Positions 1 through 64,000 of a DNA stretch of 64,000 nucleotides are shown in pieces. Below the pieces are notes generated by a model. The model worked only from the letters and a program-made list of their open reading frames with translations. It was not told where the DNA came from and did not search any database. The position numbers and the translations under genes were made by a program. The first letter of the stretch is position 1. Every line of letters begins with the position of its first letter. Source of the stretch: Lachnospiraceae bacterium MD329 (GTDB lineage: Bacteria; Bacillota; Clostridia; UBA1381); NCBI GenBank assembly GCA_010206265.1, contig VIQV01000001.1:124001-188000 (forward strand), written 5' to 3'.

Positions 1-2
1 CA

Positions 3-3000
3 TACGCGCAGATGATAAGCGCTATGAGCGAACAGCTTGCAGAGGCAGGTATCAATTTGGGCAATATCGGCGAAAACATTGATATTGCCGTAGAACAGGG
101 AAAAACTGTTCAGCTTGAATCGCCTGTTACTATGACAAACAAGAGCAGTATATTTATGCAGGGAGGAGATATGTCCTTCTGCGGTACTTTTACACAGGGC
201 TGGAACGAAAAAATGAACGGCAAAAATCCCGCTGATTACTTTATCAGTACAGCGGACGCTTTTACAGTAAAACTAAATGACAGCGGCGAGGCTGAGCTTG
301 CCGTAATGCCAGCACATTCTCACGATATGTCGGTTGAGTGCGGAAACGATAACGCGATAGGCTTTGACCACGCGCTTACCTCACAGGACGGCAAGCTGTA
401 TATTGACGGCGCGGTTGTGGAGCCGGACGCAGGCAATAGCTCTATCTATTTACCTGACGGTAATTATTATCTTGCAGAGAGTGTAACTCCTGCCAATATT
501 ATTGAAATTCGGGGCAATGTAAATCTCTGCTTAAACGGACATACTCTTGATATGGGTGAAGCTAAGATTGGCATTAGACGCACTACTCCCGATTACGGTA
601 ATTATAAAGGCAATCTGAGCCTTTGCAACTGCGGTGAAGGCGGGAAAATTACAAGCTCTTATAGCGGAGGCCACAATACATCAGCTACTATAGAAGTAGA
701 TAATGAATTTTCTATGTACGGAGTTAATGTAATAAATACCTCCAATGATGAACGAAATGTAAAGCAGGCGGTTTCTACTTTGGGCGGAACGGTAAGGCTT
801 TACGGCGGCGAGGTTGTGTCGTTAAATGACAATGCTGTTTGTGTTGACGGCAGCAAAGGCGGTTTGAGCCTTTCGGGCGAGCCGAAAATAACGGGAGCGG
901 CGGATAAGGCGGATATTTATCTGGCTAACGAATACTATGATAAAATTATAACGCTTGACGCTCCGCTTACCAATACCGAGCCTTACAGAGTAGGGGCAGA
1001 GCATGAAAACACCTTTACAAGCGGCTGGAGCGAGCATATGGGAACAGCGGTATTTTCCGATTACTTTATAAGCGCGACAAAGGGCAGATTTATAGCCAAA
1101 GACGAAAACAACGAGCTTAAAATATACGATTATGCTATAACAGAACAGCCGTCGGCGGAAAACAACTATACCGTAACCGCAAACGGCGCGCCTGATTATG
1201 CTCCCACAAGCTATAAGTGGTATCTGGCGGAGGTCGTAACAAAAGATATAACAGATCAAAACGCTTTTAATTATGAATACAACGGCAGCACAAGTTCATA
1301 TGACAATGTAACAGGTCTGTGGACGGGTGTGAACGGTATGGACAATCTGACTTCCTATTACTTCACAATCCTTAACCTCAGTAAGGGCGATATGGTTAAG
1401 ATTAAGCCGTCCGATACTCTAAACAATTATACTTATGCGTACCTTGAGAACGATGATAACAGGCTTTATACAAAAACAACAAATGAAAACGGTGAGTATG
1501 AATTTACCGTTCCTGCGGACGGTCAATACACATTCTCTTTCAATAGCGGAAATACGCCGACTGTTAAGGCAACCGTTATAAAAACAAACAAAAAAGGCGA
1601 GGTCAAAGGACAGACAACAAATCAGCTTACAGCCGTATATCCGGGCTCGTATCTCTGCGAGGTCAGCTATGAGGACTATACGCTTTTAACAAGCGATGTG
1701 TTTGACTATACACCCTCTGTCCCCCCTGTCGAGCATAAACACGATATGTCGGTTACGTGCGGACACGACAACGAGATTGTGTTCGATAAGGTGCTAACTG
1801 CGGACGAGGACGGCTGGCTGTATATCAATGACGTAGCTGCAACGACGGATGAAGCGTCTGATTTTATGCTTTCGGAAGGCAATTATTATATTAAAGACAA
1901 TTTAAGTCTGCGCAGGGGATTAAGAATTAATGATGATGTAAATCTCTGCCTTAACGGCAAAACCCTCGAATTTCAAAACGACTACACTATCTATGTTCAG
2001 GGACACCTCGACAACATAAACTTTAATATATGCGACTGTCAATCGGAAGGAAAAATTACAGGAGCATACAGCAGCACCGCTGAGCATGTAGGAATAATAG
2101 ATAACCGCCACACAATGTCGCTCTACGGCGGAACCATAGAAAATTCTTCAACAGATAACTCAGAGGGATATTATCAGTACGCAATAGCAAATGCAAATAT
2201 TTTAAATCTTTACGGCGGCGAGGTTATTTCTAAAAACGATAACGCAATCGTTTCATCCTCCTTTTGTATGAAAATAAACCTTGCGGGCGCAACAAAAATC
2301 AAAGGTGCAGACAGTGCGTCGGATATTTTCTTGTATAAGAGTGACGACCAGATAGATTATGACGATGATTCTCATTTAGCCTTGATACTGATTTCCGATA
2401 CTTTTGCAAATGCTGAGCTGACCGAGCCGTATCGTGTTTCTGCTGATTCAGTGGAACAGTCCGCGGACTTCACACGAGGCTGGAGCGAGAAAATGGGTGA
2501 TAAGGAAATCGGCAAATACTTTGTAAGCGCGATGAAGGGCTATGATATTAAGAAAAACACAGACGGCGAACTTGAATTTGTTTTAGCTCCGTCACCAAGT
2601 CCAAGTGCGTCGCCTTCACCAAGTCCGAGTGTATCGCCTTCACCAAGTCCGAGTGCGTCGCCTTCACCAAGTCCGAGTGTGTCGCCTTCATCTTCTCCGA
2701 CGGCAAATCCAAAGCGTAAAGGCGGTTCAGGAACAAAAGCTACCCCGACACCAAAGCCGACAGTAACCCCAACAGTATCACCAACTGCCGAACCTGACAG
2801 TTCACCGAAACCGACAGGCAATCCGTCCGGCAGTGAAAAGAATCATAAAGCATACATATTCGGATACGAAGGTTATTTCTATCCTGACGGACAAATAACC
2901 AGAGCCGAAACAGCGGCAATTCTTGCTCGTCTTACAGACGGCTTTGAGGAAAACGGAAACTATAACACTTCGTTCACAGATTCCGTAAAAAATTTGTGGT

Positions 3001-3404
3001 ATCATAAATATATAGGATTTATGGAAAACAGAAATGTTATATCGGGTTATGATAACGGCGAGTTCAGACCCGAAAACAACATAACGCGCGCGGAGTTCGC
3101 GGCAATGATTGCCAAATATGCGGATTTGAGTGGTACAGACGCAAATGTCACGTTTGATGACATAGGCGGACATTGGGCTGAAGAAGTAATCAATGCTTGC
3201 TGTAACGCAGGTTATACAGAAGGCTATGACAGCAAATTCAGACCTGATGAATTTATAACCAGAGCCGAAGCGGTTTCAATAATGAACCGAATGCTCGACA
3301 GAAACGATATTAAAAATGCTGAAAATCCATTTTATGATGTTGCTATGACACATTGGGCATACAAGGATATTATGGAAGCGGCAGTTGAGCATAGTGTAAA
3401 TTAA
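3..3404 (+). CDS. SLH-anchored surface protein with repeated beta-helix-like modules (5' end outside window)
   Basis: The frame is open to the left edge (codons before the first ATG at 12 have no stop), so the N-terminus and any signal peptide are missing. The visible 1,130 residues hold two copies of a module that begins with an H-x-H-D-M-S-V-x-C-G motif (about residues 101 and 576) and continues with a G-N-Y-Y and N-L-C-L-N-G-x-T-L motif, typical of low-complexity beta-helix surface proteins. A G-W-S-E-x-M-G...Y-F-(I/V)-S-A motif closes a module three times (near 58, 335 and 820). A Pro/Ser/Thr linker (about 859-935) leads to SLH repeats covering the last 180 residues. SLH domains bind pyruvylated secondary cell-wall polymers, so the protein should sit on the cell surface. 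The ligand or enzymatic role, if any, is not recognisable. It ends at a strong hairpin terminator. Confidence 0.75.
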   Translation, partial: YAQMISAMSEQLAEAGINLGNIGENIDIAVEQGKTVQLESPVTMTNKSSIFMQGGDMSFCGTFTQGWNEKMNGKNPADYFISTADAFTVKLNDSGEAELAVMPAHSHDMSVECGNDNAIGFDHALTSQDGKLYIDGAVVEPDAGNSSIYLPDGNYYLAESVTPANIIEIRGNVNLCLNGHTLDMGEAKIGIRRTTPDYGNYKGNLSLCNCGEGGKITSSYSGGHNTSATIEVDNEFSMYGVNVINTSNDERNVKQAVSTLGGTVRLYGGEVVSLNDNAVCVDGSKGGLSLSGEPKITGAADKADIYLANEYYDKIITLDAPLTNTEPYRVGAEHENTFTSGWSEHMGTAVFSDYFISATKGRFIAKDENNELKIYDYAITEQPSAENNYTVTANGAPDYAPTSYKWYLAEVVTKDITDQNAFNYEYNGSTSSYDNVTGLWTGVNGMDNLTSYYFTILNLSKGDMVKIKPSDTLNNYTYAYLENDDNRLYTKTTNENGEYEFTVPADGQYTFSFNSGNTPTVKATVIKTNKKGEVKGQTTNQLTAVYPGSYLCEVSYEDYTLLTSDVFDYTPSVPPVEHKHDMSVTCGHDNEIVFDKVLTADEDGWLYINDVAATTDEASDFMLSEGNYYIKDNLSLRRGLRINDDVNLCLNGKTLEFQNDYTIYVQGHLDNINFNICDCQSEGKITGAYSSTAEHVGIIDNRHTMSLYGGTIENSSTDNSEGYYQYAIANANILNLYGGEVISKNDNAIVSSSFCMKINLAGATKIKGADSASDIFLYKSDDQIDYDDDSHLALILISDTFANAELTEPYRVSADSVEQSADFTRGWSEKMGDKEIGKYFVSAMKGYDIKKNTDGELEFVLAPSPSPSASPSPSPSVSPSPSPSASPSPSPSVSPSSSPTANPKRKGGSGTKATPTPKPTVTPTVSPTAEPDSSPKPTGNPSGSEKNHKAYIFGYEGYFYPDGQITRAETAAILARLTDGFEENGNYNTSFTDSVKNLWYHKYIGFMENRNVISGYDNGEFRPENNITRAEFAAMIAKYADLSGTDANVTFDDIGGHWAEEVINACCNAGYTEGYDSKFRPDEFITRAEAVSIMNRMLDRNDIKNAENPFYDVAMTHWAYKDIMEAAVEHSVN
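2592..2691 (+). repeat. 24-bp tandem repeat encoding the Pro/Ser linker
   Basis: Four near-identical 24-bp units start at 2592, 2616, 2640 and 2664 and encode alternating P-S-P-S-P-S-A-S and P-S-P-S-P-S-V-S octapeptides. The units differ mainly at the Ala/Val codon. Because 24 is a multiple of 3, gain or loss of units would change linker length without breaking the frame. Confidence 0.85.
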
Positions 3405-3410
3405 AAAATA

Positions 3411-3447
3411 CCGCGCATAGTCATTACTGATTATGCGCGGTTTTTAT
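3411..3447. terminator. Bidirectional intrinsic terminator
   Basis: A 9-bp stem CCGCGCATA/TATGCGCGG (3411-3419 and 3432-3440) is followed on the plus strand by a T run and on the minus strand by a T-rich tract. It lies between the convergent ends of the SLH protein and the small Cys-rich gene and can serve both. Confidence 0.85.
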
Positions 3448-3543
3448 TTATCCTTCAATTACAAGAAAAAACGATTCCAAAAATCTGTTAAAGCCGTTTT
3501 CCGTGAACGATTACCTGTCTGTATGGGTTGTTGTTTTATTTCT

Positions 3544-3891
3544 TCAAAAAAACGGTCTTGGGTCACACTCACACTCACCATCGGCACTTTTAGCACAGCC
3601 GCAATCTATCATAGCGTCACTGCCCTCTACTCTTGCGCCAAAGATAATAGGCACTTCAACGCGCAGTCTTTGACTTACAGTAAATTTACATACGTCGTCA
3701 CATTTACCCTTGCAGGCATCACAGCCTGACGCAACTACAGCTTTACCCAAGCACTGTGTTTTTACATTGCCAACCTCGCCGAATGCTTTGATAGTAACAG
3801 GAATACATACATTTACATCTTGATAACTTGTTGTCGGACAGCCTACCTGATTAGGTGTACACTCTTTTACCACTTCAAATTTGTTTTCCAT
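3544..3891 (-). CDS. Small Cys-rich protein, resembles SPOCS/DUF3794-type clostridial proteins
   Basis: 115 residues, about ten cysteines, with C-I-P-V-T-I-K-A-F-G-E-V-G near residue 29 and Q-R-L-R-V-E-V-P-I-I-F-G-A near residue 75. These hydrophobic strands resemble one SPOCS (DUF3794) unit, a fold known from the spore morphogenesis protein SipL; short single-unit relatives are common in Clostridia and mostly unnamed. No signal peptide or membrane helix is visible. The start is supported by a GGAGATG site 7 bases upstream. The gene is monocistronic between two terminators. An upstream element resembles a late mother-cell sigma-K promoter (see separate entry), which with the cysteine content suggests, but does not prove, a spore coat or exosporium role. 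The family assignment is from memory of motif shape only. Confidence 0.6.
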   Translation of the reverse strand: MENKFEVVKECTPNQVGCPTTSYQDVNVCIPVTIKAFGEVGNVKTQCLGKAVVASGCDACKGKCDDVCKFTVSQRLRVEVPIIFGARVEGSDAMIDCGCAKSADGECECDPRPFF

Positions 3892-4011
3892 AAAAACATC
3901 TCCTCATAAAATCTAATTTTATCTAATATCAAATATAAACAACTGTCGGTATCCTCCATAATTAATACTGTTATGTCCTTTATCGGGCGCGAAGTGAAGA
4001 AATACCTAAAT

Positions 4012-4040
4012 TATAATATGAAATATATAAATAAACTGTT
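4012..4040 (-). promoter_or_regulatory. Possible sigma-K-like promoter of the Cys-rich gene
   Basis: On the minus strand AACA, then exactly 16 bases, then CATATTATA fits the Bacillus sigma-K pattern mACm-N16/17-CATAnnnTA as I recall it. Transcription would start about 110 bases before the ATG at 3891. The region is very AT-rich, so a chance match is quite possible. Confidence 0.3.
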
Positions 4041-4050
4041 CATATAATAA

Positions 4051-4095
4051 ACAGCATATATATTCCGCAAAAGCAGAATATATATGCTGTTTTTT
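4051..4095 (-). terminator. Hairpin terminator after the GH95-CE8 gene
   Basis: A perfect 15-bp stem (4051-4065 with 4076-4090, arms ACAGCATATATATTC and its complement) lies directly after the stop at 4113. The better T run (4091-4095) is on the plus strand, but only the minus-strand gene reads into it; the minus side has a shorter TTTATT tract. Confidence 0.7.
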
Positions 4096-4112
4096 AATTG
4101 AGAGAGAAAATT

Positions 4113-7100
4113 TTATTCATAATCCTGATATTCAAGTGTTATATTGTCAAAATAATATTCCATCTTATTTGATGTGTTTTCTCTTTTATCCATATAAACA
4201 TTAAAATACAGGTTATCTAAATTAATACCTGTCGGGTAATTAGGATTACTGCCGCCGTCAGGTTTTGCTATATCAAACGGCTTTTTATTAAGTATTTCCA
4301 TATTATTATCACGGTTATACAGCGTTGTGGTTATTGTCTTGTTTACCAAATCAATATCGGCAGTAATTCTGTACCACTTGTTTGCCATCTGACTGTTTTT
4401 ATTAAACTGAGTGTTATCGCCGTTTATACGTCCGTTTGCGGCAGAGAACATATTCATCTGACCCCAGCCCGTATGAACTCCCCAACGCACAAACCGAGTC
4501 TGGTCTGCCGCGTCATTTCCTGCATTTGACGTGCTTGTCGCAAGGTCAAAATATGAATAGTCTGACGGCATATACTCTACATTTTCCAGAAGAAAATCAA
4601 AACTCATTCTTATTGTTTTTGTATTGTTAAGCGTTGTATTCTCTTGGAGCATATTTTTTAAATCAAAGCTTACACCAACATTTTTTCTGACAGTTTTATT
4701 TTCATCTTTTGTAAGTCTGTAAACTGTATTGCCTTCTTGGATGTTTGCAGTTTCACCGCCTGTCGCAGTATACATCGAGGCAGTAAATCCATCTGCTTCT
4801 GTTATTGCAGGAGTTATTGTGTCAAAATCCGTATTGGTAACAGTAATTGTACTCATTTTCCGAATGGATACATTATAATTAATAATATCCCCAATTCCTC
4901 CGCTTATGGTTTCAGGTTTTGTAATTATATTATACTCCGTATTTTGTGCAGTTGGGTATATTGTATATTCTCCAATTGGAATATTTTCCATAGCATATTC
5001 AGCTGATGTTTCACCCTCTGCTATCGTTACATTTTCCGTCTTGATTACTGCATCTCCTTTTTTCAGCTCAAGATTTACAGTCTGCGCACTGTCACTCGCC
5101 TTAGCCATTGAAACTGTTCCGCTTACTGTAAATACATTCTCTATATTATTTGTTGCAGAGATATTAAATTCAATTGATTTCTCCGCGCCTATTGCCTTAT
5201 TGTCAGCTTTTCTCACATATAATTTAACAGTCGCCTGAATATCATTTTCTCCGTAAGCAGGACGTATCAGGGAAAGTTTTGTTTTATCTTCACTTACGTT
5301 GGCAAACGGACTGTTGCTTTCCCAGTAAAACTCATATCCGTTTGGAGCTGACGGAAGTGCAACATCATTTGTATTGCCATCACTTGTATCAATTGTTGTC
5401 GTATCAAGAATACTGTTCACTTCATTATATTCATCACTTATATTGGCAGGGTCCCAGCCGTCTGTGCCCTTTGTAAAGGTATACGGATTATAACGGAGCA
5501 TTGTCCACTCGTTAAGCATTGTTCCCTTTGTACGCTTTGTTGTATTTACAGCATTACCGTTTTCATCAACACTTCCATATTCCTTAAAACGCGCCTCCTC
5601 AGGCTTAATACCCATTTCGCTCCACCCAACGTCTTTTATCAGAAGTTTTGACGGTTCAAACGGGCTATGGCTTATAACCGTATTAATATATGCCGCCGCG
5701 GCATTTTCCCTGCTCCAAGGTCTGCCAAAATCACCTTCCTTGGCGTACGGTGTACCTGTAATTCTGCAGTTATAAAATAAATATCCGTCCGACTCCGCAG
5801 GATTTGACGGAGCAGTTATAGTTGCAGATTCTCCGCCCTTGCCTGCGTTTGTGATAAGCTCACATTCATTAAAAACCGCTGTTGAACTGCCGCAGATATA
5901 GTCTGTAGTACCGCCGAGCTTACAATTTTTAAAGTAAATCCTACCGCTGTTAATACCTATTGTATCCTGAGTTGAAATAACCTCACAATTTATAATCTTC
6001 ACCTTATCCGCAGATGAATGAAGAGCGGCTGAACGCTCTCTTGGACTTGAAGTAACACCTTTATAATCAATAGCCGTTCTTGTCTGCAAATATTCATTTA
6101 TTTTATCGTCACTAACATTATTCGCTATCTGCTCTTTAATCCATTCAAGCCTGTGGAAATTACTGTTGTTCTGGTCAGGGTCAACTCCCGTTATATCTGT
6201 AAGTTCCTCCTGCGTATAATATCTGTTATACGAATTTTCAAGCGTAATGTTTTCCGCAGTAAAACAATTTCCGTTTCTGTCAACTTTTAAAGCTGTTCCC
6301 CAGTCCGAAGGACGATATGATTTTCCGTCGCCAACAGCATTAACATCATAGTATCCGTTTTCATTACAGCTGTCATACAATGAACCCATACCGTAGTACC
6401 ACGTAATCTTTGCCTCACCGACAGTATCTGCCTTTTTTCTAATTGTAATATACGGTTTATTTACAACAACCTGCTCACGGTATACACCGGGCATAAGGTC
6501 AATATATACTCGTTCATTCTCGTTTGACGGAGTTCTTGCCGCTGAAAGAGCCTCACTGACTGTATTGTATTTTGTGTCACCGATATACGCACCTTTTAAT
6601 GACGGGTCAGCCGTCGGTGAAATTGTCGGCTCTATAGTCGGAACTGCTGTAGGTATAGGCTCATTGGTTGATAACGGTATCGTCACATCATATATTTTTG
6701 CCAATGGTTTCATAGTATCAAGAGAATCCCATACGAATATTTTTACAGTTCTGTTGTCAGGATTATCAAAAGCAATATATTTCTCACCGTTTCCGTTAAT
6801 ATCTTCACATTTAAACTGCGTTAATACACCGCTCTTATCATACGCTGACACAATAAGCTTTGCACCGATATTTTCACCTTCATATTTAACATTAAGCCTT
6901 CCGTCATTGCCGAATACCGCAGATTTTATCGTATAAGAATACTTTGGATTGTCCGGCGTAACGTTTTTCTTATATTTTGCTGTAATGTCATTTGCATTGC
7001 CCAGATATTTATCATCATTTGCATATGGATTTCTATAGTATAGAATATATATTTTATGTATTCCTGAAATACCGTCTATGTTCTTTAAATTCAGCTCATT

Positions 7101-10100
7101 ATCCCCTGTCGTTATAAGCTGATTTGCGATTTCTGCGCCTGAAGGTATATCTACGGTTACCGATACATATGTATCATTTTTTCTTACCTTTGACATTTTA
7201 AGTATCAGAGAATCTAAATCATCAAAATCAAATTCATTCACCGCATAACCTATCTTTACATTCTCTCGGTTATAGATATATCCGACGTCCACGCCATTTC
7301 CGTCAATCTTAGGCAATGAACCGTTATCTGACGCATAAAATTCAGTTGTGTCCGCCGCTTTGTATGTCTTTATCTCTTCAACGGTGTTTGAACCAAAGTT
7401 GGTAATAGTATATGTATTTCCCTCTTCAGCCGAAAAAGTAAGCATATTATTATCGTTAAATTTCGTTTCTATCCTATCTCCATTTTCATCATAAACAACA
7501 GCAAATGCCGTATACGGACTTCTTATGTTCATATCGCCGTTTGCTCTTGCGTGAATTTTTGCTTCCAACGGCTTATTATTCTCCCACGTTATATCCACAG
7601 TGGCATTCTCACGCGTGTTAATTCCCTTGATTGAACCTGCAGCCCATTTATCAGGGAGAGCAGGAAGTAAATCAATAGCATTGTCGTGACTCTGTACAAG
7701 CATTTCAATTATACCTGAAGTTGCTCCGTAATTGCCGTCAATTTGAAAATTTGGGTGCTGGTCAAACAGGTTAGGCGAGGTTCTTGTCGTAAGCAGTTGT
7801 TCAAGCATAGTTGACGCCGCATTACCGTCAAGCGCTCTTGCATTCAAATTAATTCTCCAAGCAAGACCCCAGCCCTGACCGCTGCCCGTACCCCTTGCCG
7901 ATACAGACTTCTGAAACGCTTTGAATATATCCTGTTCGTGCTTATCTGCGCTGTATGCGCTTAAATGTGTTCCGGGGAATATCTCCCACAAGCTTGAACA
8001 GTGTCTGTGACCTGTATTGTTTCCCGCACCGTGGTCATAAACTGTTGATGTTTCATTATTTTTAAAGGGATTAGTTATTGTCCATTTTATTTTGCTTGAA
8101 TCTGTTGTCGACGAAATATCAAATGTAACATCTCCGCGAGTCCATTCCTTAATCAATCCTGCGTCGTCAATTAAATTCGGCGCTAACCTTCCTTCCGTAT
8201 CAGCAAGATAACTCGACGGCATTTGTTCTGAAATTTTATCTAACAGTTCTTGATTTTCTGCGTTTTTACCAAGAATTTCCGACGCCTGCTGTACCGTATC
8301 ATAAAGATTTCTTATAAGCTGTGTGTCCATAGCGGGACCAGGCTGAACTCCCCCTTGTTCAGGCGAGCACGACGCTGCTGTTATAAGATATCCAGTCTGA
8401 GGGTCCGTAACAAGAAATTGTGTGAAAAACTTTGCCGCACCTATCATATACGGATAAACTTCTGCAAGATATTCCTTATCCTTATTAAATTTGTAATACT
8501 GCCACGCGTGGTCTAAAAGCCACACACCACCGGTAGGCCATAAGCCTGCAGTTGCATTATCAATAGGCTGAGTACCTCTCCATAAATCATAATTATGGTG
8601 CATTACCCACGGATCACCTTTTATGTATGTATTATCACCGCGTTCATTATATACACCGTACTGATTAGCCGCTGTAATTGCTCCGCTTTCAGCAAGTTCC
8701 GCAAAAGTATCAATAAACGGTCTTTCGCTGTCACCTATATTTAACGGTTGAGCAGCCCAATAATTCATTTCCGTATTAATATTTATAGTATATTTTCCGT
8801 TCCACGAGGCAGAAAATGCTGCGTTCCATTTTCCTGTAAGATTTAGAGGCTGACTTTTTGGAATATCAATTTCATCTGCTCCCGTCGCTTTTCTGCCATC
8901 TCTTGAACCGCTTAAAATCAAATATTTGCCATAGTTAAACTCCAGCGCGGCCAATTCGTTATCACCCTTTGAATAGGTTGAATAAACTCCGTTTTTATTT
9001 GCGTCTGACGTCCTTGAACCTGCGCCCGTCAAAAAGCCCGATTGACCGTTTATATCCTCACGTACACGCTTTTCCGTTGGAGTATTGCTGTAATCCGCAC
9101 CATTTTCATTTTCAAGATGAATTTCTGTTTTGTTAAATTGTGTACTGAAATCAGTTATATGACGCTCTTTTATTGTCTGATAATCTTTATTCTTGACATT
9201 TGTCATATAAATATCACAATCACGCGTTGGCTTAGAGTTATCAAGATTTAAATAATCTACATAATTTGTTGCGCCAACAACATAAATCTCTGCTGACTTA
9301 CCGCCGTTTACTGTAACAGTCTTATTATCAGAAACTGAAAATGCGCCTTCTCCCCTGAGAAGCATACGCGCCTCAAATTTGATTGCATTTACTGTTCCCG
9401 GTTCGTTATTGTCTTTACTTCCGTTTGTAATAGCAGCTGTAACCTTTACTTCACTGTCACTTATCTTCTCATAACTGTAGAAACCGTCCTTTTCACTGTG
9501 ATATGTATGAAGTTCTGCCGAAAAATCAAGATTTTCGTCCGATTCAATATGTGTTACAACAACCTGATCCGGATAACTCGCAAAGCTTTCACGTTTATAA
9601 TGATGTCCGTTATAATCATATTCAACAGTAACTATTCCTGTTTTCATATCCAGACTTTTTGTATAGTTTTCCGCGTTTGCATTCCGATGATGAAAATCAA
9701 GATAGACCTCCGCAAACGATTTATACGCTCTTTGCTTTGTCGGAGAACCAAGAAAAGTTGCCTCAACCATTTTCTCCAAGTCCCAGCGTCCCTGAACTGC
9801 CTCATATGTTTTTGCATTGCTTATATTAAGTGATTGATTGGAAAGACTTTTATTTGCAAAATCAGGATATTGTGTTCTGAAAGCCCCGTCACCGACTGTC
9901 ACGTCAGCAGCGCCTATCTCGGCAGGATTGCCGTTTTCATCTGCGCCCCTGAAATACCTCCAGCCTCCTTCAACACTGCCGCTTGTTGGGCTCTGTGCAG
10001 TTATTTTATCTGCCTCGCTTGTCTGTTTAACTGTTGTGAGCGTATTTCCGTTTTCATCTTTTAAAGTACCGTACGGAGAACCGTCCCACGCGGTATCTTC

Positions 10101-10472
10101 ATTTAGCTGTATAACCTCCTTGTCAATACCGCCTGCAATCATACCTGCCATTCTGCCGTTACCGATAGGATATGAATTTGTCCATAAAAACTCCGAATAT
10201 GCCCAGTCCGTTAAAATTTCACCCTGTTTACCATACGGATTTTGCACATTACTGTTTGTAGTTTTTGAAGACGCATTCGGATTTACTGCCGCCGCATTTT
10301 CATAAATCCCTGTCTGAGCAAGAACATTTTCTATTTTATTGTTTGTCCACATAACTGTTTCAGGGTCAAAGTTATATGTCGCCGAAGCCGTTAATGGAAT
10401 CGCTGGAATAAGTGACGCGCTTATTCCTGCCGCCGCAACCGAGCTTATAATTTTTTTTAGCTGTCTTTCCAT
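4113..10472 (-). CDS. Secreted GH95 alpha-L-fucosidase/galactosidase fused to a CE8 pectin methylesterase
   Basis: 2,119 residues from the ATG at 10472, chosen over an in-frame ATG at 10493 because only the former has a ribosome site (AAAGGA). A signal peptide (about 1-31) is followed by a GH95 module (about 85-1020): G-N-G-R-M and Q-L-N-E-D-T near its N-terminus, the N-I-N-T-E-M-N-Y-W motif whose Asn residues activate water, S-P-E-Q with the likely acid Glu, and A-R-A-L-D-G. A CBM6-like stretch (about 1030-1260) and a Pro/Thr linker lead to a CE8 module (about 1293-1620) with G-V-Y-R-E, Q-D-T, G-T-T-D-Y and F-G-R-P-W, matching the catalytic Gln/Asp/Asp/Arg set of pectin methylesterases. A CnaB-like segment and a C-terminal lectin-like module follow. 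No SLH domain, so probably released or bound by its carbohydrate modules. Inferred substrate: fucosylated or galactosylated, methyl-esterified pectin such as rhamnogalacturonan II. Confidence 0.88.
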   Translation of the reverse strand: MERQLKKIISSVAAAGISASLIPAIPLTASATYNFDPETVMWTNNKIENVLAQTGIYENAAAVNPNASSKTTNSNVQNPYGKQGEILTDWAYSEFLWTNSYPIGNGRMAGMIAGGIDKEVIQLNEDTAWDGSPYGTLKDENGNTLTTVKQTSEADKITAQSPTSGSVEGGWRYFRGADENGNPAEIGAADVTVGDGAFRTQYPDFANKSLSNQSLNISNAKTYEAVQGRWDLEKMVEATFLGSPTKQRAYKSFAEVYLDFHHRNANAENYTKSLDMKTGIVTVEYDYNGHHYKRESFASYPDQVVVTHIESDENLDFSAELHTYHSEKDGFYSYEKISDSEVKVTAAITNGSKDNNEPGTVNAIKFEARMLLRGEGAFSVSDNKTVTVNGGKSAEIYVVGATNYVDYLNLDNSKPTRDCDIYMTNVKNKDYQTIKERHITDFSTQFNKTEIHLENENGADYSNTPTEKRVREDINGQSGFLTGAGSRTSDANKNGVYSTYSKGDNELAALEFNYGKYLILSGSRDGRKATGADEIDIPKSQPLNLTGKWNAAFSASWNGKYTININTEMNYWAAQPLNIGDSERPFIDTFAELAESGAITAANQYGVYNERGDNTYIKGDPWVMHHNYDLWRGTQPIDNATAGLWPTGGVWLLDHAWQYYKFNKDKEYLAEVYPYMIGAAKFFTQFLVTDPQTGYLITAASCSPEQGGVQPGPAMDTQLIRNLYDTVQQASEILGKNAENQELLDKISEQMPSSYLADTEGRLAPNLIDDAGLIKEWTRGDVTFDISSTTDSSKIKWTITNPFKNNETSTVYDHGAGNNTGHRHCSSLWEIFPGTHLSAYSADKHEQDIFKAFQKSVSARGTGSGQGWGLAWRINLNARALDGNAASTMLEQLLTTRTSPNLFDQHPNFQIDGNYGATSGIIEMLVQSHDNAIDLLPALPDKWAAGSIKGINTRENATVDITWENNKPLEAKIHARANGDMNIRSPYTAFAVVYDENGDRIETKFNDNNMLTFSAEEGNTYTITNFGSNTVEEIKTYKAADTTEFYASDNGSLPKIDGNGVDVGYIYNRENVKIGYAVNEFDFDDLDSLILKMSKVRKNDTYVSVTVDIPSGAEIANQLITTGDNELNLKNIDGISGIHKIYILYYRNPYANDDKYLGNANDITAKYKKNVTPDNPKYSYTIKSAVFGNDGRLNVKYEGENIGAKLIVSAYDKSGVLTQFKCEDINGNGEKYIAFDNPDNRTVKIFVWDSLDTMKPLAKIYDVTIPLSTNEPIPTAVPTIEPTISPTADPSLKGAYIGDTKYNTVSEALSAARTPSNENERVYIDLMPGVYREQVVVNKPYITIRKKADTVGEAKITWYYGMGSLYDSCNENGYYDVNAVGDGKSYRPSDWGTALKVDRNGNCFTAENITLENSYNRYYTQEELTDITGVDPDQNNSNFHRLEWIKEQIANNVSDDKINEYLQTRTAIDYKGVTSSPRERSAALHSSADKVKIINCEVISTQDTIGINSGRIYFKNCKLGGTTDYICGSSTAVFNECELITNAGKGGESATITAPSNPAESDGYLFYNCRITGTPYAKEGDFGRPWSRENAAAAYINTVISHSPFEPSKLLIKDVGWSEMGIKPEEARFKEYGSVDENGNAVNTTKRTKGTMLNEWTMLRYNPYTFTKGTDGWDPANISDEYNEVNSILDTTTIDTSDGNTNDVALPSAPNGYEFYWESNSPFANVSEDKTKLSLIRPAYGENDIQATVKLYVRKADNKAIGAEKSIEFNISATNNIENVFTVSGTVSMAKASDSAQTVNLELKKGDAVIKTENVTIAEGETSAEYAMENIPIGEYTIYPTAQNTEYNIITKPETISGGIGDIINYNVSIRKMSTITVTNTDFDTITPAITEADGFTASMYTATGGETANIQEGNTVYRLTKDENKTVRKNVGVSFDLKNMLQENTTLNNTKTIRMSFDFLLENVEYMPSDYSYFDLATSTSNAGNDAADQTRFVRWGVHTGWGQMNMFSAANGRINGDNTQFNKNSQMANKWYRITADIDLVNKTITTTLYNRDNNMEILNKKPFDIAKPDGGSNPNYPTGINLDNLYFNVYMDKRENTSNKMEYYFDNITLEYQDYE

Positions 10473-10519
10473 AATTTTCAATCCTTTCCGCATATTATCT
10501 CATATAAATATAATACATT

Positions 10520-10548
10520 ATTATAACTCGAAAAAACAGTACCACCAA
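10520..10548 (-). promoter_or_regulatory. Promoter of the GH95-CE8 gene
   Basis: On the minus strand TTGGTG (10548-10543), 17 bases, TATAAT (10525-10520), giving a leader of about 40 bases. The -35 overlaps the leftmost ACCA-type repeat of the divergent regulatory region. Confidence 0.55.
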
Positions 10549-10600
10549 CTATATATTTTTTAATACCAGAGAAAATAATATTGTGCAGAAAACAATACCA
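10539..10600. promoter_or_regulatory. Direct ATACCA-type repeats, candidate MocR operator
   Basis: ATACCA occurs at 10563-10568 and 10595-10600 (32 bp start to start) with a related GTACCA at 10539-10544. Direct ATACCA repeats about three helical turns apart are, as I recall, what GabR of Bacillus subtilis binds. The right copy lies between the -35 and -10 of the regulator's own promoter and the left copy touches the -35 of the GH95-CE8 promoter, so binding could control both genes. Confidence 0.5.
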
Positions 10601-10609
10601 TGATATAAT
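10581..10609 (+). promoter_or_regulatory. Promoter of the MocR regulator
   Basis: TTGTGC (10581-10586), 17 bases, TATAAT (10604-10609). The expected start of transcription is close to 10616, at the GAGGTG ribosome site, so the leader would be only about a dozen bases. Confidence 0.7.
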
Positions 10610-10627
10610 ATAGCTGAGGTGAAAAAA

Positions 10628-11992
10628 ATGTATATTGATATTAAGAAAACGAAGGGAAAAGCTCTTTATACACAGCTATATGACGCTATTGTAGAGGAAA
10701 TCGTAAGCGGCAGACTCAGAAACGGAATGAAGCTTCCTACACGCCGTGCAATGGCAGAACAGCTCAATATCGCACAGACCACCGTTGACAGCGCATATAA
10801 AATGCTGCAGGATACCGGATACATAATATCGATACCACGGAGGGGATATATTATATCGTTTAAATCTTCACCGTACGGCGGAAATATACCGTGGGAAACC
10901 ACCGCGCCGGAGGAAATTGTTTTCAGTCCAAACGGAATAGACACTTCACATCTGCCGAGAACCATATACGCAAAAATTATGAAAGATATTTTGTATAATG
11001 ACGGCATAGACGTGTTCTCATATCCCGAAAAGGGCGGTGAATTTATTCTTAGAAACGAAATATCAAAATACTTGTATTCATTCCGTGATATAAAGTGTTC
11101 GCCGTCACAGATTATAATAGGCGCGGGAACCGAATACCTGCTTACTTCTCTTGCCGCAATATTTCCTGAAAGCACCAAATACATTCTTGAAAATCCGTGT
11201 GATACTCATTTTTATCATACATTGTCCTCATACAGACATCAGCTCGTTATTCTGCCTGAAAATATTGATGAATTTGATATTGAGGCGCTGTATGCCTCCG
11301 ACGGAAATATCCTTTGTATAGAACCTGATACACGCTGTCCGAGAAGTGCCGCAATGTCACCCGAAATATGCAGCGCTATTCTGGAATGGGCTTATGCCTC
11401 ACCAGACAGATATATAATAGAAAACGGATATGACTCGGAACTTCAGACAATTCAGAAAAGAACACTTTACAGTATGGATACAAAAAACAGAGTTTTATAT
11501 CTAAATTCCTTTTCACGCTCTATATCTCCTGCAATAAGAACAGCATATATGGTTATTCCCGAAAACCTGCTGGAACTTTGGAAGAAAAAACACGTTTATT
11601 ATTACTCTCTTGTTTTAAAGCAAGAACAATATGCTCTTGCTGAATTTATACGCAAGGGACATTTTATGAAACATTATAAATATATGCGTAAATCCTATAA
11701 AGAACGCCGCGAATACTTAAAGGACTGTCTTTTAAAAGCGTTTGGAGAAAATATTCAAATTTACGGAGAAAGCGCAAGTACATATATATCCGCCGCATTT
11801 GTATCACATAATACAAACGAAGTAAAAACCAAGGCTAAAAAAGCAGGCGTTAAGTTACTTTCGCTCAATTCTTTTAATGTAAATAAAAATGCAGTGCCTC
11901 TTGAAAATGACCGTCTGATAATGGGCATAGGTGATTTGAATAATGAAAAAATAAGGATGGGAATAAAACTTCTGAAAGAATGTTTAAATTAA
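10628..11992 (+). CDS. MocR/GabR-type regulator (GntR winged helix plus aminotransferase-like domain)
   Basis: 454 residues from ATG 10628, which has GAGGTG 6 bases upstream; the in-frame GTG at 10619 lies inside that site. Residues about 8-72 form a GntR winged helix (L-Y-T-Q-L-Y-D-A-I ... L-P-T-R-R-A-M-A-E-Q-L-N ... Y-I-I-S-I-P-R-R-G-Y). The rest is an aminotransferase class I fold as in MocR proteins. The position of the PLP lysine (usually F-S-K-S-L-x-P) reads F-S-R-S-I-S-P here, and the usual D-D-Y-D-S-E motif reads N-G-Y-D-S-E, so both the Schiff-base Lys and the pyridine-binding Asp appear replaced. It is divergent from the GH95-CE8 gene and probably controls it and itself; the effector may not be PLP in the usual covalent form. 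Confidence 0.85.
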   Translation: MYIDIKKTKGKALYTQLYDAIVEEIVSGRLRNGMKLPTRRAMAEQLNIAQTTVDSAYKMLQDTGYIISIPRRGYIISFKSSPYGGNIPWETTAPEEIVFSPNGIDTSHLPRTIYAKIMKDILYNDGIDVFSYPEKGGEFILRNEISKYLYSFRDIKCSPSQIIIGAGTEYLLTSLAAIFPESTKYILENPCDTHFYHTLSSYRHQLVILPENIDEFDIEALYASDGNILCIEPDTRCPRSAAMSPEICSAILEWAYASPDRYIIENGYDSELQTIQKRTLYSMDTKNRVLYLNSFSRSISPAIRTAYMVIPENLLELWKKKHVYYYSLVLKQEQYALAEFIRKGHFMKHYKYMRKSYKERREYLKDCLLKAFGENIQIYGESASTYISAAFVSHNTNEVKTKAKKAGVKLLSLNSFNVNKNAVPLENDRLIMGIGDLNNEKIRMGIKLLKECLN

Positions 11993-12007
11993 TATTATAT
12001 TAAAACG

Positions 12008-12037
12008 AGAGGAGTGTTTCTTTAAAAACACTCCTCT
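12008..12037. terminator. Terminator between convergent genes
   Basis: A 12-bp stem, AGAGGAGTGTTT (12008-12019) with its complement (12026-12037), loop of 6. The T-rich tract is better on the minus strand, after the heparinase-like gene, but the position also serves the regulator on the plus strand. Confidence 0.8.
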
Positions 12038-12053
12038 TGCTATTTCACATTCA

Positions 12054-15000
12054 TCATTTGTCAAACATCATTCTGTATATAACCGCGGCAGCCATAGCAC
12101 GTGTAAAATCACTCTTCGGCTCTATTCTGCGGCTGTCTGTTCCCTGTATCAGTCCATAGCTCACTGCTTTCATCATATAGTTATATGCCCAATCAGAAAT
12201 ATCAGAGCTATCGGTGTATATTGACAAATCTGTACCCTGCGATTTTAAACTATTCAGACTCTCATATTCTCTTGTAAGAATTACAGCCGCTTCCTCGCGC
12301 GTTACGCAATTATCAGGTTTAAAACTACCGTCCTCATAACCCGAAATGAAATCTTTCTTAATTGCCGCTCCTACATATCCCGAAAACCAATCTCCGCTGT
12401 TAACATCAGTAAATCCGCCTGTATACTCTGACGTTTCTCCAAAAGCGCTTATAAGCATTTTTACCAGTTCAGCTCTTGTAAGAGGCTTATCGGGTTTATA
12501 TGAGCCGTCCTCATAACCGTCTATTATTCCATTGGTATGTAGTCTTGTTATGTATTCTTCCGCCCAGTGGTTTTCTATATCGGAAAGTTTATCTTTTTTA
12601 GATGGTTCTGATGTTGGTTTCGGAGTAGCAGGTGTTTGTGTTTCAATCGGAACAGGTTCGGCAGTCACTTTCGGCGGCTGCGCGCCTCCGCCACCACCAC
12701 CGCCGCTGCCCGACGCCTCAAGCGCCTGCGACAGCTTGGTTAATACATATTCCGCCCCCTGAACAGATTTTATGATACAGCCTCCGCCCTCATTTTGAGC
12801 TGTAACTTTATCATTAAAGGAATATTTATTTCCGCCGCTTACAAAATAACCTTTTGACGAACTGTAAAACGGCACTGTTATTGTAATTGCATTATCAAAT
12901 GTTATACCGTAATTAGAATTAAATACTACTGATAGTCCGTCCGCTCCTTCGTTTACCGAAAAATCAATCTCACCGTTCCAGCCCAGCCAACCACTTACCG
13001 TTGTACCTGCAGGAATTGTTACTGTAACGTTTTTCACTTCACCGTTTTTCTTTAATGCCAGAGATGTGGTGTACTCTTTATCAAAAGTATAGCTCATTCG
13101 GCTGCCGTCAAGCTCAACAGGGAAAATACATTTATCCGCCTTTATAATAACCGCGCTGCCGTCTGTTTCAAAACTCCGCCATACTCCGTTCATAATCACA
13201 GAATTTATTTTCTCTCCAAACTCTATCCGCACGTCGGAAGTAAGCTTATCAGACGTATCAATTTTTAATTTATCACCTATGTGCCGTACCGCTATATCTT
13301 TTATATTTTCATCGGAACTTATAATATCTTTTCCATCAGCACCTTTAAGATACGAACCGTTTACCATAGCGGCATACGATACTTTGTTCTCGATTTTGTT
13401 CTCAGTATATATTATTTCAGCGTTTGTAGAATAACCGTTAAATTCGCGCGTGGTATTCTCACCCTCATTGGAAATATAGTACACGCCTTTTCCTGCGCTG
13501 TAGCTTATCTCCATAGCCGCCGACAAATTGGATATATCTCCGTCAACAGGTATACGCTTAAATTCCACATTCTCATTATCTCCGCTCTTTTCAGGGAAAA
13601 GAAGAGTGTTGAACATAGCGTCACCAGACGTTTTCTTTGTATATGAAACGTAATCTTCAAGTCTGTTTTGAAGATATTTATCCTTTATAAAGCTTTTATC
13701 AATTTCCAGTTTTGTATCCTGCATATCAGCCTGTAAAATCTGGAGATTTGCATTTCCCGTAAAATGAGTTTTCACTGTTCCCGACTCTGAATCTGTTTCC
13801 ATTGCTGCGTCATTGTCAGGGTGCCAGTTCTGACGATATACATTTTCCGTTTCTTTATCCTCAGGCACAATCAGGTCAGATACAATCCAAAAACCATTAT
13901 GCAGAAAGAATACTCTCCTGTTATGACGGAAACCTGCATATGTTTCAGCATAACCGCTTACACTGTCAAACGAATCATTTGCGATAAGCTCCATACCGTT
14001 TTCACCTATGTCATATCCCTGAGGCGCATCATTTATTTCAACAGTATTATGAGCATATGTTTCCGTTCTTACGGTAGACGCAGGCATAATCGGATTATAT
14101 CCGCCGCCGTTTCCTGCATCTATAAGAAGAGGTCTGCCATATGCGTAAACGTCCATATGCAAATCGTCGGGATGACCGTGTGAATGACCTGTTTCCGCCG
14201 TTATATGCGCATACAGCGAGTCATTGTTCCAGCCGTCGCGCATTATTACAGTTTTCTTTACTGGAAATATAATTGATTTATAGTCACTCGGTTCCTCTAC
14301 ATCTGACTTATGACTCTGCCACAACATCATATCATCATCAAAAAATTCTCCGAATTTATATAGCTTGTCAAAAGATGTTCCGCGTCCGCCGTCGCCGTAC
14401 GGAATGAGTTCTCCGTCAGGGAAGAAACAATTTGCATAAAACGTTGCAAGTCCGTATGCAGTTTTTTTATATTCGTCGAGATTTGTATAGCCTACCTTTT
14501 CATACAGTTCTACAGCCTCAATTACTTCTTCAATTACCCTGTGTATGTAACCTGTTGTCGCCTCTTTATACGCACCGTCCGCGTGTACAAGCTTTGTTCC
14601 TATGGTTGTATCCAGCTTTGCACGTGAACGCTCATAATATGACGCGTCGTGAATCTCAGGGAAATATACTACAAGTCTTGCAAATCCCACATTAGCCGCG
14701 CATATCTGATTTACAACACTCGGCGTTGTAGATGTATCAAAATATACAAGCATCTGATATGCGTATTTAATCAAGGTACAGAACACCTCAGGAGTCATCT
14801 GCTCGCTGTCCATAAGACCAAATATTGTTGAAAGCAATGCAGGTGTTCTCCAAGCACTGTCCAGAGTACGCGGATAACCCGCGTCCTTATTGGTGTAAAT
14901 ATCTATTATATTTTCAAGCGCCGCCGCGGCATAGTCCTCATTGCCTGTTCCGATAAAATTATTGACAAGGTCTATATTTTTCTCCAATCGTGCCATTGAA

Positions 15001-17549
15001 TTTATCCACTCCGATTCACTGCCGTAAGGAGCGCTCCAGTCATATATACAATCAGAAAAATTAAATGTTCCCGGAGTTATATCGTTCCACGAGGCTGTTT
15101 CTTCATCAAGATAAGTTGTAAGCGGAGATTGATATAAAAGCATCTGCATATCGGCGCTTTTGCCTCTCAGCTTTTTTCCATAGAGCATAATCGAAACAGA
15201 TTTTATTTCCTCACCACTGCTGATTGACGAAGTATCAAAATTGATAAACGTTCTCTTTGTATTATCATTAAAAGGATTTCCCTCCTCGTGAACATACAAT
15301 AAAACGTCCGAGCCATTTACATTACCGCTGTTTGCTCCTCCTTCAAAATATGTGTCAAAACTACAGGGCAGTATATGAACACCGCTTTTGGTAACTACAC
15401 GCATATACGGCTCATACTCTGTATCGCGCGAATAAATCACACCTGTACTTCCATCTTTTGAACGGTCAAACACCATATACGAAGAAGTCAAACCGCCGTC
15501 TGCAGGAACTTCAATCTCAACCCAATCCGCCTCACTTCCAAGTTTAAAAGATGACAGCACTGACTGATTTCCGATTATGTGTTCAGACGCAACCTGCGTA
15601 CTAAGACTTTTGTTATTTGAAGGTTCTGTTTCATAACAAAGATTTTCGTCCCTGTTCTTATAATATTTCAGCAATTCCTCCTTTGCGGCAGAATAATTGC
15701 CGCGCTTTGCATAATACTCAACCTGCTCCAAACCGTCTATAGTATCGTATTGCAAAACAGGCGTTTCATCAAAACTACCTATTGCCTCGTTCCAGCTCCC
15801 GAAAAAATCCTCGTCTGAAAGTTTCATAGGGTCTGATAATTTTCTATGCCCGTTTATGCCGTCAGGCTCTTTTTTCAGAAGATTTAATAGTATTGTGAAC
15901 CTCTCCGCTCCTTCTTCACCTGTAAGCTTTAAATTAAGCTCCACGCTTTTATCACCATCTGTATATTCAGGTCTTTTTATAATTGCAGTATCATCTAATA
16001 TTTCTATGTTACCGTCCGCTGTCCATTCGGCGCTGTACTTTCCCGTTTCACTCGTCAGACAAAAATCAGAGGTTGTGCAGTGACGGTTTTGAAATAATTC
16101 ATTCTTTATTGAATTAAACGCGTCATATATTTCCGCCTGCGATTCATTCAGCATAATTAGCTCGGGCGGTTTTTGTGAATTTGATGAATAAAACTCAACT
16201 TCGTCAGCGTCAGTTCTGACCTTAAACAAAACATCTGTTCCTACGGGGCAAATATCTGTAATATCAATGTCCATAGCGCTTTCACAATTCAGTTCAGCGC
16301 TGATTTCACTGCTGAAGGCACAAGATGGAACACTGTTTCCGTTTACTGTTTCAATATTTCCCGTAAATTCACTTGCTGCCGAAACATATATCATACCCGA
16401 CTGAAGATTAATACTGTTATTCGGAAACAGTCTGAGTATAAGACGTTTTGCGTCCTTTGCCTCGTTTTCATCAATACTGTCAAAGGATAAATATGACGTT
16501 CTGTCAAGTTCTTCAATACCTGTATCGGCACAAAAAATACTTTCCTCTGTTCCGTGATTTTTTTCGGCATAGCTGCCTCCGTTCACATATGTATCACCCT
16601 TTACAGGGATAATACCCTGACGCATAACCCTTACAGCAATATCCCTTTCGCGCACGGCTCCGCGGTATTTTATCCTCATAGTAAGTTTTGCGGTTTTATC
16701 CTCATACTTTTCTCTGTCACATACGTCTGCAAAATATCCGTCATCCGTTTTTGATATATTTATAACTGTTTGGTCGGACGATTCCCATTCAACCTCACAA
16801 ATATCCTGCAGCAACTCGGAATTATCCCATACCGACGGAAGATAAAAATCATCTGTCAATGAGTTTGCAGGAATAGATGAAATTATTTCTTTTTCCGCCT
16901 TTTCCAATATGTAATCCAACTCTGTATAAAAAATCAACTGAGGCTCAAACCCCTTTGCCTCTTTACTTTTAATGATAGCATAGTTGTCATCACCCTCTTT
17001 TGCCCAAGTCTTAAAAGCATAGACATAATCATCCTGCGCCCTTATATAATCTGTTACATCTACATAATTTATCTGAGCGTCCTCGTCAACAGCAGGCACT
17101 TCAAATTCATCATTAAGCCAGTCAGCCAGACTTACTCCGTTATTCTGGATTCCAGAGGCTATTGACCACGTAAGAGTATTTTCTTTAAAAGACTTATGAT
17201 TTCCCCATAGCGGATAAAGCCGTACTCTGTTTGTGTAAGCTTTTTTGGTCGCATAATAACGGAAATATATCTTTGACGCCGTATCCACTGCACTTTTTAT
17301 ATCCGACGCGTCAAAGCGTATCAAACCGTAACGGCGGCTGCCCTCACGTATATCCGCATTCAGGCTTGTTGAGGTTCCAAAATTTTGGTCCATCTGGTCT
17401 TTTCGTATAACAGTGTCATCTGTCGGAGTAAGTGATACTGTCAGTGTATCCGCGTCAGGCTCCGACTCCGCTGCCGCCACATATCCGCAATTTATAACTG
17501 ACATAAACATTGCTATGCTGATAAATAGCGCCAAATATCTTTTTAACAT
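12054..17549 (-). CDS. SLH-anchored heparinase II/III-family protein, probable polysaccharide lyase
   Basis: 1,831 residues from ATG 17549 (AAAGGGG site; the longer reading from 17582 lacks one). Signal peptide about 1-28. A DNRLRE/CBM96-like module (about 30-205: D-D-T-V-I-R ... N-F-G-T-S ... L-I-R-F-D) is followed by an Ig-like stretch, a second DNRLRE-like unit and another fragment of the same kind near 750. The heparinase II/III region has an alpha-helical part (about 850-1090) and a beta part (about 1090-1290) with H-S-H-G-H-P-D-D and Y-A-H-N-T-V-E-I-N, the typical histidine-rich motifs. A Gly7 and Pro/Thr linker (about 1605-1650) precedes three SLH repeats ending in M-F-D-K. It should cleave an acidic polysaccharide at the cell surface. 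Given the pectin context a uronate-containing plant glycan is likely, but the substrate cannot be read from the sequence. Confidence 0.85.
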   Translation of the reverse strand: MLKRYLALFISIAMFMSVINCGYVAAAESEPDADTLTVSLTPTDDTVIRKDQMDQNFGTSTSLNADIREGSRRYGLIRFDASDIKSAVDTASKIYFRYYATKKAYTNRVRLYPLWGNHKSFKENTLTWSIASGIQNNGVSLADWLNDEFEVPAVDEDAQINYVDVTDYIRAQDDYVYAFKTWAKEGDDNYAIIKSKEAKGFEPQLIFYTELDYILEKAEKEIISSIPANSLTDDFYLPSVWDNSELLQDICEVEWESSDQTVINISKTDDGYFADVCDREKYEDKTAKLTMRIKYRGAVRERDIAVRVMRQGIIPVKGDTYVNGGSYAEKNHGTEESIFCADTGIEELDRTSYLSFDSIDENEAKDAKRLILRLFPNNSINLQSGMIYVSAASEFTGNIETVNGNSVPSCAFSSEISAELNCESAMDIDITDICPVGTDVLFKVRTDADEVEFYSSNSQKPPELIMLNESQAEIYDAFNSIKNELFQNRHCTTSDFCLTSETGKYSAEWTADGNIEILDDTAIIKRPEYTDGDKSVELNLKLTGEEGAERFTILLNLLKKEPDGINGHRKLSDPMKLSDEDFFGSWNEAIGSFDETPVLQYDTIDGLEQVEYYAKRGNYSAAKEELLKYYKNRDENLCYETEPSNNKSLSTQVASEHIIGNQSVLSSFKLGSEADWVEIEVPADGGLTSSYMVFDRSKDGSTGVIYSRDTEYEPYMRVVTKSGVHILPCSFDTYFEGGANSGNVNGSDVLLYVHEEGNPFNDNTKRTFINFDTSSISSGEEIKSVSIMLYGKKLRGKSADMQMLLYQSPLTTYLDEETASWNDITPGTFNFSDCIYDWSAPYGSESEWINSMARLEKNIDLVNNFIGTGNEDYAAAALENIIDIYTNKDAGYPRTLDSAWRTPALLSTIFGLMDSEQMTPEVFCTLIKYAYQMLVYFDTSTTPSVVNQICAANVGFARLVVYFPEIHDASYYERSRAKLDTTIGTKLVHADGAYKEATTGYIHRVIEEVIEAVELYEKVGYTNLDEYKKTAYGLATFYANCFFPDGELIPYGDGGRGTSFDKLYKFGEFFDDDMMLWQSHKSDVEEPSDYKSIIFPVKKTVIMRDGWNNDSLYAHITAETGHSHGHPDDLHMDVYAYGRPLLIDAGNGGGYNPIMPASTVRTETYAHNTVEINDAPQGYDIGENGMELIANDSFDSVSGYAETYAGFRHNRRVFFLHNGFWIVSDLIVPEDKETENVYRQNWHPDNDAAMETDSESGTVKTHFTGNANLQILQADMQDTKLEIDKSFIKDKYLQNRLEDYVSYTKKTSGDAMFNTLLFPEKSGDNENVEFKRIPVDGDISNLSAAMEISYSAGKGVYYISNEGENTTREFNGYSTNAEIIYTENKIENKVSYAAMVNGSYLKGADGKDIISSDENIKDIAVRHIGDKLKIDTSDKLTSDVRIEFGEKINSVIMNGVWRSFETDGSAVIIKADKCIFPVELDGSRMSYTFDKEYTTSLALKKNGEVKNVTVTIPAGTTVSGWLGWNGEIDFSVNEGADGLSVVFNSNYGITFDNAITITVPFYSSSKGYFVSGGNKYSFNDKVTAQNEGGGCIIKSVQGAEYVLTKLSQALEASGSGGGGGGGAQPPKVTAEPVPIETQTPATPKPTSEPSKKDKLSDIENHWAEEYITRLHTNGIIDGYEDGSYKPDKPLTRAELVKMLISAFGETSEYTGGFTDVNSGDWFSGYVGAAIKKDFISGYEDGSFKPDNCVTREEAAVILTREYESLNSLKSQGTDLSIYTDSSDISDWAYNYMMKAVSYGLIQGTDSRRIEPKSDFTRAMAAAVIYRMMFDK

Positions 17550-17640
17550 AATAATAACCCCTTTCTGTACTGCGCGGTACAATTACGCTGCTAAATCCTT
17601 CCCTTAAATTCAGCAAAATTTTCGCTTTTTATATATTTTT

Positions 17641-17670
17641 ATTATATAATAAAATGAGAATGAAAGTCAT
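17641..17670 (-). promoter_or_regulatory. Likely promoter of the heparinase-like gene
   Basis: On the minus strand ATGACT (17670-17665), 18 bases, TATAAT (17646-17641). The -10 is perfect, the -35 matches 4 of 6. The leader would be about 85 bases. Confidence 0.45.
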
Positions 17671-17727
17671 ACAGTATATTCGGCATTTTATCTACTATAT
17701 TTCGTTCTGATATGACACATACAAAGC

Positions 17728-17758
17728 AAATATCCCCCGGCATAACCGAGGGATATTT
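17728..17758 (-). terminator. Hairpin after the MgtC-type gene
   Basis: AAATATCCC (17728-17736) pairs with GGGATATTT (17750-17758), directly after the stop codon at 17762. The downstream T tract on the minus strand is short, so it may be a weak terminator. Confidence 0.6.
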
Positions 17759-17761
17759 TAC

Positions 17762-18448
17762 TTATCTTAATGTTTTTATTTTACAGTCAAATCTGATATT
17801 ATCCAGAATACTATCCTCACTTACATAGTACGGAATATCTATTGTTAAAATATACGTCCGTGTATTCTGCTCCGTATTCTTTTCAACTGCCGTATCTGTA
17901 ACGGTTACTCCAAGCTCTTTGAGCTTTTGAATAATATATTCCTGATAACCGTTTTCATCAACATTGCTGATAGTAAGCGTTTTGCTCACGGGAGTTCTCA
18001 ACCACCGAAAATTTTTATGCAAAAGTATCTGCGCCGCTATAATTATTAAAGTTGAACAGATGCCAATAGTATATAAGCCTGCTCCTATTGCAAGACCTAC
18101 ACCCGATGTCGCCCATATACCTGCGGCTGTCGTAAGTCCCGTAATTGAATTTTTGTGCACAAAAATCATTCCTGCGCCCAGAAAACCTATTCCGCTGACT
18201 ACCTGCGCGGCTATACGCGCTCCGTCTGCGCCTCTCATTCCAATATCTCCTGCGGCAGTATCAAAAAAACCGTATTTTGATATTATCATCATCAGCGCTG
18301 CACCTGCGGCAACAATGCAGTGTGTGCGTACACCTGCATTTTTTGAGCGGTTAAGACGCTCAAAACCGATAACACTGCCGCAAAGTCCTGCGACAATTAT
18401 TCGCAATACATAATACAGCTGACTAATTTCAAGATTAAACACTAACAT
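17762..18448 (-). CDS. MgtC/SapB-family membrane protein
   Basis: 228 residues. Residues 1-145 hold the MgtC membrane domain: R-I-I-V-A-G-L-C-G-S-V-I-G-F-E-R, then R-T-H-C-I-V-A-A-G-A-A, and G-I-G-F-L-G-A-G-M-I-F ... G-L-T-T-A-A-G-I-W-A-T, with about four helices. The last 80 residues resemble the small ACT-like cytoplasmic domain of long MgtC proteins. In pathogens MgtC inhibits F-type ATP synthase and is induced by low magnesium; in commensals the role is less clear. Start supported by a GGGTG site. The gene stands alone between terminators; no leader ORF or magnesium-sensing structure was recognised upstream. Confidence 0.88.
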   Translation of the reverse strand: MLVFNLEISQLYYVLRIIVAGLCGSVIGFERLNRSKNAGVRTHCIVAAGAALMMIISKYGFFDTAAGDIGMRGADGARIAAQVVSGIGFLGAGMIFVHKNSITGLTTAAGIWATSGVGLAIGAGLYTIGICSTLIIIAAQILLHKNFRWLRTPVSKTLTISNVDENGYQEYIIQKLKELGVTVTDTAVEKNTEQNTRTYILTIDIPYYVSEDSILDNIRFDCKIKTLR

Positions 18449-18543
18449 TTATAATCACCCTGTCATTAAATTTTTACTCCTTATCCTTAATATATTATAT
18501 CAAAAAAATCGCATATTTCAAGCATTTCAATATATATTTCCAT

Positions 18544-18574
18544 AAAAAATAACGCCTGCTGACAGACGTTATTT
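18544..18574 (-). terminator. Intrinsic terminator after the FAD/Rieske gene
   Basis: A 12-bp stem (18547-18558 with 18563-18574, one G-T pair) has loop CTGA and, on the minus strand, a run of six T. It sits immediately after the stop at 18578. Confidence 0.85.
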
Positions 18575-18577
18575 ACT

Positions 18578-19885
18578 TTATTTTCTAATCTTTGCATTGC
18601 CTGTGGAAGGATTATCTATAAGCTTGCCGCTTTCTTCAAATCGCGAGCCGTGGCAAGGACAATCCCAAGTGTGCTCCGCCCTATTCCATTTCAGAGCACA
18701 GCCTAAATGCGGACACCGTTTCGGCGTTGGAGTTAATAAATTCATTACCGCCTCAAAACCGTTTACCGCAAGCTGAGGTTTCAATATACTTCTTTGCGGT
18801 GAAAACACCTCCGCAAATTCACTTTTCTTTCCTCGTACCATATCTGTCAATATCATAGCCGCAGCCATAGATGAGGTTATTCCCCATTTATTGAAGCCCG
18901 ACGCAACATACAAATCAGGCGTTCTTTTTGAATATAGACCTATATACGGGATTTTATCAAGGCTCATACAATCCTGCGCCGCCCAAGAATATTTTTCCGT
19001 TGAATCAGGATAATATCTTTTTGCAAAGTCATAGATTTCATTCCAGTTACCGCCCTTTTTTCCTGTCCTGTGTCCTCCTCCGCCTATAAAAAGCAGATTT
19101 TTATATGAGCGAAACGACATTCCCTTATTATACTCATCAACATACATTCCTTCCATTTCCTGCGCATTTTCAAACGCCGCAGCATACGAACGGTGCTGAT
19201 ACAATTTCAGATAATAGTTTCCGTGCTTATTAATGAACGGGAAATGAGTAGTTACAATTATCTTGTCTGCTGTTATTTTTCCATTATCCGCAATGGCTGT
19301 ATGCGGAGTTATATCACGAATGAAGGTCTTTTCATATATGTGCAGTTCCTTTGAAATTTCCGCAATAAATTTTAAAGGATTAAACTGTGCCTGATTGTCA
19401 ACTCTTACTGCACCTGCCGTTTTAAACGGCAGTTTCAAGTCGTCGGTAAATTCAGCGTTTATACCCAGTCTGTGCAGCGCGCGTACCTCGTTCTCTATCT
19501 TTTGTCTGTCCTTCATAGAATATGTGTACGCGCTTTTTCTCTCAAAATCACAATCAATACTGCCGCACATCTTTTCATATTCCTGCAATGCCGCTTTATT
19601 GGCGCTAAGATACATCTGAGCCTGCTCTCTGCCGACACTGTTAATAAGCTTTGAATATATCAATCCGTGCAAAAAAGTTATTTTAGCTGTAGTATTCTTG
19701 GTTATACCCTTTGCTATTCTGTCACCCTCAACCAAAATATAATCTATTTCTGCGCGCTGTAAAAAATATGCGCACAGCAAACCGCACAAACCGCCGCCTA
19801 TAATCAAAACATCGGTCTTTCTGTCGCCGTTTAGGCTGTCAAACTGCGGTATTTCTATACTATCCGTCCATACTGATTTTTTCAT
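18578..19885 (-). CDS. FAD-dependent oxidoreductase with C-terminal Rieske domain
   Basis: 435 residues from ATG 19885, which has a GGAGG site at optimal distance; upstream ATGs at 19897 and 19909 lack one. The N-terminus is an FAD-binding DAO-type fold (D-V-L-I-I-G-G-G-L-C-G-L near residue 24; G-I-T-K-N-T-T-A-K). The last 50 residues form a Rieske [2Fe-2S] domain: C-P-H-L-G-C and C-P-C-H-G-S, with the usual two Cys and two His. Such DAO-Rieske fusions are widespread in anaerobic Clostridia and Bacillus but their substrate is not established. The protein has no signal peptide, so it is cytoplasmic. Single-gene unit closed by a strong terminator. Confidence 0.88.
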   Translation of the reverse strand: MKKSVWTDSIEIPQFDSLNGDRKTDVLIIGGGLCGLLCAYFLQRAEIDYILVEGDRIAKGITKNTTAKITFLHGLIYSKLINSVGREQAQMYLSANKAALQEYEKMCGSIDCDFERKSAYTYSMKDRQKIENEVRALHRLGINAEFTDDLKLPFKTAGAVRVDNQAQFNPLKFIAEISKELHIYEKTFIRDITPHTAIADNGKITADKIIVTTHFPFINKHGNYYLKLYQHRSYAAAFENAQEMEGMYVDEYNKGMSFRSYKNLLFIGGGGHRTGKKGGNWNEIYDFAKRYYPDSTEKYSWAAQDCMSLDKIPYIGLYSKRTPDLYVASGFNKWGITSSMAAAMILTDMVRGKKSEFAEVFSPQRSILKPQLAVNGFEAVMNLLTPTPKRCPHLGCALKWNRAEHTWDCPCHGSRFEESGKLIDNPSTGNAKIRK

Positions 19886-19980
19886 TTTATCCTCCATATT
19901 TCCTGCCATAATTATTACACGTTTATTATGCTCAGTTATACGGATAACATTACTATACCAATACCCATTTGTCTTTTTGT

Positions 19981-20021
19981 AAAACAAAAAATACAGACAA
20001 GCCTGTGCCTGTCTGTATTTT
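19981..20021 (-). terminator. Intrinsic terminator of the sigH unit
   Basis: A 12-bp stem AAAATACAGACA/TGTCTGTATTTT (19988-19999 and 20010-20021), followed on the minus strand by a T-rich tract. It follows the zinc-ribbon gene stop at 20033. Confidence 0.85.
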
Positions 20022-20032
20022 CAGTCATATTA

Positions 20033-20308
20033 TTAGTCGTTTTGATGCTGTGCAAAGCATTCACTGCAATATACCGGCTTGTCATTTCTCGGTTCAAAAG
20101 GAACCCTGTCAACTTTGCCGCAATCAGCGCAAACAATTTCAAACATTTCTCTGTTCTGTCTTATGCTGTTTTTTCTTGCCTGACGGCAGTCCTTGCAACG
20201 AAGCGGTTCGTTTTCAAAGCCTTTTTCAGCATAAAACTCCTGTTCGCCTGCTGTAAATACAAATTCATTACCGCAGTCCTTACATACTAATGTCTTGTCC
20301 TCGTACAT
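20033..20308 (-). CDS. Zinc-ribbon domain protein
   Basis: 91 residues with four C-x-x-C pairs: C-K-D-C (9-12), C-K-D-C (38-41), C-A-D-C (61-64) and C-S-E-C (81-84). The F-T-A-G-E-Q-E-F-Y-A-E-K-G-F stretch is characteristic of the 'probable zinc-ribbon' family (PF13451), followed by a second CxxC-CxxC unit. The biochemical role of the family is unknown; it is predicted to bind two zinc ions and perhaps nucleic acid. It has a GAGGT site and lies 51 bases after sigH on the same strand with no terminator between, so co-transcription from the sigH promoter is likely. Confidence 0.85.
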   Translation of the reverse strand: MYEDKTLVCKDCGNEFVFTAGEQEFYAEKGFENEPLRCKDCRQARKNSIRQNREMFEIVCADCGKVDRVPFEPRNDKPVYCSECFAQHQND

Positions 20309-20359
20309 TTTTTTACCTCACTTTGGTCGTTGTTGATTTTTTCCTTCAATAAAAGCCAT

Positions 20360-20992
20360 TCATTCACTGTCGCAAAGCGCAGTTTCCAACTTTTTCTTAA
20401 CTCGCTGCAATGCATTATCTACCGCCTTAACATCCTTTTTCAGGCGTTTTGATATTTCATTATAGCTCATACCGTCAAGATAGCAGACAAGCACCTGCAA
20501 TTCCAGCTTACTGAGCGCTTTATTGATTTTATACTCCATACCATCAACATTCTCACGGTCAATGAATATAGCCTCAGGATTCTGAAGCTCATTGAATGCC
20601 ATAACATCAAGCAAAGTCATATCGCTGTCATCGTCATAAGTATTCTTATCAAGTGAAACATAAGAGTTTAAGGGAAGATGTTTTTTTCTTGACGCGGCTT
20701 TTACAGCAGTAATAATACGGCGTTTAACGCATATGCTCGCAAAGACCTTAAAAACAGGAAACCGCTTTCCGTCAAAGTCCTTAACGGCTTTATAAAGTCC
20801 TATAAAGCCCTCCTGCACAATATCGTCATCGTCCGCGCCTGCAAGAAAATACAGTTTCGACTTGGCATAAACGAGGTTTTTATAGCGCGACAATATCGTA
20901 TTAAGCGCCTCGTCATTCCCTTTCTGCGAAAGTTCCACAAGCTGCTCGTCCGACAATTCATCAAGCTTTATCTCTTTTATTACCGAGTTCAC
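20360..20992 (-). CDS. sigH: RNA polymerase sigma-H factor (early sporulation sigma)
   Basis: 210 residues from a GTG at 20992 with a GGGAG site 9 bases upstream; the longer GTG at 21037 would start inside the promoter. Region 2 (D-D-I-V-Q-E-G-F-I-G-L-Y-K-A-V-K-D-F) and region 4 (L-S-K-L-E-L-Q-V-L-V-C-Y-L-D-G-M-S-Y-N-E-I-S-K-R-L ... V-D-N-A-L-Q-R-V-K-K-K-L-E) closely follow Bacillus SigH, including the N-P-E-A-I-F-I-D-R-E-N linker. SigH drives entry into sporulation and related stationary-phase genes, so the organism is probably a spore former or descends from one. The promoter carries a 14-bp perfect inverted repeat (separate entry), suggesting repression by an unidentified dimeric regulator. 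Confidence 0.93.
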   Translation of the reverse strand: MNSVIKEIKLDELSDEQLVELSQKGNDEALNTILSRYKNLVYAKSKLYFLAGADDDDIVQEGFIGLYKAVKDFDGKRFPVFKVFASICVKRRIITAVKAASRKKHLPLNSYVSLDKNTYDDDSDMTLLDVMAFNELQNPEAIFIDRENVDGMEYKINKALSKLELQVLVCYLDGMSYNEISKRLKKDVKAVDNALQRVKKKLETALCDSE

Positions 20993-21019
20993 TGCAAATT
21001 TCTCCCTTGTGATATAAGT

Positions 21020-21053
21020 ACAAGTACAGTATATCACGCTATACTGTACTTGT
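21020..21053. promoter_or_regulatory. Perfect 14-bp inverted repeat over the sigH promoter (candidate operator)
   Basis: ACAAGTACAGTATA (21020-21033), 6-base spacer TCACGC, then the exact complement (21040-21053). The arms cover the end of the -35, the whole spacer and the -10 of the sigH promoter. Not followed by a T run, so an operator fits better than a terminator. Confidence 0.7.
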
Positions 21054-21056
21054 CAA
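21028..21056 (-). promoter_or_regulatory. sigH promoter
   Basis: On the minus strand a perfect TTGACA (21056-21051), 17 bases, TATACT (21033-21028). Expected transcript start near 21021, about 29 bases before the GTG. It looks like a housekeeping sigma-A promoter. Confidence 0.85.
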
Positions 21057-21083
21057 GGAGCATTTGAAAAATTTTACAATTGT

Positions 21084-22301
21084 TTATTCCGTTCTTGACG
21101 AAATCGTTACTGTTCTCTCCTCACCATTCCATTCAACACTGTTTCCGAACGCCTCGCTGACAGCTCTCAGCTGTACCATTGTAGTATCGTTCATAAGCTG
21201 AGAAGGAACGTCAAGCTCTTTTGCCTCGCCGTTTTTATAATAAATATTACTTCCGATTGTCATTTCTATAACAATATCATCTCTTGTTGCCACTATTCTC
21301 TGAACTCCGTTTTCATCGATCCAGTCCACTTTAGCTCCAAGCGCTTCAAATATTGTACGCATAGGAACCATTGTAGAATCATTTACCATTACAGGGTCAA
21401 GAAAATACGGAAATTTCATTACATCACCGTCGAAAGTAACTGTAATAATATCTATCTTCTTTGCAAGCTCATTAAGCGGACTGTTGTCTTCAAATAATAC
21501 AACAGGCTTTTCGTCAAAACGAATTCCCTTCGCACGCGTATATGACATAAGCTTTATATCTGCAAGCTTTAATCTGCAGTCTTCAGCGTCAAATGTACCT
21601 TCCATTCTTGCCTTCAGTTCATTTGCATTAATATTCATTACAGGCGCAATGTCCGCAATAGCGGCGCGCGCTGCGTCTGACGAAGAAACGTAGCCCGACG
21701 GATTTATAGATGTTTCAAATCCGCCGCTGTTTGTATAGGAATAGTATGTTTTATCGCCTGCCCATACCTTTTCTTCTTTGCCGTCCTCATTATCTTCTCT
21801 TGATATATCAAGAATTTTCTTGAATTCATCTGTATCGGGATTGAGGTCATACAAATACAAATGGTATTCATTTGCCGTTTTACCGTAAAGCTCTACACCT
21901 ATGTAATTTTTATTTTTCTCCGCAACAGTAAACACATTGGAATAAGAATCGCCGTAATTTGCAATTAAGTCATTATTAACTGAACCAAGATATACAACAC
22001 CCTTTTCCTCAACACGATACACCGACACCCCGTGCGACTCAACCGTCACAAGCTCATTGTCATAATCTCCGTCCAAATCAGCATAAGACGCCGCAATAAG
22101 TCCCTTGAAATAATCATTTACATTATCGTATTCACTTTCGTGTCCCGCAAACGACGCTGAAAAATTACAGTATCCTGCCTGTTTTGAAAGTATTGTTGAC
22201 ACAAATTTATTATAAGCGTACAAATTATCCTTTGCTAACGCTGTCGTACCCGTAATCGCCGCCAGTGACAGTAAGGCGCATATCGTTTTTTTGAATTTCA
22301 T
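21084..22301 (-). CDS. Secreted stalk-domain (copper amine oxidase N-like) protein
   Basis: 405 residues from ATG 22301, which starts a clear signal peptide (M-K-F-K-K-T-I-C-A-L-L-S-L-A-A). The nearest ribosome-like GGGAG is 14 bases upstream, so the exact start is less certain. The C-terminal 120 residues form the stalk domain PF07833, with V-P-M-R-T-I-F-E-A-L-G-A-K-V-D-W and the partner V-Q-L-R-A-V-S-E-A-F-G-N-S-V-E-W. The middle 230 residues, with D-L-D-G-D-Y-D-N-E-L-V-T-V, recall FG-GAP/calcium-like repeats of secreted proteins. Function is unknown. The domain name is historical and no amine oxidase activity is implied. It lies upstream of sigH on the same strand, but sigH has its own promoter 28 bases after this stop. 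Confidence 0.75.
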   Translation of the reverse strand: MKFKKTICALLSLAAITGTTALAKDNLYAYNKFVSTILSKQAGYCNFSASFAGHESEYDNVNDYFKGLIAASYADLDGDYDNELVTVESHGVSVYRVEEKGVVYLGSVNNDLIANYGDSYSNVFTVAEKNKNYIGVELYGKTANEYHLYLYDLNPDTDEFKKILDISREDNEDGKEEKVWAGDKTYYSYTNSGGFETSINPSGYVSSSDAARAAIADIAPVMNINANELKARMEGTFDAEDCRLKLADIKLMSYTRAKGIRFDEKPVVLFEDNSPLNELAKKIDIITVTFDGDVMKFPYFLDPVMVNDSTMVPMRTIFEALGAKVDWIDENGVQRIVATRDDIVIEMTIGSNIYYKNGEAKELDVPSQLMNDTTMVQLRAVSEAFGNSVEWNGEERTVTISSRTE

Positions 22302-22421
22302 ATTTATAATCACTGCTCCCTTCGTAAATCCACCACGTTGTTTTATATATTCTAACACATATACCTCTAAATTGCAATAGCGCCAAATTTAATTTTTCTG
22401 CATATTTTTTCTTCTTTTCTC

Positions 22422-22450
22422 TTGTAAAATTATATTAAATATTATATAAT
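22422..22450 (+). promoter_or_regulatory. Promoter of the alcohol dehydrogenase gene
   Basis: TTGTAA (22422-22427), 17 bases, TATAAT (22445-22450); transcript start near 22457, about 27 bases before the GTG start. Confidence 0.75.
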
Positions 22451-22483
22451 GGATATATTAATATTACAAAGGAGATGTACTTC

Positions 22484-23626
22484 GTGAACAGTTTCGATAT
22501 AAGAACAAAAATTTACTTTGGAGATAACGCGCTTGACCGTCTTACGGACTTGCCGTACAAAAAAGCGCTTATTATAACAGACCCGTTTGTTGCAAAAAGC
22601 GGTATGCTTCAAATGATTACATACCGTCTTAATGACGGATATACTGAATTTGAGGTGTTTTCGGACGTTGTTCCCGATCCGCCTGTAGAAAAGATTTCAA
22701 TAGGCGTAAAAAAAATGCTTGAATACGCCCCTGACTGCGTAATTGCAATAGGCGGCGGCAGCGCTATCGACAGTGCAAAATCAATACGTGAATTTGCGAC
22801 CAGAGCGTCAAAAAAAGAAACCGCTCTTATTGCCATTCCGACAACTTCGGGAACAGGCTCTGAGGTTACTTCATTCGCGGTTGTTTCAGACCCGTCAAAC
22901 GATATTAAATATCCGCTTGTATCGGACAGTATGCTCCCTACCGAGGCAATTCTGGACGCTGACCTTGTAAAAAGCGTGCCTGCCAATGTAACCGCGGATA
23001 CCGGTATGGACGTTTTAACTCACGCAATTGAGGCATATGTGAGCATAAACAACAACGAATTTTCCGCTGCGCTTGCCGAAAAGGCAATTGAAATCTGCGG
23101 TACATTCCTTCTTCGTTCATATCTCGACAATAACGATACGCACGCAAGAAAGAAAATGCACGTTGCGTCTTGCCTTGCAGGGCTTGCATTTAACAGTGCG
23201 TCGCTCGGCTTAAATCACGGTATTGCCCACGCTGTAGGCGCTAAATTCCACATTCCGCACGGCAGAGCAAACGCAATGCTTTTACCTCATATCATAGAAT
23301 ACAATTCAGGTATTAACAAACATTCAAAGAGCAGAAAAGATTATCCGAAGTGCGTTGAAAAATACGTCAATGTGGCAAAGCTTTTAGGTGTAAACAACTT
23401 TAATGAGATAACAACTGTCCGCGCTCTTACAAGCTGGATTCAATTTATGCTGAAGGAAATGAATGTTCCCATGTCAGTTTCACAATGCGGAGTTGACAGA
23501 ACGGAATATTTCAACGCGATAGATTCTATGGCTGAAAAAGCTATTTCAGACGCTTGTACCGCAACGAATCCGCGCGTACCGACAAAACCTGAGGTTGTAC
23601 AGATTTTGGAACACCTTTACGAATAA
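22484..23626 (+). CDS. Iron-containing (group III) alcohol dehydrogenase, PduQ/EutG-like
   Basis: 380 residues from GTG 22484, 9 bases after AAAGGAG; the ATG at 22475 abuts that site and cannot use it. The nucleotide-binding G-G-G-S-A-I-D-S-A-K and P-T-T-S-G-T-G-S-E motifs lie in the N-terminal half. The metal site is seen in D-T-G-M-D-V-L-T-H-A-I-E and L-N-H-G-I-A-H-A-V-G ... H-G-R-A-N-A, giving the usual Asp and three His ligands. The family reduces aldehydes such as acetaldehyde or propionaldehyde with NAD(P)H; the V-N-S-F-D-I-R-T-K-I-Y-F-G start resembles 1-propanol dehydrogenases of propanediol use. No microcompartment genes are nearby, so a general fermentative role (for example ethanol, or lactaldehyde from fucose or rhamnose) is as likely. 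Own promoter and terminator. Confidence 0.9.
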   Translation: MNSFDIRTKIYFGDNALDRLTDLPYKKALIITDPFVAKSGMLQMITYRLNDGYTEFEVFSDVVPDPPVEKISIGVKKMLEYAPDCVIAIGGGSAIDSAKSIREFATRASKKETALIAIPTTSGTGSEVTSFAVVSDPSNDIKYPLVSDSMLPTEAILDADLVKSVPANVTADTGMDVLTHAIEAYVSINNNEFSAALAEKAIEICGTFLLRSYLDNNDTHARKKMHVASCLAGLAFNSASLGLNHGIAHAVGAKFHIPHGRANAMLLPHIIEYNSGINKHSKSRKDYPKCVEKYVNVAKLLGVNNFNEITTVRALTSWIQFMLKEMNVPMSVSQCGVDRTEYFNAIDSMAEKAISDACTATNPRVPTKPEVVQILEHLYE

Positions 23627-23635
23627 AACAATTTA

Positions 23636-23661
23636 CGGCGGGTGCTTGCCCGCCGATTTTT
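23636..23661 (+). terminator. Intrinsic terminator after the alcohol dehydrogenase
   Basis: A 7-bp GC stem CGGCGGG/CCCGCCG (23636-23642 and 23649-23655), loop TGCTTG, then ATTTTT. The next gene begins 12 bases later, so it needs read-through or a promoter not identified here. Confidence 0.85.
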
Positions 23662-23673
23662 ATGGAGGAATAT

Positions 23674-25311
23674 ATGAACAAAACTTCTTTAAAAGCCGCT
23701 TTTGAAAACATCAGAAACAGAAGTTTCCTTACTGAAATTTTTACTGTTATTCCGCTCGGACTTCTTATGCTGATACAGCGGTTCCTTACAGGCGCATACA
23801 AACCTGTAATGGACGACTGGTTTCTGTACGGTGATTTGTATAAAAAGCTTTTTGGACGTCTTAAATATTTTGCAGCGCCAAATGAAAAATTTGCAATACG
23901 ACCTGCCGCAGGCTTTTTTGACTGCTTTGTAAACGCTCCTCTTTTTGAACACCTGTGGCTTGTGGAACTCATTCTGACCCTGTCACTGCTTTTCGGTGCA
24001 TTTCTAATAATTAAAACATTAAGAAAAAACAATTGTTCGGGAATTGGCTTTTTCTTATGCCTTGTCTGCCTTTTTCCTGTCGGACTGGAGGCAACATATT
24101 GGATTGCCGCCGCAACGCGCATATGCTACGCGCTGCTGTTTATCGGTGCGGCGATATATTTCCTCGACCTGTACTATAAAACTCGAAAAAAATATGCCAT
24201 ATGGCTCTTTTCCGTTTTAGGTATGTTCTCCGTTTGTTTTTATGAGCCTGCTATTGTTATGTATATACTTCTTACCGCATTTATTGCAATTAATAACAGT
24301 AAAAATAAGCGCGACCTTATTCCGCTTATAATTATGGTGTCACAGATTACGGTTATCGGTCTTTATTATATTATTAATTCAGCTTCAGGTGAAATTGAGG
24401 CACGCGGCGGATTTTTAAGCGGAAATTTAATAGAGCATACAAAACAGGTATTTATCTATATAAAAAGTATTTTAGGCAGTTATACACAAGCTCTTATGGA
24501 TTACGGCTTTGACAACGGTCTTTCAATTGTACTGGGAGGGCATTGGTTTATAAAAACAACTGTTATAACGGTATTATCCTTTCTGTTTGGTATTGGGTCT
24601 GCAATGTGCATAAAAAAACGCTCTTTCTCTCCCAAAATGCTGATTTTTGCCGTTATTCTGGCGATTGGAGGCATTGTGCTGAATTTCGTACTCGGTTCGG
24701 ACAGAATTCCTTTAAGACTTGTATATTTTTCATACCTTGGTATAGGTCTTTTTGCGGACGAGCTTTTGATACTGCTGCCGCGCAGAATAAATCAAATCAC
24801 AGTTGCAGTTACAGTAAGCCTCGCCGCTTTTATATTTACGGTTGCAGGTATTGGAGAAGTACGCGATTACCAGACTGTTTCGGAGTTGGATACTTATATT
24901 ACACAGCAGATTATTGATCTTGATACCGAAAACAACATTACTGACATTGATAAAAATACTTATGTTTTCGGCGGTCAGCACTCTTATGAAGAAACAAAAT
25001 GCATTCACTATCTTGACCATATCCGAGGCGCCAGCGGCAGCTATGCGGAGTTTACAGGCTGTATGCAGCACCTTACAGGCAGGGCGTGGACTAACAATCT
25101 TGTACCTTTTACCTACGGTGATATTCAGATTTTAAAGCCGTATATTGACCAAGAGGACGTATGCTCATTCTATAATATTGAATACGATAAAACCGTCGTA
25201 CGCGCCGATATTGTTCCAAACGGCGATAACTACGACGCAGTCCGCGAAGATGGGTCAATTATAGGTACGTTAGTTAAGATTGATGATGTAAGATATCAGT
25301 TTTTTGATTAA
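23674..25311 (+). CDS. Polytopic membrane protein of unknown function, GT-C-like
   Basis: 545 residues from ATG 23674, with GGAGG 5 bases upstream; an ATG at 23662 has no site. About ten to twelve hydrophobic helices fill residues 15-410, and a roughly 125-residue polar C-terminal domain follows (from about L-D-T-Y-I-T-Q-Q-I-I-D-L-D). An M-D-D-W-F motif lies in the first extracytoplasmic loop (about residue 44); paired acidic residues at this place are typical of GT-C glycosyltransferases using polyprenyl-phosphate sugars, so a role in surface glycan modification is possible. I do not recognise a named family. It follows the alcohol dehydrogenase terminator by 12 bases and ends at a terminator shared with the convergent gene. 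Confidence 0.7.
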   Translation: MNKTSLKAAFENIRNRSFLTEIFTVIPLGLLMLIQRFLTGAYKPVMDDWFLYGDLYKKLFGRLKYFAAPNEKFAIRPAAGFFDCFVNAPLFEHLWLVELILTLSLLFGAFLIIKTLRKNNCSGIGFFLCLVCLFPVGLEATYWIAAATRICYALLFIGAAIYFLDLYYKTRKKYAIWLFSVLGMFSVCFYEPAIVMYILLTAFIAINNSKNKRDLIPLIIMVSQITVIGLYYIINSASGEIEARGGFLSGNLIEHTKQVFIYIKSILGSYTQALMDYGFDNGLSIVLGGHWFIKTTVITVLSFLFGIGSAMCIKKRSFSPKMLIFAVILAIGGIVLNFVLGSDRIPLRLVYFSYLGIGLFADELLILLPRRINQITVAVTVSLAAFIFTVAGIGEVRDYQTVSELDTYITQQIIDLDTENNITDIDKNTYVFGGQHSYEETKCIHYLDHIRGASGSYAEFTGCMQHLTGRAWTNNLVPFTYGDIQILKPYIDQEDVCSFYNIEYDKTVVRADIVPNGDNYDAVREDGSIIGTLVKIDDVRYQFFD

Positions 25312-25322
25312 AAAATAAAAAC

Positions 25323-25346
25323 CCCCTCGTCTGAGGGGATTTTTTA
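25323..25346. terminator. Bidirectional terminator
   Basis: Stem CCCCTC/GAGGGG (25323-25328 and 25333-25338), loop GTCT, T run on the plus side and an A-rich flank giving a T run on the minus side. It separates two convergent genes. Confidence 0.85.
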
Positions 25347-25946
25347 TTACATATTTTCTATGCGTTCTTTTATATATGATTCAAGGTAATCGGCGGTTCT
25401 GTCAACACCAAGCTTGCTGCTGTTTATTGAAATATCGTAATTTCGCGAATCGCCCCACTTAAATGTACAGTAATAATTGTGATACTCTTTTCTATGTCTG
25501 TCGTGTCGGTTCATTACCGATTCCGCCTCACCTGCAGACAAATTTCTGATTCTCTGTACTCTCTCAATTTTCTTATCCCTGTCCGCGAGCACAAATATCG
25601 TAATTAAGCCTTCATAATCCTTCAATACCGATTCACTGCAGCGTCCGACTACAACAAACGATTTTCCCTCATTTGCCTTTTTACGCAAATACTCAAACTG
25701 TATATTTGCAATGTTCTCCTCAGGCGAATTGCTGTAACCGCGTACATTACGGGATATAAAGCGTTTTTTCGGCACCTCGTCATACTTCTCCAAAAGCGAA
25801 TGGTCAAGATTTTTTTCCACTGCAATTTCACGAAGTAAATTAACGTCGTACAAATCAAGTCCAAAACGCTTTGACAGATTTTCCGCAATTTCGTGACCGC
25901 CGCTGCCAAACTCACGTCCTATTGATATAATTACTTGCTTTGACAT
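25347..25946 (-). CDS. Cytidylate-kinase-like family protein
   Basis: 199 residues. The N-terminus I-S-I-G-R-E-F-G-S-G-G-H-E-I is the modified P-loop of the cytidylate-kinase-like family (PF13189), distinct from true Cmk. An Arg-rich lid follows (R-I-R-N-L-S-A-G-E-A ... R-H-D-R-H-R-K-E-Y-H), with W-G-D-S-R-N-Y-D near the end. These proteins are common in Clostridia, often beside transporters; the phosphorylated substrate has not been established to my knowledge. It starts 23 bases after the end of the transporter gene, with a good AAAGGAGAAAGG site, so the two are likely co-transcribed. Confidence 0.85.
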   Translation of the reverse strand: MSKQVIISIGREFGSGGHEIAENLSKRFGLDLYDVNLLREIAVEKNLDHSLLEKYDEVPKKRFISRNVRGYSNSPEENIANIQFEYLRKKANEGKSFVVVGRCSESVLKDYEGLITIFVLADRDKKIERVQRIRNLSAGEAESVMNRHDRHRKEYHNYYCTFKWGDSRNYDISINSSKLGVDRTADYLESYIKERIENM

Positions 25947-25969
25947 ACCCTTTCTCCTTTCTCAAACTA

Positions 25970-27331
25970 TTAACAATATCTTATAAATATATATAACGTT
26001 GAAACAGTAAGTACAAGTACTGTCGCGGGAACCGCGCTCTTGCAATACTGTCCCCAGCCCACCGGATAACCTTTCTTTGCAGCAACCGAAGTTCCTACAA
26101 CGTTCGCCGACGCACCGATAGGAGTTGCGCTTCCTCCGATATCTGTACCCATACTCAGCGCCCACGCAAGAACCTTCAAATCCACTCCAGGCACTGTCTG
26201 CGAAAGTGAGCTTATTACAGGAATCATTGTAGCCGCAAACGGTATATTGTCCACAAACGCGCTTGCAATACCTGATACCCATATAATAATTGCTATCATC
26301 AGCATTAAATTGCCGCCGCTTATTTTTCCGATAAAGCCTGCGACAAGCTTCAATACTCCTGTCTGTTCCAGTCCGCCTACAACAACAAACAATCCTACAA
26401 AAAACAATAATGTTTTATAATCAACCTTCTTTAATATTTCACCTGTGTGTTTCAGCGAAGTGAGAATTGTCACTATTGCAATAAACAGTCCTATCGTTGC
26501 CACCGTCAGTCCTGTCTGCGCGTGAGTTATAAGAAGTACCACTGCCGCAAGGAATATAAGCGTACTGATAACAAAACCTGTTTTGTCAGTAATAGCCGAT
26601 TCCGGCTTTGGCAAAGATGAAATATCTATGTTGTTGTTTGCGCTCTTTTTAAGCTCCTTGCGAAACACAAAATAGAAATACACAATTACAAATACAAGCG
26701 CAATACCTGCAATTAATCCCGTATTAGTAATAAAGTCTGCAAAAGAATAGCCGAGTGACGTTCCTATTATAATATTTGGCGGGTCGCCGCACATTGTCGC
26801 GCTTCCGCCCAGATTAGCGCAAAAAATTTCCGAAAGTATCATCGGTATCGGATTGAACTTCAACAGCTGAGCCAGTTCAACAGTAACCGCCGCCAGAAAC
26901 AGTATTACTGTAATACTGTCAATAAACATTGCCAGCACTGCCGACATAATCATAAATGCGATAAACAGCGGTGTCGTCTTGTAATTTACGATTTTTGCAA
27001 GCCGCATACAAAGCCATCTGAAAAATCCTGCCTTCGCCATTCCTTCAACCATTATCATCATTCCTGCAATGAATATAATCGTTGCCCAGTTAATACCGCT
27101 CGATTCCTCCGCAGCCTCACCTGCGCTGTACCAAAATCCAAGCGTAAAGATATTATGAACATTTAATGTGTCCGTTACCGCCCCAATGCTATGCATACAA
27201 ACTCCGAATACCAGTATCAGTGTAAGCAGTCCGCATACAAGCGTTATTATGTGACGTTCAAATTTTTCTGTGATAATCATTAAAAACATCACCACAAAAA
27301 TTATAACAGCTAAAATTTGTGCCGCTAACAT
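25970..27331 (-). CDS. ArsB/NhaD-type ion transporter (SLC13/CitMHS superfamily)
   Basis: 453 residues from ATG 27331, 9 bases after GGGAGG; the reading from 27406 has no site. Around eleven to twelve hydrophobic helices. Motifs F-I-D-S-I-T-V-I-L-F and C-A-N-L-G-G-S-A-T-M-C-G-D-P-P-N-I-I-I-G in the first half, and V-D-N-I-P-F-A-A-T-M-I-P ... G-T-D-I-G-G-S-A-T-P-I-G-A-S-A-N-V in the second, are the paired re-entrant signatures of the ion transporter superfamily. Annotations in this group range from arsenite efflux (ArsB) to Na+/H+ antiport (NhaD) and dicarboxylate uptake. There is no ars regulator or reductase nearby, so sodium or an organic anion is as likely as arsenite. Followed by the kinase-like gene in the same unit. 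Confidence 0.82.
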   Translation of the reverse strand: MLAAQILAVIIFVVMFLMIITEKFERHIITLVCGLLTLILVFGVCMHSIGAVTDTLNVHNIFTLGFWYSAGEAAEESSGINWATIIFIAGMMIMVEGMAKAGFFRWLCMRLAKIVNYKTTPLFIAFMIMSAVLAMFIDSITVILFLAAVTVELAQLLKFNPIPMILSEIFCANLGGSATMCGDPPNIIIGTSLGYSFADFITNTGLIAGIALVFVIVYFYFVFRKELKKSANNNIDISSLPKPESAITDKTGFVISTLIFLAAVVLLITHAQTGLTVATIGLFIAIVTILTSLKHTGEILKKVDYKTLLFFVGLFVVVGGLEQTGVLKLVAGFIGKISGGNLMLMIAIIIWVSGIASAFVDNIPFAATMIPVISSLSQTVPGVDLKVLAWALSMGTDIGGSATPIGASANVVGTSVAAKKGYPVGWGQYCKSAVPATVLVLTVSTLYIFIRYC

Positions 27332-27384
27332 AATATTATTCCTCCCTGTTTTTATTTTTGCGCTTTCCGCGCTCACCGTTAACA

Positions 27385-27413
27385 AGGATAGCACATTTTT
27401 ATTCATTTTTCAA
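27385..27413 (-). promoter_or_regulatory. Promoter of the transporter/kinase-like unit
   Basis: On the minus strand TTGAAA (27413-27408), 17 bases, TATCCT (27390-27385); leader about 47 bases to the ATG at 27331. Confidence 0.6.
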
Positions 27414-27495
27414 GAGTAATTATTCATAATTTTACCTGACTCACACACTGAATTGTTGGAAAGAATTTTATTCACACAGACTAACAAAAAATCTC

Positions 27496-28680
27496 TTATT
27501 TTATTCTCCTTCCGCCGAGCGACACAATATCGCCGAAACGGTTTTTCAGGCTGTCTACCGTTTTTTCGAGTTTTTCCGCTTTTTTACTCTGCATATTATC
27601 TGCCTCAAAAAAAGTCATCTGTTCATAAATCGCGTCGTCTTTTATAAGCCCCGTGCCTGTAACAGACAACATTCTTATCGGCGTTTTCATATTCCACGCC
27701 TTCTTTACAATTTCCATTGCCGCCTTGCGTATATCACGTGCAGTATAAGTTGGAAAATCCAGTTTTTGCTGACGGTTTATCGTTTTAAAATCAGGGTCCT
27801 TAATTGTCACCTGTACAGTTGTACACTTCATACCCTTACGGCGCATACGCACCGCTATACTGTCACTGAGCGCATAAATACCGTCGCGCACCTCGTCTTC
27901 TGTTTTGAGGTCGTGCGGAAAAGTTGTACCGTTACCCACAGACTTAACCTCTCTTTTTTCATCAACAGATTTTACAGGCTCGTCGTCCAGTCCGTTTGCA
28001 TATCGGTAAAGCATAGCTCCCACCTTGCCGAAACGTTCAATTATAATCTGCTCGTCAAATTCTGCAAGCTCGCCTATGGTTTTAATTCCGAGATGTTCAA
28101 ACTCCTCACTTGTCCGACGTCCGACATACAGTAAATCACGCACAGGTATGGGATATATCTTTTCTTTCCAGTTTGTTCTGTCAAATACCGTAGTTGCGTC
28201 TGGCTTTTTATAATCACTGCCGAGCTTTGCAAACACCTTGCAGAACGATACGCCGACTGATATTGTAAGCCCCGTTTCCTCACGCACAATATGTCTTAAC
28301 TCGTTCGCAATTTTAACACCGCTGCCAAAAAGACGCTTGCTTTCGGTTACATCAAGCCACGCCTCGTCCAGTCCGAAGGATTCAACATAATCGGTATATC
28401 GGCAATAAATATCCTTTACCTGTTTTGAATACTGATAATACAACTCGCGGTGCGGCGGCACAACCACCAGCTCAGGGCACTTGCGCTTTGCCTGCCAGAT
28501 AGTTTCCGCCGTCAGTACGTTGAATTTTTTTGCAAGCTCGTTTTTGGCGAGTATTATTCCGTGACGCGTTTCCTCATCACCGCCTACCGCCATAGGTACG
28601 TTTTTCAGTTCCGGTTTTAACACACATTCTACTGACGCGTAAAAACCATTGCAGTCGCAGTGAAGTATCGTCCTGTCCAT
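27496..28680 (-). CDS. dinB: DNA polymerase IV (Y-family, translesion)
   Basis: 394 residues. L-H-C-D-C-N-G-F-Y-A-S-V-E at the N-terminus and S-F-G-L-D-E-A-W-L-D-V near residue 103 carry the metal-binding acidic residues. The helix-hairpin-helix region (about 170-210), with G-I-K-T-I-G-E-L-A-E-F, and the C-terminal little-finger domain follow in the usual order and length for DinB. It performs error-prone synthesis across damaged bases. The ATG overlaps the stop of the small upstream gene by one base (TGATG), so translation is probably coupled. No LexA-type box was seen in the short upstream region. Confidence 0.93.
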   Translation of the reverse strand: MDRTILHCDCNGFYASVECVLKPELKNVPMAVGGDEETRHGIILAKNELAKKFNVLTAETIWQAKRKCPELVVVPPHRELYYQYSKQVKDIYCRYTDYVESFGLDEAWLDVTESKRLFGSGVKIANELRHIVREETGLTISVGVSFCKVFAKLGSDYKKPDATTVFDRTNWKEKIYPIPVRDLLYVGRRTSEEFEHLGIKTIGELAEFDEQIIIERFGKVGAMLYRYANGLDDEPVKSVDEKREVKSVGNGTTFPHDLKTEDEVRDGIYALSDSIAVRMRRKGMKCTTVQVTIKDPDFKTINRQQKLDFPTYTARDIRKAAMEIVKKAWNMKTPIRMLSVTGTGLIKDDAIYEQMTFFEADNMQSKKAEKLEKTVDSLKNRFGDIVSLGGRRIK

Positions 28681-28856
28681 CAGTTTTGTTTCCTCACAAT
28701 CGTATAGTCGTCGCCCATTCTGAAATAATGACAGTTTTCGTTTCCGCCGCGGATAAAGCTGTACATTTCGTCCTCGTCCAAATCCATTGAGCAGGCGTAA
28801 CAGTCATATTCCTCATCATAATAGTAATTCATACATTCTTCACAGTTGCTTTTCAC
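28680..28856 (-). CDS. Small Cys-rich protein, DUF6472-like
   Basis: 58 residues from a GTG at 28856, which has GAGGTGA 5-8 bases upstream; a longer reading from 28895 has no site. It begins V-K-S-N-C-E-E-C-M-N-Y-Y-Y-D-E-E-Y-D-C-Y-A-C and has a further Cys near residue 43 (N-C-H-Y-F-R). Five cysteines, acidic overall. I associate the pattern with DUF6472, a family of unknown function found next to dinB or other repair genes in Clostridia, but that link is from memory. The cysteines could bind zinc or a cluster. Translationally coupled to dinB. Confidence 0.75.
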   Translation of the reverse strand: MKSNCEECMNYYYDEEYDCYACSMDLDEDEMYSFIRGGNENCHYFRMGDDYTIVRKQN

Positions 28857-28876
28857 CAAAATCACCTCATAACAAT

Positions 28877-28905
28877 ATTTTACCACACCTTGCAATCATT
28901 TACAA
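28877..28905 (-). promoter_or_regulatory. Promoter of the DUF6472-dinB unit
   Basis: On the minus strand TTGTAA (28905-28900), 17 bases, TAAAAT (28882-28877). Transcription would begin just ahead of the ribosome site. It diverges from the kdgK promoter about 25 bases away. Confidence 0.6.
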
Positions 28906-28930
28906 GACTAATCACAAACTACAAATTACA

Positions 28931-28959
28931 TTGACTATTTTTGCCTTTTATTGTATAAT
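28931..28959 (+). promoter_or_regulatory. Promoter of the kdgK-like operon
   Basis: TTGACT (28931-28936), 17 bases, TATAAT (28954-28959); transcript start near 28966, 30 bases before the ATG. Confidence 0.8.
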
Positions 28960-28995
28960 AAGACTATAAAACACACTAATGGGAGGATAATCATT

Positions 28996-30021
28996 ATGAA
29001 ATTCAAGGAAAATACAGACTATGACTTAATCGGCTTGGGAGAGGTAATGCTCAGACTTTCACCTCCCGACAAGGAAAAAATCTCGCAAAGTGAAACCTTT
29101 GTAAAAAATGCCGGCGGAAGTGAACTTAACGTTGTATCAGGCGCTGCTATGCTTGGTATACGTTCGGCAATTATAACAAAGCTTCCCGAAAATAAAATGG
29201 GACATTTTATCCGTAATAAAATACGTTACGGCAACGTTTCCGACGACTATATCATTTACGACCATTCACCTGAAAAACGACTTGGTATTTACTACTACGA
29301 GAGCGGCGCATACCCCCGCAAATCGTCGGTTATTTATGACAGGGCAAATTCAAGCGTATGTTCCCTGTCACTTTCCGATTTACCTTCGGATATATACGAT
29401 AAAACAAAAATTTTTCACGTTTCAAGTATTACAATGGCGCTGTCGCCGTCGCTGAAAGAAACCACTCTTGAACTGATAAAACGATTTAAAGAGGCAGGCA
29501 CATATATTTCATTTGATGTGAATTACCGCGCGTCGCTATGGAGTGAGGAGGAGGCAAGAGAAGTGGTTGAATCAATCTTCCCTTATGTTGATTTTCTGTT
29601 CGTATCCGAAGAAACCTCACGCAGAATGTTACAGCGTACAGGTACGCTTGAAGAAATTATGCAGGGCTATGCAAATGATTACGGCTGTACTCTTATAGCT
29701 ACAACGCGCCGTGAGGTTATAAGCCCTACTCATCATAACTTTAACTCAAAAATGCTGTTTAAGGGCAAATTCTATGAGGAGAAACCCTACAATAACATTG
29801 AAGTAATTGACAGAATAGGTTCAGGTGACGCATACCTTGCAGGCGTTCTTTACGGTCTTGTAAAATACGGTACGCCTGAACGCGCCATTGAAATCGGAAA
29901 CGCTCTTTCTGCTGTTAAAAACACTGTACCCGGCGATATGTCAGCCAGCAGTATTGAAGAAATAGAGAGCGTTATTAAAGCACATAAGGCTACGGGACAT
30001 CAGGACGAAATGGTACGCTGA
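28996..30021 (+). CDS. kdgK: PfkB-family sugar kinase, probable 2-keto-3-deoxygluconate kinase
   Basis: 341 residues from ATG 28996, downstream of GGGAGG. The N-terminal G-L-G-E-V-M-L-R-L-S-P-P and N-A-G-G-S-E-L-N-V-V-S-G-A-A-M-L-G motifs (usually G-G-A-E-x-N-V) and the C-terminal D-R-I-G-S-G-D-A-Y-L-A-G-V-L (PfkB signature 2, catalytic Asp) define the family. The G-E-x-M-L-R-L-S-P-P start is what I associate with 2-dehydro-3-deoxygluconokinases, which convert KDG from uronate or pectin breakdown to KDPG. That fits the pectin enzymes in the window, but no aldolase or isomerase neighbour confirms it, and another sugar acid or hexose could be the substrate. First gene of a four-gene plus-strand operon with 12-30 base gaps. 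Confidence 0.78.
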   Translation: MKFKENTDYDLIGLGEVMLRLSPPDKEKISQSETFVKNAGGSELNVVSGAAMLGIRSAIITKLPENKMGHFIRNKIRYGNVSDDYIIYDHSPEKRLGIYYYESGAYPRKSSVIYDRANSSVCSLSLSDLPSDIYDKTKIFHVSSITMALSPSLKETTLELIKRFKEAGTYISFDVNYRASLWSEEEAREVVESIFPYVDFLFVSEETSRRMLQRTGTLEEIMQGYANDYGCTLIATTRREVISPTHHNFNSKMLFKGKFYEEKPYNNIEVIDRIGSGDAYLAGVLYGLVKYGTPERAIEIGNALSAVKNTVPGDMSASSIEEIESVIKAHKATGHQDEMVR

Positions 30022-30051
30022 CAGAAAAATTACAGAAAGGCTATAATAATT

Positions 30052-30546
30052 ATGTTTAGAGAAATGCGGAGAATAAAACAGCTTTTAAGCAATGAAGAAA
30101 CAGAAGAAATACTTTGCGCCTGCAAATCAGGCACGCTTGCACTGTCAGGCGACGACGGCTATCCCTACGCCGTACCTATGAGCTATGTTTATGAAAACGG
30201 TAAAATATACTTCCACAGCTCTCTGTCGGGACATAAAATTGACGCGTTGAAAAAATGCGGTAAGGCGTCATTTTGCGTAATTGCCGAGGATAATATTCTT
30301 CCCGAAAAATTTACTACCGTCTATGTAAGTGTAATCGCTTTCGGTCAAATACGCATTATTACGGACAATAATGAAAAGAGAAAAGCAATTACCCTGTTGT
30401 CGGATAAGTATTCACCCAATCTTGAAACAGAACGCGAAAAAGAGATTAACGGCAGTTTTGAACGTATGCATATGCTTGAACTCACAATCGAGCATATGAC
30501 GGGAAAAGAGGGCATTGAACGCACGCGAATGAGAGAGAACAAGTAA
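30052..30546 (+). CDS. Pyridoxamine 5'-phosphate oxidase-family protein (NimA-like, flavin-binding)
   Basis: 164 residues. F-R-E-M-R-R-I-K-Q-L-L-S, then G-T-L-A-L-S-G-D-D-G-Y-P-Y-A-V-P-M-S-Y-V-Y-E-N-G-K-I-Y-F-H-S-S-L-S-G-H-K-I-D split barrel motifs are those of the small FMN-binding PNPOx-like family that includes the nitroimidazole-resistance protein NimA. The His of the G-H-K motif corresponds to the conserved His near the cofactor or haem in Nim proteins. The reaction in commensal Clostridia is unknown. It lies 30 bases after kdgK with a GAAAGG site and 13 bases before the acetyltransferase. Confidence 0.87.
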   Translation: MFREMRRIKQLLSNEETEEILCACKSGTLALSGDDGYPYAVPMSYVYENGKIYFHSSLSGHKIDALKKCGKASFCVIAEDNILPEKFTTVYVSVIAFGQIRIITDNNEKRKAITLLSDKYSPNLETEREKEINGSFERMHMLELTIEHMTGKEGIERTRMRENK

Positions 30547-30559
30547 CGGAGGAATTTAT

Positions 30560-31027
30560 ATGATAATACGCAAGGCGGCAGTACAGGATACAGAAAAAAT
30601 AAAGGATTTATTAAATCAGGTGCTTAACGTTCACCACAACGGCAGACCCGATTTATTCAAAGCAAACTGCCGAAAATACACGGACACTGAACTTAAAACC
30701 CTGATTGCAGACGACAGCCGACCAATATTTGTCGCGGAGGATACTGACGGTGTTCAGGGTTATGCTTTCTGCATTTTACAAGAACATAAGAACGACAATA
30801 TTTTAACTGATATTAAAACGCTGTACATAGATGATTTATGCGTTGATGAAAATGCTCGCGGCAAGCACGTCGGAACCGCCCTTTATGATTTTGTGCTCGG
30901 ATATGCAAAAGAAATCGGCTGTTATAATCTGACGCTTAACGTCTGGTCGTGCAACGAGAGCGCACAGGCATTTTACGAAAAACAGGGGCTTAAACCACAG
31001 AAAACCACACTGGAAACAATTTTATAA
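30560..31027 (+). CDS. GNAT-family N-acetyltransferase
   Basis: 155 residues. I-I-R-K-A-A-V-Q-D-T-E-K-I at the start, L-Y-I-D-D-L-C-V-D-E-N-A-R-G-K-H-V-G-T-A-L-Y motif (acetyl-CoA binding motif A, R-G-x-x-x-G-x-A) and the C-terminal L-N-V-W-S-C-N-E-S-A-Q-A-F-Y-E-K-Q-G motif give a complete single-domain GNAT fold. Substrate unknown. A GGAGG site precedes the ATG and the gene is packed between its neighbours in the kdgK operon. Confidence 0.88.
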   Translation: MIIRKAAVQDTEKIKDLLNQVLNVHHNGRPDLFKANCRKYTDTELKTLIADDSRPIFVAEDTDGVQGYAFCILQEHKNDNILTDIKTLYIDDLCVDENARGKHVGTALYDFVLGYAKEIGCYNLTLNVWSCNESAQAFYEKQGLKPQKTTLETIL

Positions 31028-31045
31028 TAAAGGGAGGTATTCAAA

Positions 31046-32815
31046 ATGAAAAAACAAATTATTGGGGCAGGTCTTGTATTAACCGCACTTTTATCCACGA
31101 ACGCGCTTGCGGATGGCAACATAACGGTGACCTTTGACGGTCAGGCAATAGCCTTTGATACTCAGCCGCAGCTTGTAGAGGGCAGCGTAATGGTGCCTAT
31201 GCGGAAAATTTTTGAAACAGTAGGCGCAAAGGTAAATTGGGACAGCGAAACAAAAACAGTTACCGCCGTAAAAAACGCTCAGTATGTAAAGTTCAGCGCT
31301 GACAATGCCACTATGGAGCTTGGCGTATGCAAGGACGGCAAAGACACGGGAGAAACACTATATTATGCCGACACTCTCCTTGACAGCGCGCCGTTAATTA
31401 AGAACGGTTCAATGCTTGTTCCCGCGCGCGCCGTTTCCGAGGCATTTTACTATGACGTCAATTGGAACGCCGAAAATAACCGCGTGGAAATAACAACTCC
31501 CGATAACGACGAGGGCTGGATTTATTATTCAAGCTGGACTGACGGCGGACATATGTACAAGATTGACACAAACGGTCAGAACAGACAAATATTATCTGAA
31601 AACGACTGTTATTCGGAAGGCTATTACCCACTTGTACATAACGACGGCTATATTTATTATTCAATGCGCGGTGAAAATGAAGGCTGTCTTTACAGAATTA
31701 AAACCGACGGTACAGGTGAGGAAAAACTAACGAATATGCCTGTAGAACTCATATACGATTTTGAATTGGACACTCGTTCATCATTTACTGGCGACTGTAT
31801 TTATTTCTTCGCACCAAAAAAGGACAGCCGCAAATATACTGTTCCTTTATACAAACTCAATGTTAACACAAAAGAGCTTACACAGCTTATTGATAAAGAG
31901 ATACCCTCATACAGCATACGAAAATACGGCGAATATATTTATTTCCAGTATAACGACGACAGAATAGCATATTATCGCATAGACGCTGACGGTGAAATTA
32001 TTAAGGTTCTTGATAATATACTTATACGCAATTTTTCAATCGGAAACGACAGATTAAGCTTTATAAATGAACGCGACGGCAAAAGATACACAGCTGCTCT
32101 TGACGGTTCGGATTTACAAGAAGTAGCGGAAGACAAGACCGAAGATGAATTTATGGAGAACTATGACGGAGTTATGGAGAAATACGATGATTTCTTTATA
32201 GCATATCGCTTTATAGAAGATAAAGATTCAGATGGACATTATATAAGCTCTATGGAATATTATGTAGTTGATAATGACTGCAAGGAATTGTTTAAAATAT
32301 CGCCGCCCGAAAATGCCGATATATATTATGGGATAGAACATCGCGGCAATAAAATATATTATTCATTAGCCCCTAAAATAAACTATCAGTCAAAAAAGAT
32401 TTACGTTGACAGCATTGACGAGCTTTTGGGTATGGAATTTATAAGCGTAAGCGCTGAAAAAGTTGACGGAAAATTCGAAATCCAAACAAATAAACGTGAA
32501 CAGATAAAAAGTGATTTTGAAAGCGAAGTTCACTGTATAGATTTAGACACAAATACAGATGTCGTTATTTTAAAAGGTTATTACCTTATAGGTGTTATGG
32601 ATGACGAAGAAAAGCTGTATTTAGGCAAAGAAACATCGGACGGCAAATATGAATACTATATGTCAGATTTAAACGGAAACAATATTGAGCCTCAGTCGAA
32701 AGCAGCAGAAATTCTCTTCTCAGATATGGTAAATGTAAATGAACAGGCTAAATACGGAATCGTTGTGAAAAGTAATGGTAAAACACAGGGCTATCCAAAC
32801 TATAATCAATACTGA
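31046..32815 (+). CDS. Secreted stalk-domain protein with DUF5050-type beta-propeller
   Basis: 589 residues. Signal peptide (about 1-22) starting M-K-K-Q-I-I-G-A-G-L. A stalk domain (PF07833) at about 25-150 with V-P-M-R-K-I-F-E-T-V-G-A-K-V-N-W and V-P-A-R-A-V-S-E-A-F-Y-Y-D-V-N-W. From about 155 on, repeats of the form G-W-I-Y-Y-S ... M-Y-K-I-D-T-N-G-Q-N and G-Y-I-Y-Y-S ... L-Y-R-I-K-T-D-G-T-G are DUF5050 blades, as in secreted clostridial propellers. No anchor is visible apart from the stalk. Function unknown; possibly ligand sensing or adhesion at the surface. GGGAGG site; last gene of the kdgK operon, ending at a strong terminator. Confidence 0.85.
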   Translation: MKKQIIGAGLVLTALLSTNALADGNITVTFDGQAIAFDTQPQLVEGSVMVPMRKIFETVGAKVNWDSETKTVTAVKNAQYVKFSADNATMELGVCKDGKDTGETLYYADTLLDSAPLIKNGSMLVPARAVSEAFYYDVNWNAENNRVEITTPDNDEGWIYYSSWTDGGHMYKIDTNGQNRQILSENDCYSEGYYPLVHNDGYIYYSMRGENEGCLYRIKTDGTGEEKLTNMPVELIYDFELDTRSSFTGDCIYFFAPKKDSRKYTVPLYKLNVNTKELTQLIDKEIPSYSIRKYGEYIYFQYNDDRIAYYRIDADGEIIKVLDNILIRNFSIGNDRLSFINERDGKRYTAALDGSDLQEVAEDKTEDEFMENYDGVMEKYDDFFIAYRFIEDKDSDGHYISSMEYYVVDNDCKELFKISPPENADIYYGIEHRGNKIYYSLAPKINYQSKKIYVDSIDELLGMEFISVSAEKVDGKFEIQTNKREQIKSDFESEVHCIDLDTNTDVVILKGYYLIGVMDDEEKLYLGKETSDGKYEYYMSDLNGNNIEPQSKAAEILFSDMVNVNEQAKYGIVVKSNGKTQGYPNYNQY

Positions 32816-32851
32816 ACTGACAGGTAATATCGGATAGACTGATAACAATCA

Positions 32852-32886
32852 AGCCGCCGCCCATAAAAATGAGGTGGCGGCTTTTT
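32852..32886 (+). terminator. Intrinsic terminator of the kdgK operon
   Basis: A 10-bp GC-rich stem (32852-32861 with 32873-32882, one G-T pair) with an 11-base loop is followed by TTTTT. The convergent sstT gene ends 6 bases beyond. Confidence 0.88.
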
Positions 32887-32891
32887 ACATA

Positions 32892-34121
32892 CTAAAATTC
32901 CATTTCCCTGCCTTGTTTTTTCCATTCCATAAACTCGGCGGTTGCGGCAAAAAGTACATCTGCCGATGAATTTATTGCAGTTTCAAAAGAATCCTGCACA
33001 ACTCCAATAATAAATCCAATTGCCACAACCTGCATTGCAACGTCATTGCCTATATTAAACAATGAACACGCCATTGGTATTAAAAGCAATGAACCGCCTG
33101 CAACTCCCGACGAGCCGCAAGCCGCGAGAGTCGCTAAGACGCTTAATATCAGTGCAGTAAATATATCGACCTGCACACCCATTGTATGTGCCGCTGCAAG
33201 AGTCATTACAGTTATTGTAATAGCCGCTCCGTCCATATTTATCGTTGCTCCGAGAGGAATTGATACGGAATACATATCCCTGTCAAGACCGAGTTTTTCA
33301 CATAAAGCCATATTGATTGGAATATTTGCGGCTGAACTCCGTGTAAAAAAAGCTGTAAGCCCGCTTTCCTTAAAGCATTTTAACACAAGCGGATACGGAT
33401 TTCTTCTCAGGCATATTGCCACTATCAGCGGGTCAACAATCAGAGCAACCGCAAGCATACAGCCAACCAGAACTAAAAGCAGATGTCCGTAGTCTGTAAA
33501 TATACCTATGCCGTTTTCCGACACAGAAGTAAATACAAGTCCCATTATTCCGAATGGAGCAAGATTTATCACCCAACGCACAGTTTTTGTGACTGCCTCG
33601 GAAATATCGCCTAAAACCTTTTTGGTACTTTCTCGTGCAAGCTGTTTTAACGCTACTCCAAACACAACCGCCCACATAAGTATTCCTATATAGTTTGCCT
33701 CTGACAGTGATTTTATCGGATTGGAAACCATATTTAAAAGCAATGCTTTTAATATCTCCCCTACACCGCTTGGCGCAACGGAATCGGTCTGCGCAACCTC
33801 AGTAAGCGTTAGAGTTATCGGAAAAATCTTACTCACCGTTACCGCTACAATTGCGGCAAACAGTGTGCTCAGCACATATAAAATTATAACAGTCCGGAAT
33901 CTTCTTCCTATCCCCCCTGCTGCGTTCGCCAAAGAGCTTATAACAAGAACAAATACAAGTATCGGCGCAATCGCTTTCAGCGCTCCGACAAATATATCCC
34001 CAAGCATAGACAACACAACCCAATCAGTACGCACAATTCCTATTACAGCTCCTATTATAATTCCTGCTAAAATTCTCAATATAAGATTTGTTTCAGTGTA
34101 TTTTTTTATAATTCTTTTCAT
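32892..34121 (-). CDS. sstT: Serine/threonine:Na+ symporter
   Basis: 409 residues from ATG 34121, which has AAAGGA upstream; a reading from 34220 adds a non-family N-terminus. Dicarboxylate/amino acid:cation symporter fold with A-F-F-T-R-S-S-A-A-N-I-P-I-N-M (HP1 serine-rich loop), P-L-G-A-T-I-N-M-D-G-A-A (TM7, Na+ site) and A-C-G-S-S-G-V-A-G-G-S (HP2). These match SstT, which imports serine and threonine with sodium. The full length is as expected. It diverges from the riboswitch-controlled surface gene; no promoter could be assigned with confidence. Confidence 0.92.
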   Translation of the reverse strand: MKRIIKKYTETNLILRILAGIIIGAVIGIVRTDWVVLSMLGDIFVGALKAIAPILVFVLVISSLANAAGGIGRRFRTVIILYVLSTLFAAIVAVTVSKIFPITLTLTEVAQTDSVAPSGVGEILKALLLNMVSNPIKSLSEANYIGILMWAVVFGVALKQLARESTKKVLGDISEAVTKTVRWVINLAPFGIMGLVFTSVSENGIGIFTDYGHLLLVLVGCMLAVALIVDPLIVAICLRRNPYPLVLKCFKESGLTAFFTRSSAANIPINMALCEKLGLDRDMYSVSIPLGATINMDGAAITITVMTLAAAHTMGVQVDIFTALILSVLATLAACGSSGVAGGSLLLIPMACSLFNIGNDVAMQVVAIGFIIGVVQDSFETAINSSADVLFAATAEFMEWKKQGREMEF

Positions 34122-34241
34122 AACTGTTTGTTTCCTTTCTTCATATAATAAATAATTACTCCCTATGTTTATAATTCCTTCTTCCATTGTTGTTTTATAC
34201 ATTGCCGTTTGTTTAATCATCTCAAACTAAAAAACGCGTAT

Positions 34242-34270
34242 TTGACTTTAAAGGAAATTTATGCTAATAT
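34242..34270 (+). promoter_or_regulatory. Promoter of the cobalamin-riboswitch transcript
   Basis: TTGACT (34242-34247), 17 bases, TAATAT (34265-34270) with an extended -10 TG at 34262-34263. Transcript start near 34277. Confidence 0.75.
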
Positions 34271-34299
34271 ATAGACTGTACAATTAAATATTCACACAA

Positions 34300-34500
34300 T
34301 GTGTCGATTGTACCGTATGGGTGCAATCGGTGAAAAGGGAATCGGGTGCAAATCCCGAACGATAACTGTCGCTGTGTGCGCCGAATGTTTTTATGCCCGT
34401 CGGTGAAAACCGGTCATTGGGAAACTGAGAAGGCAGGGTATAAAAATGCTGAACATCTGTTCTATATGGCGTAAGTCAAAAGACCTGCATTGATGTTATT
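34300..34500 (+). promoter_or_regulatory. Cobalamin (B12) riboswitch aptamer
   Basis: The conserved order is present: GGTGCAA and AAGGGAA (around 34320-34341), GGTGCAAATCC (34345-34355), ACTGTCGC (about 34366), the GGTCATTGGGAA and GAAGGC segment (34410-34433), and the B12 box AAGTCAAAAGACCTGC (34473-34488). This is the Rfam Cobalamin architecture. The 540 bases between the divergent sstT and the surface-protein ATG consist of the promoter, this aptamer and the expression platform. Confidence 0.9.
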
Positions 34501-34584
34501 CCGTAAGTGCTTATGCATAGGAATAGCAGTTTTGTCCGCATTTTTAGAGGCGTTTTGTCAGTGTGCGGATAATTTGTGAAATAG

Positions 34585-34633
34585 CACAGGAACACTCAGC
34601 TGTGACAACAAAAAAGTTGTTGCGGCTTTTTTT
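34585..34633 (+). terminator. Riboswitch expression platform: terminator with competing antiterminator
   Basis: The terminator stem pairs 34599-34609 with 34616-34626 (11 bp, three G-U pairs, AAAAAA loop) and is followed by seven T (34627-34633), ending 28 bases before the ATG. Its 5' arm base-pairs alternatively as CACAG (34585-34589) with CTGTG (34600-34604), an exclusive structure that would prevent termination. This implies control by premature transcription termination. Confidence 0.75.
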
Positions 34634-34661
34634 ATTTGCCGTGACAAAAGGAGGACATATT

Positions 34662-37600
34662 ATGAAAAAACAATTCAACAACAAAAAACTGCTGTCTATA
34701 ATGCTTATACTCAGCCTTATGCTTAGTGTGCTTTCTCAAAGCATATCAGCGGCAGACAGCCCGTATCTAATCTCAGATGCTGAAGATTTAAAAAACTTCC
34801 GCGATTTGGTAAACGCAGAGGCGTCCAGTACGCTTTCTGTCAGACTGACAGCCGACATTGACCTTAACAGCGAAGAATGGATTCCCATTTATCCTGCGTC
34901 AGGCTATGCTACAGAGGCATTTGCAGGAACATTTGACGGCGACGGACATACGATAAGCGGACTTTCTATAAATTCCGATAAGTCTAATCAAGGCTTGTTC
35001 GGACTTATAAACGGCGCGGAAATCAAAAATCTGAACGTTTGCGGCAATGTCACATCTTCAAATAACTATGTAGGCGGAATTGTCGGTAAAATACAGCAAG
35101 GAACCGTTTCAAACTGTAGTTTTTCAGGCAGTGTAACTACCACAAAAATCGGAGGCTACGCAGGTGGTATCTCAGGCTATGCAGGAAATGGAGTATCACA
35201 AACCGCCTCAATTTCAGGCTGTTCAAACAATGCCGATGTAAACGGCGGCGTTACAGGCGGTATCGCTGGCTATGCAAAATTTTCAGCCATTACTGACTGT
35301 TATAATACAGGTTCAGTTACAGGCAGCGGTCACACAGGCGGTATTGTAGGACAGATTATGAATAACACTATTCTTGAAAACTGTTACAGCGCTGCTGAAA
35401 TTACAGGCGATGCAAATACAGGCGGTATTGCAGGGTGGAACGGTGTGACAGACGGTATAAGAAACTGTTACTGGACCCAACCCGACGACTGCTGTAAAGG
35501 CGGTACAGGAACTGCAGACGCAAATTGCTCTCAAATCACCTCGCCAGACGGATTAAAAGATAAGCTCGGCAACGCATTTTCAGAAGATATCAGCAATATA
35601 AATAACGGCTATCCCATACTTAACTGGCAGTCAGGTTCTATCGCAGAAAAAGACCCAAAAATATCAATTACGGGAAACTCATCTATTTATATGACAAACA
35701 GCGGTGTTACTCCCTCATTAATGCTTACAGTACAATACACCGATATGGACGAAACTCCAATTGAATGGTTATCTGACAGCGATATTATAACACTCGAACA
35801 GCCTGCCGACGCTGACGAAAACAACAGTGTCATTATTGTAAATGCTGTCAGTGCAGGTACAGCAACAATTACTGCCTCAACAATCAATGGCGAGTACACA
35901 GCAGAACACAAAATTTCTGTAATGCCGTTTATAACAACTGTTGAAATAAGCGGTCAGGCTGCTAAAGGGCAAACAGTTTATGCAAAAGTAAATATACTCG
36001 GCGGCGAAGAATACGACTATGACAATTATCCCGAATTAAGTTTTCAGTGGCGTTATCTCACAGAAGAGGATTACAGCGCAGGCAATACCGGCTCTGACTA
36101 CTACAAGGACATTGCAGTCGGACGTTCTTTGGCAATACCTGACAATCTGGTAGGTGATTATCTTTCGTTTTCTGTTCTGTACAACGGTGAGTATATAACC
36201 GCAAGACCGGTTAAAATTGCTGAAGATGTAACTGTTCCTGATGACGAAAAGGACAAGGAACATCTCACGCAATTAAATGATATGGTTGCCGCTCTCGGAA
36301 GTTATTATAAAATCACGCCTGTATTTGGTACAGATACAAATGTAATTGATATTCTTACATCTGACCTTACAGCAAAACAGGCTGATTTAAATGGTGTTGA
36401 TATATCCGTCAAATCCGTAAATGAGATTTACGGCGGCGCAGGTGTAGACAACGGCGGAAACATTACATATTTCTACGCCGACCCAAACACTTCTCCTTCA
36501 ATTAAAATGGGCAGCTATAACGTTACCTTCACGCTTACGCTCGACAATGTTTCGGTAGATTTGGAGGTTCCCGTAATAATCTACTGGGACGCAGACAAAG
36601 TCAGATCTGTTATGAAATCAGAAATTCTTGATAATGTAACAGATAACAGTATTCTGAACGGAAATACGTCAATTGAAAAAGTAACTGAAAATCTTACTCT
36701 TCCAAAGGTAATTGACAACAAAAAGTGGACGCAGATTTCTTGGAGCTCGTCAGATGAAAATATTATCGCTGTAAGCAGCAAAAATCAGTCTGATTCCGAT
36801 ACTCTGTTTAATCCTTATATCGCCGTTGTTAAACGCGGCGCAGAGGATAAGCAGGTTACTCTGACGGCAAAATTCACGTTTATGCTAACAAACGACATAA
36901 ATGGCACAGAAAAGCCCATAACTATGAATAAGGCTTTTGTTGTAACTGTTAAAGCGGCAGGCAGTGAACAGATTGAGGCTCAGATTGCCGAACTTATGAA
37001 AAAACTGGACAAGGGCTTTGAAAAATCAGGTCTTACCGACGCAGTAACAGGCGATTGTCTTGAAAACAACAATAATGTATATACGGCATACAACGACATC
37101 TCCTTCCCTACTACGCGTGATTTTGAAGTAGACGGAAAATACTATCCTGTAACAATTACAAGCAGTAACCCATCTGTTATTAAAGCTCCCGACGTAAACA
37201 ATGCCGCGCGCGTTGAAGTATATCGTCCTGCAGCAGGCAAAGAAAATGCGTCGGGTGTCGTAAGCGTTACAATTACTGATACAGCCGCTAATATCTCAGC
37301 AGTAAAGTCATTCAACATATCGGTTCCGGCTCTTACCCAAGAAGAAATTAACAGAGAAAAAGAGTTAATGTCAAAAGTAAAATCAGCGTACTTTGACGGA
37401 ATAAAAGGCAAAAATACAGAATGCGGAAACATCACCGAAAATCTTTTACCTTTCTTTGAGGTATATGAAGAAAACGGCGGTCTTGTCTGGGTACGAAACA
37501 ATGCTGACAAAGTAAATCACGGCATTGTACCCGTACCGTTAAACGGCTGGGAAGAGCTTGAAGCGTGGCGTCTGTTTAAATCAAGTAACCCTGCGGCGGT

Positions 37601-38813
37601 GAATCACGAGAATTTACTTGTATCGTTGCAGAAAAATGCCAAATCAGTCACAATAAACAGTGCATTGTCAAGCGAAACTCTCGGTAAATACGGTGAACTA
37701 TACAAACTTGACCCTGACACATATGCAGACTATGCCGACCTTGCAGACCTGTATTATCAGGAAGTAAATGCCGACCTTGTAGTACGCGGAAAATCAACTC
37801 CCGTAAATACAAAGCCGTTTGCTGTTGAAGAAAAAATCAATGTTTCCTTCCGACTGCAAAGCAGCAATAAAACTCTTATTCCCGATATAAGCTATAAAAA
37901 TATTGATGAAACCACCAACGTTTTTGATATATTTAAAAAAGCATTGTCCGAAAACGGATATTCATATGACAACAAAGGAAGTTACGTTTACTCAATCACT
38001 ACGCCTGACGGAACCACAATAAAAGAACTGGATGAAGGTGAAAATTCAGGCTGGCTGTATAAGGTTAACGGAAAAATGCCTGAAGTGAATATGGGAGCCT
38101 GCGGTTTAAAAGACGGTGATGAAATAGTTGTGTTTTTCACAAAAGATTACACTGAAGAAAACGGACATTCACCTTCACGCGGCGGCGGTTCATCTAAAAA
38201 CGAAAAACCGCTTGAAACATCAAAACCCGAAGATAGCAAACCCATAGCCACAGACACCCCTGAAAAAAAATCCGAATACACTGATATTTCAGGTCACTGG
38301 GCGGAAACGGCAATAGAGTATATCTGCCAAAAAGGCTTAATGCAGGGTGTCGGCAATAATTGCTTTGCACCTGACGCTCCTCTCACACGAGCTATGTTTG
38401 TAACCGTCTTATACAGAATTGAAAATGAACCCGAAACAAAAGCACCGAAATTTACTGATATTGAAAACGGTTCGTGGTATGAAAATGCCATTGGCTGGGC
38501 AAATGAAAACAATATTGTGTATGGCATATCCGATACAGAATTTGCCCCGAATATGAATATCACCCGTGAACAAATGGCTGCAATATTATATCGTTACGCA
38601 CAAATCAAGGGATATGACAATTCTAATAATGTCAGCATAAACTACACTGACGCAGACACTATTTCAGAATATTCTTTAAATGCCGTAACATGGACTTCGA
38701 CACACTCCATAATGACAGGCAATGAAAAAAGCGAATTTGTCCCACGTAAAAACGCAACAAGAGCTGAAACAGCGTCAGTTATTATGAGAATGATTGAAAA
38801 TTTAAATTTATAA
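34662..38813 (+). CDS. B12-riboswitch-controlled SLH surface protein with DUF4430 (transcobalamin-like) domain
   Basis: 1,383 residues from ATG 34662 with GGAGG 7 bases upstream; a longer reading from 34563 would run through the terminator. Signal peptide (about 1-30). GLUG-type repeats (about 86-270: G-T-F-D-G-D-G-H-T-I-S-G-L, V-G-G-I-V-G, T-G-G-I-A-G). Ig-like and atrophied-Ig modules (about 330-900, for example W-S-S-S-D-E-N-I-I). A unique stretch (about 905-1075). Then DUF4430 (about 1085-1163): N-V-F-D-I-F-K-K-A-L ... G-W-L-Y-K-V-N-G-K, the domain shared with the C-terminal beta domain of intrinsic factor and transcobalamin. Three SLH repeats (about 1205-1383) anchor it to the wall. The alpha/alpha-barrel half of eukaryotic B12 carriers is not recognised. 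Low B12 should switch it on; inferred role is surface capture of cobalamin. No B12 transporter genes are adjacent. Confidence 0.85.
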   Translation: MKKQFNNKKLLSIMLILSLMLSVLSQSISAADSPYLISDAEDLKNFRDLVNAEASSTLSVRLTADIDLNSEEWIPIYPASGYATEAFAGTFDGDGHTISGLSINSDKSNQGLFGLINGAEIKNLNVCGNVTSSNNYVGGIVGKIQQGTVSNCSFSGSVTTTKIGGYAGGISGYAGNGVSQTASISGCSNNADVNGGVTGGIAGYAKFSAITDCYNTGSVTGSGHTGGIVGQIMNNTILENCYSAAEITGDANTGGIAGWNGVTDGIRNCYWTQPDDCCKGGTGTADANCSQITSPDGLKDKLGNAFSEDISNINNGYPILNWQSGSIAEKDPKISITGNSSIYMTNSGVTPSLMLTVQYTDMDETPIEWLSDSDIITLEQPADADENNSVIIVNAVSAGTATITASTINGEYTAEHKISVMPFITTVEISGQAAKGQTVYAKVNILGGEEYDYDNYPELSFQWRYLTEEDYSAGNTGSDYYKDIAVGRSLAIPDNLVGDYLSFSVLYNGEYITARPVKIAEDVTVPDDEKDKEHLTQLNDMVAALGSYYKITPVFGTDTNVIDILTSDLTAKQADLNGVDISVKSVNEIYGGAGVDNGGNITYFYADPNTSPSIKMGSYNVTFTLTLDNVSVDLEVPVIIYWDADKVRSVMKSEILDNVTDNSILNGNTSIEKVTENLTLPKVIDNKKWTQISWSSSDENIIAVSSKNQSDSDTLFNPYIAVVKRGAEDKQVTLTAKFTFMLTNDINGTEKPITMNKAFVVTVKAAGSEQIEAQIAELMKKLDKGFEKSGLTDAVTGDCLENNNNVYTAYNDISFPTTRDFEVDGKYYPVTITSSNPSVIKAPDVNNAARVEVYRPAAGKENASGVVSVTITDTAANISAVKSFNISVPALTQEEINREKELMSKVKSAYFDGIKGKNTECGNITENLLPFFEVYEENGGLVWVRNNADKVNHGIVPVPLNGWEELEAWRLFKSSNPAAVNHENLLVSLQKNAKSVTINSALSSETLGKYGELYKLDPDTYADYADLADLYYQEVNADLVVRGKSTPVNTKPFAVEEKINVSFRLQSSNKTLIPDISYKNIDETTNVFDIFKKALSENGYSYDNKGSYVYSITTPDGTTIKELDEGENSGWLYKVNGKMPEVNMGACGLKDGDEIVVFFTKDYTEENGHSPSRGGGSSKNEKPLETSKPEDSKPIATDTPEKKSEYTDISGHWAETAIEYICQKGLMQGVGNNCFAPDAPLTRAMFVTVLYRIENEPETKAPKFTDIENGSWYENAIGWANENNIVYGISDTEFAPNMNITREQMAAILYRYAQIKGYDNSNNVSINYTDADTISEYSLNAVTWTSTHSIMTGNEKSEFVPRKNATRAETASVIMRMIENLNL

Positions 38814-38819
38814 ACCGCA

Positions 38820-38854
38820 AAGACAGGGACACTAAAATTTAGTGTCCCTGTCTT
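38820..38854. terminator. Long hairpin between convergent genes, probable terminator
   Basis: AAGACAGGGACACTAAA (38820-38836) is followed by one base and its exact 17-base complement (38838-38854). It separates the SLH/DUF4430 gene and the GH2 gene. There is no long T run on either side, so termination is likely but not certain. The arm contains the 11-mer GGGACACTAAA that recurs in the GH2 gene. Confidence 0.55.
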
Positions 38855-39698
38855 GATATTAATCTGTTATTACAACAGTTCTTAAAATACCGCCGTTACT
38901 TTTTTCTTCGGCACTATTAATAATAACCGCAATATCAGCCTCTCCTGAAATATCGCTTACATCAACCTCTATTTTTCTTCCCCACCTGCAATCGCCTTTA
39001 AACTTCTCTTCACCGTTTACAAAGACTTCAACTTCATTGCCCATCACTTCACGGAACACAATATATTTATCTGTGTCATAAATATTTGCAGTGGTTTTAT
39101 ACAGTCCGTAGCCTGTAGCGCCCTTATATCTGTTCTCATAATCGCCGCCTACTGTAACCACAGCCCAAGTATTCATATCGTGGTCTTCAATCTTTATATT
39201 CGGGTCAGGTCTTTCCTTAAATAATTCTACTGCCTGACGCCATTTAACAATATATCTTTCGTTTACTGACGGAACAAACTCAAGTTTAGTGTCCCTGTCT
39301 ATCACGTCAACTCTTACGCCTGCACCTTCAAGACCGTCTGCCTCGGCAGTCAGAGTAACAGTTTCGGCACCGTCTGTCTGCTGTACAATAACCTGACAAA
39401 GCCCGTTAAACAGACGTCTTTCCTCCGCTTTATCAGCCTCGTGTGAATTCGGGTCGCCGTTTCCTACTCCTATTATCTCTCCGCCCTGAGCTGTAAATCT
39501 AATTAGATTTTCTGCCGTAGGGACACTAAATCCCTCACTGTCCTGTACAGAAATATTAAATACGACTGCGTCGCCGCAAGCATTATATACAGTATCCTTA
39601 TGAGGAGTTATGATAATTTTTTCAGGCACTCCTGTTGTTGTGACAGTATCGGAACATACCTCTTTACCGTCGATATAACCAATCATTTTTAGTGTCCC
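38825..39698. repeat. Clustered 11-bp motif GGGACACTAAA
   Basis: The 11-mer occurs in both arms of the 38820-38854 hairpin and again in the GH2 coding region at 39285-39295 (complement, with five further matching bases), 39520-39530 (direct) and 39688-39698 (complement). I saw no other copy in the window on reading both strands. Confidence 0.7.
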
Positions 39699-41588
39699 CT
39701 TTTCAAACGTCACATTCCAGTCAGTCATATCGTATTTGTCCACTTTGTTTCTGCCAAGCGTTTTACCGTTCAGGAAAAGCTCCGCCTCCTCACAGTTCGT
39801 ATACGCCATAACACGAACCTGTTCACCTTCATTCCAGTTCCAGTGTGGAAGTATGTGTATAAGCGGTTCAGTTGTGAAAAAGGCTTTATTGAGATAAAAC
39901 GCGTCTTTCTTAAATCCGCAGGTATCCATAATTCCGAACTGAGTGCTTATTGAAGGCCATTCAAACGGCGTAGGTTCTCCTCGATAGTCAAACCCCGTCC
40001 AGATGAACAGTCCCATAATATGTTTTCTCGTATCTACCTGCTTAAATCCGTCGCGATAGGTATTACCCCAAGGCGCTGCCTCACTGTCATAACAGTCTAT
40101 AATATTTTTACTCAAATCGGTTTTATACACTCCGCGCGTTTGAAATGCGCTGTCGTTTTCACTTCCGAGCATAGGCATTTTCGGATATTTTTCACGGAAA
40201 TCATCATATGTGTGCGTTATGTAGTTAAAACCCGTTATATCCAGTGCGTCGCAAGCGCCACCGTCACTTGTTACACCTGTATTCATTGCACCGAGAAGGA
40301 AACGCGTATCGTCAAGCTTTTTAACCTCGCATTGAAGTCTTTCGGCAAGCTTTCTGCCAGTCGGGGTTCCCTGCAAAGGTTCCTCATTAAACAATGAATA
40401 CATAATAACACACGGGTGGTTTCTGTCACGCATAACCATATCCCTCGTCTGCTTAATACCGTCAGGACTGGTGTTAAAATTACGGTTTTCATCCATTACA
40501 AGCAAACCATATTTATCGCAGTAATCAAGTATTTGCGGCGACGGATTACCGTGAGCACATCGGTATGCATTAGTGCCCATTTCCTTTAACAGTTTTATTC
40601 TGTATTCATTTACGCTGTCAGGCACGGCAACCCCCACGCCTGCGTGGTCCTGATGGTTGCACGTTCCGTAAAGCGGCACACGCCTGCCGTTAAGAAAAAA
40701 TCCGTTATCAGGGTCAATTTCAATTGTTCGGAAACCAAACGTGTTTACCTGCTTATCGGTAAGCGTTTCACCCTCGTAAAGCTCAGATACCATTCTGTAA
40801 AGATTTGGCGTGTCAATATCCCACAGCAGCGGACTATATGTTAAAATATTCTGCCTAATCTCAGCAGTGTCACCGCCATCAACGGTAAACGATTTTTCGT
40901 CTTTGCCGACAACATTGTTTTCAGCGTCAAGAATATATGATTTGAGAATAAATTCTTTTGTTTCATATGATGTATTTTCAATTGTTGTTTCCGTAATAGC
41001 GTCCCACACATCTGCGCTCTTTTTTTCAGGGTGCACAAATACACCCCAATGCGCAATATGCAGTTGATTTTTCTTATACAAATTAACGTGACGGTATATA
41101 CCTGCTCCCTCATACCACCAGCCTTCAACGGCAGTTGCGTCAACAAATACAACAAGGTCATTTATGTCCTCGCCGTAAACTGCCATATCGGTTGCGTCAA
41201 CCGTAAAAGAGTTATAGCCACAAAAATTTCTGCCGATTACAGAGCCGTTCAAATATATCGCGGAATATGTTGAAATCCCTTCAAATTCAATTAAAATCTG
41301 TTTTCCCCTATCGCTTTCATCAAGTCTGAAACGCTTAGAATACCAGCCCTTTCCTCGTGCCTTATATCCCTGCGAGGGTCCCCATTTCTCCTCAAATTTA
41401 TTATATACCGCCCAATCGTGCGGTATATTTACTGTTTCCCAATTGCTCTTATCAAAATCAGGCGACGCCGCTCCGCGCGCGCCGCCCGCCTTAGACGCCA
41501 TATAATAATCAGTATGAGTTCCTGTTTCAGGTATTTTTATATCCCCGTTAAAAAACTTCCACTCTCTGTCCAGACTGAATTTTTCCAT
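38859..41588 (-). CDS. GH2 family glycoside hydrolase (beta-galactosidase/glucuronidase-like)
   Basis: 909 residues. N-terminal sugar-binding domain (F-N-I/P-H-D-W at about 54-60: V-N-I-P-H-D-W), Ig-like domain (about 180-280), TIM barrel (about 285-590) with R-C-A-H, the acid/base Glu in Y-S-L-F-N-E-E and the nucleophile Glu in M-L-G-S-E-N. C-terminal beta domains (from about 600) with G-F-S-V-P-T-A-E-N typical of GH2. No signal peptide, so probably cytoplasmic, acting on imported oligosaccharides; substrate could be a beta-galactoside, glucuronide or similar. AAGGAG site. It begins 15 bases after mgtE on the same strand, so it is likely the last gene of that unit, an unusual neighbour. Its codons contain three copies of the 11-mer motif. 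Confidence 0.88.
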   Translation of the reverse strand: MEKFSLDREWKFFNGDIKIPETGTHTDYYMASKAGGARGAASPDFDKSNWETVNIPHDWAVYNKFEEKWGPSQGYKARGKGWYSKRFRLDESDRGKQILIEFEGISTYSAIYLNGSVIGRNFCGYNSFTVDATDMAVYGEDINDLVVFVDATAVEGWWYEGAGIYRHVNLYKKNQLHIAHWGVFVHPEKKSADVWDAITETTIENTSYETKEFILKSYILDAENNVVGKDEKSFTVDGGDTAEIRQNILTYSPLLWDIDTPNLYRMVSELYEGETLTDKQVNTFGFRTIEIDPDNGFFLNGRRVPLYGTCNHQDHAGVGVAVPDSVNEYRIKLLKEMGTNAYRCAHGNPSPQILDYCDKYGLLVMDENRNFNTSPDGIKQTRDMVMRDRNHPCVIMYSLFNEEPLQGTPTGRKLAERLQCEVKKLDDTRFLLGAMNTGVTSDGGACDALDITGFNYITHTYDDFREKYPKMPMLGSENDSAFQTRGVYKTDLSKNIIDCYDSEAAPWGNTYRDGFKQVDTRKHIMGLFIWTGFDYRGEPTPFEWPSISTQFGIMDTCGFKKDAFYLNKAFFTTEPLIHILPHWNWNEGEQVRVMAYTNCEEAELFLNGKTLGRNKVDKYDMTDWNVTFEKGTLKMIGYIDGKEVCSDTVTTTGVPEKIIITPHKDTVYNACGDAVVFNISVQDSEGFSVPTAENLIRFTAQGGEIIGVGNGDPNSHEADKAEERRLFNGLCQVIVQQTDGAETVTLTAEADGLEGAGVRVDVIDRDTKLEFVPSVNERYIVKWRQAVELFKERPDPNIKIEDHDMNTWAVVTVGGDYENRYKGATGYGLYKTTANIYDTDKYIVFREVMGNEVEVFVNGEEKFKGDCRWGRKIEVDVSDISGEADIAVIINSAEEKSNGGILRTVVITD

Positions 41589-41603
41589 AACATTCTCCTT
41601 AAA

Positions 41604-42962
41604 TCAAATATTAAATATTATTGTCGCAATATTGAAATATAAAAACAACGAACAGCAGTCAACTATTGTTGTAATCAGCGGCGTTGCCATAATAGCTGGG
41701 TCAAGCTTACAGCGTTTTGCCAGCAGCGGCAGCGACGAACCGATTATCTTTGAAATAATTACCGTTACAACTATTGAAAGAGCAATAGTAACCGCAAGCA
41801 AAATATTCTGCTCGTACATCACATATACTCTGATACCATTTACTACAGCAAGCACGGAACATACAAGTATTGATATACGAAATTCTTTAAATACCACTTT
41901 GAAAAAATCAGAAAAATGAATTTCGTCAAGAGCAATACATCGTATTATCATCGTTGAACTTTGTGAACCGCAATTACCGCCTGTATCCATAATCATAGGC
42001 ATAAACGATACCAACAGGGGTATTGTTTCAAAAGCATTTTCATATCTGCTTGTAATAATCTGTGTCAGCGTTGCCGAAATCATAAGTATCAAAAGCCAGC
42101 CTATTCTGCTTCCTGCGTGACGTAATATACCTGTTTTGAAATATGAATGCTCATTCGGAGCAATAGCCGCCATTCTCGCAAAGTCCTCGGTATTTTCCTC
42201 CTGAATAACGTCCATAGCATCATCAAAAGTAACTATCCCGACAAGTCGGTTATCCCTGTCAACCACAGGCAGAGCAAGCAAATCATATTTACGAAACATA
42301 TTACCGACAAGCTCCTGATCTTCATGCGTATTCACCGATATAATATTGGTTTCCATTATATCGCTGAGCTTTTCGTCCTCATCCGCAAGAAACAAATCCT
42401 TCACTGTAATAACTCCGATAAGACGTCTGTTTTCTGTCACATAGCAGGTATAAATCGTTTCCTTATTCACGCCTACTCTTCGGATTTTTTCAAACGCCTC
42501 TGATACGGTCATATCCTTATGCAGACTGACATACTCAATAGTCATTATACTGCCTGCACTGTCACGCGGATATCGGAGAATTTCATTTATTGCTTTTCTT
42601 TCACCCGTACTTGAGTTTTTCAAAATTCTTGAAACAACATTAGCCGGTAATTCCTCTATTAAATCGACAGTATCGTCAATAAACAGTTCATCAAGAATTT
42701 CACGCAGTTCCTTATCGGTAAACATCTCAATCAAATGACGGCGCATATCTCCGTCCATATACGCAAAAACCTCAGCTGCAATATCCTTAGGCAAAAGCCT
42801 GAACAAAATTATAAATTCTGACTTTTCTTCAAAATCCTCACCAAAAAGCTCAACAAAAAGTGCCGCTAAATCGGCAGGATTTTCAAGGCTTACAATACGT
42901 TTAACCTCCGAAAATCGCTTTTCCTTCAAAAGCCGGTCTATATTATTTAACAGGCTTTCCAT
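41604..42962 (-). CDS. mgtE: Magnesium transporter MgtE
   Basis: 452 residues. N-terminal helical superhelix domain (about 10-130; L-P-x-D-x-A-A-E-V-F-A-Y-M), two CBS domains (about 137-255; I-G-V-I-T-V-K-D-L and V-G-I-V-T-F-D-D-A), and five helices (about 280-452) ending L-D-P-A-I-M-A-T-P-L-I-T-T-I-V-D-C, where the Asp lines the pore. The cytosolic domains gate the channel according to magnesium. No M-box riboswitch fits upstream, as only 23 bases separate it from the epimerase gene, so it is transcribed as part of the wall-polymer unit. Confidence 0.93.
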   Translation of the reverse strand: MESLLNNIDRLLKEKRFSEVKRIVSLENPADLAALFVELFGEDFEEKSEFIILFRLLPKDIAAEVFAYMDGDMRRHLIEMFTDKELREILDELFIDDTVDLIEELPANVVSRILKNSSTGERKAINEILRYPRDSAGSIMTIEYVSLHKDMTVSEAFEKIRRVGVNKETIYTCYVTENRRLIGVITVKDLFLADEDEKLSDIMETNIISVNTHEDQELVGNMFRKYDLLALPVVDRDNRLVGIVTFDDAMDVIQEENTEDFARMAAIAPNEHSYFKTGILRHAGSRIGWLLILMISATLTQIITSRYENAFETIPLLVSFMPMIMDTGGNCGSQSSTMIIRCIALDEIHFSDFFKVVFKEFRISILVCSVLAVVNGIRVYVMYEQNILLAVTIALSIVVTVIISKIIGSSLPLLAKRCKLDPAIMATPLITTIVDCCSLFLYFNIATIIFNI

Positions 42963-42985
42963 AGCGGCACCTCCTCAACAGGGTT

Positions 42986-44140
42986 TTATTTTACTTTAAA
43001 ATTCTCAGGTCTTTCTGTTCTGTACCCGAAGGCATAAAGTATCGCCTCAACTGTTCTGCGCGATGCTTCACCGTCACCGTACGGATTAGCAGCGTGCGCC
43101 ATTTTATTATATGCGTCCTTGTCATCGAGTAATTCCTTTGCAAGACGTATAATATCGTTCTTGTCCACGCCTGCGATTTTAACCGTTCCTGCCTTTACAG
43201 CCTCAGGACGTTCCGTTTCGCGCCTCAATACCAGTACAGGTTTTGCCAGCGCAGGAGCCTCCTCCTGTATACCGCCTGAATCAGTCATAACCATAAATGC
43301 GCGTGACATAGCATTATGCAATTCCTCAACGTCAATTGGCTCAATCAGATGTACTCTATCCAATCCGCCTAAAATTCCAAATACAGTTTCACGAACAGCA
43401 GGATTAAGATGAACAGGATAAACCAGTTCAACGTCCTTATATTCCGTTACGATTTCCTTCAGAGCATTACATATATTCTCAAGCGGCTCGCCCAGATTTT
43501 CACGGCGGTGAGCCGTTACAATAATAACACGGTTATTTTTAAAATCAATTTGCTTTAAACATTCATCTTTAAATTCATAGTCGTCACGAACAGTCGTTTT
43601 AAGCGCGTCAATAACAGTATTTCCGGTAATATAAATTATATCGTCCGACACGTTTTCTTTAAGCAGATTCAATCTGTTTTGCTCTGTCGGTGAGAAATTT
43701 AAATCGGAAATTCTGCCCGTAAGCTGTCTGTTCATTTCTTCCGGAAACGGCGAATACTTGTCATATGTTCTTAAACCTGCCTCAACGTGACCAACTTTAA
43801 CCTGATTATAAAATGCTGCCAGTGCCGCCACAAAACTTGTTGAAGTATCTCCGTGCACAAGCACAATATCAGGCTGTTCCTTTTTTATAACCTCGTCAAG
43901 TCTTTCCAGTACGCGCGCGGTAATTCCAACAAGCGTCTGGCGTTCCTTCATTATATCAAGGTCATAATCCGGCGTAATACCAAATATTTCAAGCACCTGA
44001 TCAAGCATTTGTCTATGTTGTGCCGTTACACATACAATTGACTCTATTTCATCATATTTCTTTAGTTCCAACGCAAGCGGAGCCATTTTTATAGCCTCCG
44101 GTCTTGTTCCGAAAACAGTCATTACCTTTAATTTTTTCAC
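42986..44140 (-). CDS. mnaA: UDP-N-acetylglucosamine 2-epimerase (non-hydrolysing)
   Basis: 384 residues. V-F-G-T-R-P-E-A-I-K at the N-terminus, G-D-T-S-T-S-F near residue 92, H-V-E-A-G-L-R-T, and D-S-G-G-I-Q-E-E near residue 290 are the family's signature and active-site motifs. It converts UDP-GlcNAc to UDP-ManNAc for wall teichoic acid or secondary wall polymer linkage units, and so belongs functionally with the TagO-like gene 5 bases upstream. ManNAc-containing secondary wall polymers are the usual ligands of SLH domains, of which this window encodes three proteins. Also known as wecB. Confidence 0.92.
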   Translation of the reverse strand: MKKLKVMTVFGTRPEAIKMAPLALELKKYDEIESIVCVTAQHRQMLDQVLEIFGITPDYDLDIMKERQTLVGITARVLERLDEVIKKEQPDIVLVHGDTSTSFVAALAAFYNQVKVGHVEAGLRTYDKYSPFPEEMNRQLTGRISDLNFSPTEQNRLNLLKENVSDDIIYITGNTVIDALKTTVRDDYEFKDECLKQIDFKNNRVIIVTAHRRENLGEPLENICNALKEIVTEYKDVELVYPVHLNPAVRETVFGILGGLDRVHLIEPIDVEELHNAMSRAFMVMTDSGGIQEEAPALAKPVLVLRRETERPEAVKAGTVKIAGVDKNDIIRLAKELLDDKDAYNKMAHAANPYGDGEASRRTVEAILYAFGYRTERPENFKVK

Positions 44141-44145
44141 TTGCT

Positions 44146-45288
44146 TTAGTCCTCCTTTTCTTCCTGCAATTGCTCCTTCTGCTCGTGTGAATGAGCGTAT
44201 GTGTTTCTAAGCAGTCCGCCTATTAAAATTAGTATAATCATTGCTATTACAACTAAAAGCGCTCTCAGAACACTGCTTTCTGCAAGGAGTACAGCTGTTA
44301 TTCCAAGCACACCGCTTATGGCATAAAGAATAAATACCGTCTGTTTCTGTGAGAATCCCATATCTACCAGCCTATGATGAAGATGTCCTCTGTCTGCTTT
44401 CATAGGGCTTTCTCCACGTAAAATTCTTCGTATCATCGCGAATGACGCGTCAAACAGCGGTAAGCCCAAAATCAGCAGCGGCACGGCAAATGAGATTACT
44501 GCATAACTCTTAAACACGCCCTGTATGGACAGCGTCGCAAGCATAAAACCGAGAAATGTCGAGCCTGTATCGCCCATAAATATTTTCGCAGGATTAAAGT
44601 TAAACGGAAGAAAACCGAAACAAGAACCCATCAGCGCAATTCCCAATATCGCTATCGGATATTCACCGACACGTATTGATATAAACACAAGTGAAACTGA
44701 CATTATCGCGCTTACTCCTGCCGCCAGTCCGTCAAGACCGTCGATAAAGTTAACGGCATTTGTAATAAATACTATCCATAAAACGGTAAGTACAACTGAA
44801 AGCCACTCAGGCAGAACCCAGTAAGGGTTATCGCTCAAAAAGTTCGGGTTTGTAAAAACATCTATTTTTATATCACCTACAAAAATCACTATTAGCGCCG
44901 CCGCAATCTGAACCACAAACTTCAGCTTTGCAGGTAAATCCTTGCAGTCGTCTATAAATCCCATTACAACTATTACCGTCAGCGCCATAAACAAACCCGT
45001 CGTCTGACGGCTTGCAAACGTATACTGTGACCAGAACTGCGAATCTCCGCTTATCTTTGAAAATATCATTATTGTTATAAGCGGAACAATAAACCCAAAC
45101 ACCATAGCCAGTCCGCCTATACGCGGTATCGGTTTTTTGTGCATACGCCTTGCATCCTTCGGCTTATCAACGGCTCCTTCGCCTATCCGAAATGCCAGTT
45201 TACGAACGTTCGGTGTTGCCACAAATGTGAATATAAATGCCGACACAAATGTGAAAATCATAAGTATTGCAAAACTTCCTGTATTCAT
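44146..45288 (-). CDS. tagO: Undecaprenyl-phosphate GlcNAc-1-phosphate transferase (TagO/WecA-like)
   Basis: 380 residues, about eleven membrane helices. Motifs of the MraY/WecA superfamily: D-D-C-K-D-L near residue 110, N-F-I-D-G-L-D-G-L-A-A-G near 180, M-G-D-T-G-S-T-F near 240 and H-L-H-H-R-L near 318. It transfers GlcNAc-1-phosphate from UDP-GlcNAc to undecaprenyl phosphate and starts wall teichoic acid or secondary wall polymer synthesis. GGAGG site. The C-terminal tail is acidic and glutamine-rich. Followed after 5 bases by the UDP-GlcNAc epimerase. Confidence 0.92.
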   Translation of the reverse strand: MNTGSFAILMIFTFVSAFIFTFVATPNVRKLAFRIGEGAVDKPKDARRMHKKPIPRIGGLAMVFGFIVPLITIMIFSKISGDSQFWSQYTFASRQTTGLFMALTVIVVMGFIDDCKDLPAKLKFVVQIAAALIVIFVGDIKIDVFTNPNFLSDNPYWVLPEWLSVVLTVLWIVFITNAVNFIDGLDGLAAGVSAIMSVSLVFISIRVGEYPIAILGIALMGSCFGFLPFNFNPAKIFMGDTGSTFLGFMLATLSIQGVFKSYAVISFAVPLLILGLPLFDASFAMIRRILRGESPMKADRGHLHHRLVDMGFSQKQTVFILYAISGVLGITAVLLAESSVLRALLVVIAMIILILIGGLLRNTYAHSHEQKEQLQEEKED

Positions 45289-45300
45289 ATTATCCTCCGT

Positions 45301-46302
45301 TTATATCACAAATCCGACTTTTTTGTATACCTTATTTAAAGTTCTCTGCGATATTCTTCCTGCGCTTTCGGCGCCTTTTTTACATATATCCAAAAGATAC
45401 TGCTTATCCGCAACAAGTCTGTCAAATTCGGCGCGTATCGGTTTCATTTTTTCAACGACTGCCTCTGCAACGTCCGCCTTAAAGTCACCGTAGCCTCTGC
45501 CTGCATAATCTTTAACAATATCGTCAATTTCACGACCTGTTACCGATGACATAATACTGAGCAGATTATTTATTCCTGCTTTTGTGTCATCTCCTTCGCG
45601 GTATTCAACAACTCCCTCGCTGTCTGTAACAGCGCTTTTTATCTTCTTTGCTATTACATTCATATCGTCCAGCATTGAAATATACGCTTTCGGGTTAGGG
45701 TCAGATTTTGACATCTTCTTAGTAGGCTCCTGTAAGCTCATAATATTTGCGCCTACCTTCGGTAGCATACCCTCCGGAATTTTAAACACGTCACCGTACA
45801 CTGCGTTAAATCTCTGAGCAATATCACGGCAGATTTCAATATGCTGCATTTGGTCTTTGCCTACGGGCACATAATCTGTCTGATACAAAAGAATATCTGC
45901 CGCCATTAAAACGGGGTATGTAAACAGTCCCGCGTTTATATTTTCAGCGTGACGCGAGGATTTATCCTTAAACTGCGTCATTCTCTGCAATTCACCCATA
46001 TATGTGTAACAGTTAAGCACCCAGGCAAGCTCCGCGTGGTTAGGGTTATGCGATTGTATGAAAAACGTGTTTTCATCAGGGTTAATTCCGCAGGCAATAT
46101 ATAAAGCCAGCAGTTCAAGCGTTCTGCGCCTTAATTCCGCAGGCGTCTGACGTACTGTAATTGTATGCATATCCATCATTGCGTAAATACAGTGATAGTC
46201 CTTCGGCAGATTTACCCATTGACGTATTGCTCCGAGATAGTTTCCGAGCGTTAAAGTTCCGGACGGCTGTATTCCGGAAAAGATAATTTTTTTATCGTCC
46301 AT
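45301..46302 (-). CDS. trpS: Tryptophanyl-tRNA synthetase
   Basis: 333 residues. Class I synthetase: S-G-I-Q-P-S-G-T-L-T-L-G-N-Y-L-G (HIGH-type region with the P-S-G-x-x-x-x-G-N motif) at about 10-25 and K-K-M-S-K-S-D near 195. It charges tRNA-Trp. No T-box leader is visible, in keeping with its internal position between the aminotransferase (21 bases upstream) and the TagO-like gene (12 bases downstream). Confidence 0.95.
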   Translation of the reverse strand: MDDKKIIFSGIQPSGTLTLGNYLGAIRQWVNLPKDYHCIYAMMDMHTITVRQTPAELRRRTLELLALYIACGINPDENTFFIQSHNPNHAELAWVLNCYTYMGELQRMTQFKDKSSRHAENINAGLFTYPVLMAADILLYQTDYVPVGKDQMQHIEICRDIAQRFNAVYGDVFKIPEGMLPKVGANIMSLQEPTKKMSKSDPNPKAYISMLDDMNVIAKKIKSAVTDSEGVVEYREGDDTKAGINNLLSIMSSVTGREIDDIVKDYAGRGYGDFKADVAEAVVEKMKPIRAEFDRLVADKQYLLDICKKGAESAGRISQRTLNKVYKKVGFVI

Positions 46303-46323
46303 TTGTTTTCATTCCTTTCAGTA

Positions 46324-47517
46324 TTACAGCATTTCCGTCAGAACTTCGCCAAGACGCTTAACGCCCTCCTCAATATTTTCAAGAGTAGCCGACGAATAAT
46401 TCAGTCTGAACATATTTGACGGAGCAAAAATATCCGTAGCAAAATTTGAACCGGGAACTATTGCAACCTTCTTTTCAAGACATCTGTCTACTATCGGCGC
46501 AATATCCGTAATTGTCAGGCACTCACACCAAAGGAATATTCCACCCTCCGGAACAACCCACTTCACTTTACCTTTCGGGAAATATTTTTCCATAGCGTCA
46601 ACCATTGTCCTGCACTTTTTGCCGTACAATTCTCTGTTCTTTTCAATATATTTATCTATATCGTATTTCTTCATAAATTCTACGCACATAAGCTGAGTCA
46701 GCATAGGCGTATGAACATCATTTACCTGCTTTAACATTTCAATCTTTTCAGCAAGCGGAGCAGGAGCTATGATATATCCCAAGCGCAGACCTGGTGATAA
46801 AATTTTTGAGAATGAGCCTGCATAAACCACTCTGCCTTCTGTATCAAGCGACTTAATTGTAGGCACGTCCTCACCTGAGAAACGCAAATCACCGTAAGGA
46901 TTATCCTCAAGAATAATAACATCATACTTTGACGCAAGTTCAAGCATTTTCTTTCTCTTTTCCAGCGGCATTGTCGTACCTGTCGGGTTCTGGAACGTAG
47001 GAATAGTGTAAATCATTTTTACTCCGTCATTATTTTTCAGAGCATTTTCAAGCTCGTCCATATTCATACCATCATCGTCAACCTTAACGCCTACAAGCTC
47101 AGATTCATACGTTCTGAAAGCGTTAAGACTTCCAATAAAGCTCGGACTTTCAACAATAATCTTGTCACCCTTGTTTATAAGCGCTTTTGTTGTAAGGTCT
47201 ATTCCCTGATTTGCGCCTGTCATAATTAAGACAGCGTCACCTTCGTGTACGGAATTAACCTTCGCCGCACGTTCACGGGCACAATCGCGCATTTTCGGAT
47301 AACCGTCGGTTGTACCGTATTGAAGGGCAAGCGTTGGACTTGTCATAAGAATTTTTCCCGCAATTTTTGAAAGTTCTTCGCTCGGAAACAATTCTGCCGC
47401 AGGATTGCCCCCTGCCAGCGATATAATTTCAGGGTCTGCCATACGCTTAAACATCTCACGAATCGCACTGCCCTTCATTGTTTTTACTCTGTCTGCCATA
47501 TATTTTGTATATTCCAT
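46324..47517 (-). CDS. PLP-dependent aminotransferase (class I/II, 2-aminoadipate type)
   Basis: 397 residues. I-S-L-A-G-G-N-P-A-A-E-L-F-P start, P-T-F-Q-N-P-T-G, I-L-E-D-N-P-Y-G-D-L, and the PLP lysine in G-S-F-S-K-I-L-S-P-G-L-R-L-G are all intact, the C-terminal R-L-N-Y-S binds the substrate carboxylate. The family (LysN/Aro8-like, the catalytic relative of MocR domains) transaminates aromatic, branched or 2-aminoadipate substrates with 2-oxoglutarate; which one is not determinable. A GGAG site lies 11 bases ahead of the ATG. It shares the strand with glnS upstream, 123 bases away, and starts the trpS-tagO-mnaA-mgtE cluster. Confidence 0.88.
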   Translation of the reverse strand: MEYTKYMADRVKTMKGSAIREMFKRMADPEIISLAGGNPAAELFPSEELSKIAGKILMTSPTLALQYGTTDGYPKMRDCARERAAKVNSVHEGDAVLIMTGANQGIDLTTKALINKGDKIIVESPSFIGSLNAFRTYESELVGVKVDDDGMNMDELENALKNNDGVKMIYTIPTFQNPTGTTMPLEKRKKMLELASKYDVIILEDNPYGDLRFSGEDVPTIKSLDTEGRVVYAGSFSKILSPGLRLGYIIAPAPLAEKIEMLKQVNDVHTPMLTQLMCVEFMKKYDIDKYIEKNRELYGKKCRTMVDAMEKYFPKGKVKWVVPEGGIFLWCECLTITDIAPIVDRCLEKKVAIVPGSNFATDIFAPSNMFRLNYSSATLENIEEGVKRLGEVLTEML

Positions 47518-47640
47518 TTACACGTATCTCCTTTTTTGTTTAATAGACAACTTTAAAAAGTTGTTCAGCCTGACATTTTTACAAATAGTGAACCGTACAC
47601 CGATACTATCCCTGTCTGTAAAATGGTAAGATTGGCAATT

Positions 47641-49317
47641 TTAATTAGTCGGCTTGTTGATTTTCTTCCAGCTGTCCTTTAATGCCACTGTCCTGTTAAA
47701 TACAGGCTTTTCAGGTGTTGAATCAGGGTCAACGCAGAAATAGCCCAGACGCAGGAACTGGAATTTATCGCCTACGCTTAAATTAGTAAGATTGCTTTCA
47801 AGCTTAGCATTTTCAAGAACCACCATTGATTCACTGTTCAGATTATCAGTAAATTCATTAACACCGCTTTCATCTGACGGATTTTCAACGTTAAACAGTC
47901 TGTCATACAAACGCACCTCCGCGTCAATTGCGTGAGCCGCACTGACAAAATGTATTGTGCCCTTAACCTTACGTCCGTCAGGCGCGTCACCGCCGCGGGT
48001 TTCGGGGTCATAGGTACAGTGAACCGCTGTAATATTGCCGTTTTCGTCCTTGTCGCAACCGGTACAGGTTACATAATAAGCGCCCTTCAAACGAACCTCA
48101 CGCCCCGGTGAAAGTCTGAAATATTTCTTCGGAGCGTCCTCCATAAAGTCGTCCTCTTCAATATACAGCTCTCTTGAAAATTCAACGGTACGCTTACCCA
48201 TCTCAGGATTTTCCGGATTAACCTCAACTTCTATTTCCTCAACCTGACCTTCGGGATAATTATCAATAATAAGCTTTACAGGTCTTAATACAGCCATTGC
48301 GCGCGGAACATTTTTATTTAAATCTTCTCTTATACATGCCTCTAAAAGCGCAAAGTCAACAACACTGTTTGCCTTTGCAACACCTATTCTTTCACAGAAA
48401 TCACGTATTGCCTCAGCAGTATAACCGCGTCGGCGCATACCGCAAAGCGTAGACATTCTCGGGTCGTCCCAGCCCGAAACAATACCGTCCTTTACAAGAC
48501 GCAGACAGCGGCGTTTACTCGTCAGAGTGTAATTCAGGTTCATTCTTGCAAACTCAATCTGTCTTGAAGGCTTATCATAACCAACCTCTTTTAATACCCA
48601 GTCATACAATGGTCTGTGGTCCTCAAATTCAAGAGAACACAATGAATGTGTAACTCCCTCAACAGTATCAGAAATGGGGTGAGCGAAATCATACATAGGA
48701 TAAACAAGCCACTTGTCGCCTGTTCTGTGATGATGTGCGCGTAAAATTCTGTAAATAATCGGGTCACGCATATTCAGATTCGGTGACGCCATATCTATTT
48801 TGGCGCGCAGTACCTTTGCGCCGTCAGGAAATTCACCGTTTGTCATTTTTTCAAATAAATCAAGGTTTTCCTCAACACTGCGTTCACGATACGGGCTATT
48901 TTTACCTGCCTCTGTAAGCGTACCTCGATATTCGCGTATCTCGTCCGCAGACAAATCATCAACATATGCCTTGCCTTTTTTTATCAGCTTTATTGCCGCC
49001 TCATAAATATCATCAAAGTAATCTGAGGCATACAGCACCTTGTCCCACTCAAAACCAAGCCACTTAATATCCTCCATTATAGCGTCAACATACTCGGTAT
49101 CCTCTTTAACAGGGTTTGTATCGTCAAGACGAAGATTACATTTACCGCCGTATTTATCCGCCATACCAAAATCAATACATATAGCCTTAGCGTGACCGAT
49201 ATGAAGGTATCCGTTAGGCTCCGGAGGGAAACGGGTCTGGACAGAAGTATATACTTTCTGCTCCAAATCCTTGTCTATTGCCTCCTCAATAAAGTTTTTG
49301 CTGATTAGTTCGTCCAT
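47641..49317 (-). CDS. glnS: Glutaminyl-tRNA synthetase
   Basis: 558 residues. [16 protein letters not shown] (HIGH motif) near 31-46, L-D-D-T-N-P-V-K, and L-T-S-K-R-R in the place of KMSKS. Anticodon-binding beta-barrels (about 340-558) complete the enzyme. It charges tRNA-Gln directly. Many Firmicutes lack this enzyme and use the amidotransferase route instead. It begins 6 bases after the end of gltX, in the same unit. Confidence 0.95.
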
Positions 49318-49323
49318 ATTGTC

Positions 49324-50982
49324 CTATCTCCTTAATTCATCTATTGTTTCATTAAATCGTTTCATAACCTCTTCCCTGCCGAGAGTCTGTAAAATCTCGT
49401 AAAGGTCAGGCGTGTTACGTCTGCCTGTCACGGCTACACGTATAACACCTGCAACGTCACCAACGTGTCCTTTATAGTCATCAGGATTTTTCTTGTATTC
49501 CTTCGGCGCTTTTGCATAACCAAGTGTTACAGCCAAATCGCGCACCTGTGGGAACCAATCGTCAGCCGACGCATTTTCATCATAAATATCCATATATTTT
49601 TCTATAATTTCTATTATATCTTCATTTGACAAATTATCGGCAAAATCACGTTTTCTGTCCCACAATTCCGAATAAAAATATGAAACATAATCTTCAACAT
49701 CAGACCACTTTGCAATATCCTTACGCGGTTTTGCATTGCCTCGTTCAATCGCAAATATCGTCTTTGCATATTCCTCGTCGTCACATAACAATTTATAAAG
49801 ACGCGTATTGTTTTCCTCCGCCCAGTCGGTTACCATATCATAGACTTCCTCGGCGCTCAGTTTACTTATATAATTTTTACTTACGTCTGCCAGTTTTACA
49901 ATATCAAATAATGCGCCTGCCTTACTCATTTTTGAGAATGTAAACTTAAACTCATTAATATCGGCGTCAGGATTTGCAATACGCCAGTCTTCATAGTTTG
50001 AATTTGCCAGCGTCATTAAATACTCCCATACAGCCCCCTTAGGATAGCCTGCCTCACTGTAAAAGCTCACTGCCGCCTCAGGGTCTTTACGTTTCGAAAG
50101 CTTACGCTTACCGCCGTTTTCCTCCTTCATTATAGGTGAAATATGGACATACTTAGGCGGTTTAAATCCGCACAGATAGAAAAGCTGCAAATGTATCGGC
50201 ACCGACGATATCCACTCGTCGCCACGGATAACGTGCGTTGTACGCATAAGATGGTCGTCTACAGCGTGTGCAAAATGGTATGTAGGCGTTCCGTCTTTTT
50301 TAAGAAGTACAACGTCCAGAATATTTTCGGGCATTTCAATTTCACCCTTAATGCCGTCCTTAAACTTAATTTTACCGTCCTCTTTACCTGGTGACATAAG
50401 TCTTACAACATATTCATCACCGTTTTTAATGCGTTTTTCAGCCTCCTCAACGGTAATGTTTCTATATTTTGCAAACTCACCGTAAACGCCCGGAAGAAGT
50501 TTTTCACTCTCCTGCTTTTCGCGTATCTCGCTCAATTCCTCTTCAGACATAAAGCACGGATAAGCAAGTCCCTTTTCAACAAGCGATTTTACAAACGCCT
50601 GATAAATTTCTGTTCTCTTACTCTGCGTATACGGACCGTAAGCGCCCTTTTCCTCGGTTTCACTGAGCATACCCTCGTCAATTTCAATTCCGAAATCATC
50701 AAAACCCTTTACAATAAGGCTGACGCCGTTTTCAACCTCGCGCTTTTTATCGGTATCTTCTATTCTGAGATAAAAAATTCCGTTCGTTGACCTTGCGGCT
50801 GTCTTTTCCACAAACGCCGCAAACAAACCGCCGAAATGCAGAAATCCTGTCGGACTCGGCGCAAAACGCGTTACAACCGCGCCTTCCTCCAAATTACGTT
50901 CAGGATACAATTTTTCATAGTCTTCCGGCGTTTTTGTTATGTTTTTAAATAAAAGCTCCGCCATTTGTTTATTACTGTCCAT
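49324..50982 (-). CDS. gltX: Glutamyl-tRNA synthetase
   Basis: 552 residues. R-F-A-P-S-P-T-G-F-L-H-F-G-G (HIGH motif) at about 39-52, L-R-I-E-D-T-D-K, and K-L-S-K-R-K-D (KMSKS) near 298. The anticodon-binding helical domain follows. It charges tRNA-Glu; with GlnRS encoded next door, it may be the discriminating form. A near-consensus promoter lies just upstream. Confidence 0.95.
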   Translation of the reverse strand: MDSNKQMAELLFKNITKTPEDYEKLYPERNLEEGAVVTRFAPSPTGFLHFGGLFAAFVEKTAARSTNGIFYLRIEDTDKKREVENGVSLIVKGFDDFGIEIDEGMLSETEEKGAYGPYTQSKRTEIYQAFVKSLVEKGLAYPCFMSEEELSEIREKQESEKLLPGVYGEFAKYRNITVEEAEKRIKNGDEYVVRLMSPGKEDGKIKFKDGIKGEIEMPENILDVVLLKKDGTPTYHFAHAVDDHLMRTTHVIRGDEWISSVPIHLQLFYLCGFKPPKYVHISPIMKEENGGKRKLSKRKDPEAAVSFYSEAGYPKGAVWEYLMTLANSNYEDWRIANPDADINEFKFTFSKMSKAGALFDIVKLADVSKNYISKLSAEEVYDMVTDWAEENNTRLYKLLCDDEEYAKTIFAIERGNAKPRKDIAKWSDVEDYVSYFYSELWDRKRDFADNLSNEDIIEIIEKYMDIYDENASADDWFPQVRDLAVTLGYAKAPKEYKKNPDDYKGHVGDVAGVIRVAVTGRRNTPDLYEILQTLGREEVMKRFNETIDELRR

Positions 50983-51025
50983 CGCTTTAATTATTCCTTT
51001 CGTTTTGTACTACTATACTTATTCT

Positions 51026-51054
51026 ATTATAACTAAAATCACTGCTAATATCAA
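51026..51054 (-). promoter_or_regulatory. Promoter of the gltX-glnS unit
   Basis: On the minus strand TTGATA (51054-51049), 17 bases, TATAAT (51031-51026). Transcript start near 51019, leader about 37 bases. Confidence 0.8.
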
Positions 51055-51084
51055 GATATTTTGGGATTTTTTTTCATAATTGCG

Positions 51085-51111
51085 AAAAAAGAACGTCATA
51101 AGACGTTCTTT
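51085..51111 (-). terminator. Intrinsic terminator after the LUD gene
   Basis: Stem AAAGAACGTC/GACGTTCTTT (51088-51097 and 51102-51111), loop ATAA, with six T on the minus strand. It closes the long nusA-to-LUD series and separates it from the gltX promoter. Confidence 0.88.
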
Positions 51112-51122
51112 ATGTAATTCAA

Positions 51123-51767
51123 TTAATATCCGAGTTCCTCAGGTACAAGGACAATTGTAATACGTTTCGGGAAATAGTGACAGCCGTCAACAATGCTTGT
51201 AACATTACAAACTCTTGCCTGACAGTGACAATCAGTACACTTTATATTGTCGTCAGCGGCACAGGGAGTTTTATGCGTAATACGTCTTGCATTCATAGGC
51301 GCAATCGACTTCGCTCTCTTTATACCCTCTTCAACAGTTTCAACAATTTTATTTGCTCCTGCCACAATAATAACCTTTTTAGGTCCGAAAACAATCTGAC
51401 TTGTACGGTTTCCTGTACAATCTATATTTACAAGCTGACCGCCCATTGTTATTGCATTTGTGCTTGATACAAACACATCTGCCGTATAACCCTCTCTGTA
51501 TTTATCCAGCATAGCCTCAAAATCAGGCGCGCTGTAACGGTCAATAAACTTATATTTATCGCTCCTGATTTCGTCAAGAATACCTGTTTCATTAAGAGTT
51601 ACACTGCCGCCAACTGCGATAGTCGAGCCTTCAGGTATCATATCCATTACGATTTTTCTCGCGTCGTCCTTATCCTGCGCCATAACAACGCCGAACTCAC
51701 GGTCCTCCAGCACCTTCATAAGGTCTGCTATTCTTCGTTCATTTGCCCATCTTTTTACTGCGTCCAT
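51123..51767 (-). CDS. LUD-domain (DUF162, LutC-like) protein
   Basis: 214 residues from ATG 51767 with AGGAAGGA upstream; a longer reading from 51815 has none. G-S-T-I-A-V-G-G-S-V-T-L-N-E-T-G-I, S-S-T-N-A-I-T-M-G-G-Q-L-V-N-I-D-C-T-G-N-R and G-P-K-K-V-I-I-V-A-G-x-N-K are typical of the stand-alone LUD family, related to the lactate utilisation protein LutC. A Cys cluster near the end (C-A-A-D ... C-T-D-C-H-C ... C-N) could bind metal. Without LutA/LutB partners nearby a role in lactate oxidation is doubtful, so function is unknown. It is the last gene of the mfd unit, 47 bases after it. Confidence 0.88.
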   Translation of the reverse strand: MDAVKRWANERRIADLMKVLEDREFGVVMAQDKDDARKIVMDMIPEGSTIAVGGSVTLNETGILDEIRSDKYKFIDRYSAPDFEAMLDKYREGYTADVFVSSTNAITMGGQLVNIDCTGNRTSQIVFGPKKVIIVAGANKIVETVEEGIKRAKSIAPMNARRITHKTPCAADDNIKCTDCHCQARVCNVTSIVDGCHYFPKRITIVLVPEELGY

Positions 51768-51814
51768 TTCTAATCCTTCCTTTCGGTAATAAAATCTGTT
51801 TTCTTCATTGTACA

Positions 51815-54800
51815 CTATTTTTCCGAATTTTGCAATTCTTTTATAACTGAAATAAGATTGTTTACGGTATTAAGAATATTTTTATAATCACCCTTCATTG
51901 CATAACTTATTACAGGAGTTTCACTTGATAACAGCTTTATACGTTTCGGGAAATTCTTATCCATACCCATAATAAGATTTGCGTCAACATATTCCTCACG
52001 GAATTTCAGCTGCAGCATATCCCCGCTTTGCGATATTTCACTTATCCCCACACTCTTTGCAGGCGCTTTAAGCGCCGCCACGTCAATAATATTCTGTACA
52101 GGTTTAGGAATATCTCCGAAACGGTCAATCAGTTCGTCCTCGATTTCAAACTTATCGTCCTCTGTTTCCACTGCCGCAATTTTTTTGTATATGTCAATAC
52201 GCTGATTATGATTCTTAATATAGCTTTCAGGAAGATATGCGTCAATGTTTATATCAATTGAAACATCGCTGTCCTCCTCAACTTTAATTCCTTGAGCCTC
52301 GTCAACGCTTTCTTTAAGGAGCTTACAGTACATATCGTAACCTACAGCGTCCATATGACCGTGCTGTTCAGGTCCAAGTATATTACCTGCGCCTCGGATT
52401 TCAAGGTCACGCATAGCAATTTTAAAGCCTGAACCAAACTCCGTAAATTCCTTTACGGCGCGCAGTCTTTTCGAGGCAACCTCAGACAGAATTTTATCCT
52501 TATGATAAGTCAGATATGCATATGCCGCACGGTTTGAACGTCCTACGCGTCCGCGCAGCTGATACAACTGAGCCAATCCCATTTTATCGGCATTTTCTAT
52601 AATAATTGTATTTGCGTTTGGTATATCAAGACCTGTTTCAATTATGGTGGTGCAGACAAGTACGTCAGTCCTGCCGTTCACCATATCATACATTATGTCC
52701 TCAAGCTCGTCTTCCTTCATCTTGCCGTGACCTACAGCTACATTTATATCCGGAAAAAGCGAGCGTATCCACGCCGCCTTACTATGGATCCCCTGCACAC
52801 GGTTATACAAATAAAACACCTGACCGCCGCGCGAAAGTTCATTTCTGATGGCGTCCGCGATTACCGCAGGATTATCCTCAAGTACATATGTCTGTACGGG
52901 ATAACGGTTTTCAGGCGGCTCTGTCAGTACGCTCATATCACGCACACCTGTCATTGCCATATGCAGCGTTCTCGGTATCGGAGTTGCGGTCATTGTAAGA
53001 ACATCAACATTCTGCTTTAACTCCTTTAACCTCTCCTTATGGGCAACACCGAAACGCTGTTCCTCGTCAATTATAAGAAGTCCCAAGTCCTTAAATTCCA
53101 AATCCTTTGACAATATTCTGTGCGTACCGATTATTATATCAATCTCGCCTGTCTTTACCTGCTTTAAAATACGTTTCTGCTCCGCGGCAGTCCTGAAACG
53201 CGACAGCATTTCTACCTTTATCGGAAAGCTTTCCATACGCTTTAAAAACGTTTCATAATGCTGCATTGCAAGAATTGTCGTAGGACACAAATACGCAACC
53301 TGCTTTGAATCACCTACAGCCTTAAACGACGCCCTTAGAGCAACCTCCGTCTTACCGAAACCGACATCTCCGCAAAGCAGTCTGTCCATAGGCTTTACGC
53401 TTTCCATATCAGACTTGACCTCTTCTATTGAACGGAGCTGGTCGTCTGTTTCCTGATACTGAAATGTGTCCTCAAAATCACGCTGCCACGGCGTATCGTT
53501 GCTGTATGCAAAGCCTTTTGCCTTTTCACGCTGTGCGTAGAGCGCTACAAGCTTTTTTGCAAGCTCCGCCGTAGACTGTTTAACTCTCTGCTTTGTCTTG
53601 TTCCAGTCACTTCCGCCAAGTCGGTTAAGCTTTAGTTTCTTATCTGCGTTACCTACATATTTATACAGCAGATTTAACTGGTCAATCGGTATATACAGCG
53701 AATCTGTTCCGTGATACTGGATTTTAAGATAATCCTTAGTAACACCGTTTACAGACATTTTCTGCGTTCCCATATACTGACCTATACCGTGTGTCTGATG
53801 TACAACATAATCGCCTACACTTATGTCAGTATAATTTTTTATTCTGTTTGCATTTTCAATTTTACGCTTATTTCTGCTCTTTTTTGTTTCAAAAATTTCA
53901 CGGTCACTGACAAGAACAAAGCCCATTTCAGGATATTCAAAGCCCTTATTCAATTCGCCGCGTATTATAACCGTTTCGCCTTTATTGAACTTAATCCCGT
54001 CGTCGCGCGCGTCAGCAAAAATAAACCTTGCCCGTATACCTTTATCCACAAGAGTTCCCGCAAGATTTTCACCGCGCCCACGTGACGCGCACAAAATTAC
54101 CACGGTATAATTCTTATTCTGCCAGTTCCTTAAATCCTCGTACAGATATTCAATCTTACCGTGAAATGACACCGTTGTTTTTGTTGTAAATGTTTCAAGG
54201 TGCTTGTATTTAAAATCTGTGCTTGAATGTGAAAGTACATCAAGAGCAATAAGCCTTTTTGACGAAAATCCCGTTACCGCCTCTGAATATGAACGGTAAA
54301 AATTGTCCTTGTACGCACCAAGTATACGCTTTTCTTTAAGCTCAGCTATCTGCTCATTTTTTTCCCATTCAAACGTTTTACCTCTCTCACAAATTCTTTT
54401 CGGGTCGACTACAAATACTAAATCATCTTTTGAAAAATAGTCAAGTATTGAAGGGATTTTTTCATAAATCAATGATACATATTTATCAACCGACGGAAAA
54501 TACCGCTGTTCCTTAAAGCTTTCTATATCCGAATTTGATGTTTCGATAAATACGCTTTCATCACTCTTTTTACGCTTTGCACTACGTATGCGTTTTTCTA
54601 TTTCCGCTATTATTTCATCACGCTTTTCGTCAGTTATAACCGCCTCGCGTACAGGAGCAATGCGCGCCGACTCTACCTTATCCAGAGAACGCTGAGTGTA
54701 ACTGTCAAACTCGCGTATTGAGTCGGTTTCATCATCGAAAAATTCTATTCGGTAAGGATTCGGGCTGTCAGGCGGAAATACGTCAAGTATTCCTCCGCGC

Positions 54801-55312
54801 AATGCAAACTGACCTGCGCCCTCCACACTGTCCTCACGGGAGTATCCCATAACAACAAGCTGTTCCGCAAGCTCCTCCAGATTAAAACGCTTTCCTATCT
54901 CAAATTTAATGCTGTTATCCGACAGTACATCACGGTCAAGAGTATACTGCAAAACCGCGTCAAGACTTGTGACAACAATATAGTTTTTGTCAGAGGCAAG
55001 CTTTTCTATAACCGAAATACGTTTGTGCTCATTCTGATGTCCCGAAGTTTCAATATTATAAAAAATATATTCCTTGGTCGGAAAATACAGCACATTATCA
55101 CTGAAAAGCTCCATATCGCTGTACAGCTTTCTAGCCTCCATATCGCTGTAGCATACAACCAGCGCACTTGACTTATTTTCTCTGCTAAGTGCGTAAATAA
55201 GCTGTCCCTGCGCCGTTTCAACTATACCTGCTACAGATATAGGCGTATTATTAAGATTTTGTACCACCCCTTTATAGGGCGTATAATCGTTTAAAATATC
55301 AGAAAAATTCAT
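51815..55312 (-). CDS. mfd: Transcription-repair coupling factor
   Basis: 1,165 residues from ATG 55312 (GTGGAG site); a GTG at 55324 overlapping the pth stop is the less likely alternative. UvrB-like N-terminal region (about 10-340), RNA-polymerase-interaction domain around D-Y-V-V-H-Q-T-H-G-I-G (about 510), helicase motifs G-D-V-G-F-G-K-T-E (about 650) and D-E-E-Q-R-F-G (about 752), the R-G-R-V-G-R-S motif VI, and a TRCF C-terminal domain. It removes stalled RNA polymerase and recruits UvrA. Placed directly after pth, the same order as in Bacillus. Confidence 0.96.
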   Translation of the reverse strand: MNFSDILNDYTPYKGVVQNLNNTPISVAGIVETAQGQLIYALSRENKSSALVVCYSDMEARKLYSDMELFSDNVLYFPTKEYIFYNIETSGHQNEHKRISVIEKLASDKNYIVVTSLDAVLQYTLDRDVLSDNSIKFEIGKRFNLEELAEQLVVMGYSREDSVEGAGQFALRGGILDVFPPDSPNPYRIEFFDDETDSIREFDSYTQRSLDKVESARIAPVREAVITDEKRDEIIAEIEKRIRSAKRKKSDESVFIETSNSDIESFKEQRYFPSVDKYVSLIYEKIPSILDYFSKDDLVFVVDPKRICERGKTFEWEKNEQIAELKEKRILGAYKDNFYRSYSEAVTGFSSKRLIALDVLSHSSTDFKYKHLETFTTKTTVSFHGKIEYLYEDLRNWQNKNYTVVILCASRGRGENLAGTLVDKGIRARFIFADARDDGIKFNKGETVIIRGELNKGFEYPEMGFVLVSDREIFETKKSRNKRKIENANRIKNYTDISVGDYVVHQTHGIGQYMGTQKMSVNGVTKDYLKIQYHGTDSLYIPIDQLNLLYKYVGNADKKLKLNRLGGSDWNKTKQRVKQSTAELAKKLVALYAQREKAKGFAYSNDTPWQRDFEDTFQYQETDDQLRSIEEVKSDMESVKPMDRLLCGDVGFGKTEVALRASFKAVGDSKQVAYLCPTTILAMQHYETFLKRMESFPIKVEMLSRFRTAAEQKRILKQVKTGEIDIIIGTHRILSKDLEFKDLGLLIIDEEQRFGVAHKERLKELKQNVDVLTMTATPIPRTLHMAMTGVRDMSVLTEPPENRYPVQTYVLEDNPAVIADAIRNELSRGGQVFYLYNRVQGIHSKAAWIRSLFPDINVAVGHGKMKEDELEDIMYDMVNGRTDVLVCTTIIETGLDIPNANTIIIENADKMGLAQLYQLRGRVGRSNRAAYAYLTYHKDKILSEVASKRLRAVKEFTEFGSGFKIAMRDLEIRGAGNILGPEQHGHMDAVGYDMYCKLLKESVDEAQGIKVEEDSDVSIDINIDAYLPESYIKNHNQRIDIYKKIAAVETEDDKFEIEDELIDRFGDIPKPVQNIIDVAALKAPAKSVGISEISQSGDMLQLKFREEYVDANLIMGMDKNFPKRIKLLSSETPVISYAMKGDYKNILNTVNNLISVIKELQNSEK

Positions 55313-55323
55313 TTTCTTCTCCA

Positions 55324-55890
55324 CTATTTAGCGTTATATTTATTCATTGCGCTTTCTGTTCCGTTTTTGATTATTTCGCTCACCGCGCCTTCCGCCTTTT
55401 TTATAGCCTCTTCCATTACGGGAATTTCCTCTTTCGTAAAACGTCCGAGCACAAAATCGGCAAGGTCATAATCATCGTGTTTCGGGGCTCCCACACCCAT
55501 TTTCACTCTCGGAAACTCGTCGCTGTTAAGACGGAGAATAATTGATTTAAGTCCGTTATGTCCGCCTGCGCTGCCTTTTTTTCTTATCCTTATTCTGCCC
55601 GTATCAAGCGATATATCATCATTAATAATAATTATATTTTCTGGCGGTATTTTATAGAACTGAGCCATTTCAGCCACACTGTCACCGCTCAAATTCATAT
55701 ATGTCTGCGGTTTTACAAGGTATACCTTTTCTCCCGCAACAATACATTCTCCGTATACCGCCTTAAATTTAAGCTTTGTCATACGCGCGCCGTATTTTTC
55801 CGCAATATAGTCAATCGTGTGAAATCCTATGTTATGACGCGTCATATCATATTGTTTGCCCGGATTGCCGAGCCCGACTATAAGATACAT
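55324..55890 (-). CDS. pth: Peptidyl-tRNA hydrolase
   Basis: 188 residues. V-G-L-G-N-P-G-K-Q-Y at the start, T-R-H-N-I-G-F (catalytic His), and M-N-L-S-G-D-S-V-A with the substrate-binding Asn. It releases peptides from prematurely dissociated peptidyl-tRNA. The ribosome site (AAGGAG) lies in or next to the start of the 63-bp tandem repeat. A terminator after glmU means that it needs its own promoter or read-through; no consensus promoter was found in the repeat. Confidence 0.95.
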   Translation of the reverse strand: MYLIVGLGNPGKQYDMTRHNIGFHTIDYIAEKYGARMTKLKFKAVYGECIVAGEKVYLVKPQTYMNLSGDSVAEMAQFYKIPPENIIIINDDISLDTGRIRIRKKGSAGGHNGLKSIILRLNSDEFPRVKMGVGAPKHDDYDLADFVLGRFTKEEIPVMEEAIKKAEGAVSEIIKNGTESAMNKYNAK

Positions 55891-55900
55891 TGGTATTATC

Positions 55901-56026
55901 TCCTTCTTACGCTAACACAAACTGCAAACAGTTTGCTCGCTACAACTCGCAAGCGAGTTGTTGTCCTTCTTACGCCAACACAAACTGCAAGCAGTTTGCC
56001 CGCTACAACTCGCAAGCGAGTTGTTG
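55901..56026. repeat. Two-unit 63-bp tandem repeat with nested palindromes
   Basis: Unit 1 is 55901-55963, unit 2 is 55964-56026, and a partial third begins at 56027. The units differ by three transitions. Each holds CAAACTG-N4-CAGTTTG (7-bp arms) and CAACTCGC-AA-GCGAGTTG (8-bp arms). On the minus strand each unit ends in AGAAGGA, the ribosome-like sequence seen ahead of pth. Non-coding as far as I can judge. Confidence 0.85.
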
Positions 56027-56040
56027 TCCTCTTCACGCTT

Positions 56041-56067
56041 AAAAAAGGCAGATTTTTTTATCTGCCC
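56041..56067 (-). terminator. Intrinsic terminator after glmU
   Basis: Stem GGCAGAT/ATCTGCC (56047-56053 and 56060-56066), A/T-rich 6-base loop, and on the minus strand a run of six T (56046-56041). It is about 40 bases after the glmU stop. Confidence 0.88.
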
Positions 56068-56104
56068 AAAAATATTTTTTAACATAATTTACTCTCCGTA
56101 AAAC

Positions 56105-57466
56105 TTATTTCCTTTTGTCCTTCCAGCCGTCTTTGTTCACCTGTCTTGCTCTTGCGATTGACAGATTATCCTCGGGAATATCGTCTGTAATTGTAGACCC
56201 TGCGGCGATATATGCACCGTCGCCGACATTTACAGGCGAAACAAGATTTGTATTACAGCCGATAAAGCAGTTATCACCAATTACAGTTCTGTACTTTTTC
56301 TTACCGTCGTAATTTACAGTCACTGTTCCGCAACCGAAGTTTACACCCTTTCCGACGTCACTGTCACCGATATAAGTAAGATGGGAAATTTTTGTTCCGT
56401 CACCTATGGTTGAATTTTTCAGTTCAACAAAATCGCCAACTTTAACATCACTGCCGACATTACAGTTAGGTCTGATATACGCAAACGGTCCGACGTTCGT
56501 ACCTGCGCCGACCTCCGATTCAATAATAACCGAGCTGATTACATTTACGCCGTCGCCGATTACCGCTTTATCAAGTGTACTGCCGGAACCGATTACACAA
56601 TCCGAACCGATTTTTGTACCACTCTTAATTGTAACATTCTGGCAAATTTCACTGTCCGAACTGATTTCAACGTCATCTTCAATACATACGCTCTGCGGAT
56701 TACGAATTGTAACTCCATTACGCATATGATATTCATTAATCCGTTTCTGCATTATCTTTTCAGCCTCGTCAAGCTGTATTCTGTCATTTATACCGCGGAT
56801 TTCGTCATTATCGGCTATAGCATAACCGCCGACTTTTTTACCTGCGTTTAACAGTATTTCAAGAGTATCGGTAAGATAGTATTCACCTTGCGCATTATTA
56901 GGAGTAAGTTTTTCAAGCGCATATAAAAGAGATTCACTGTCAAAGACATACATACCTGAATTTATTTCATTTATTTTCTTTTCCTCGTCGTTTGCGTCCT
57001 TTTGCTCAACAATCTTTCTTACACCGCCGTCATCTCCACGCACTATTCGTCCGTATCCTGTCGCGTCGTCAAGCACTGCGGTAATAACAGTCGCCTGATT
57101 ACCGTTCTCTCTATGATAATTAACCGCCTTCTTTATTGATTCCGCTGTAATCAACGGAATATCTCCGTTTAAAATCACTACCTCTTTTTTTGCTGACTTT
57201 ATAACATCAATCGCCTGCATAACTGCGTGTCCTGTACCCTTCTGTTCAGCCTGAAGTGCAAATTCACATATATCACCCAGTATTTCCTTAACCATATCAG
57301 CTCTGTGTCCGACAATTGTGCAGACCTTGTCTGAGCCTGCATTTTTCGCGGCGTCTATTACCCAGCGGCAAATCTCCTTACCGCACACCTTATGTATAAC
57401 CTTCGGCATTTTCGATTTCATTCTTGTGCCCATTCCTGCCGCCATAATTACACTTGTAAAATTCAT
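56105..57466 (-). CDS. glmU: Bifunctional UDP-GlcNAc pyrophosphorylase / GlcN-1-P acetyltransferase
   Basis: 453 residues. A-A-G-M-G-T-R-M-K-S-K-M-P-K-V-I-H (nucleotidyltransferase) at 9-25, G-D-I-P-L-I near residue 100, and left-handed beta-helix hexapeptide repeats from about 250 to 430 (for example I-G-S-D-C-V-I-G-S-G). It makes UDP-GlcNAc, needed for peptidoglycan and by the TagO- and MnaA-like enzymes encoded upstream in the window. Its start overlaps the ribF stop (ATGA, 4 bases). Confidence 0.95.
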   Translation of the reverse strand: MNFTSVIMAAGMGTRMKSKMPKVIHKVCGKEICRWVIDAAKNAGSDKVCTIVGHRADMVKEILGDICEFALQAEQKGTGHAVMQAIDVIKSAKKEVVILNGDIPLITAESIKKAVNYHRENGNQATVITAVLDDATGYGRIVRGDDGGVRKIVEQKDANDEEKKINEINSGMYVFDSESLLYALEKLTPNNAQGEYYLTDTLEILLNAGKKVGGYAIADNDEIRGINDRIQLDEAEKIMQKRINEYHMRNGVTIRNPQSVCIEDDVEISSDSEICQNVTIKSGTKIGSDCVIGSGSTLDKAVIGDGVNVISSVIIESEVGAGTNVGPFAYIRPNCNVGSDVKVGDFVELKNSTIGDGTKISHLTYIGDSDVGKGVNFGCGTVTVNYDGKKKYRTVIGDNCFIGCNTNLVSPVNVGDGAYIAAGSTITDDIPEDNLSIARARQVNKDGWKDKRK

Positions 57467-58371
57467 ATTTCAACCTCCATATTTTTTACCGTTTCAATGT
57501 CTTTATTTATCTGTTCAAGAAGTTTTTCAACACTGTCAAACTTTACAGTATCTCTTAATCGCTTTAAAAAGCATACCCGAACATACTCATCATAAATATC
57601 ACCCGAAAAGCCGAGAATATGACTTTCAATGGTTCTTTCCCGTGCATTAAACGTCGGATTTTTGCCAATGTTTATTACACTCTTGTATGCGCGTTCCCTG
57701 ACATATGTCACCCCTGCGTAAACTCCGTCGCACGGCAGAGCCATATTATCAGTATAGTCTACATTTGCGGTTCTTACACCCATTTTTCTGCCGTTTTGCT
57801 TGCCTTCACCAACTTTGCCCTCAATACAATATCCCCGTCCTAAAAAATGCGCCGCGTCCTGAATCCTGCCTGATTGCACAAGCTCTCTTATATATGTACT
57901 TGCGACAATTCTGCCGTCAATTTTTACCGCGTCGGTCACAAGCACTTCAAAACCATACTTCTGACCGTATTCCTTCAAAAGCGGTACGTCCCCCTGCGCC
58001 TTATAGCCAAAGCTGTAATCATATCCCACGCAAACTGCCTTTATATGGAGCTTATTCACAAGATACCTGATAAATTCCTCAGGTGATTTCTTCATAAAAT
58101 CCTCGTCAAATTTCTCCATATACGCAAAATCAAGCTGTTCCTGCTCCAAAAGCTCCAGTTTCAGCCTGTTCGGGGTTATCAGCTTAATCTCACCTTGGGT
58201 AAGATATTTTGTATTTTCATCAAAAAGCAGAATACCGCTCTTTAAACCATTGTTATTCGCATAATCAATACAATTTCTAATTATAGTCATATGGGCAACG
58301 TGAAGTCCGTCAAAGTTGCCCAATGCAACTGCTGTACCATCATAATGGGTACCGTTTCTTATAACCTCCAT
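57463..58371 (-). CDS. ribF: Bifunctional riboflavin kinase / FAD synthetase
   Basis: 302 residues. Nucleotidyltransferase N-terminal domain with A-L-G-N-F-D-G-L-H-V-A-H (about 16-27) and S-T-Y-I-R-E-L-V; C-terminal flavokinase domain with R-G-Y-C-I-E-G-K-V-x-x-G ... V-R-T-A-N and C-D-G-V-Y-A-G-V, plus F-L-K-R-L-R near the end. It makes FMN and FAD, which serve the flavoproteins in the window. Overlaps glmU by 4 bases and follows truB by 10 bases. Confidence 0.93.
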   Translation of the reverse strand: MEVIRNGTHYDGTAVALGNFDGLHVAHMTIIRNCIDYANNNGLKSGILLFDENTKYLTQGEIKLITPNRLKLELLEQEQLDFAYMEKFDEDFMKKSPEEFIRYLVNKLHIKAVCVGYDYSFGYKAQGDVPLLKEYGQKYGFEVLVTDAVKIDGRIVASTYIRELVQSGRIQDAAHFLGRGYCIEGKVGEGKQNGRKMGVRTANVDYTDNMALPCDGVYAGVTYVRERAYKSVINIGKNPTFNARERTIESHILGFSGDIYDEYVRVCFLKRLRDTVKFDSVEKLLEQINKDIETVKNMEVEI

Positions 58372-58381
58372 CGTTTCCCCC

Positions 58382-59254
58382 TTAACTCCAAAAAGACTTT
58401 ATAAGTTTAAGCCTGCCGTCGGTAATACGGGATATGCACAAAAATTTGTTTTCGTTATCATACACACGGTATGTTTGTCCCTCCTGCCCTTCACGGTATG
58501 TCATTGCAACTCCGTTTGTAACACTTTTAACCTGCTTAGGATTAAGCATTACCGACGGATATTCTACAAACATTCTATCTGCAGGTATAATAATACTCTC
58601 TATACCGCCGTTTTCCTTAAGCTCTTTTATTTCGCTTAACGTATGGCTTTCTTCTATTGTAAACTGTCCTGTTCTTGTACGTCTTAACGTATTCATATAC
58701 GCTCCAGCACCCAGTTTTTTACCTATATCTTCGCAAAGTGTTCTTATATATGTCCCCTTGGAACAGGAAACATCAATTTTAACACGCTCACCGCTGATTT
58801 CAAGAATATCTATTGAATTTATAGTAACTTTTCTCGGCTTGCGCTCAACCTCAATCCCCTGTCTTGCAAGTTCATAGAGTTTTTTCCCGTTTTGCTTTAT
58901 TGCCGAATACATTGGAGGCACCTGTTCTATTTCACCGACAAATGAATTTACTGCACAGCGTATTTCCTCCTCAGAGCAGTTAACCTCACATTCGGTAAGT
59001 ACCTTTCCGTCAGCGTCCTGCGTATCGGTAGTCCTTCCGAGAACAAGCTCGGCTATGTAAGATTTATCGGACAGTGTAAGCATATCCGCCATCTTTGTTG
59101 CGCTGCCGATACATACTGGCAGTACGCCTGTAGCCATAGGGTCAAGCGTACCCGTATGTCCGATTTTTTTTATTCCTGTAACCTTCCGCATTTCGTACAC
59201 CATATCGTGTGATGTTCTTCCAAGCGGTTTGTCAATAATAATTATACCGTTCAT
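58382..59254 (-). CDS. truB: tRNA pseudouridine-55 synthase
   Basis: 290 residues. I-I-D-K-P-L-G-R-T-S-H and the catalytic G-H-T-G-T-L-D-P-M-A-T-G with the Asp nucleophile near residue 38, followed by R-x-Y-x-L-A-R-Q-G-I. C-terminal extension has the PUA-like segment. It modifies U55 of tRNAs. Start overlaps the nrnA stop by 4 bases (ATGA). Confidence 0.95.
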   Translation of the reverse strand: MNGIIIIDKPLGRTSHDMVYEMRKVTGIKKIGHTGTLDPMATGVLPVCIGSATKMADMLTLSDKSYIAELVLGRTTDTQDADGKVLTECEVNCSEEEIRCAVNSFVGEIEQVPPMYSAIKQNGKKLYELARQGIEVERKPRKVTINSIDILEISGERVKIDVSCSKGTYIRTLCEDIGKKLGAGAYMNTLRRTRTGQFTIEESHTLSEIKELKENGGIESIIIPADRMFVEYPSVMLNPKQVKSVTNGVAMTYREGQEGQTYRVYDNENKFLCISRITDGRLKLIKSFWS

Positions 59255-60210
59255 TCGGCACCTTCCAATGCTTTTTTACATTCCTCAACCACTGCGTTTA
59301 ACGCGTCCTCCGCCGTATCACAATGCAGCGTTGCACCGGCAGCTTTTATATGTCCGCCGCCTCCGAAGGTCATAGCCGCCTTCGCAACGTCTGCCGCGCC
59401 GTTTGAACGAAGATTAATACGAAAACCGTCGTCAATATGCTTTATGCAGACTGCAATCTCCGTACCTTCAATTCTACGCGGAATATCAACAAGATTTGGT
59501 ATATCCTCTTTTGATATACCATATTTTTCACCTGCTCGTTCATCTGTTACAACAACTTTTATTTTACCGTCTGCATACGACTTAATTCCTTCTGTAATTT
59601 CAGCTTTAAGCTTTGCCGCCTCAAGAGTTTCCGTATCAAAAAGCAGTCTTGCCGCCTCGGCGTGGTCAAAACCATATTCCAAAAGCGACGCTGCCGTATG
59701 CATTGTTTTAGGCGTTACATTACTGTATTTAAAACAGCCTGTATCAGAGCTTACAGCTATATACAAATCACGCGCTATCTCTGAATTAAGCGTTATTTGC
59801 ATTTCTTTAAACAAGTCAAATAAAATCTCTCCTGTTGCCGCCGCAGTTCCGTCAACGTAATTTGCGTCTGCAAAACGCGTATTTGTAAAATGATGGTCTA
59901 TATTAACCGTATTTCCTATTTTATCAAATATTACTTTACGCTCTGTTATACGTTCAATATCACCGCAGTCAAGACATACGCATAAATCGTGATTATAACA
60001 GCTGTCCCCGTTATACATCACATAATCGTTTCCGATAAAATCCAATCTCGCCTCAATTTTTCCGCTGACATATATTACTGCCTCTTTACCCATAAGGCGC
60101 ATTACCTTCTGAAATGCAAAACACGAGCCGAGCGCGTCAGGGTCCTCATTGACGTGCGGAAGTATCGCAACAGACTTTGCTTTTATTATTTTGTCAATAA
60201 CAGAATCCAT
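59251..60210 (-). CDS. nrnA: DHH-family phosphoesterase, NrnA-like oligoribonuclease/pAp phosphatase
   Basis: 319 residues. DHH domain with H-V-N-E-D-P-D-A-L-G-S (motif I), D-C-G-D (motif II) and N-I-D-H-H-F-T-N (motif III), all metal-binding. DHHA1 domain with G-G-G-G-H-I-K-A-A-G-A near 290. It degrades short RNA and 3'-phosphoadenosine phosphate (and in some species pGpG or pApA). It sits between rbfA and truB as in many Clostridia. Confidence 0.92.
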   Translation of the reverse strand: MDSVIDKIIKAKSVAILPHVNEDPDALGSCFAFQKVMRLMGKEAVIYVSGKIEARLDFIGNDYVMYNGDSCYNHDLCVCLDCGDIERITERKVIFDKIGNTVNIDHHFTNTRFADANYVDGTAAATGEILFDLFKEMQITLNSEIARDLYIAVSSDTGCFKYSNVTPKTMHTAASLLEYGFDHAEAARLLFDTETLEAAKLKAEITEGIKSYADGKIKVVVTDERAGEKYGISKEDIPNLVDIPRRIEGTEIAVCIKHIDDGFRINLRSNGAADVAKAAMTFGGGGHIKAAGATLHCDTAEDALNAVVEECKKALEGAE

Positions 60211-60235
60211 AAAATTCTCCCCCGTTACTTATCTA

Positions 60236-60574
60236 TCACTTGTTATTTAAATTATTCAATAATTTTTCTATATTCGCTCCGTGTTCAATAGAGTTATCAA
60301 GTTCAAATATAAATTCAGGTGTATATCTTAAGTCTACGCGTTTTCCCATTTCACGGCGGATAAATCCTGCCGCGCTTTTTAAGCCCTGCATAGCTTTTTT
60401 CTTTGTTTCTTCATCTCCCATTACGGAAATATATGCCTTGGCATAACGCAAATCATTAGTAACATTCACTGTCACAACGCTTGTCATAATAGGTATACGC
60501 GAATCCTTAAGCTCGCGTATAATATTTGCAAGCTCTCGTTTTACTTCCTCGTTGATTTTATCAATTCTTGCCAT
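60236..60574 (-). CDS. rbfA: 30S ribosome-binding factor A
   Basis: 112 residues. KH-type fold with R-I-D-K-I-N-E-E-V-K-R-E-L-A-x-I-I-R at the start, V-T-V-N-V-T-N-D-L-R-Y-A-K-A-Y-I-S-V near 30-50, and the R-x-T-P-E-F-I-F-E-L-D motif near 83 (here R-Y-T-P-E-F). It assists 16S rRNA maturation and cold adaptation. It follows infB by 25 bases in the conserved nusA operon order. Confidence 0.95.
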   Translation of the reverse strand: MARIDKINEEVKRELANIIRELKDSRIPIMTSVVTVNVTNDLRYAKAYISVMGDEETKKKAMQGLKSAAGFIRREMGKRVDLRYTPEFIFELDNSIEHGANIEKLLNNLNNK

Positions 60575-60599
60575 TTTTTATTTCCTTTCAAGAAGTTTC

Positions 60600-63014
60600 C
60601 TATCTTTCTATTTCCTCCATAGTGAAACATTCTATAATATCGCCTTCTTTAATATCGTTAAAGTTTTCAACACCAAGACCGCACTCGAAGTTTTCCGCAA
60701 CTTCCTTTGCGTCGTCCTTAAAACGTTTCAGACTGTCAATGTGTCCCTCGTGGACAATAACACCGTTACGCACAATACGTATCTGCTCATTACGCTGAAT
60801 CTTACCCTGCGTTACATAACAGCCGGCAATTGTACCGACATTCGATACTTTAAATGTCTGTCGTACTTCCGCATAACCCAGTACAACCTCTTTGTATTCA
60901 GGGTCAAGCATACCCTTCATAGCCGCCTCTATCTCTTCTATTGCCTGATAGATTACACGGTAAAGTCTTATATCAACCTCCTGCTGTTCTGCAGACGCTA
61001 CAGCGCCTGCGTCAGGACGTACGTTAAAGCCGACAATAATTGCGTTTGACGCGTTTGCAAGCATTACATCGGATTCGTTAATAGCGCCGACGCCTCCGTG
61101 AATTGCTCTTACTCTTACCTCGTCGTTTGACAGCTTTTCAAGCGACTGCCTAACCGCCTCAACACTACCCTGAACGTCAGCTTTAATAATTACGTTCAGT
61201 TCCTTCATATTACCTTCGTCAATCTGACTGAACAGATTATCAAGAGATACTTTAACAACCTGATTAAATTTAGTTTCCTGTACCTGCTGCTTTCTCTGCT
61301 CAGCAACGTCACGTGCAAGTTTTTCGTTTGCAACCACCATAAATGTATCTCCGCCCGAAGGAGCTTCTGACAGACCAAGTATCTCAACAGGAGTTGAAGG
61401 ACCTGCTGTTTTCACGCGTCTGCCCTTGTCGTTTATCATAGCACGAACTCTGCCGACCGTTGTACCTGCAATAACAAAATCACCTACATTCAGAGTTCCG
61501 TTCTGTACAAGAATTGTAGCAACAGGACCGCGTCCCTTATCAATTTCCGCCTCGATAACAGTACCCTGCGCATCACGGTTTGGATTAGCCTTTAATTCCT
61601 GCATATCAGCTACCAGAAGTACCATTTCAAGCAGACCATCAATATTCATCTGTTTCTTAGCTGAAATTTCAACGCAGACAGTATCACCGCCCCATTCCTC
61701 AGGAACAAGCTCGTGCTCAACAAGCATTTGCTTTACTCTATCAGGGTTAGCGCCTTCCTTATCTATCTTGTTAATTGCCACAACTATCGATACACCTGCG
61801 GCTTTTGCGTGGTTAATTGCCTCTATTGTCTGCGGCATAATACCGTCGTCAGCCGCTACCACCAGTATTGCAACATCAGTCACCTGAGCGCCGCGCGCAC
61901 GCATTGTTGTAAACGCCTCGTGACCCGGAGTATCAAGAAATGTTATAATTCTATCATTTAGCTTTACGCTGTATGCGCCGATATGCTGGGTAATACCGCC
62001 TGCCTCGTTTTCAGTTACGCTTGTATGACGGATTGCGTCAAGCAACGACGTTTTACCGTGGTCAACGTGACCCATTACTACTACTACCGGCGGACGTGAA
62101 ACCAAATCTTCTTCCTTATCCTCGTGTTCGGTTTCAATCATAAGTATATCTTCTTTTGTCAGCACGACTTCCTGTTTAACCGTTATACCGAAATCGTCAC
62201 CTATAAGCTGAGCCGTTTCAAAATCAATCGCCTGATTTTGAGTTGCCATAACACCCAGCATCATAAGTTTTTTAACTACTTCTGCCGAAGTCTTACCCAT
62301 TTTTGAGGCAAATTCTCCGACTGTAATTGTTTCGGGGATTTCAATCTCCGTAATAACCTTTGCCTTGATTTCCTTCTTCGGCTGCGGCTTTTCTTTTTCA
62401 CGGCGATTTTTAAGATTGGGCGCGCCCTTTTTATTATTCTTTACCTTACCGCCCTTTTTATCCATCTTAATATGGTCCGGAACCATATCTTCAATACGCT
62501 CGCGAGTTTCAATCGCGTCAAGATTAACAACCGTCTGGCGTGTATCAACGTGACGCTTTCTTTCCTCTGTCTTTACAATATATTCCTCCTCTGTGTTTGA
62601 GTGGTCAATATTGCTTAAATCAATTTTTTGTCCCGACTGTTTTTTTGCAACCTTTTTATGTTTTTCGTGTTTAGGCTTTTCCTCTGTCTTTTGCGGTTCT
62701 TCTTTTTCGGGTTTCTTTTCCTCAGGCTTTTCCTTTTTCTCTGATGTTGTTTCCTCTGTCTTAACAGGAGTTTCAGCAGTTTCTTCCTTTTTGCCTGCCT
62801 TCTTTTCAGCCTCCGCTTTAAGCTCCTGCAGTTCCTCCTCCGTAACCGAATTTGCCTGTGTGTATATGTCAAGGATAAGTCCTGCAACATCTTCGTTTAT
62901 TACGCTTGAAGAGCTTTTAAGCTCTACCCCGAATTCTGCAAGCCTTGCTATTATATCCTTATTGGTAATTTTAATACTCTTTGAAATTTCACCAAGTTTC
63001 AATGTTTCTGCCAT
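60600..63014 (-). CDS. infB: Translation initiation factor IF-2
   Basis: 804 residues. N-terminal IF2-N domain (about 1-55), a Lys/Glu-rich disordered linker (about 60-200), a second IF2-N (about 235-290), the GTPase domain from about 305 with [17 protein letters not shown] and N-K-I-D, and the C-terminal initiator-tRNA-binding domains. It delivers fMet-tRNA to the 30S subunit. GGGTG ribosome site; 19 bases after ylxQ. Confidence 0.96.
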
Positions 63015-63033
63015 ATGGTTTCACCCTTTCTTT

Positions 63034-63345
63034 TTACCCTTGGATTTTATCTACTCTATCTAAAATTGCTTTCGCAAAATTGTCGTCATTTACTGATACG
63101 GCTGAACGGCTTTCCGCTCCCGTATACTTCCCCAGTTCCGCTTTATCAAATGCGGTAATATATCTGACTTTATAATACTCACACGAATTCACAACTGATT
63201 TTTTCGTATTATCCGAAGCGTCCTCCGCAATAATAACCAGTTTTGATATTCCGCTTTTGACTGCTTTTTTACATAAATCCTCGCCTGTTGTTACCTTGCC
63301 TGCGCGTTTTGCCAATCCGAGAAGTCCGAGAAAATTATTTTTCAC
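63034..63345 (-). CDS. ylxQ: L7Ae-family ribosomal-like protein YlxQ
   Basis: 103 residues. L7Ae/L30e fold with G-L-L-G-L-A-K-R-A-G-K-V-T-T-G-E-D at about 7-23 and L-V-I-I-A-E-D-A-S-D-N-T near 36-47. These proteins bind kink-turn RNA; the cellular target in bacteria is uncertain. Located between ylxR and infB as in Bacillus, and overlapping ylxR by 4 bases. Confidence 0.92.
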   Translation of the reverse strand: MKNNFLGLLGLAKRAGKVTTGEDLCKKAVKSGISKLVIIAEDASDNTKKSVVNSCEYYKVRYITAFDKAELGKYTGAESRSAVSVNDDNFAKAILDRVDKIQG

Positions 63346-63596
63346 ATCATATCCTCCGCCGTATTATATAATTCACCGTCAACCGCACATTGAAAAGCGC
63401 GTTCAAGTCCGCGTTTTTTCTTTGCCAGTTTTACACATTCGGTATTCCTGCAAATATAAGCGCTGCGCCCAAACAGCTTTTTATCCGCGTCAAGCTTTAT
63501 TTCTCCGCTTGAATTATCGCGCACTATCCTTATAAGTTCGTTCTGAGGGTGCATTTCCCTGCACGCCACACACATTCTCATAGGTATGTGTTTCAT
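63342..63596 (-). CDS. ylxR: YlxR (RnpM, DUF448) RNA-binding protein
   Basis: 84 residues. M-R-M-C-V-A-C-R-E-M-H-P-Q-N-E-L-I-R-I-V, and G-R-S-A-Y-I-C-R-N-T-E-C are the DUF448 signatures. Recent work names it RnpM, a modulator of RNase P. Two Cys pairs are kept. Sits between nusA and ylxQ. Confidence 0.93.
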   Translation of the reverse strand: MKHIPMRMCVACREMHPQNELIRIVRDNSSGEIKLDADKKLFGRSAYICRNTECVKLAKKKRGLERAFQCAVDGELYNTAEDMM

Positions 63597-63647
63597 AATG
63601 CAAATTCCTTTCGTGTAATGGTTTAATTCACGGTAATACAGCAGGTT

Positions 63648-64000
63648 TTAACCTGCAGTAACAATGTCAATCTTCCAACCTGTCAGTCTTGCCGCAAGTC
63701 TTACATTCTGTCCCGACTTACCTATTGCAAGTGACAGCTGAGATTCGGGGACAACCACTTTAGCAGTCTTTTCCTCCTCGTCAATATCCGTTGAAATCAC
63801 CTCTGCTGGACTAAGGCTTGCTGTAATAAACTCTGTCGGGTCCTCGCTCCATTTTACTATATCAAGCTTTTCATCTCTCAGTTCATCACTTATATTCTGA
63901 ACACGAGTACCCTTAGGTCCGATACAAGCTCCCTGAGCGTCGATATTCGGGTCGTTTGAATAAACGGCTATCTTTGTCCTTGAGCCTGCCTCTCTGGCAA
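63648..64000 (-). CDS. nusA: Transcription termination/antitermination factor NusA (C-terminal part)
   Basis: The 5' end lies beyond the window. The last residues, translated on the minus strand, read [30 protein letters not shown], the NusA second KH domain, followed by V-T-A-G and a TAA at 63650-63648. Followed by ylxR after 51 bases. First gene visible of the conserved nusA operon, which runs leftward. Confidence 0.92.

What the first reader, a model, noticed from the sequence alone, without database searches (positions are those of the whole stretch)
34242..38813. Cobalamin riboswitch controls an SLH-anchored protein with a transcobalamin-like DUF4430 domain
Seen: extended -10 promoter, complete B12 aptamer with B12 box, signal peptide, DUF4430 at about residues 1085-1163, and three SLH repeats. 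Known: DUF4430 is related to the C-terminal domain of intrinsic factor/transcobalamin; SLH domains anchor proteins to the wall. Inference: a Gram-positive surface cobalamin-capture protein, a functional parallel to BtuG in Bacteroides, made when B12 is scarce. The alpha-barrel half of eukaryotic carriers is not seen, so other modules (GLUG, Ig-like, or the unique stretch at about 905-1075) would have to help bind.
Basis: partly seen in the sequence, partly recalled or inferred. Interest (0 to 1): 0.78.

Follow-up and report, generated by a model that had tools for sequence, protein, structure and literature searches.

The report
Riboswitch-controlled S-layer vitamin B12 catcher
An uncultured gut bacterium that appears unable to make vitamin B12 seems to use a B12-sensing RNA switch to control a long cell-surface protein whose tip is predicted to fold like half of the human B12 carrier transcobalamin, probably to catch the vitamin for a membrane importer.

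The parts
34242..34270 (+). promoter-like site, TTGACT-17-TAATAT with extended -10 TG
   Evidence: consensus match only (5 found, 2.0 expected in shuffles), but placed 11 bases before the aptamer
34282..34506 (+). Cobalamin riboswitch aptamer (RF00174); B12-box-like AGTCAAAAGACCTGC at 34474-34488 (motif name recalled)
   Evidence: 63.3 bits, E 2.7e-13; only one found in the genome
34598..34637 (+). intrinsic terminator of the expression platform (12-pair stem 34598-34627, then T-rich tail)
   Evidence: z -4.6; also present in 10 of 10 orthologue leaders examined
34650..34655 (+). Shine-Dalgarno-like GGAGGA
   Evidence: sequence
34662..38813 (+). gene for the SLH-anchored DUF4430 surface protein, 1383 aa
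34662..34751 (+). Sec-type signal peptide (residues 1-30), no lipobox cysteine
   Evidence: read from the sequence; not run through a predictor
34755..35630 (+). GLUG-containing N-terminal region (residues 32-323)
   Evidence: Pfam Glug 133-159; 3n6z match 32-323, E 6.1e-10
36429..37820 (+). Ig-like / atrophied-Ig string (residues 590-1053)
   Evidence: aBig_2 sub-threshold in the window protein, above threshold in orthologues L073, L100 and L103; model resembles S-layer Ig and cadherin strings; residues about 910-1055 are poorly predicted
37821..38177 (+). DUF4430 domain with transcobalamin beta-domain fold (residues 1054-1172; Pfam core 1086-1160; invariant SGW at 1129-1131)
38277..38810 (+). 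three SLH repeats, cell-wall anchor (residues 1206-1383)
   Evidence: 113 bits; S-layer protein Sap

Best explanation
This is a cobalamin-repressed, S-layer-anchored B12 capture protein of a predicted B12-auxotrophic Clostridia bacterium. When cobalamin is scarce the aptamer is empty, the terminator does not form and the gene is transcribed; when cobalamin binds, transcription stops at 34627-34637 (inferred from anatomy; the OFF direction is, from general knowledge, the usual one for this class). The protein is exported, held to the wall by its SLH repeats, and presents on an Ig-like stalk a ubiquitin-like beta domain of the transcobalamin / intrinsic factor / haptocorrin kind. That domain makes the first contact with cobalamin. 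The vitamin is then closed in or handed on by an alpha/alpha-barrel partner and a membrane-anchored DUF4430 protein to a CbrT-type ECF importer, and used by MetH. Shown by computation: switch, terminator, domain fold, anchor, importer family, absence of alternatives in the assembly as far as searched, conserved linkage. Inferred: binding, direction of regulation, and the relay to the alpha-barrel partner encoded at a second locus (I give that last step about 0.4 on its own).
Against: No binding, localisation or expression data. A beta domain alone binds less tightly than the alpha-beta sandwich, and this protein has no alpha barrel. In the own genome the presumed partner operon lies on another contig and no RF00174 match was found beside it, so co-regulation is not shown. 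Sequence profiles of the domain do not reach transcobalamin in the PDB (A1 at E 1; A4 at E 10), so kinship rests on fold, and a ubiquitin-like fold does not prove a ligand. DUF4430 also occurs without this riboswitch: 6 of 39 DUF4430 genomes in the family have no RF00174 match, and the 2 of 14 control genomes that have DUF4430 are not among the 8 with RF00174. G014 and G005 carry both DUF4430 and CbiC. The CbrT match of the L100 neighbour is weak (E 0.0025; 0.014 as a three-row profile). The assembly is 90.8% complete, so absences are provisional.
Confidence: 0.8

Rival explanations
1. The surface protein binds something else (polysaccharide, peptide, host or neighbour cells) through its GLUG and Ig-like modules, and the DUF4430 domain is only a ubiquitin-like structural module; the riboswitch links adhesion to B12 status.
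For: GLUG and Ig-like modules make up most of the chain, and the stretch at about 905-1053 is at least as conserved across orthologues as DUF4430. PDB 3u7z, a related small domain, is titled only a putative metal-binding protein. DUF4430 occurs in genomes without RF00174.
Against: DUF4430 is the shared element across very differently built riboswitch-linked proteins in 10 genera of the family and in 28 sampled genomes outside it, often next to CbrT-type importers. The best structural matches are B12 carriers.
Confidence: 0.12
2. The protein is a stand-alone cobalamin trap in which the conserved 905-1053 stretch, not a partner in trans, closes over the ligand.
For: The stretch directly precedes the beta domain, where the alpha barrel sits in other riboswitch-linked proteins, and is strongly conserved.
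Against: The model of 590-1172 gives beta-sandwich strings and little confidence there (many blocks at pLDDT 30-60). The more distant relative L083 has a Big_2 domain at 724-800 before its DUF4430 instead. The own genome offers an alpha-barrel partner.
Confidence: 0.2
3. The protein takes up a cobalamin precursor or other corrinoid, or steals B12 from host carriers, rather than free cobalamin.
For: CbrT transports cobinamide as well (PMC5997447 passages), TC-beta binds cobinamide (PMC5599065), and BtuG2 of Bacteroides removes B12 from intrinsic factor (PMC6143338 passages).
Against: Nothing that I tested distinguishes these ligands; this rival overlaps with the best explanation rather than replacing it.
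Confidence: 0.15

Closest known systems
Transcobalamin / intrinsic factor / haptocorrin (animal B12 carriers)
   Different: The window protein lacks the alpha barrel, is bacterial, S-layer anchored, about 1000 residues longer and riboswitch controlled; its sequence is too distant for a profile match to the PDB chains.
ECF-CbrT cobalamin importer of Lactobacillus delbrueckii (6FNP, PMC5997447)
   Same: The own-genome S domain type matches CbrT. In L. delbrueckii cbrT lies in a nrdJ-cbrS-cbrT-pduO cluster (passage). 'Additional lipoprotein component of putative cobalamin ECF transporter' exists as an annotation (PMC9963975 table passage); that paper does not say that this lipoprotein is a DUF4430 protein.
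   Different: Here S is fused to the two ATPases, and an SLH alpha-barrel protein, a membrane DUF4430 protein and a separate riboswitch-controlled S-layer protein are added.
BtuG / BtuH of Bacteroides (PMC6143338, PMC8941943)
   Same: Surface-exposed or surface-linked B12 binders; the proposed role is the same.
   Different: BtuG is a beta-propeller lipoprotein that works with BtuB (passages); this protein has no lipobox, an SLH anchor and a transcobalamin-type domain. [quoted passage not shown]

Membership tests
Cobalamin riboswitch RF00174 | covariance match above the gathering score over the whole model | tested here: met
   63.3 vs 31.5 bits, positions 1-189
Cobalamin riboswitch RF00174 | expression platform that could switch the downstream gene | tested here: met
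   terminator 34598-34627 between aptamer and start; switching itself not measured
Cobalamin riboswitch RF00174 | cobalamin binding | not testable with these tools
   needs in-line probing or a transcription assay
DUF4430 / transcobalamin-type beta domain | Pfam PF14478 above cut-off | tested here: met
   42.2 vs 23.8 bits; TCN proteins are described as carrying DUF4430 at their C terminus (PMC4350170 passage)
DUF4430 / transcobalamin-type beta domain | fold of the carrier beta domain | tested here: met
Transcobalamin / intrinsic factor / haptocorrin family | alpha/alpha barrel before the beta domain in the same chain | tested here: not met
   profile A2 finds nothing in the window protein even without filters; model 590-1172 shows beta sandwiches, with a poorly predicted part
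Transcobalamin / intrinsic factor / haptocorrin family | high-affinity cobalamin binding | not testable with these tools
   no assay
SLH-anchored surface proteins | three SLH repeats and a signal peptide | tested here: met
   (three stretches, 113 bits); signal peptide read by eye
ECF-CbrT cobalamin importer (own-genome partner) | S component homologous to CbrT with EcfT and two ATPase domains | tested here: met
   (profile of 10 S domains, own included, to 6fnp_A E 3.8e-13; next 4hzu_S 0.015)
ECF-CbrT cobalamin importer (own-genome partner) | transport of cobalamin | not testable with these tools
   no assay
BtuG | surface lipoprotein (lipobox cysteine) | tested here: not met
   no cysteine in the signal peptide (sequence)

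The most novel reading that the evidence does not exclude
Clostridia use bacterial transcobalamins: alpha-barrel and beta (DUF4430) halves, fused in some species and split over separate S-layer and membrane proteins in others, that clamp cobalamin at the cell surface in a ligand-dependent way and pass it to a CbrT-type ECF importer, often under cobalamin riboswitches. The window protein is the detached beta half on an S-layer stalk. The animal B12 carriers may descend from, or share ancestry with, this bacterial two-half design.
Probability: 0.35. Interest if true: 0.9.

Novelty: new variant of a known kind. Interest (0 to 1): 0.76.

Why it matters
How Gram-positive gut bacteria catch B12 at the surface is little known; [quoted passage not shown] This locus offers a concrete, widespread candidate: a fold shared with the human carriers, controlled by a B12 switch, tied to a proven importer family, and found mostly in genomes that lack the corrin-synthesis marker CbiC. 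It makes the question directly testable with a 119-residue domain that is predicted with high confidence, and it bears on competition for B12 in the gut and on where animal B12 carriers came from.

Tried and rejected
Sequence-only proof of kinship to transcobalamin failed: profiles of DUF4430 (A1 up to E 1, A4 up to E 10) and of the alpha barrel (A2 up to E 10) list no TC/IF/HC chain in the PDB; the alpha-barrel profile finds squalene-hopene cyclases and other alpha/alpha toroids instead. Kinship therefore rests on structure for the beta domain and only on fold class for the alpha barrel.

An alpha barrel hidden inside the window protein was considered and rejected. The stretch 905-1053 could not be modelled well. 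A riboswitch at the own ECF operon was looked for at low threshold in 5 kb and not found. No plasmid record matches the 316-residue mid plus DUF4430 query. PADLOC gives nothing. A DUF4430 tree (midpoint rooted, no support values printed) puts the window type near L093 and L084, which carry the alpha barrel; I treat this as a hint only.

Downstream genes of riboswitches without DUF4430: 20 of the 33 unpaired sites were read (one search read the wrong strand for 16 of them, repaired), 13 were not. By eye they are mostly corrin synthesis, CbiQ/CbiO-like or binding-protein genes; one is EcfT-like (L017), one a surface-protein start cut by the contig end (L025), L030 is unclear and L033 ends with its contig; only L013 and L016 were checked with Pfam. 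Six genomes have both features but no pair (G005, G009, G029, G033, G059, G066), in part because contigs end.

Rows dropped: 4 of 45 DUF4430 stretches under 76 aa and the near-duplicate L078 before A1; 5 of 19 alpha-barrel stretches before A2; the weak G019 match (E 9.2e-4) before the count; own-family rows before the count, whose riboswitch list was also cut by the tool (lower bound). A6 holds 10 S domains that I chose. Genomes are related, so Fisher p-values overstate the evidence. Four of the eleven named loci (L097-L100) have the contig lengths of G023, G028, G004 and G018, so they are not independent of the family count.

Not in print: searches, in the held open-access library only, listed no paper that I recognised as being on an S-layer or riboswitch-controlled DUF4430 protein. 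Six papers hold the word DUF4430; I read passages of two of them (PMC4350170, PMC9963975) and did not open the other four. I opened eight papers in all, none in full.
Full report
What is there. The window holds one Cobalamin riboswitch, 34282-34506 on the + strand, over the whole model (63.3 bits, gathering 31.5, E 2.7e-13). It is also the only one found in the 2.74 Mb assembly, 90.8% complete. A promoter-like site stands just upstream at 34242-34270, a weak indication in itself. Behind the aptamer comes a 12-pair hairpin with a T-rich tail at 34598-34637, much more stable than shuffles (z -4.6), then GGAGGA and ATG 34662. The gene ends at 38813 and encodes 1383 residues: signal peptide (by eye), GLUG region, Ig-like string, DUF4430 at 1086-1160, and three SLH repeats.

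The genome appears to need B12 and to be unable to make it. MetH is present. MetE, the corrin-ring enzyme CbiC and any Peripla_BP_2 protein, the family of BtuF, are not found. Contig C23 carries, directly behind a gene that I recognise by eye as trmB, an SLH-anchored protein with an alpha/alpha-barrel region, a membrane-anchored (by eye) DUF4430 protein, EcfT, and a fused EcfA-EcfA'-S protein. The S domains of this type, as a profile of ten, match 6fnp_A at E 3.8e-13, with the next S component at 0.015. 6FNP is ECF-CbrT, the biochemically proven cobalamin importer (PMC5997447, passages). The Prenyltrans and SQHop_cyclase_C matches to the barrel lie slightly below the Pfam cut-offs, but the profile of 14 barrels finds squalene-hopene cyclases at E 6e-13, over part of its length.

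The pairing is conserved. Among 70 genomes of the family, RF00174 is in 54 and DUF4430 in 39; 29 of 62 riboswitches, in 27 of the 33 genomes with both and in 10 genera, have DUF4430 downstream on the same strand within 15 kb, where a rough estimate gives about 0.007 per site by chance. In a draw of 99 genomes of the class, leaving out the own family, 28 of 34 genomes with both among the rows listed are paired, against 2 sites in control orientations; the riboswitch list was truncated. Against this, 6 of 39 DUF4430 genomes in the family have no RF00174 match, and the two control genomes with DUF4430 have no RF00174 match either. Eleven named orthologue loci were examined (uncultured Clostridia, Oscillospiraceae, Ruminococcus, a Lawsonibacter and Candidatus Pseudoscilispira, L097-L107; four of them are the same contigs as family genomes): ten have the riboswitch upstream; the eleventh, L101, is a 3.5 kb contig beginning inside the gene. 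All ten have a terminator between aptamer and start; in 200 mononucleotide shuffles each, none does as well for these ten, and 1 of 200 for the window.

Neighbours in relatives name the pathway. In 28 fetched riboswitch-linked loci the unit is often a large SLH-DUF4430 protein, alpha-barrel protein, small DUF4430 protein, EcfT and EcfA-A'-S. In 10 of these 28 a single SLH protein has an alpha-barrel match, partial in some, followed by DUF4430, the order known from transcobalamin. In L100 the window orthologue is followed on the same strand by a 148-residue DUF4430 protein with a lipobox (by eye) and a 172-residue protein whose only PDB match up to E 1 is again 6fnp_A (E 0.0025); a three-row profile scores it lower, 0.014. 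L097 and L098 carry that pair convergently. In G012 the riboswitch-led SLH-DUF4430 gene is followed by a homologue of the trmB-like gene that precedes the barrel operon in the own genome, which suggests that the two own loci were once together.

Need and linkage. Across the 70 genomes DUF4430 and CbiC share only 2 (39 and 28 genomes; G005 and G014 are the exceptions), while DUF4430 and CbrT-like S proteins share 37 (39 genomes each). Kinship among the genomes inflates the p-values.

How it most likely works. Low cobalamin lets transcription pass the terminator. The protein is anchored in the wall and holds out a beta domain that makes the first contact with cobalamin. This order is known from the animal carriers: isolated human TC-beta binds cyanocobalamin, and alpha and beta join only when cobalamin is present (PMC5599065, abstract, one section and passages); cobalamin binds beta first, after which alpha closes, and some organisms are said to have only the beta domain (PMC11107200, passages). 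The barrel-SLH protein and membrane DUF4430 protein would close on or receive the vitamin and pass it to the ECF importer. The relay is inference.

Known and new. DUF4430 at the C terminus of TCN proteins is in print (PMC4350170, passage), and 'additional lipoprotein component of putative cobalamin ECF transporter' is an existing annotation (PMC9963975, table passage). In the held open-access library I found no paper that I recognised as being on riboswitch-controlled, S-layer-anchored DUF4430 proteins or on split alpha/beta carriers in bacteria (listings, with passages of some papers only). I therefore rate this a new variant of a known kind, with a strong, testable functional claim and no direct binding evidence.

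Noticed in passing
L013:3-1543 (-), L016:910-1338 (-): In several genomes of the genus that encode CbiC, the Cobalamin riboswitch heads a short protein followed by a binding-protein gene; the short one has a sub-threshold NEAT match in L016 (E 0.027; none in L013) and the second is Peripla_BP_2 in L013: a possible NEAT-like corrinoid surface protein.
   Followed up: partly
L100:11681-12648 (+), L097:5205-6218 (-), L098:11683-12651 (-): A DUF4430 lipoprotein and a CbrT-like S component sit together beside the window orthologue; the own genome has no match to this S protein.
   Followed up: yes
L007:10091-12345 (-), L083:429-4681 (-): A trmB-like gene follows the SLH-DUF4430 gene in G012 and precedes the barrel-ECF operon in the own genome, suggesting an ancestral single operon later split.
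   Followed up: partly
L069:1889-5608 (+), L074:736-4443 (+): Riboswitch-led SLH proteins with one alpha-barrel match and three DUF4430 domains in a row.
   Followed up: no
window 31046-32815 (+): A protein with a Cu_amine_oxidN1 domain and a DUF5050 match lies upstream of the riboswitch gene, beyond the divergent SDF-family symporter gene (32892-34220, -); no sign of a link to B12.
   Followed up: no
G014 and G005: Two genomes carry both CbiC and DUF4430, exceptions to the otherwise near-exclusive pattern.
   Followed up: no
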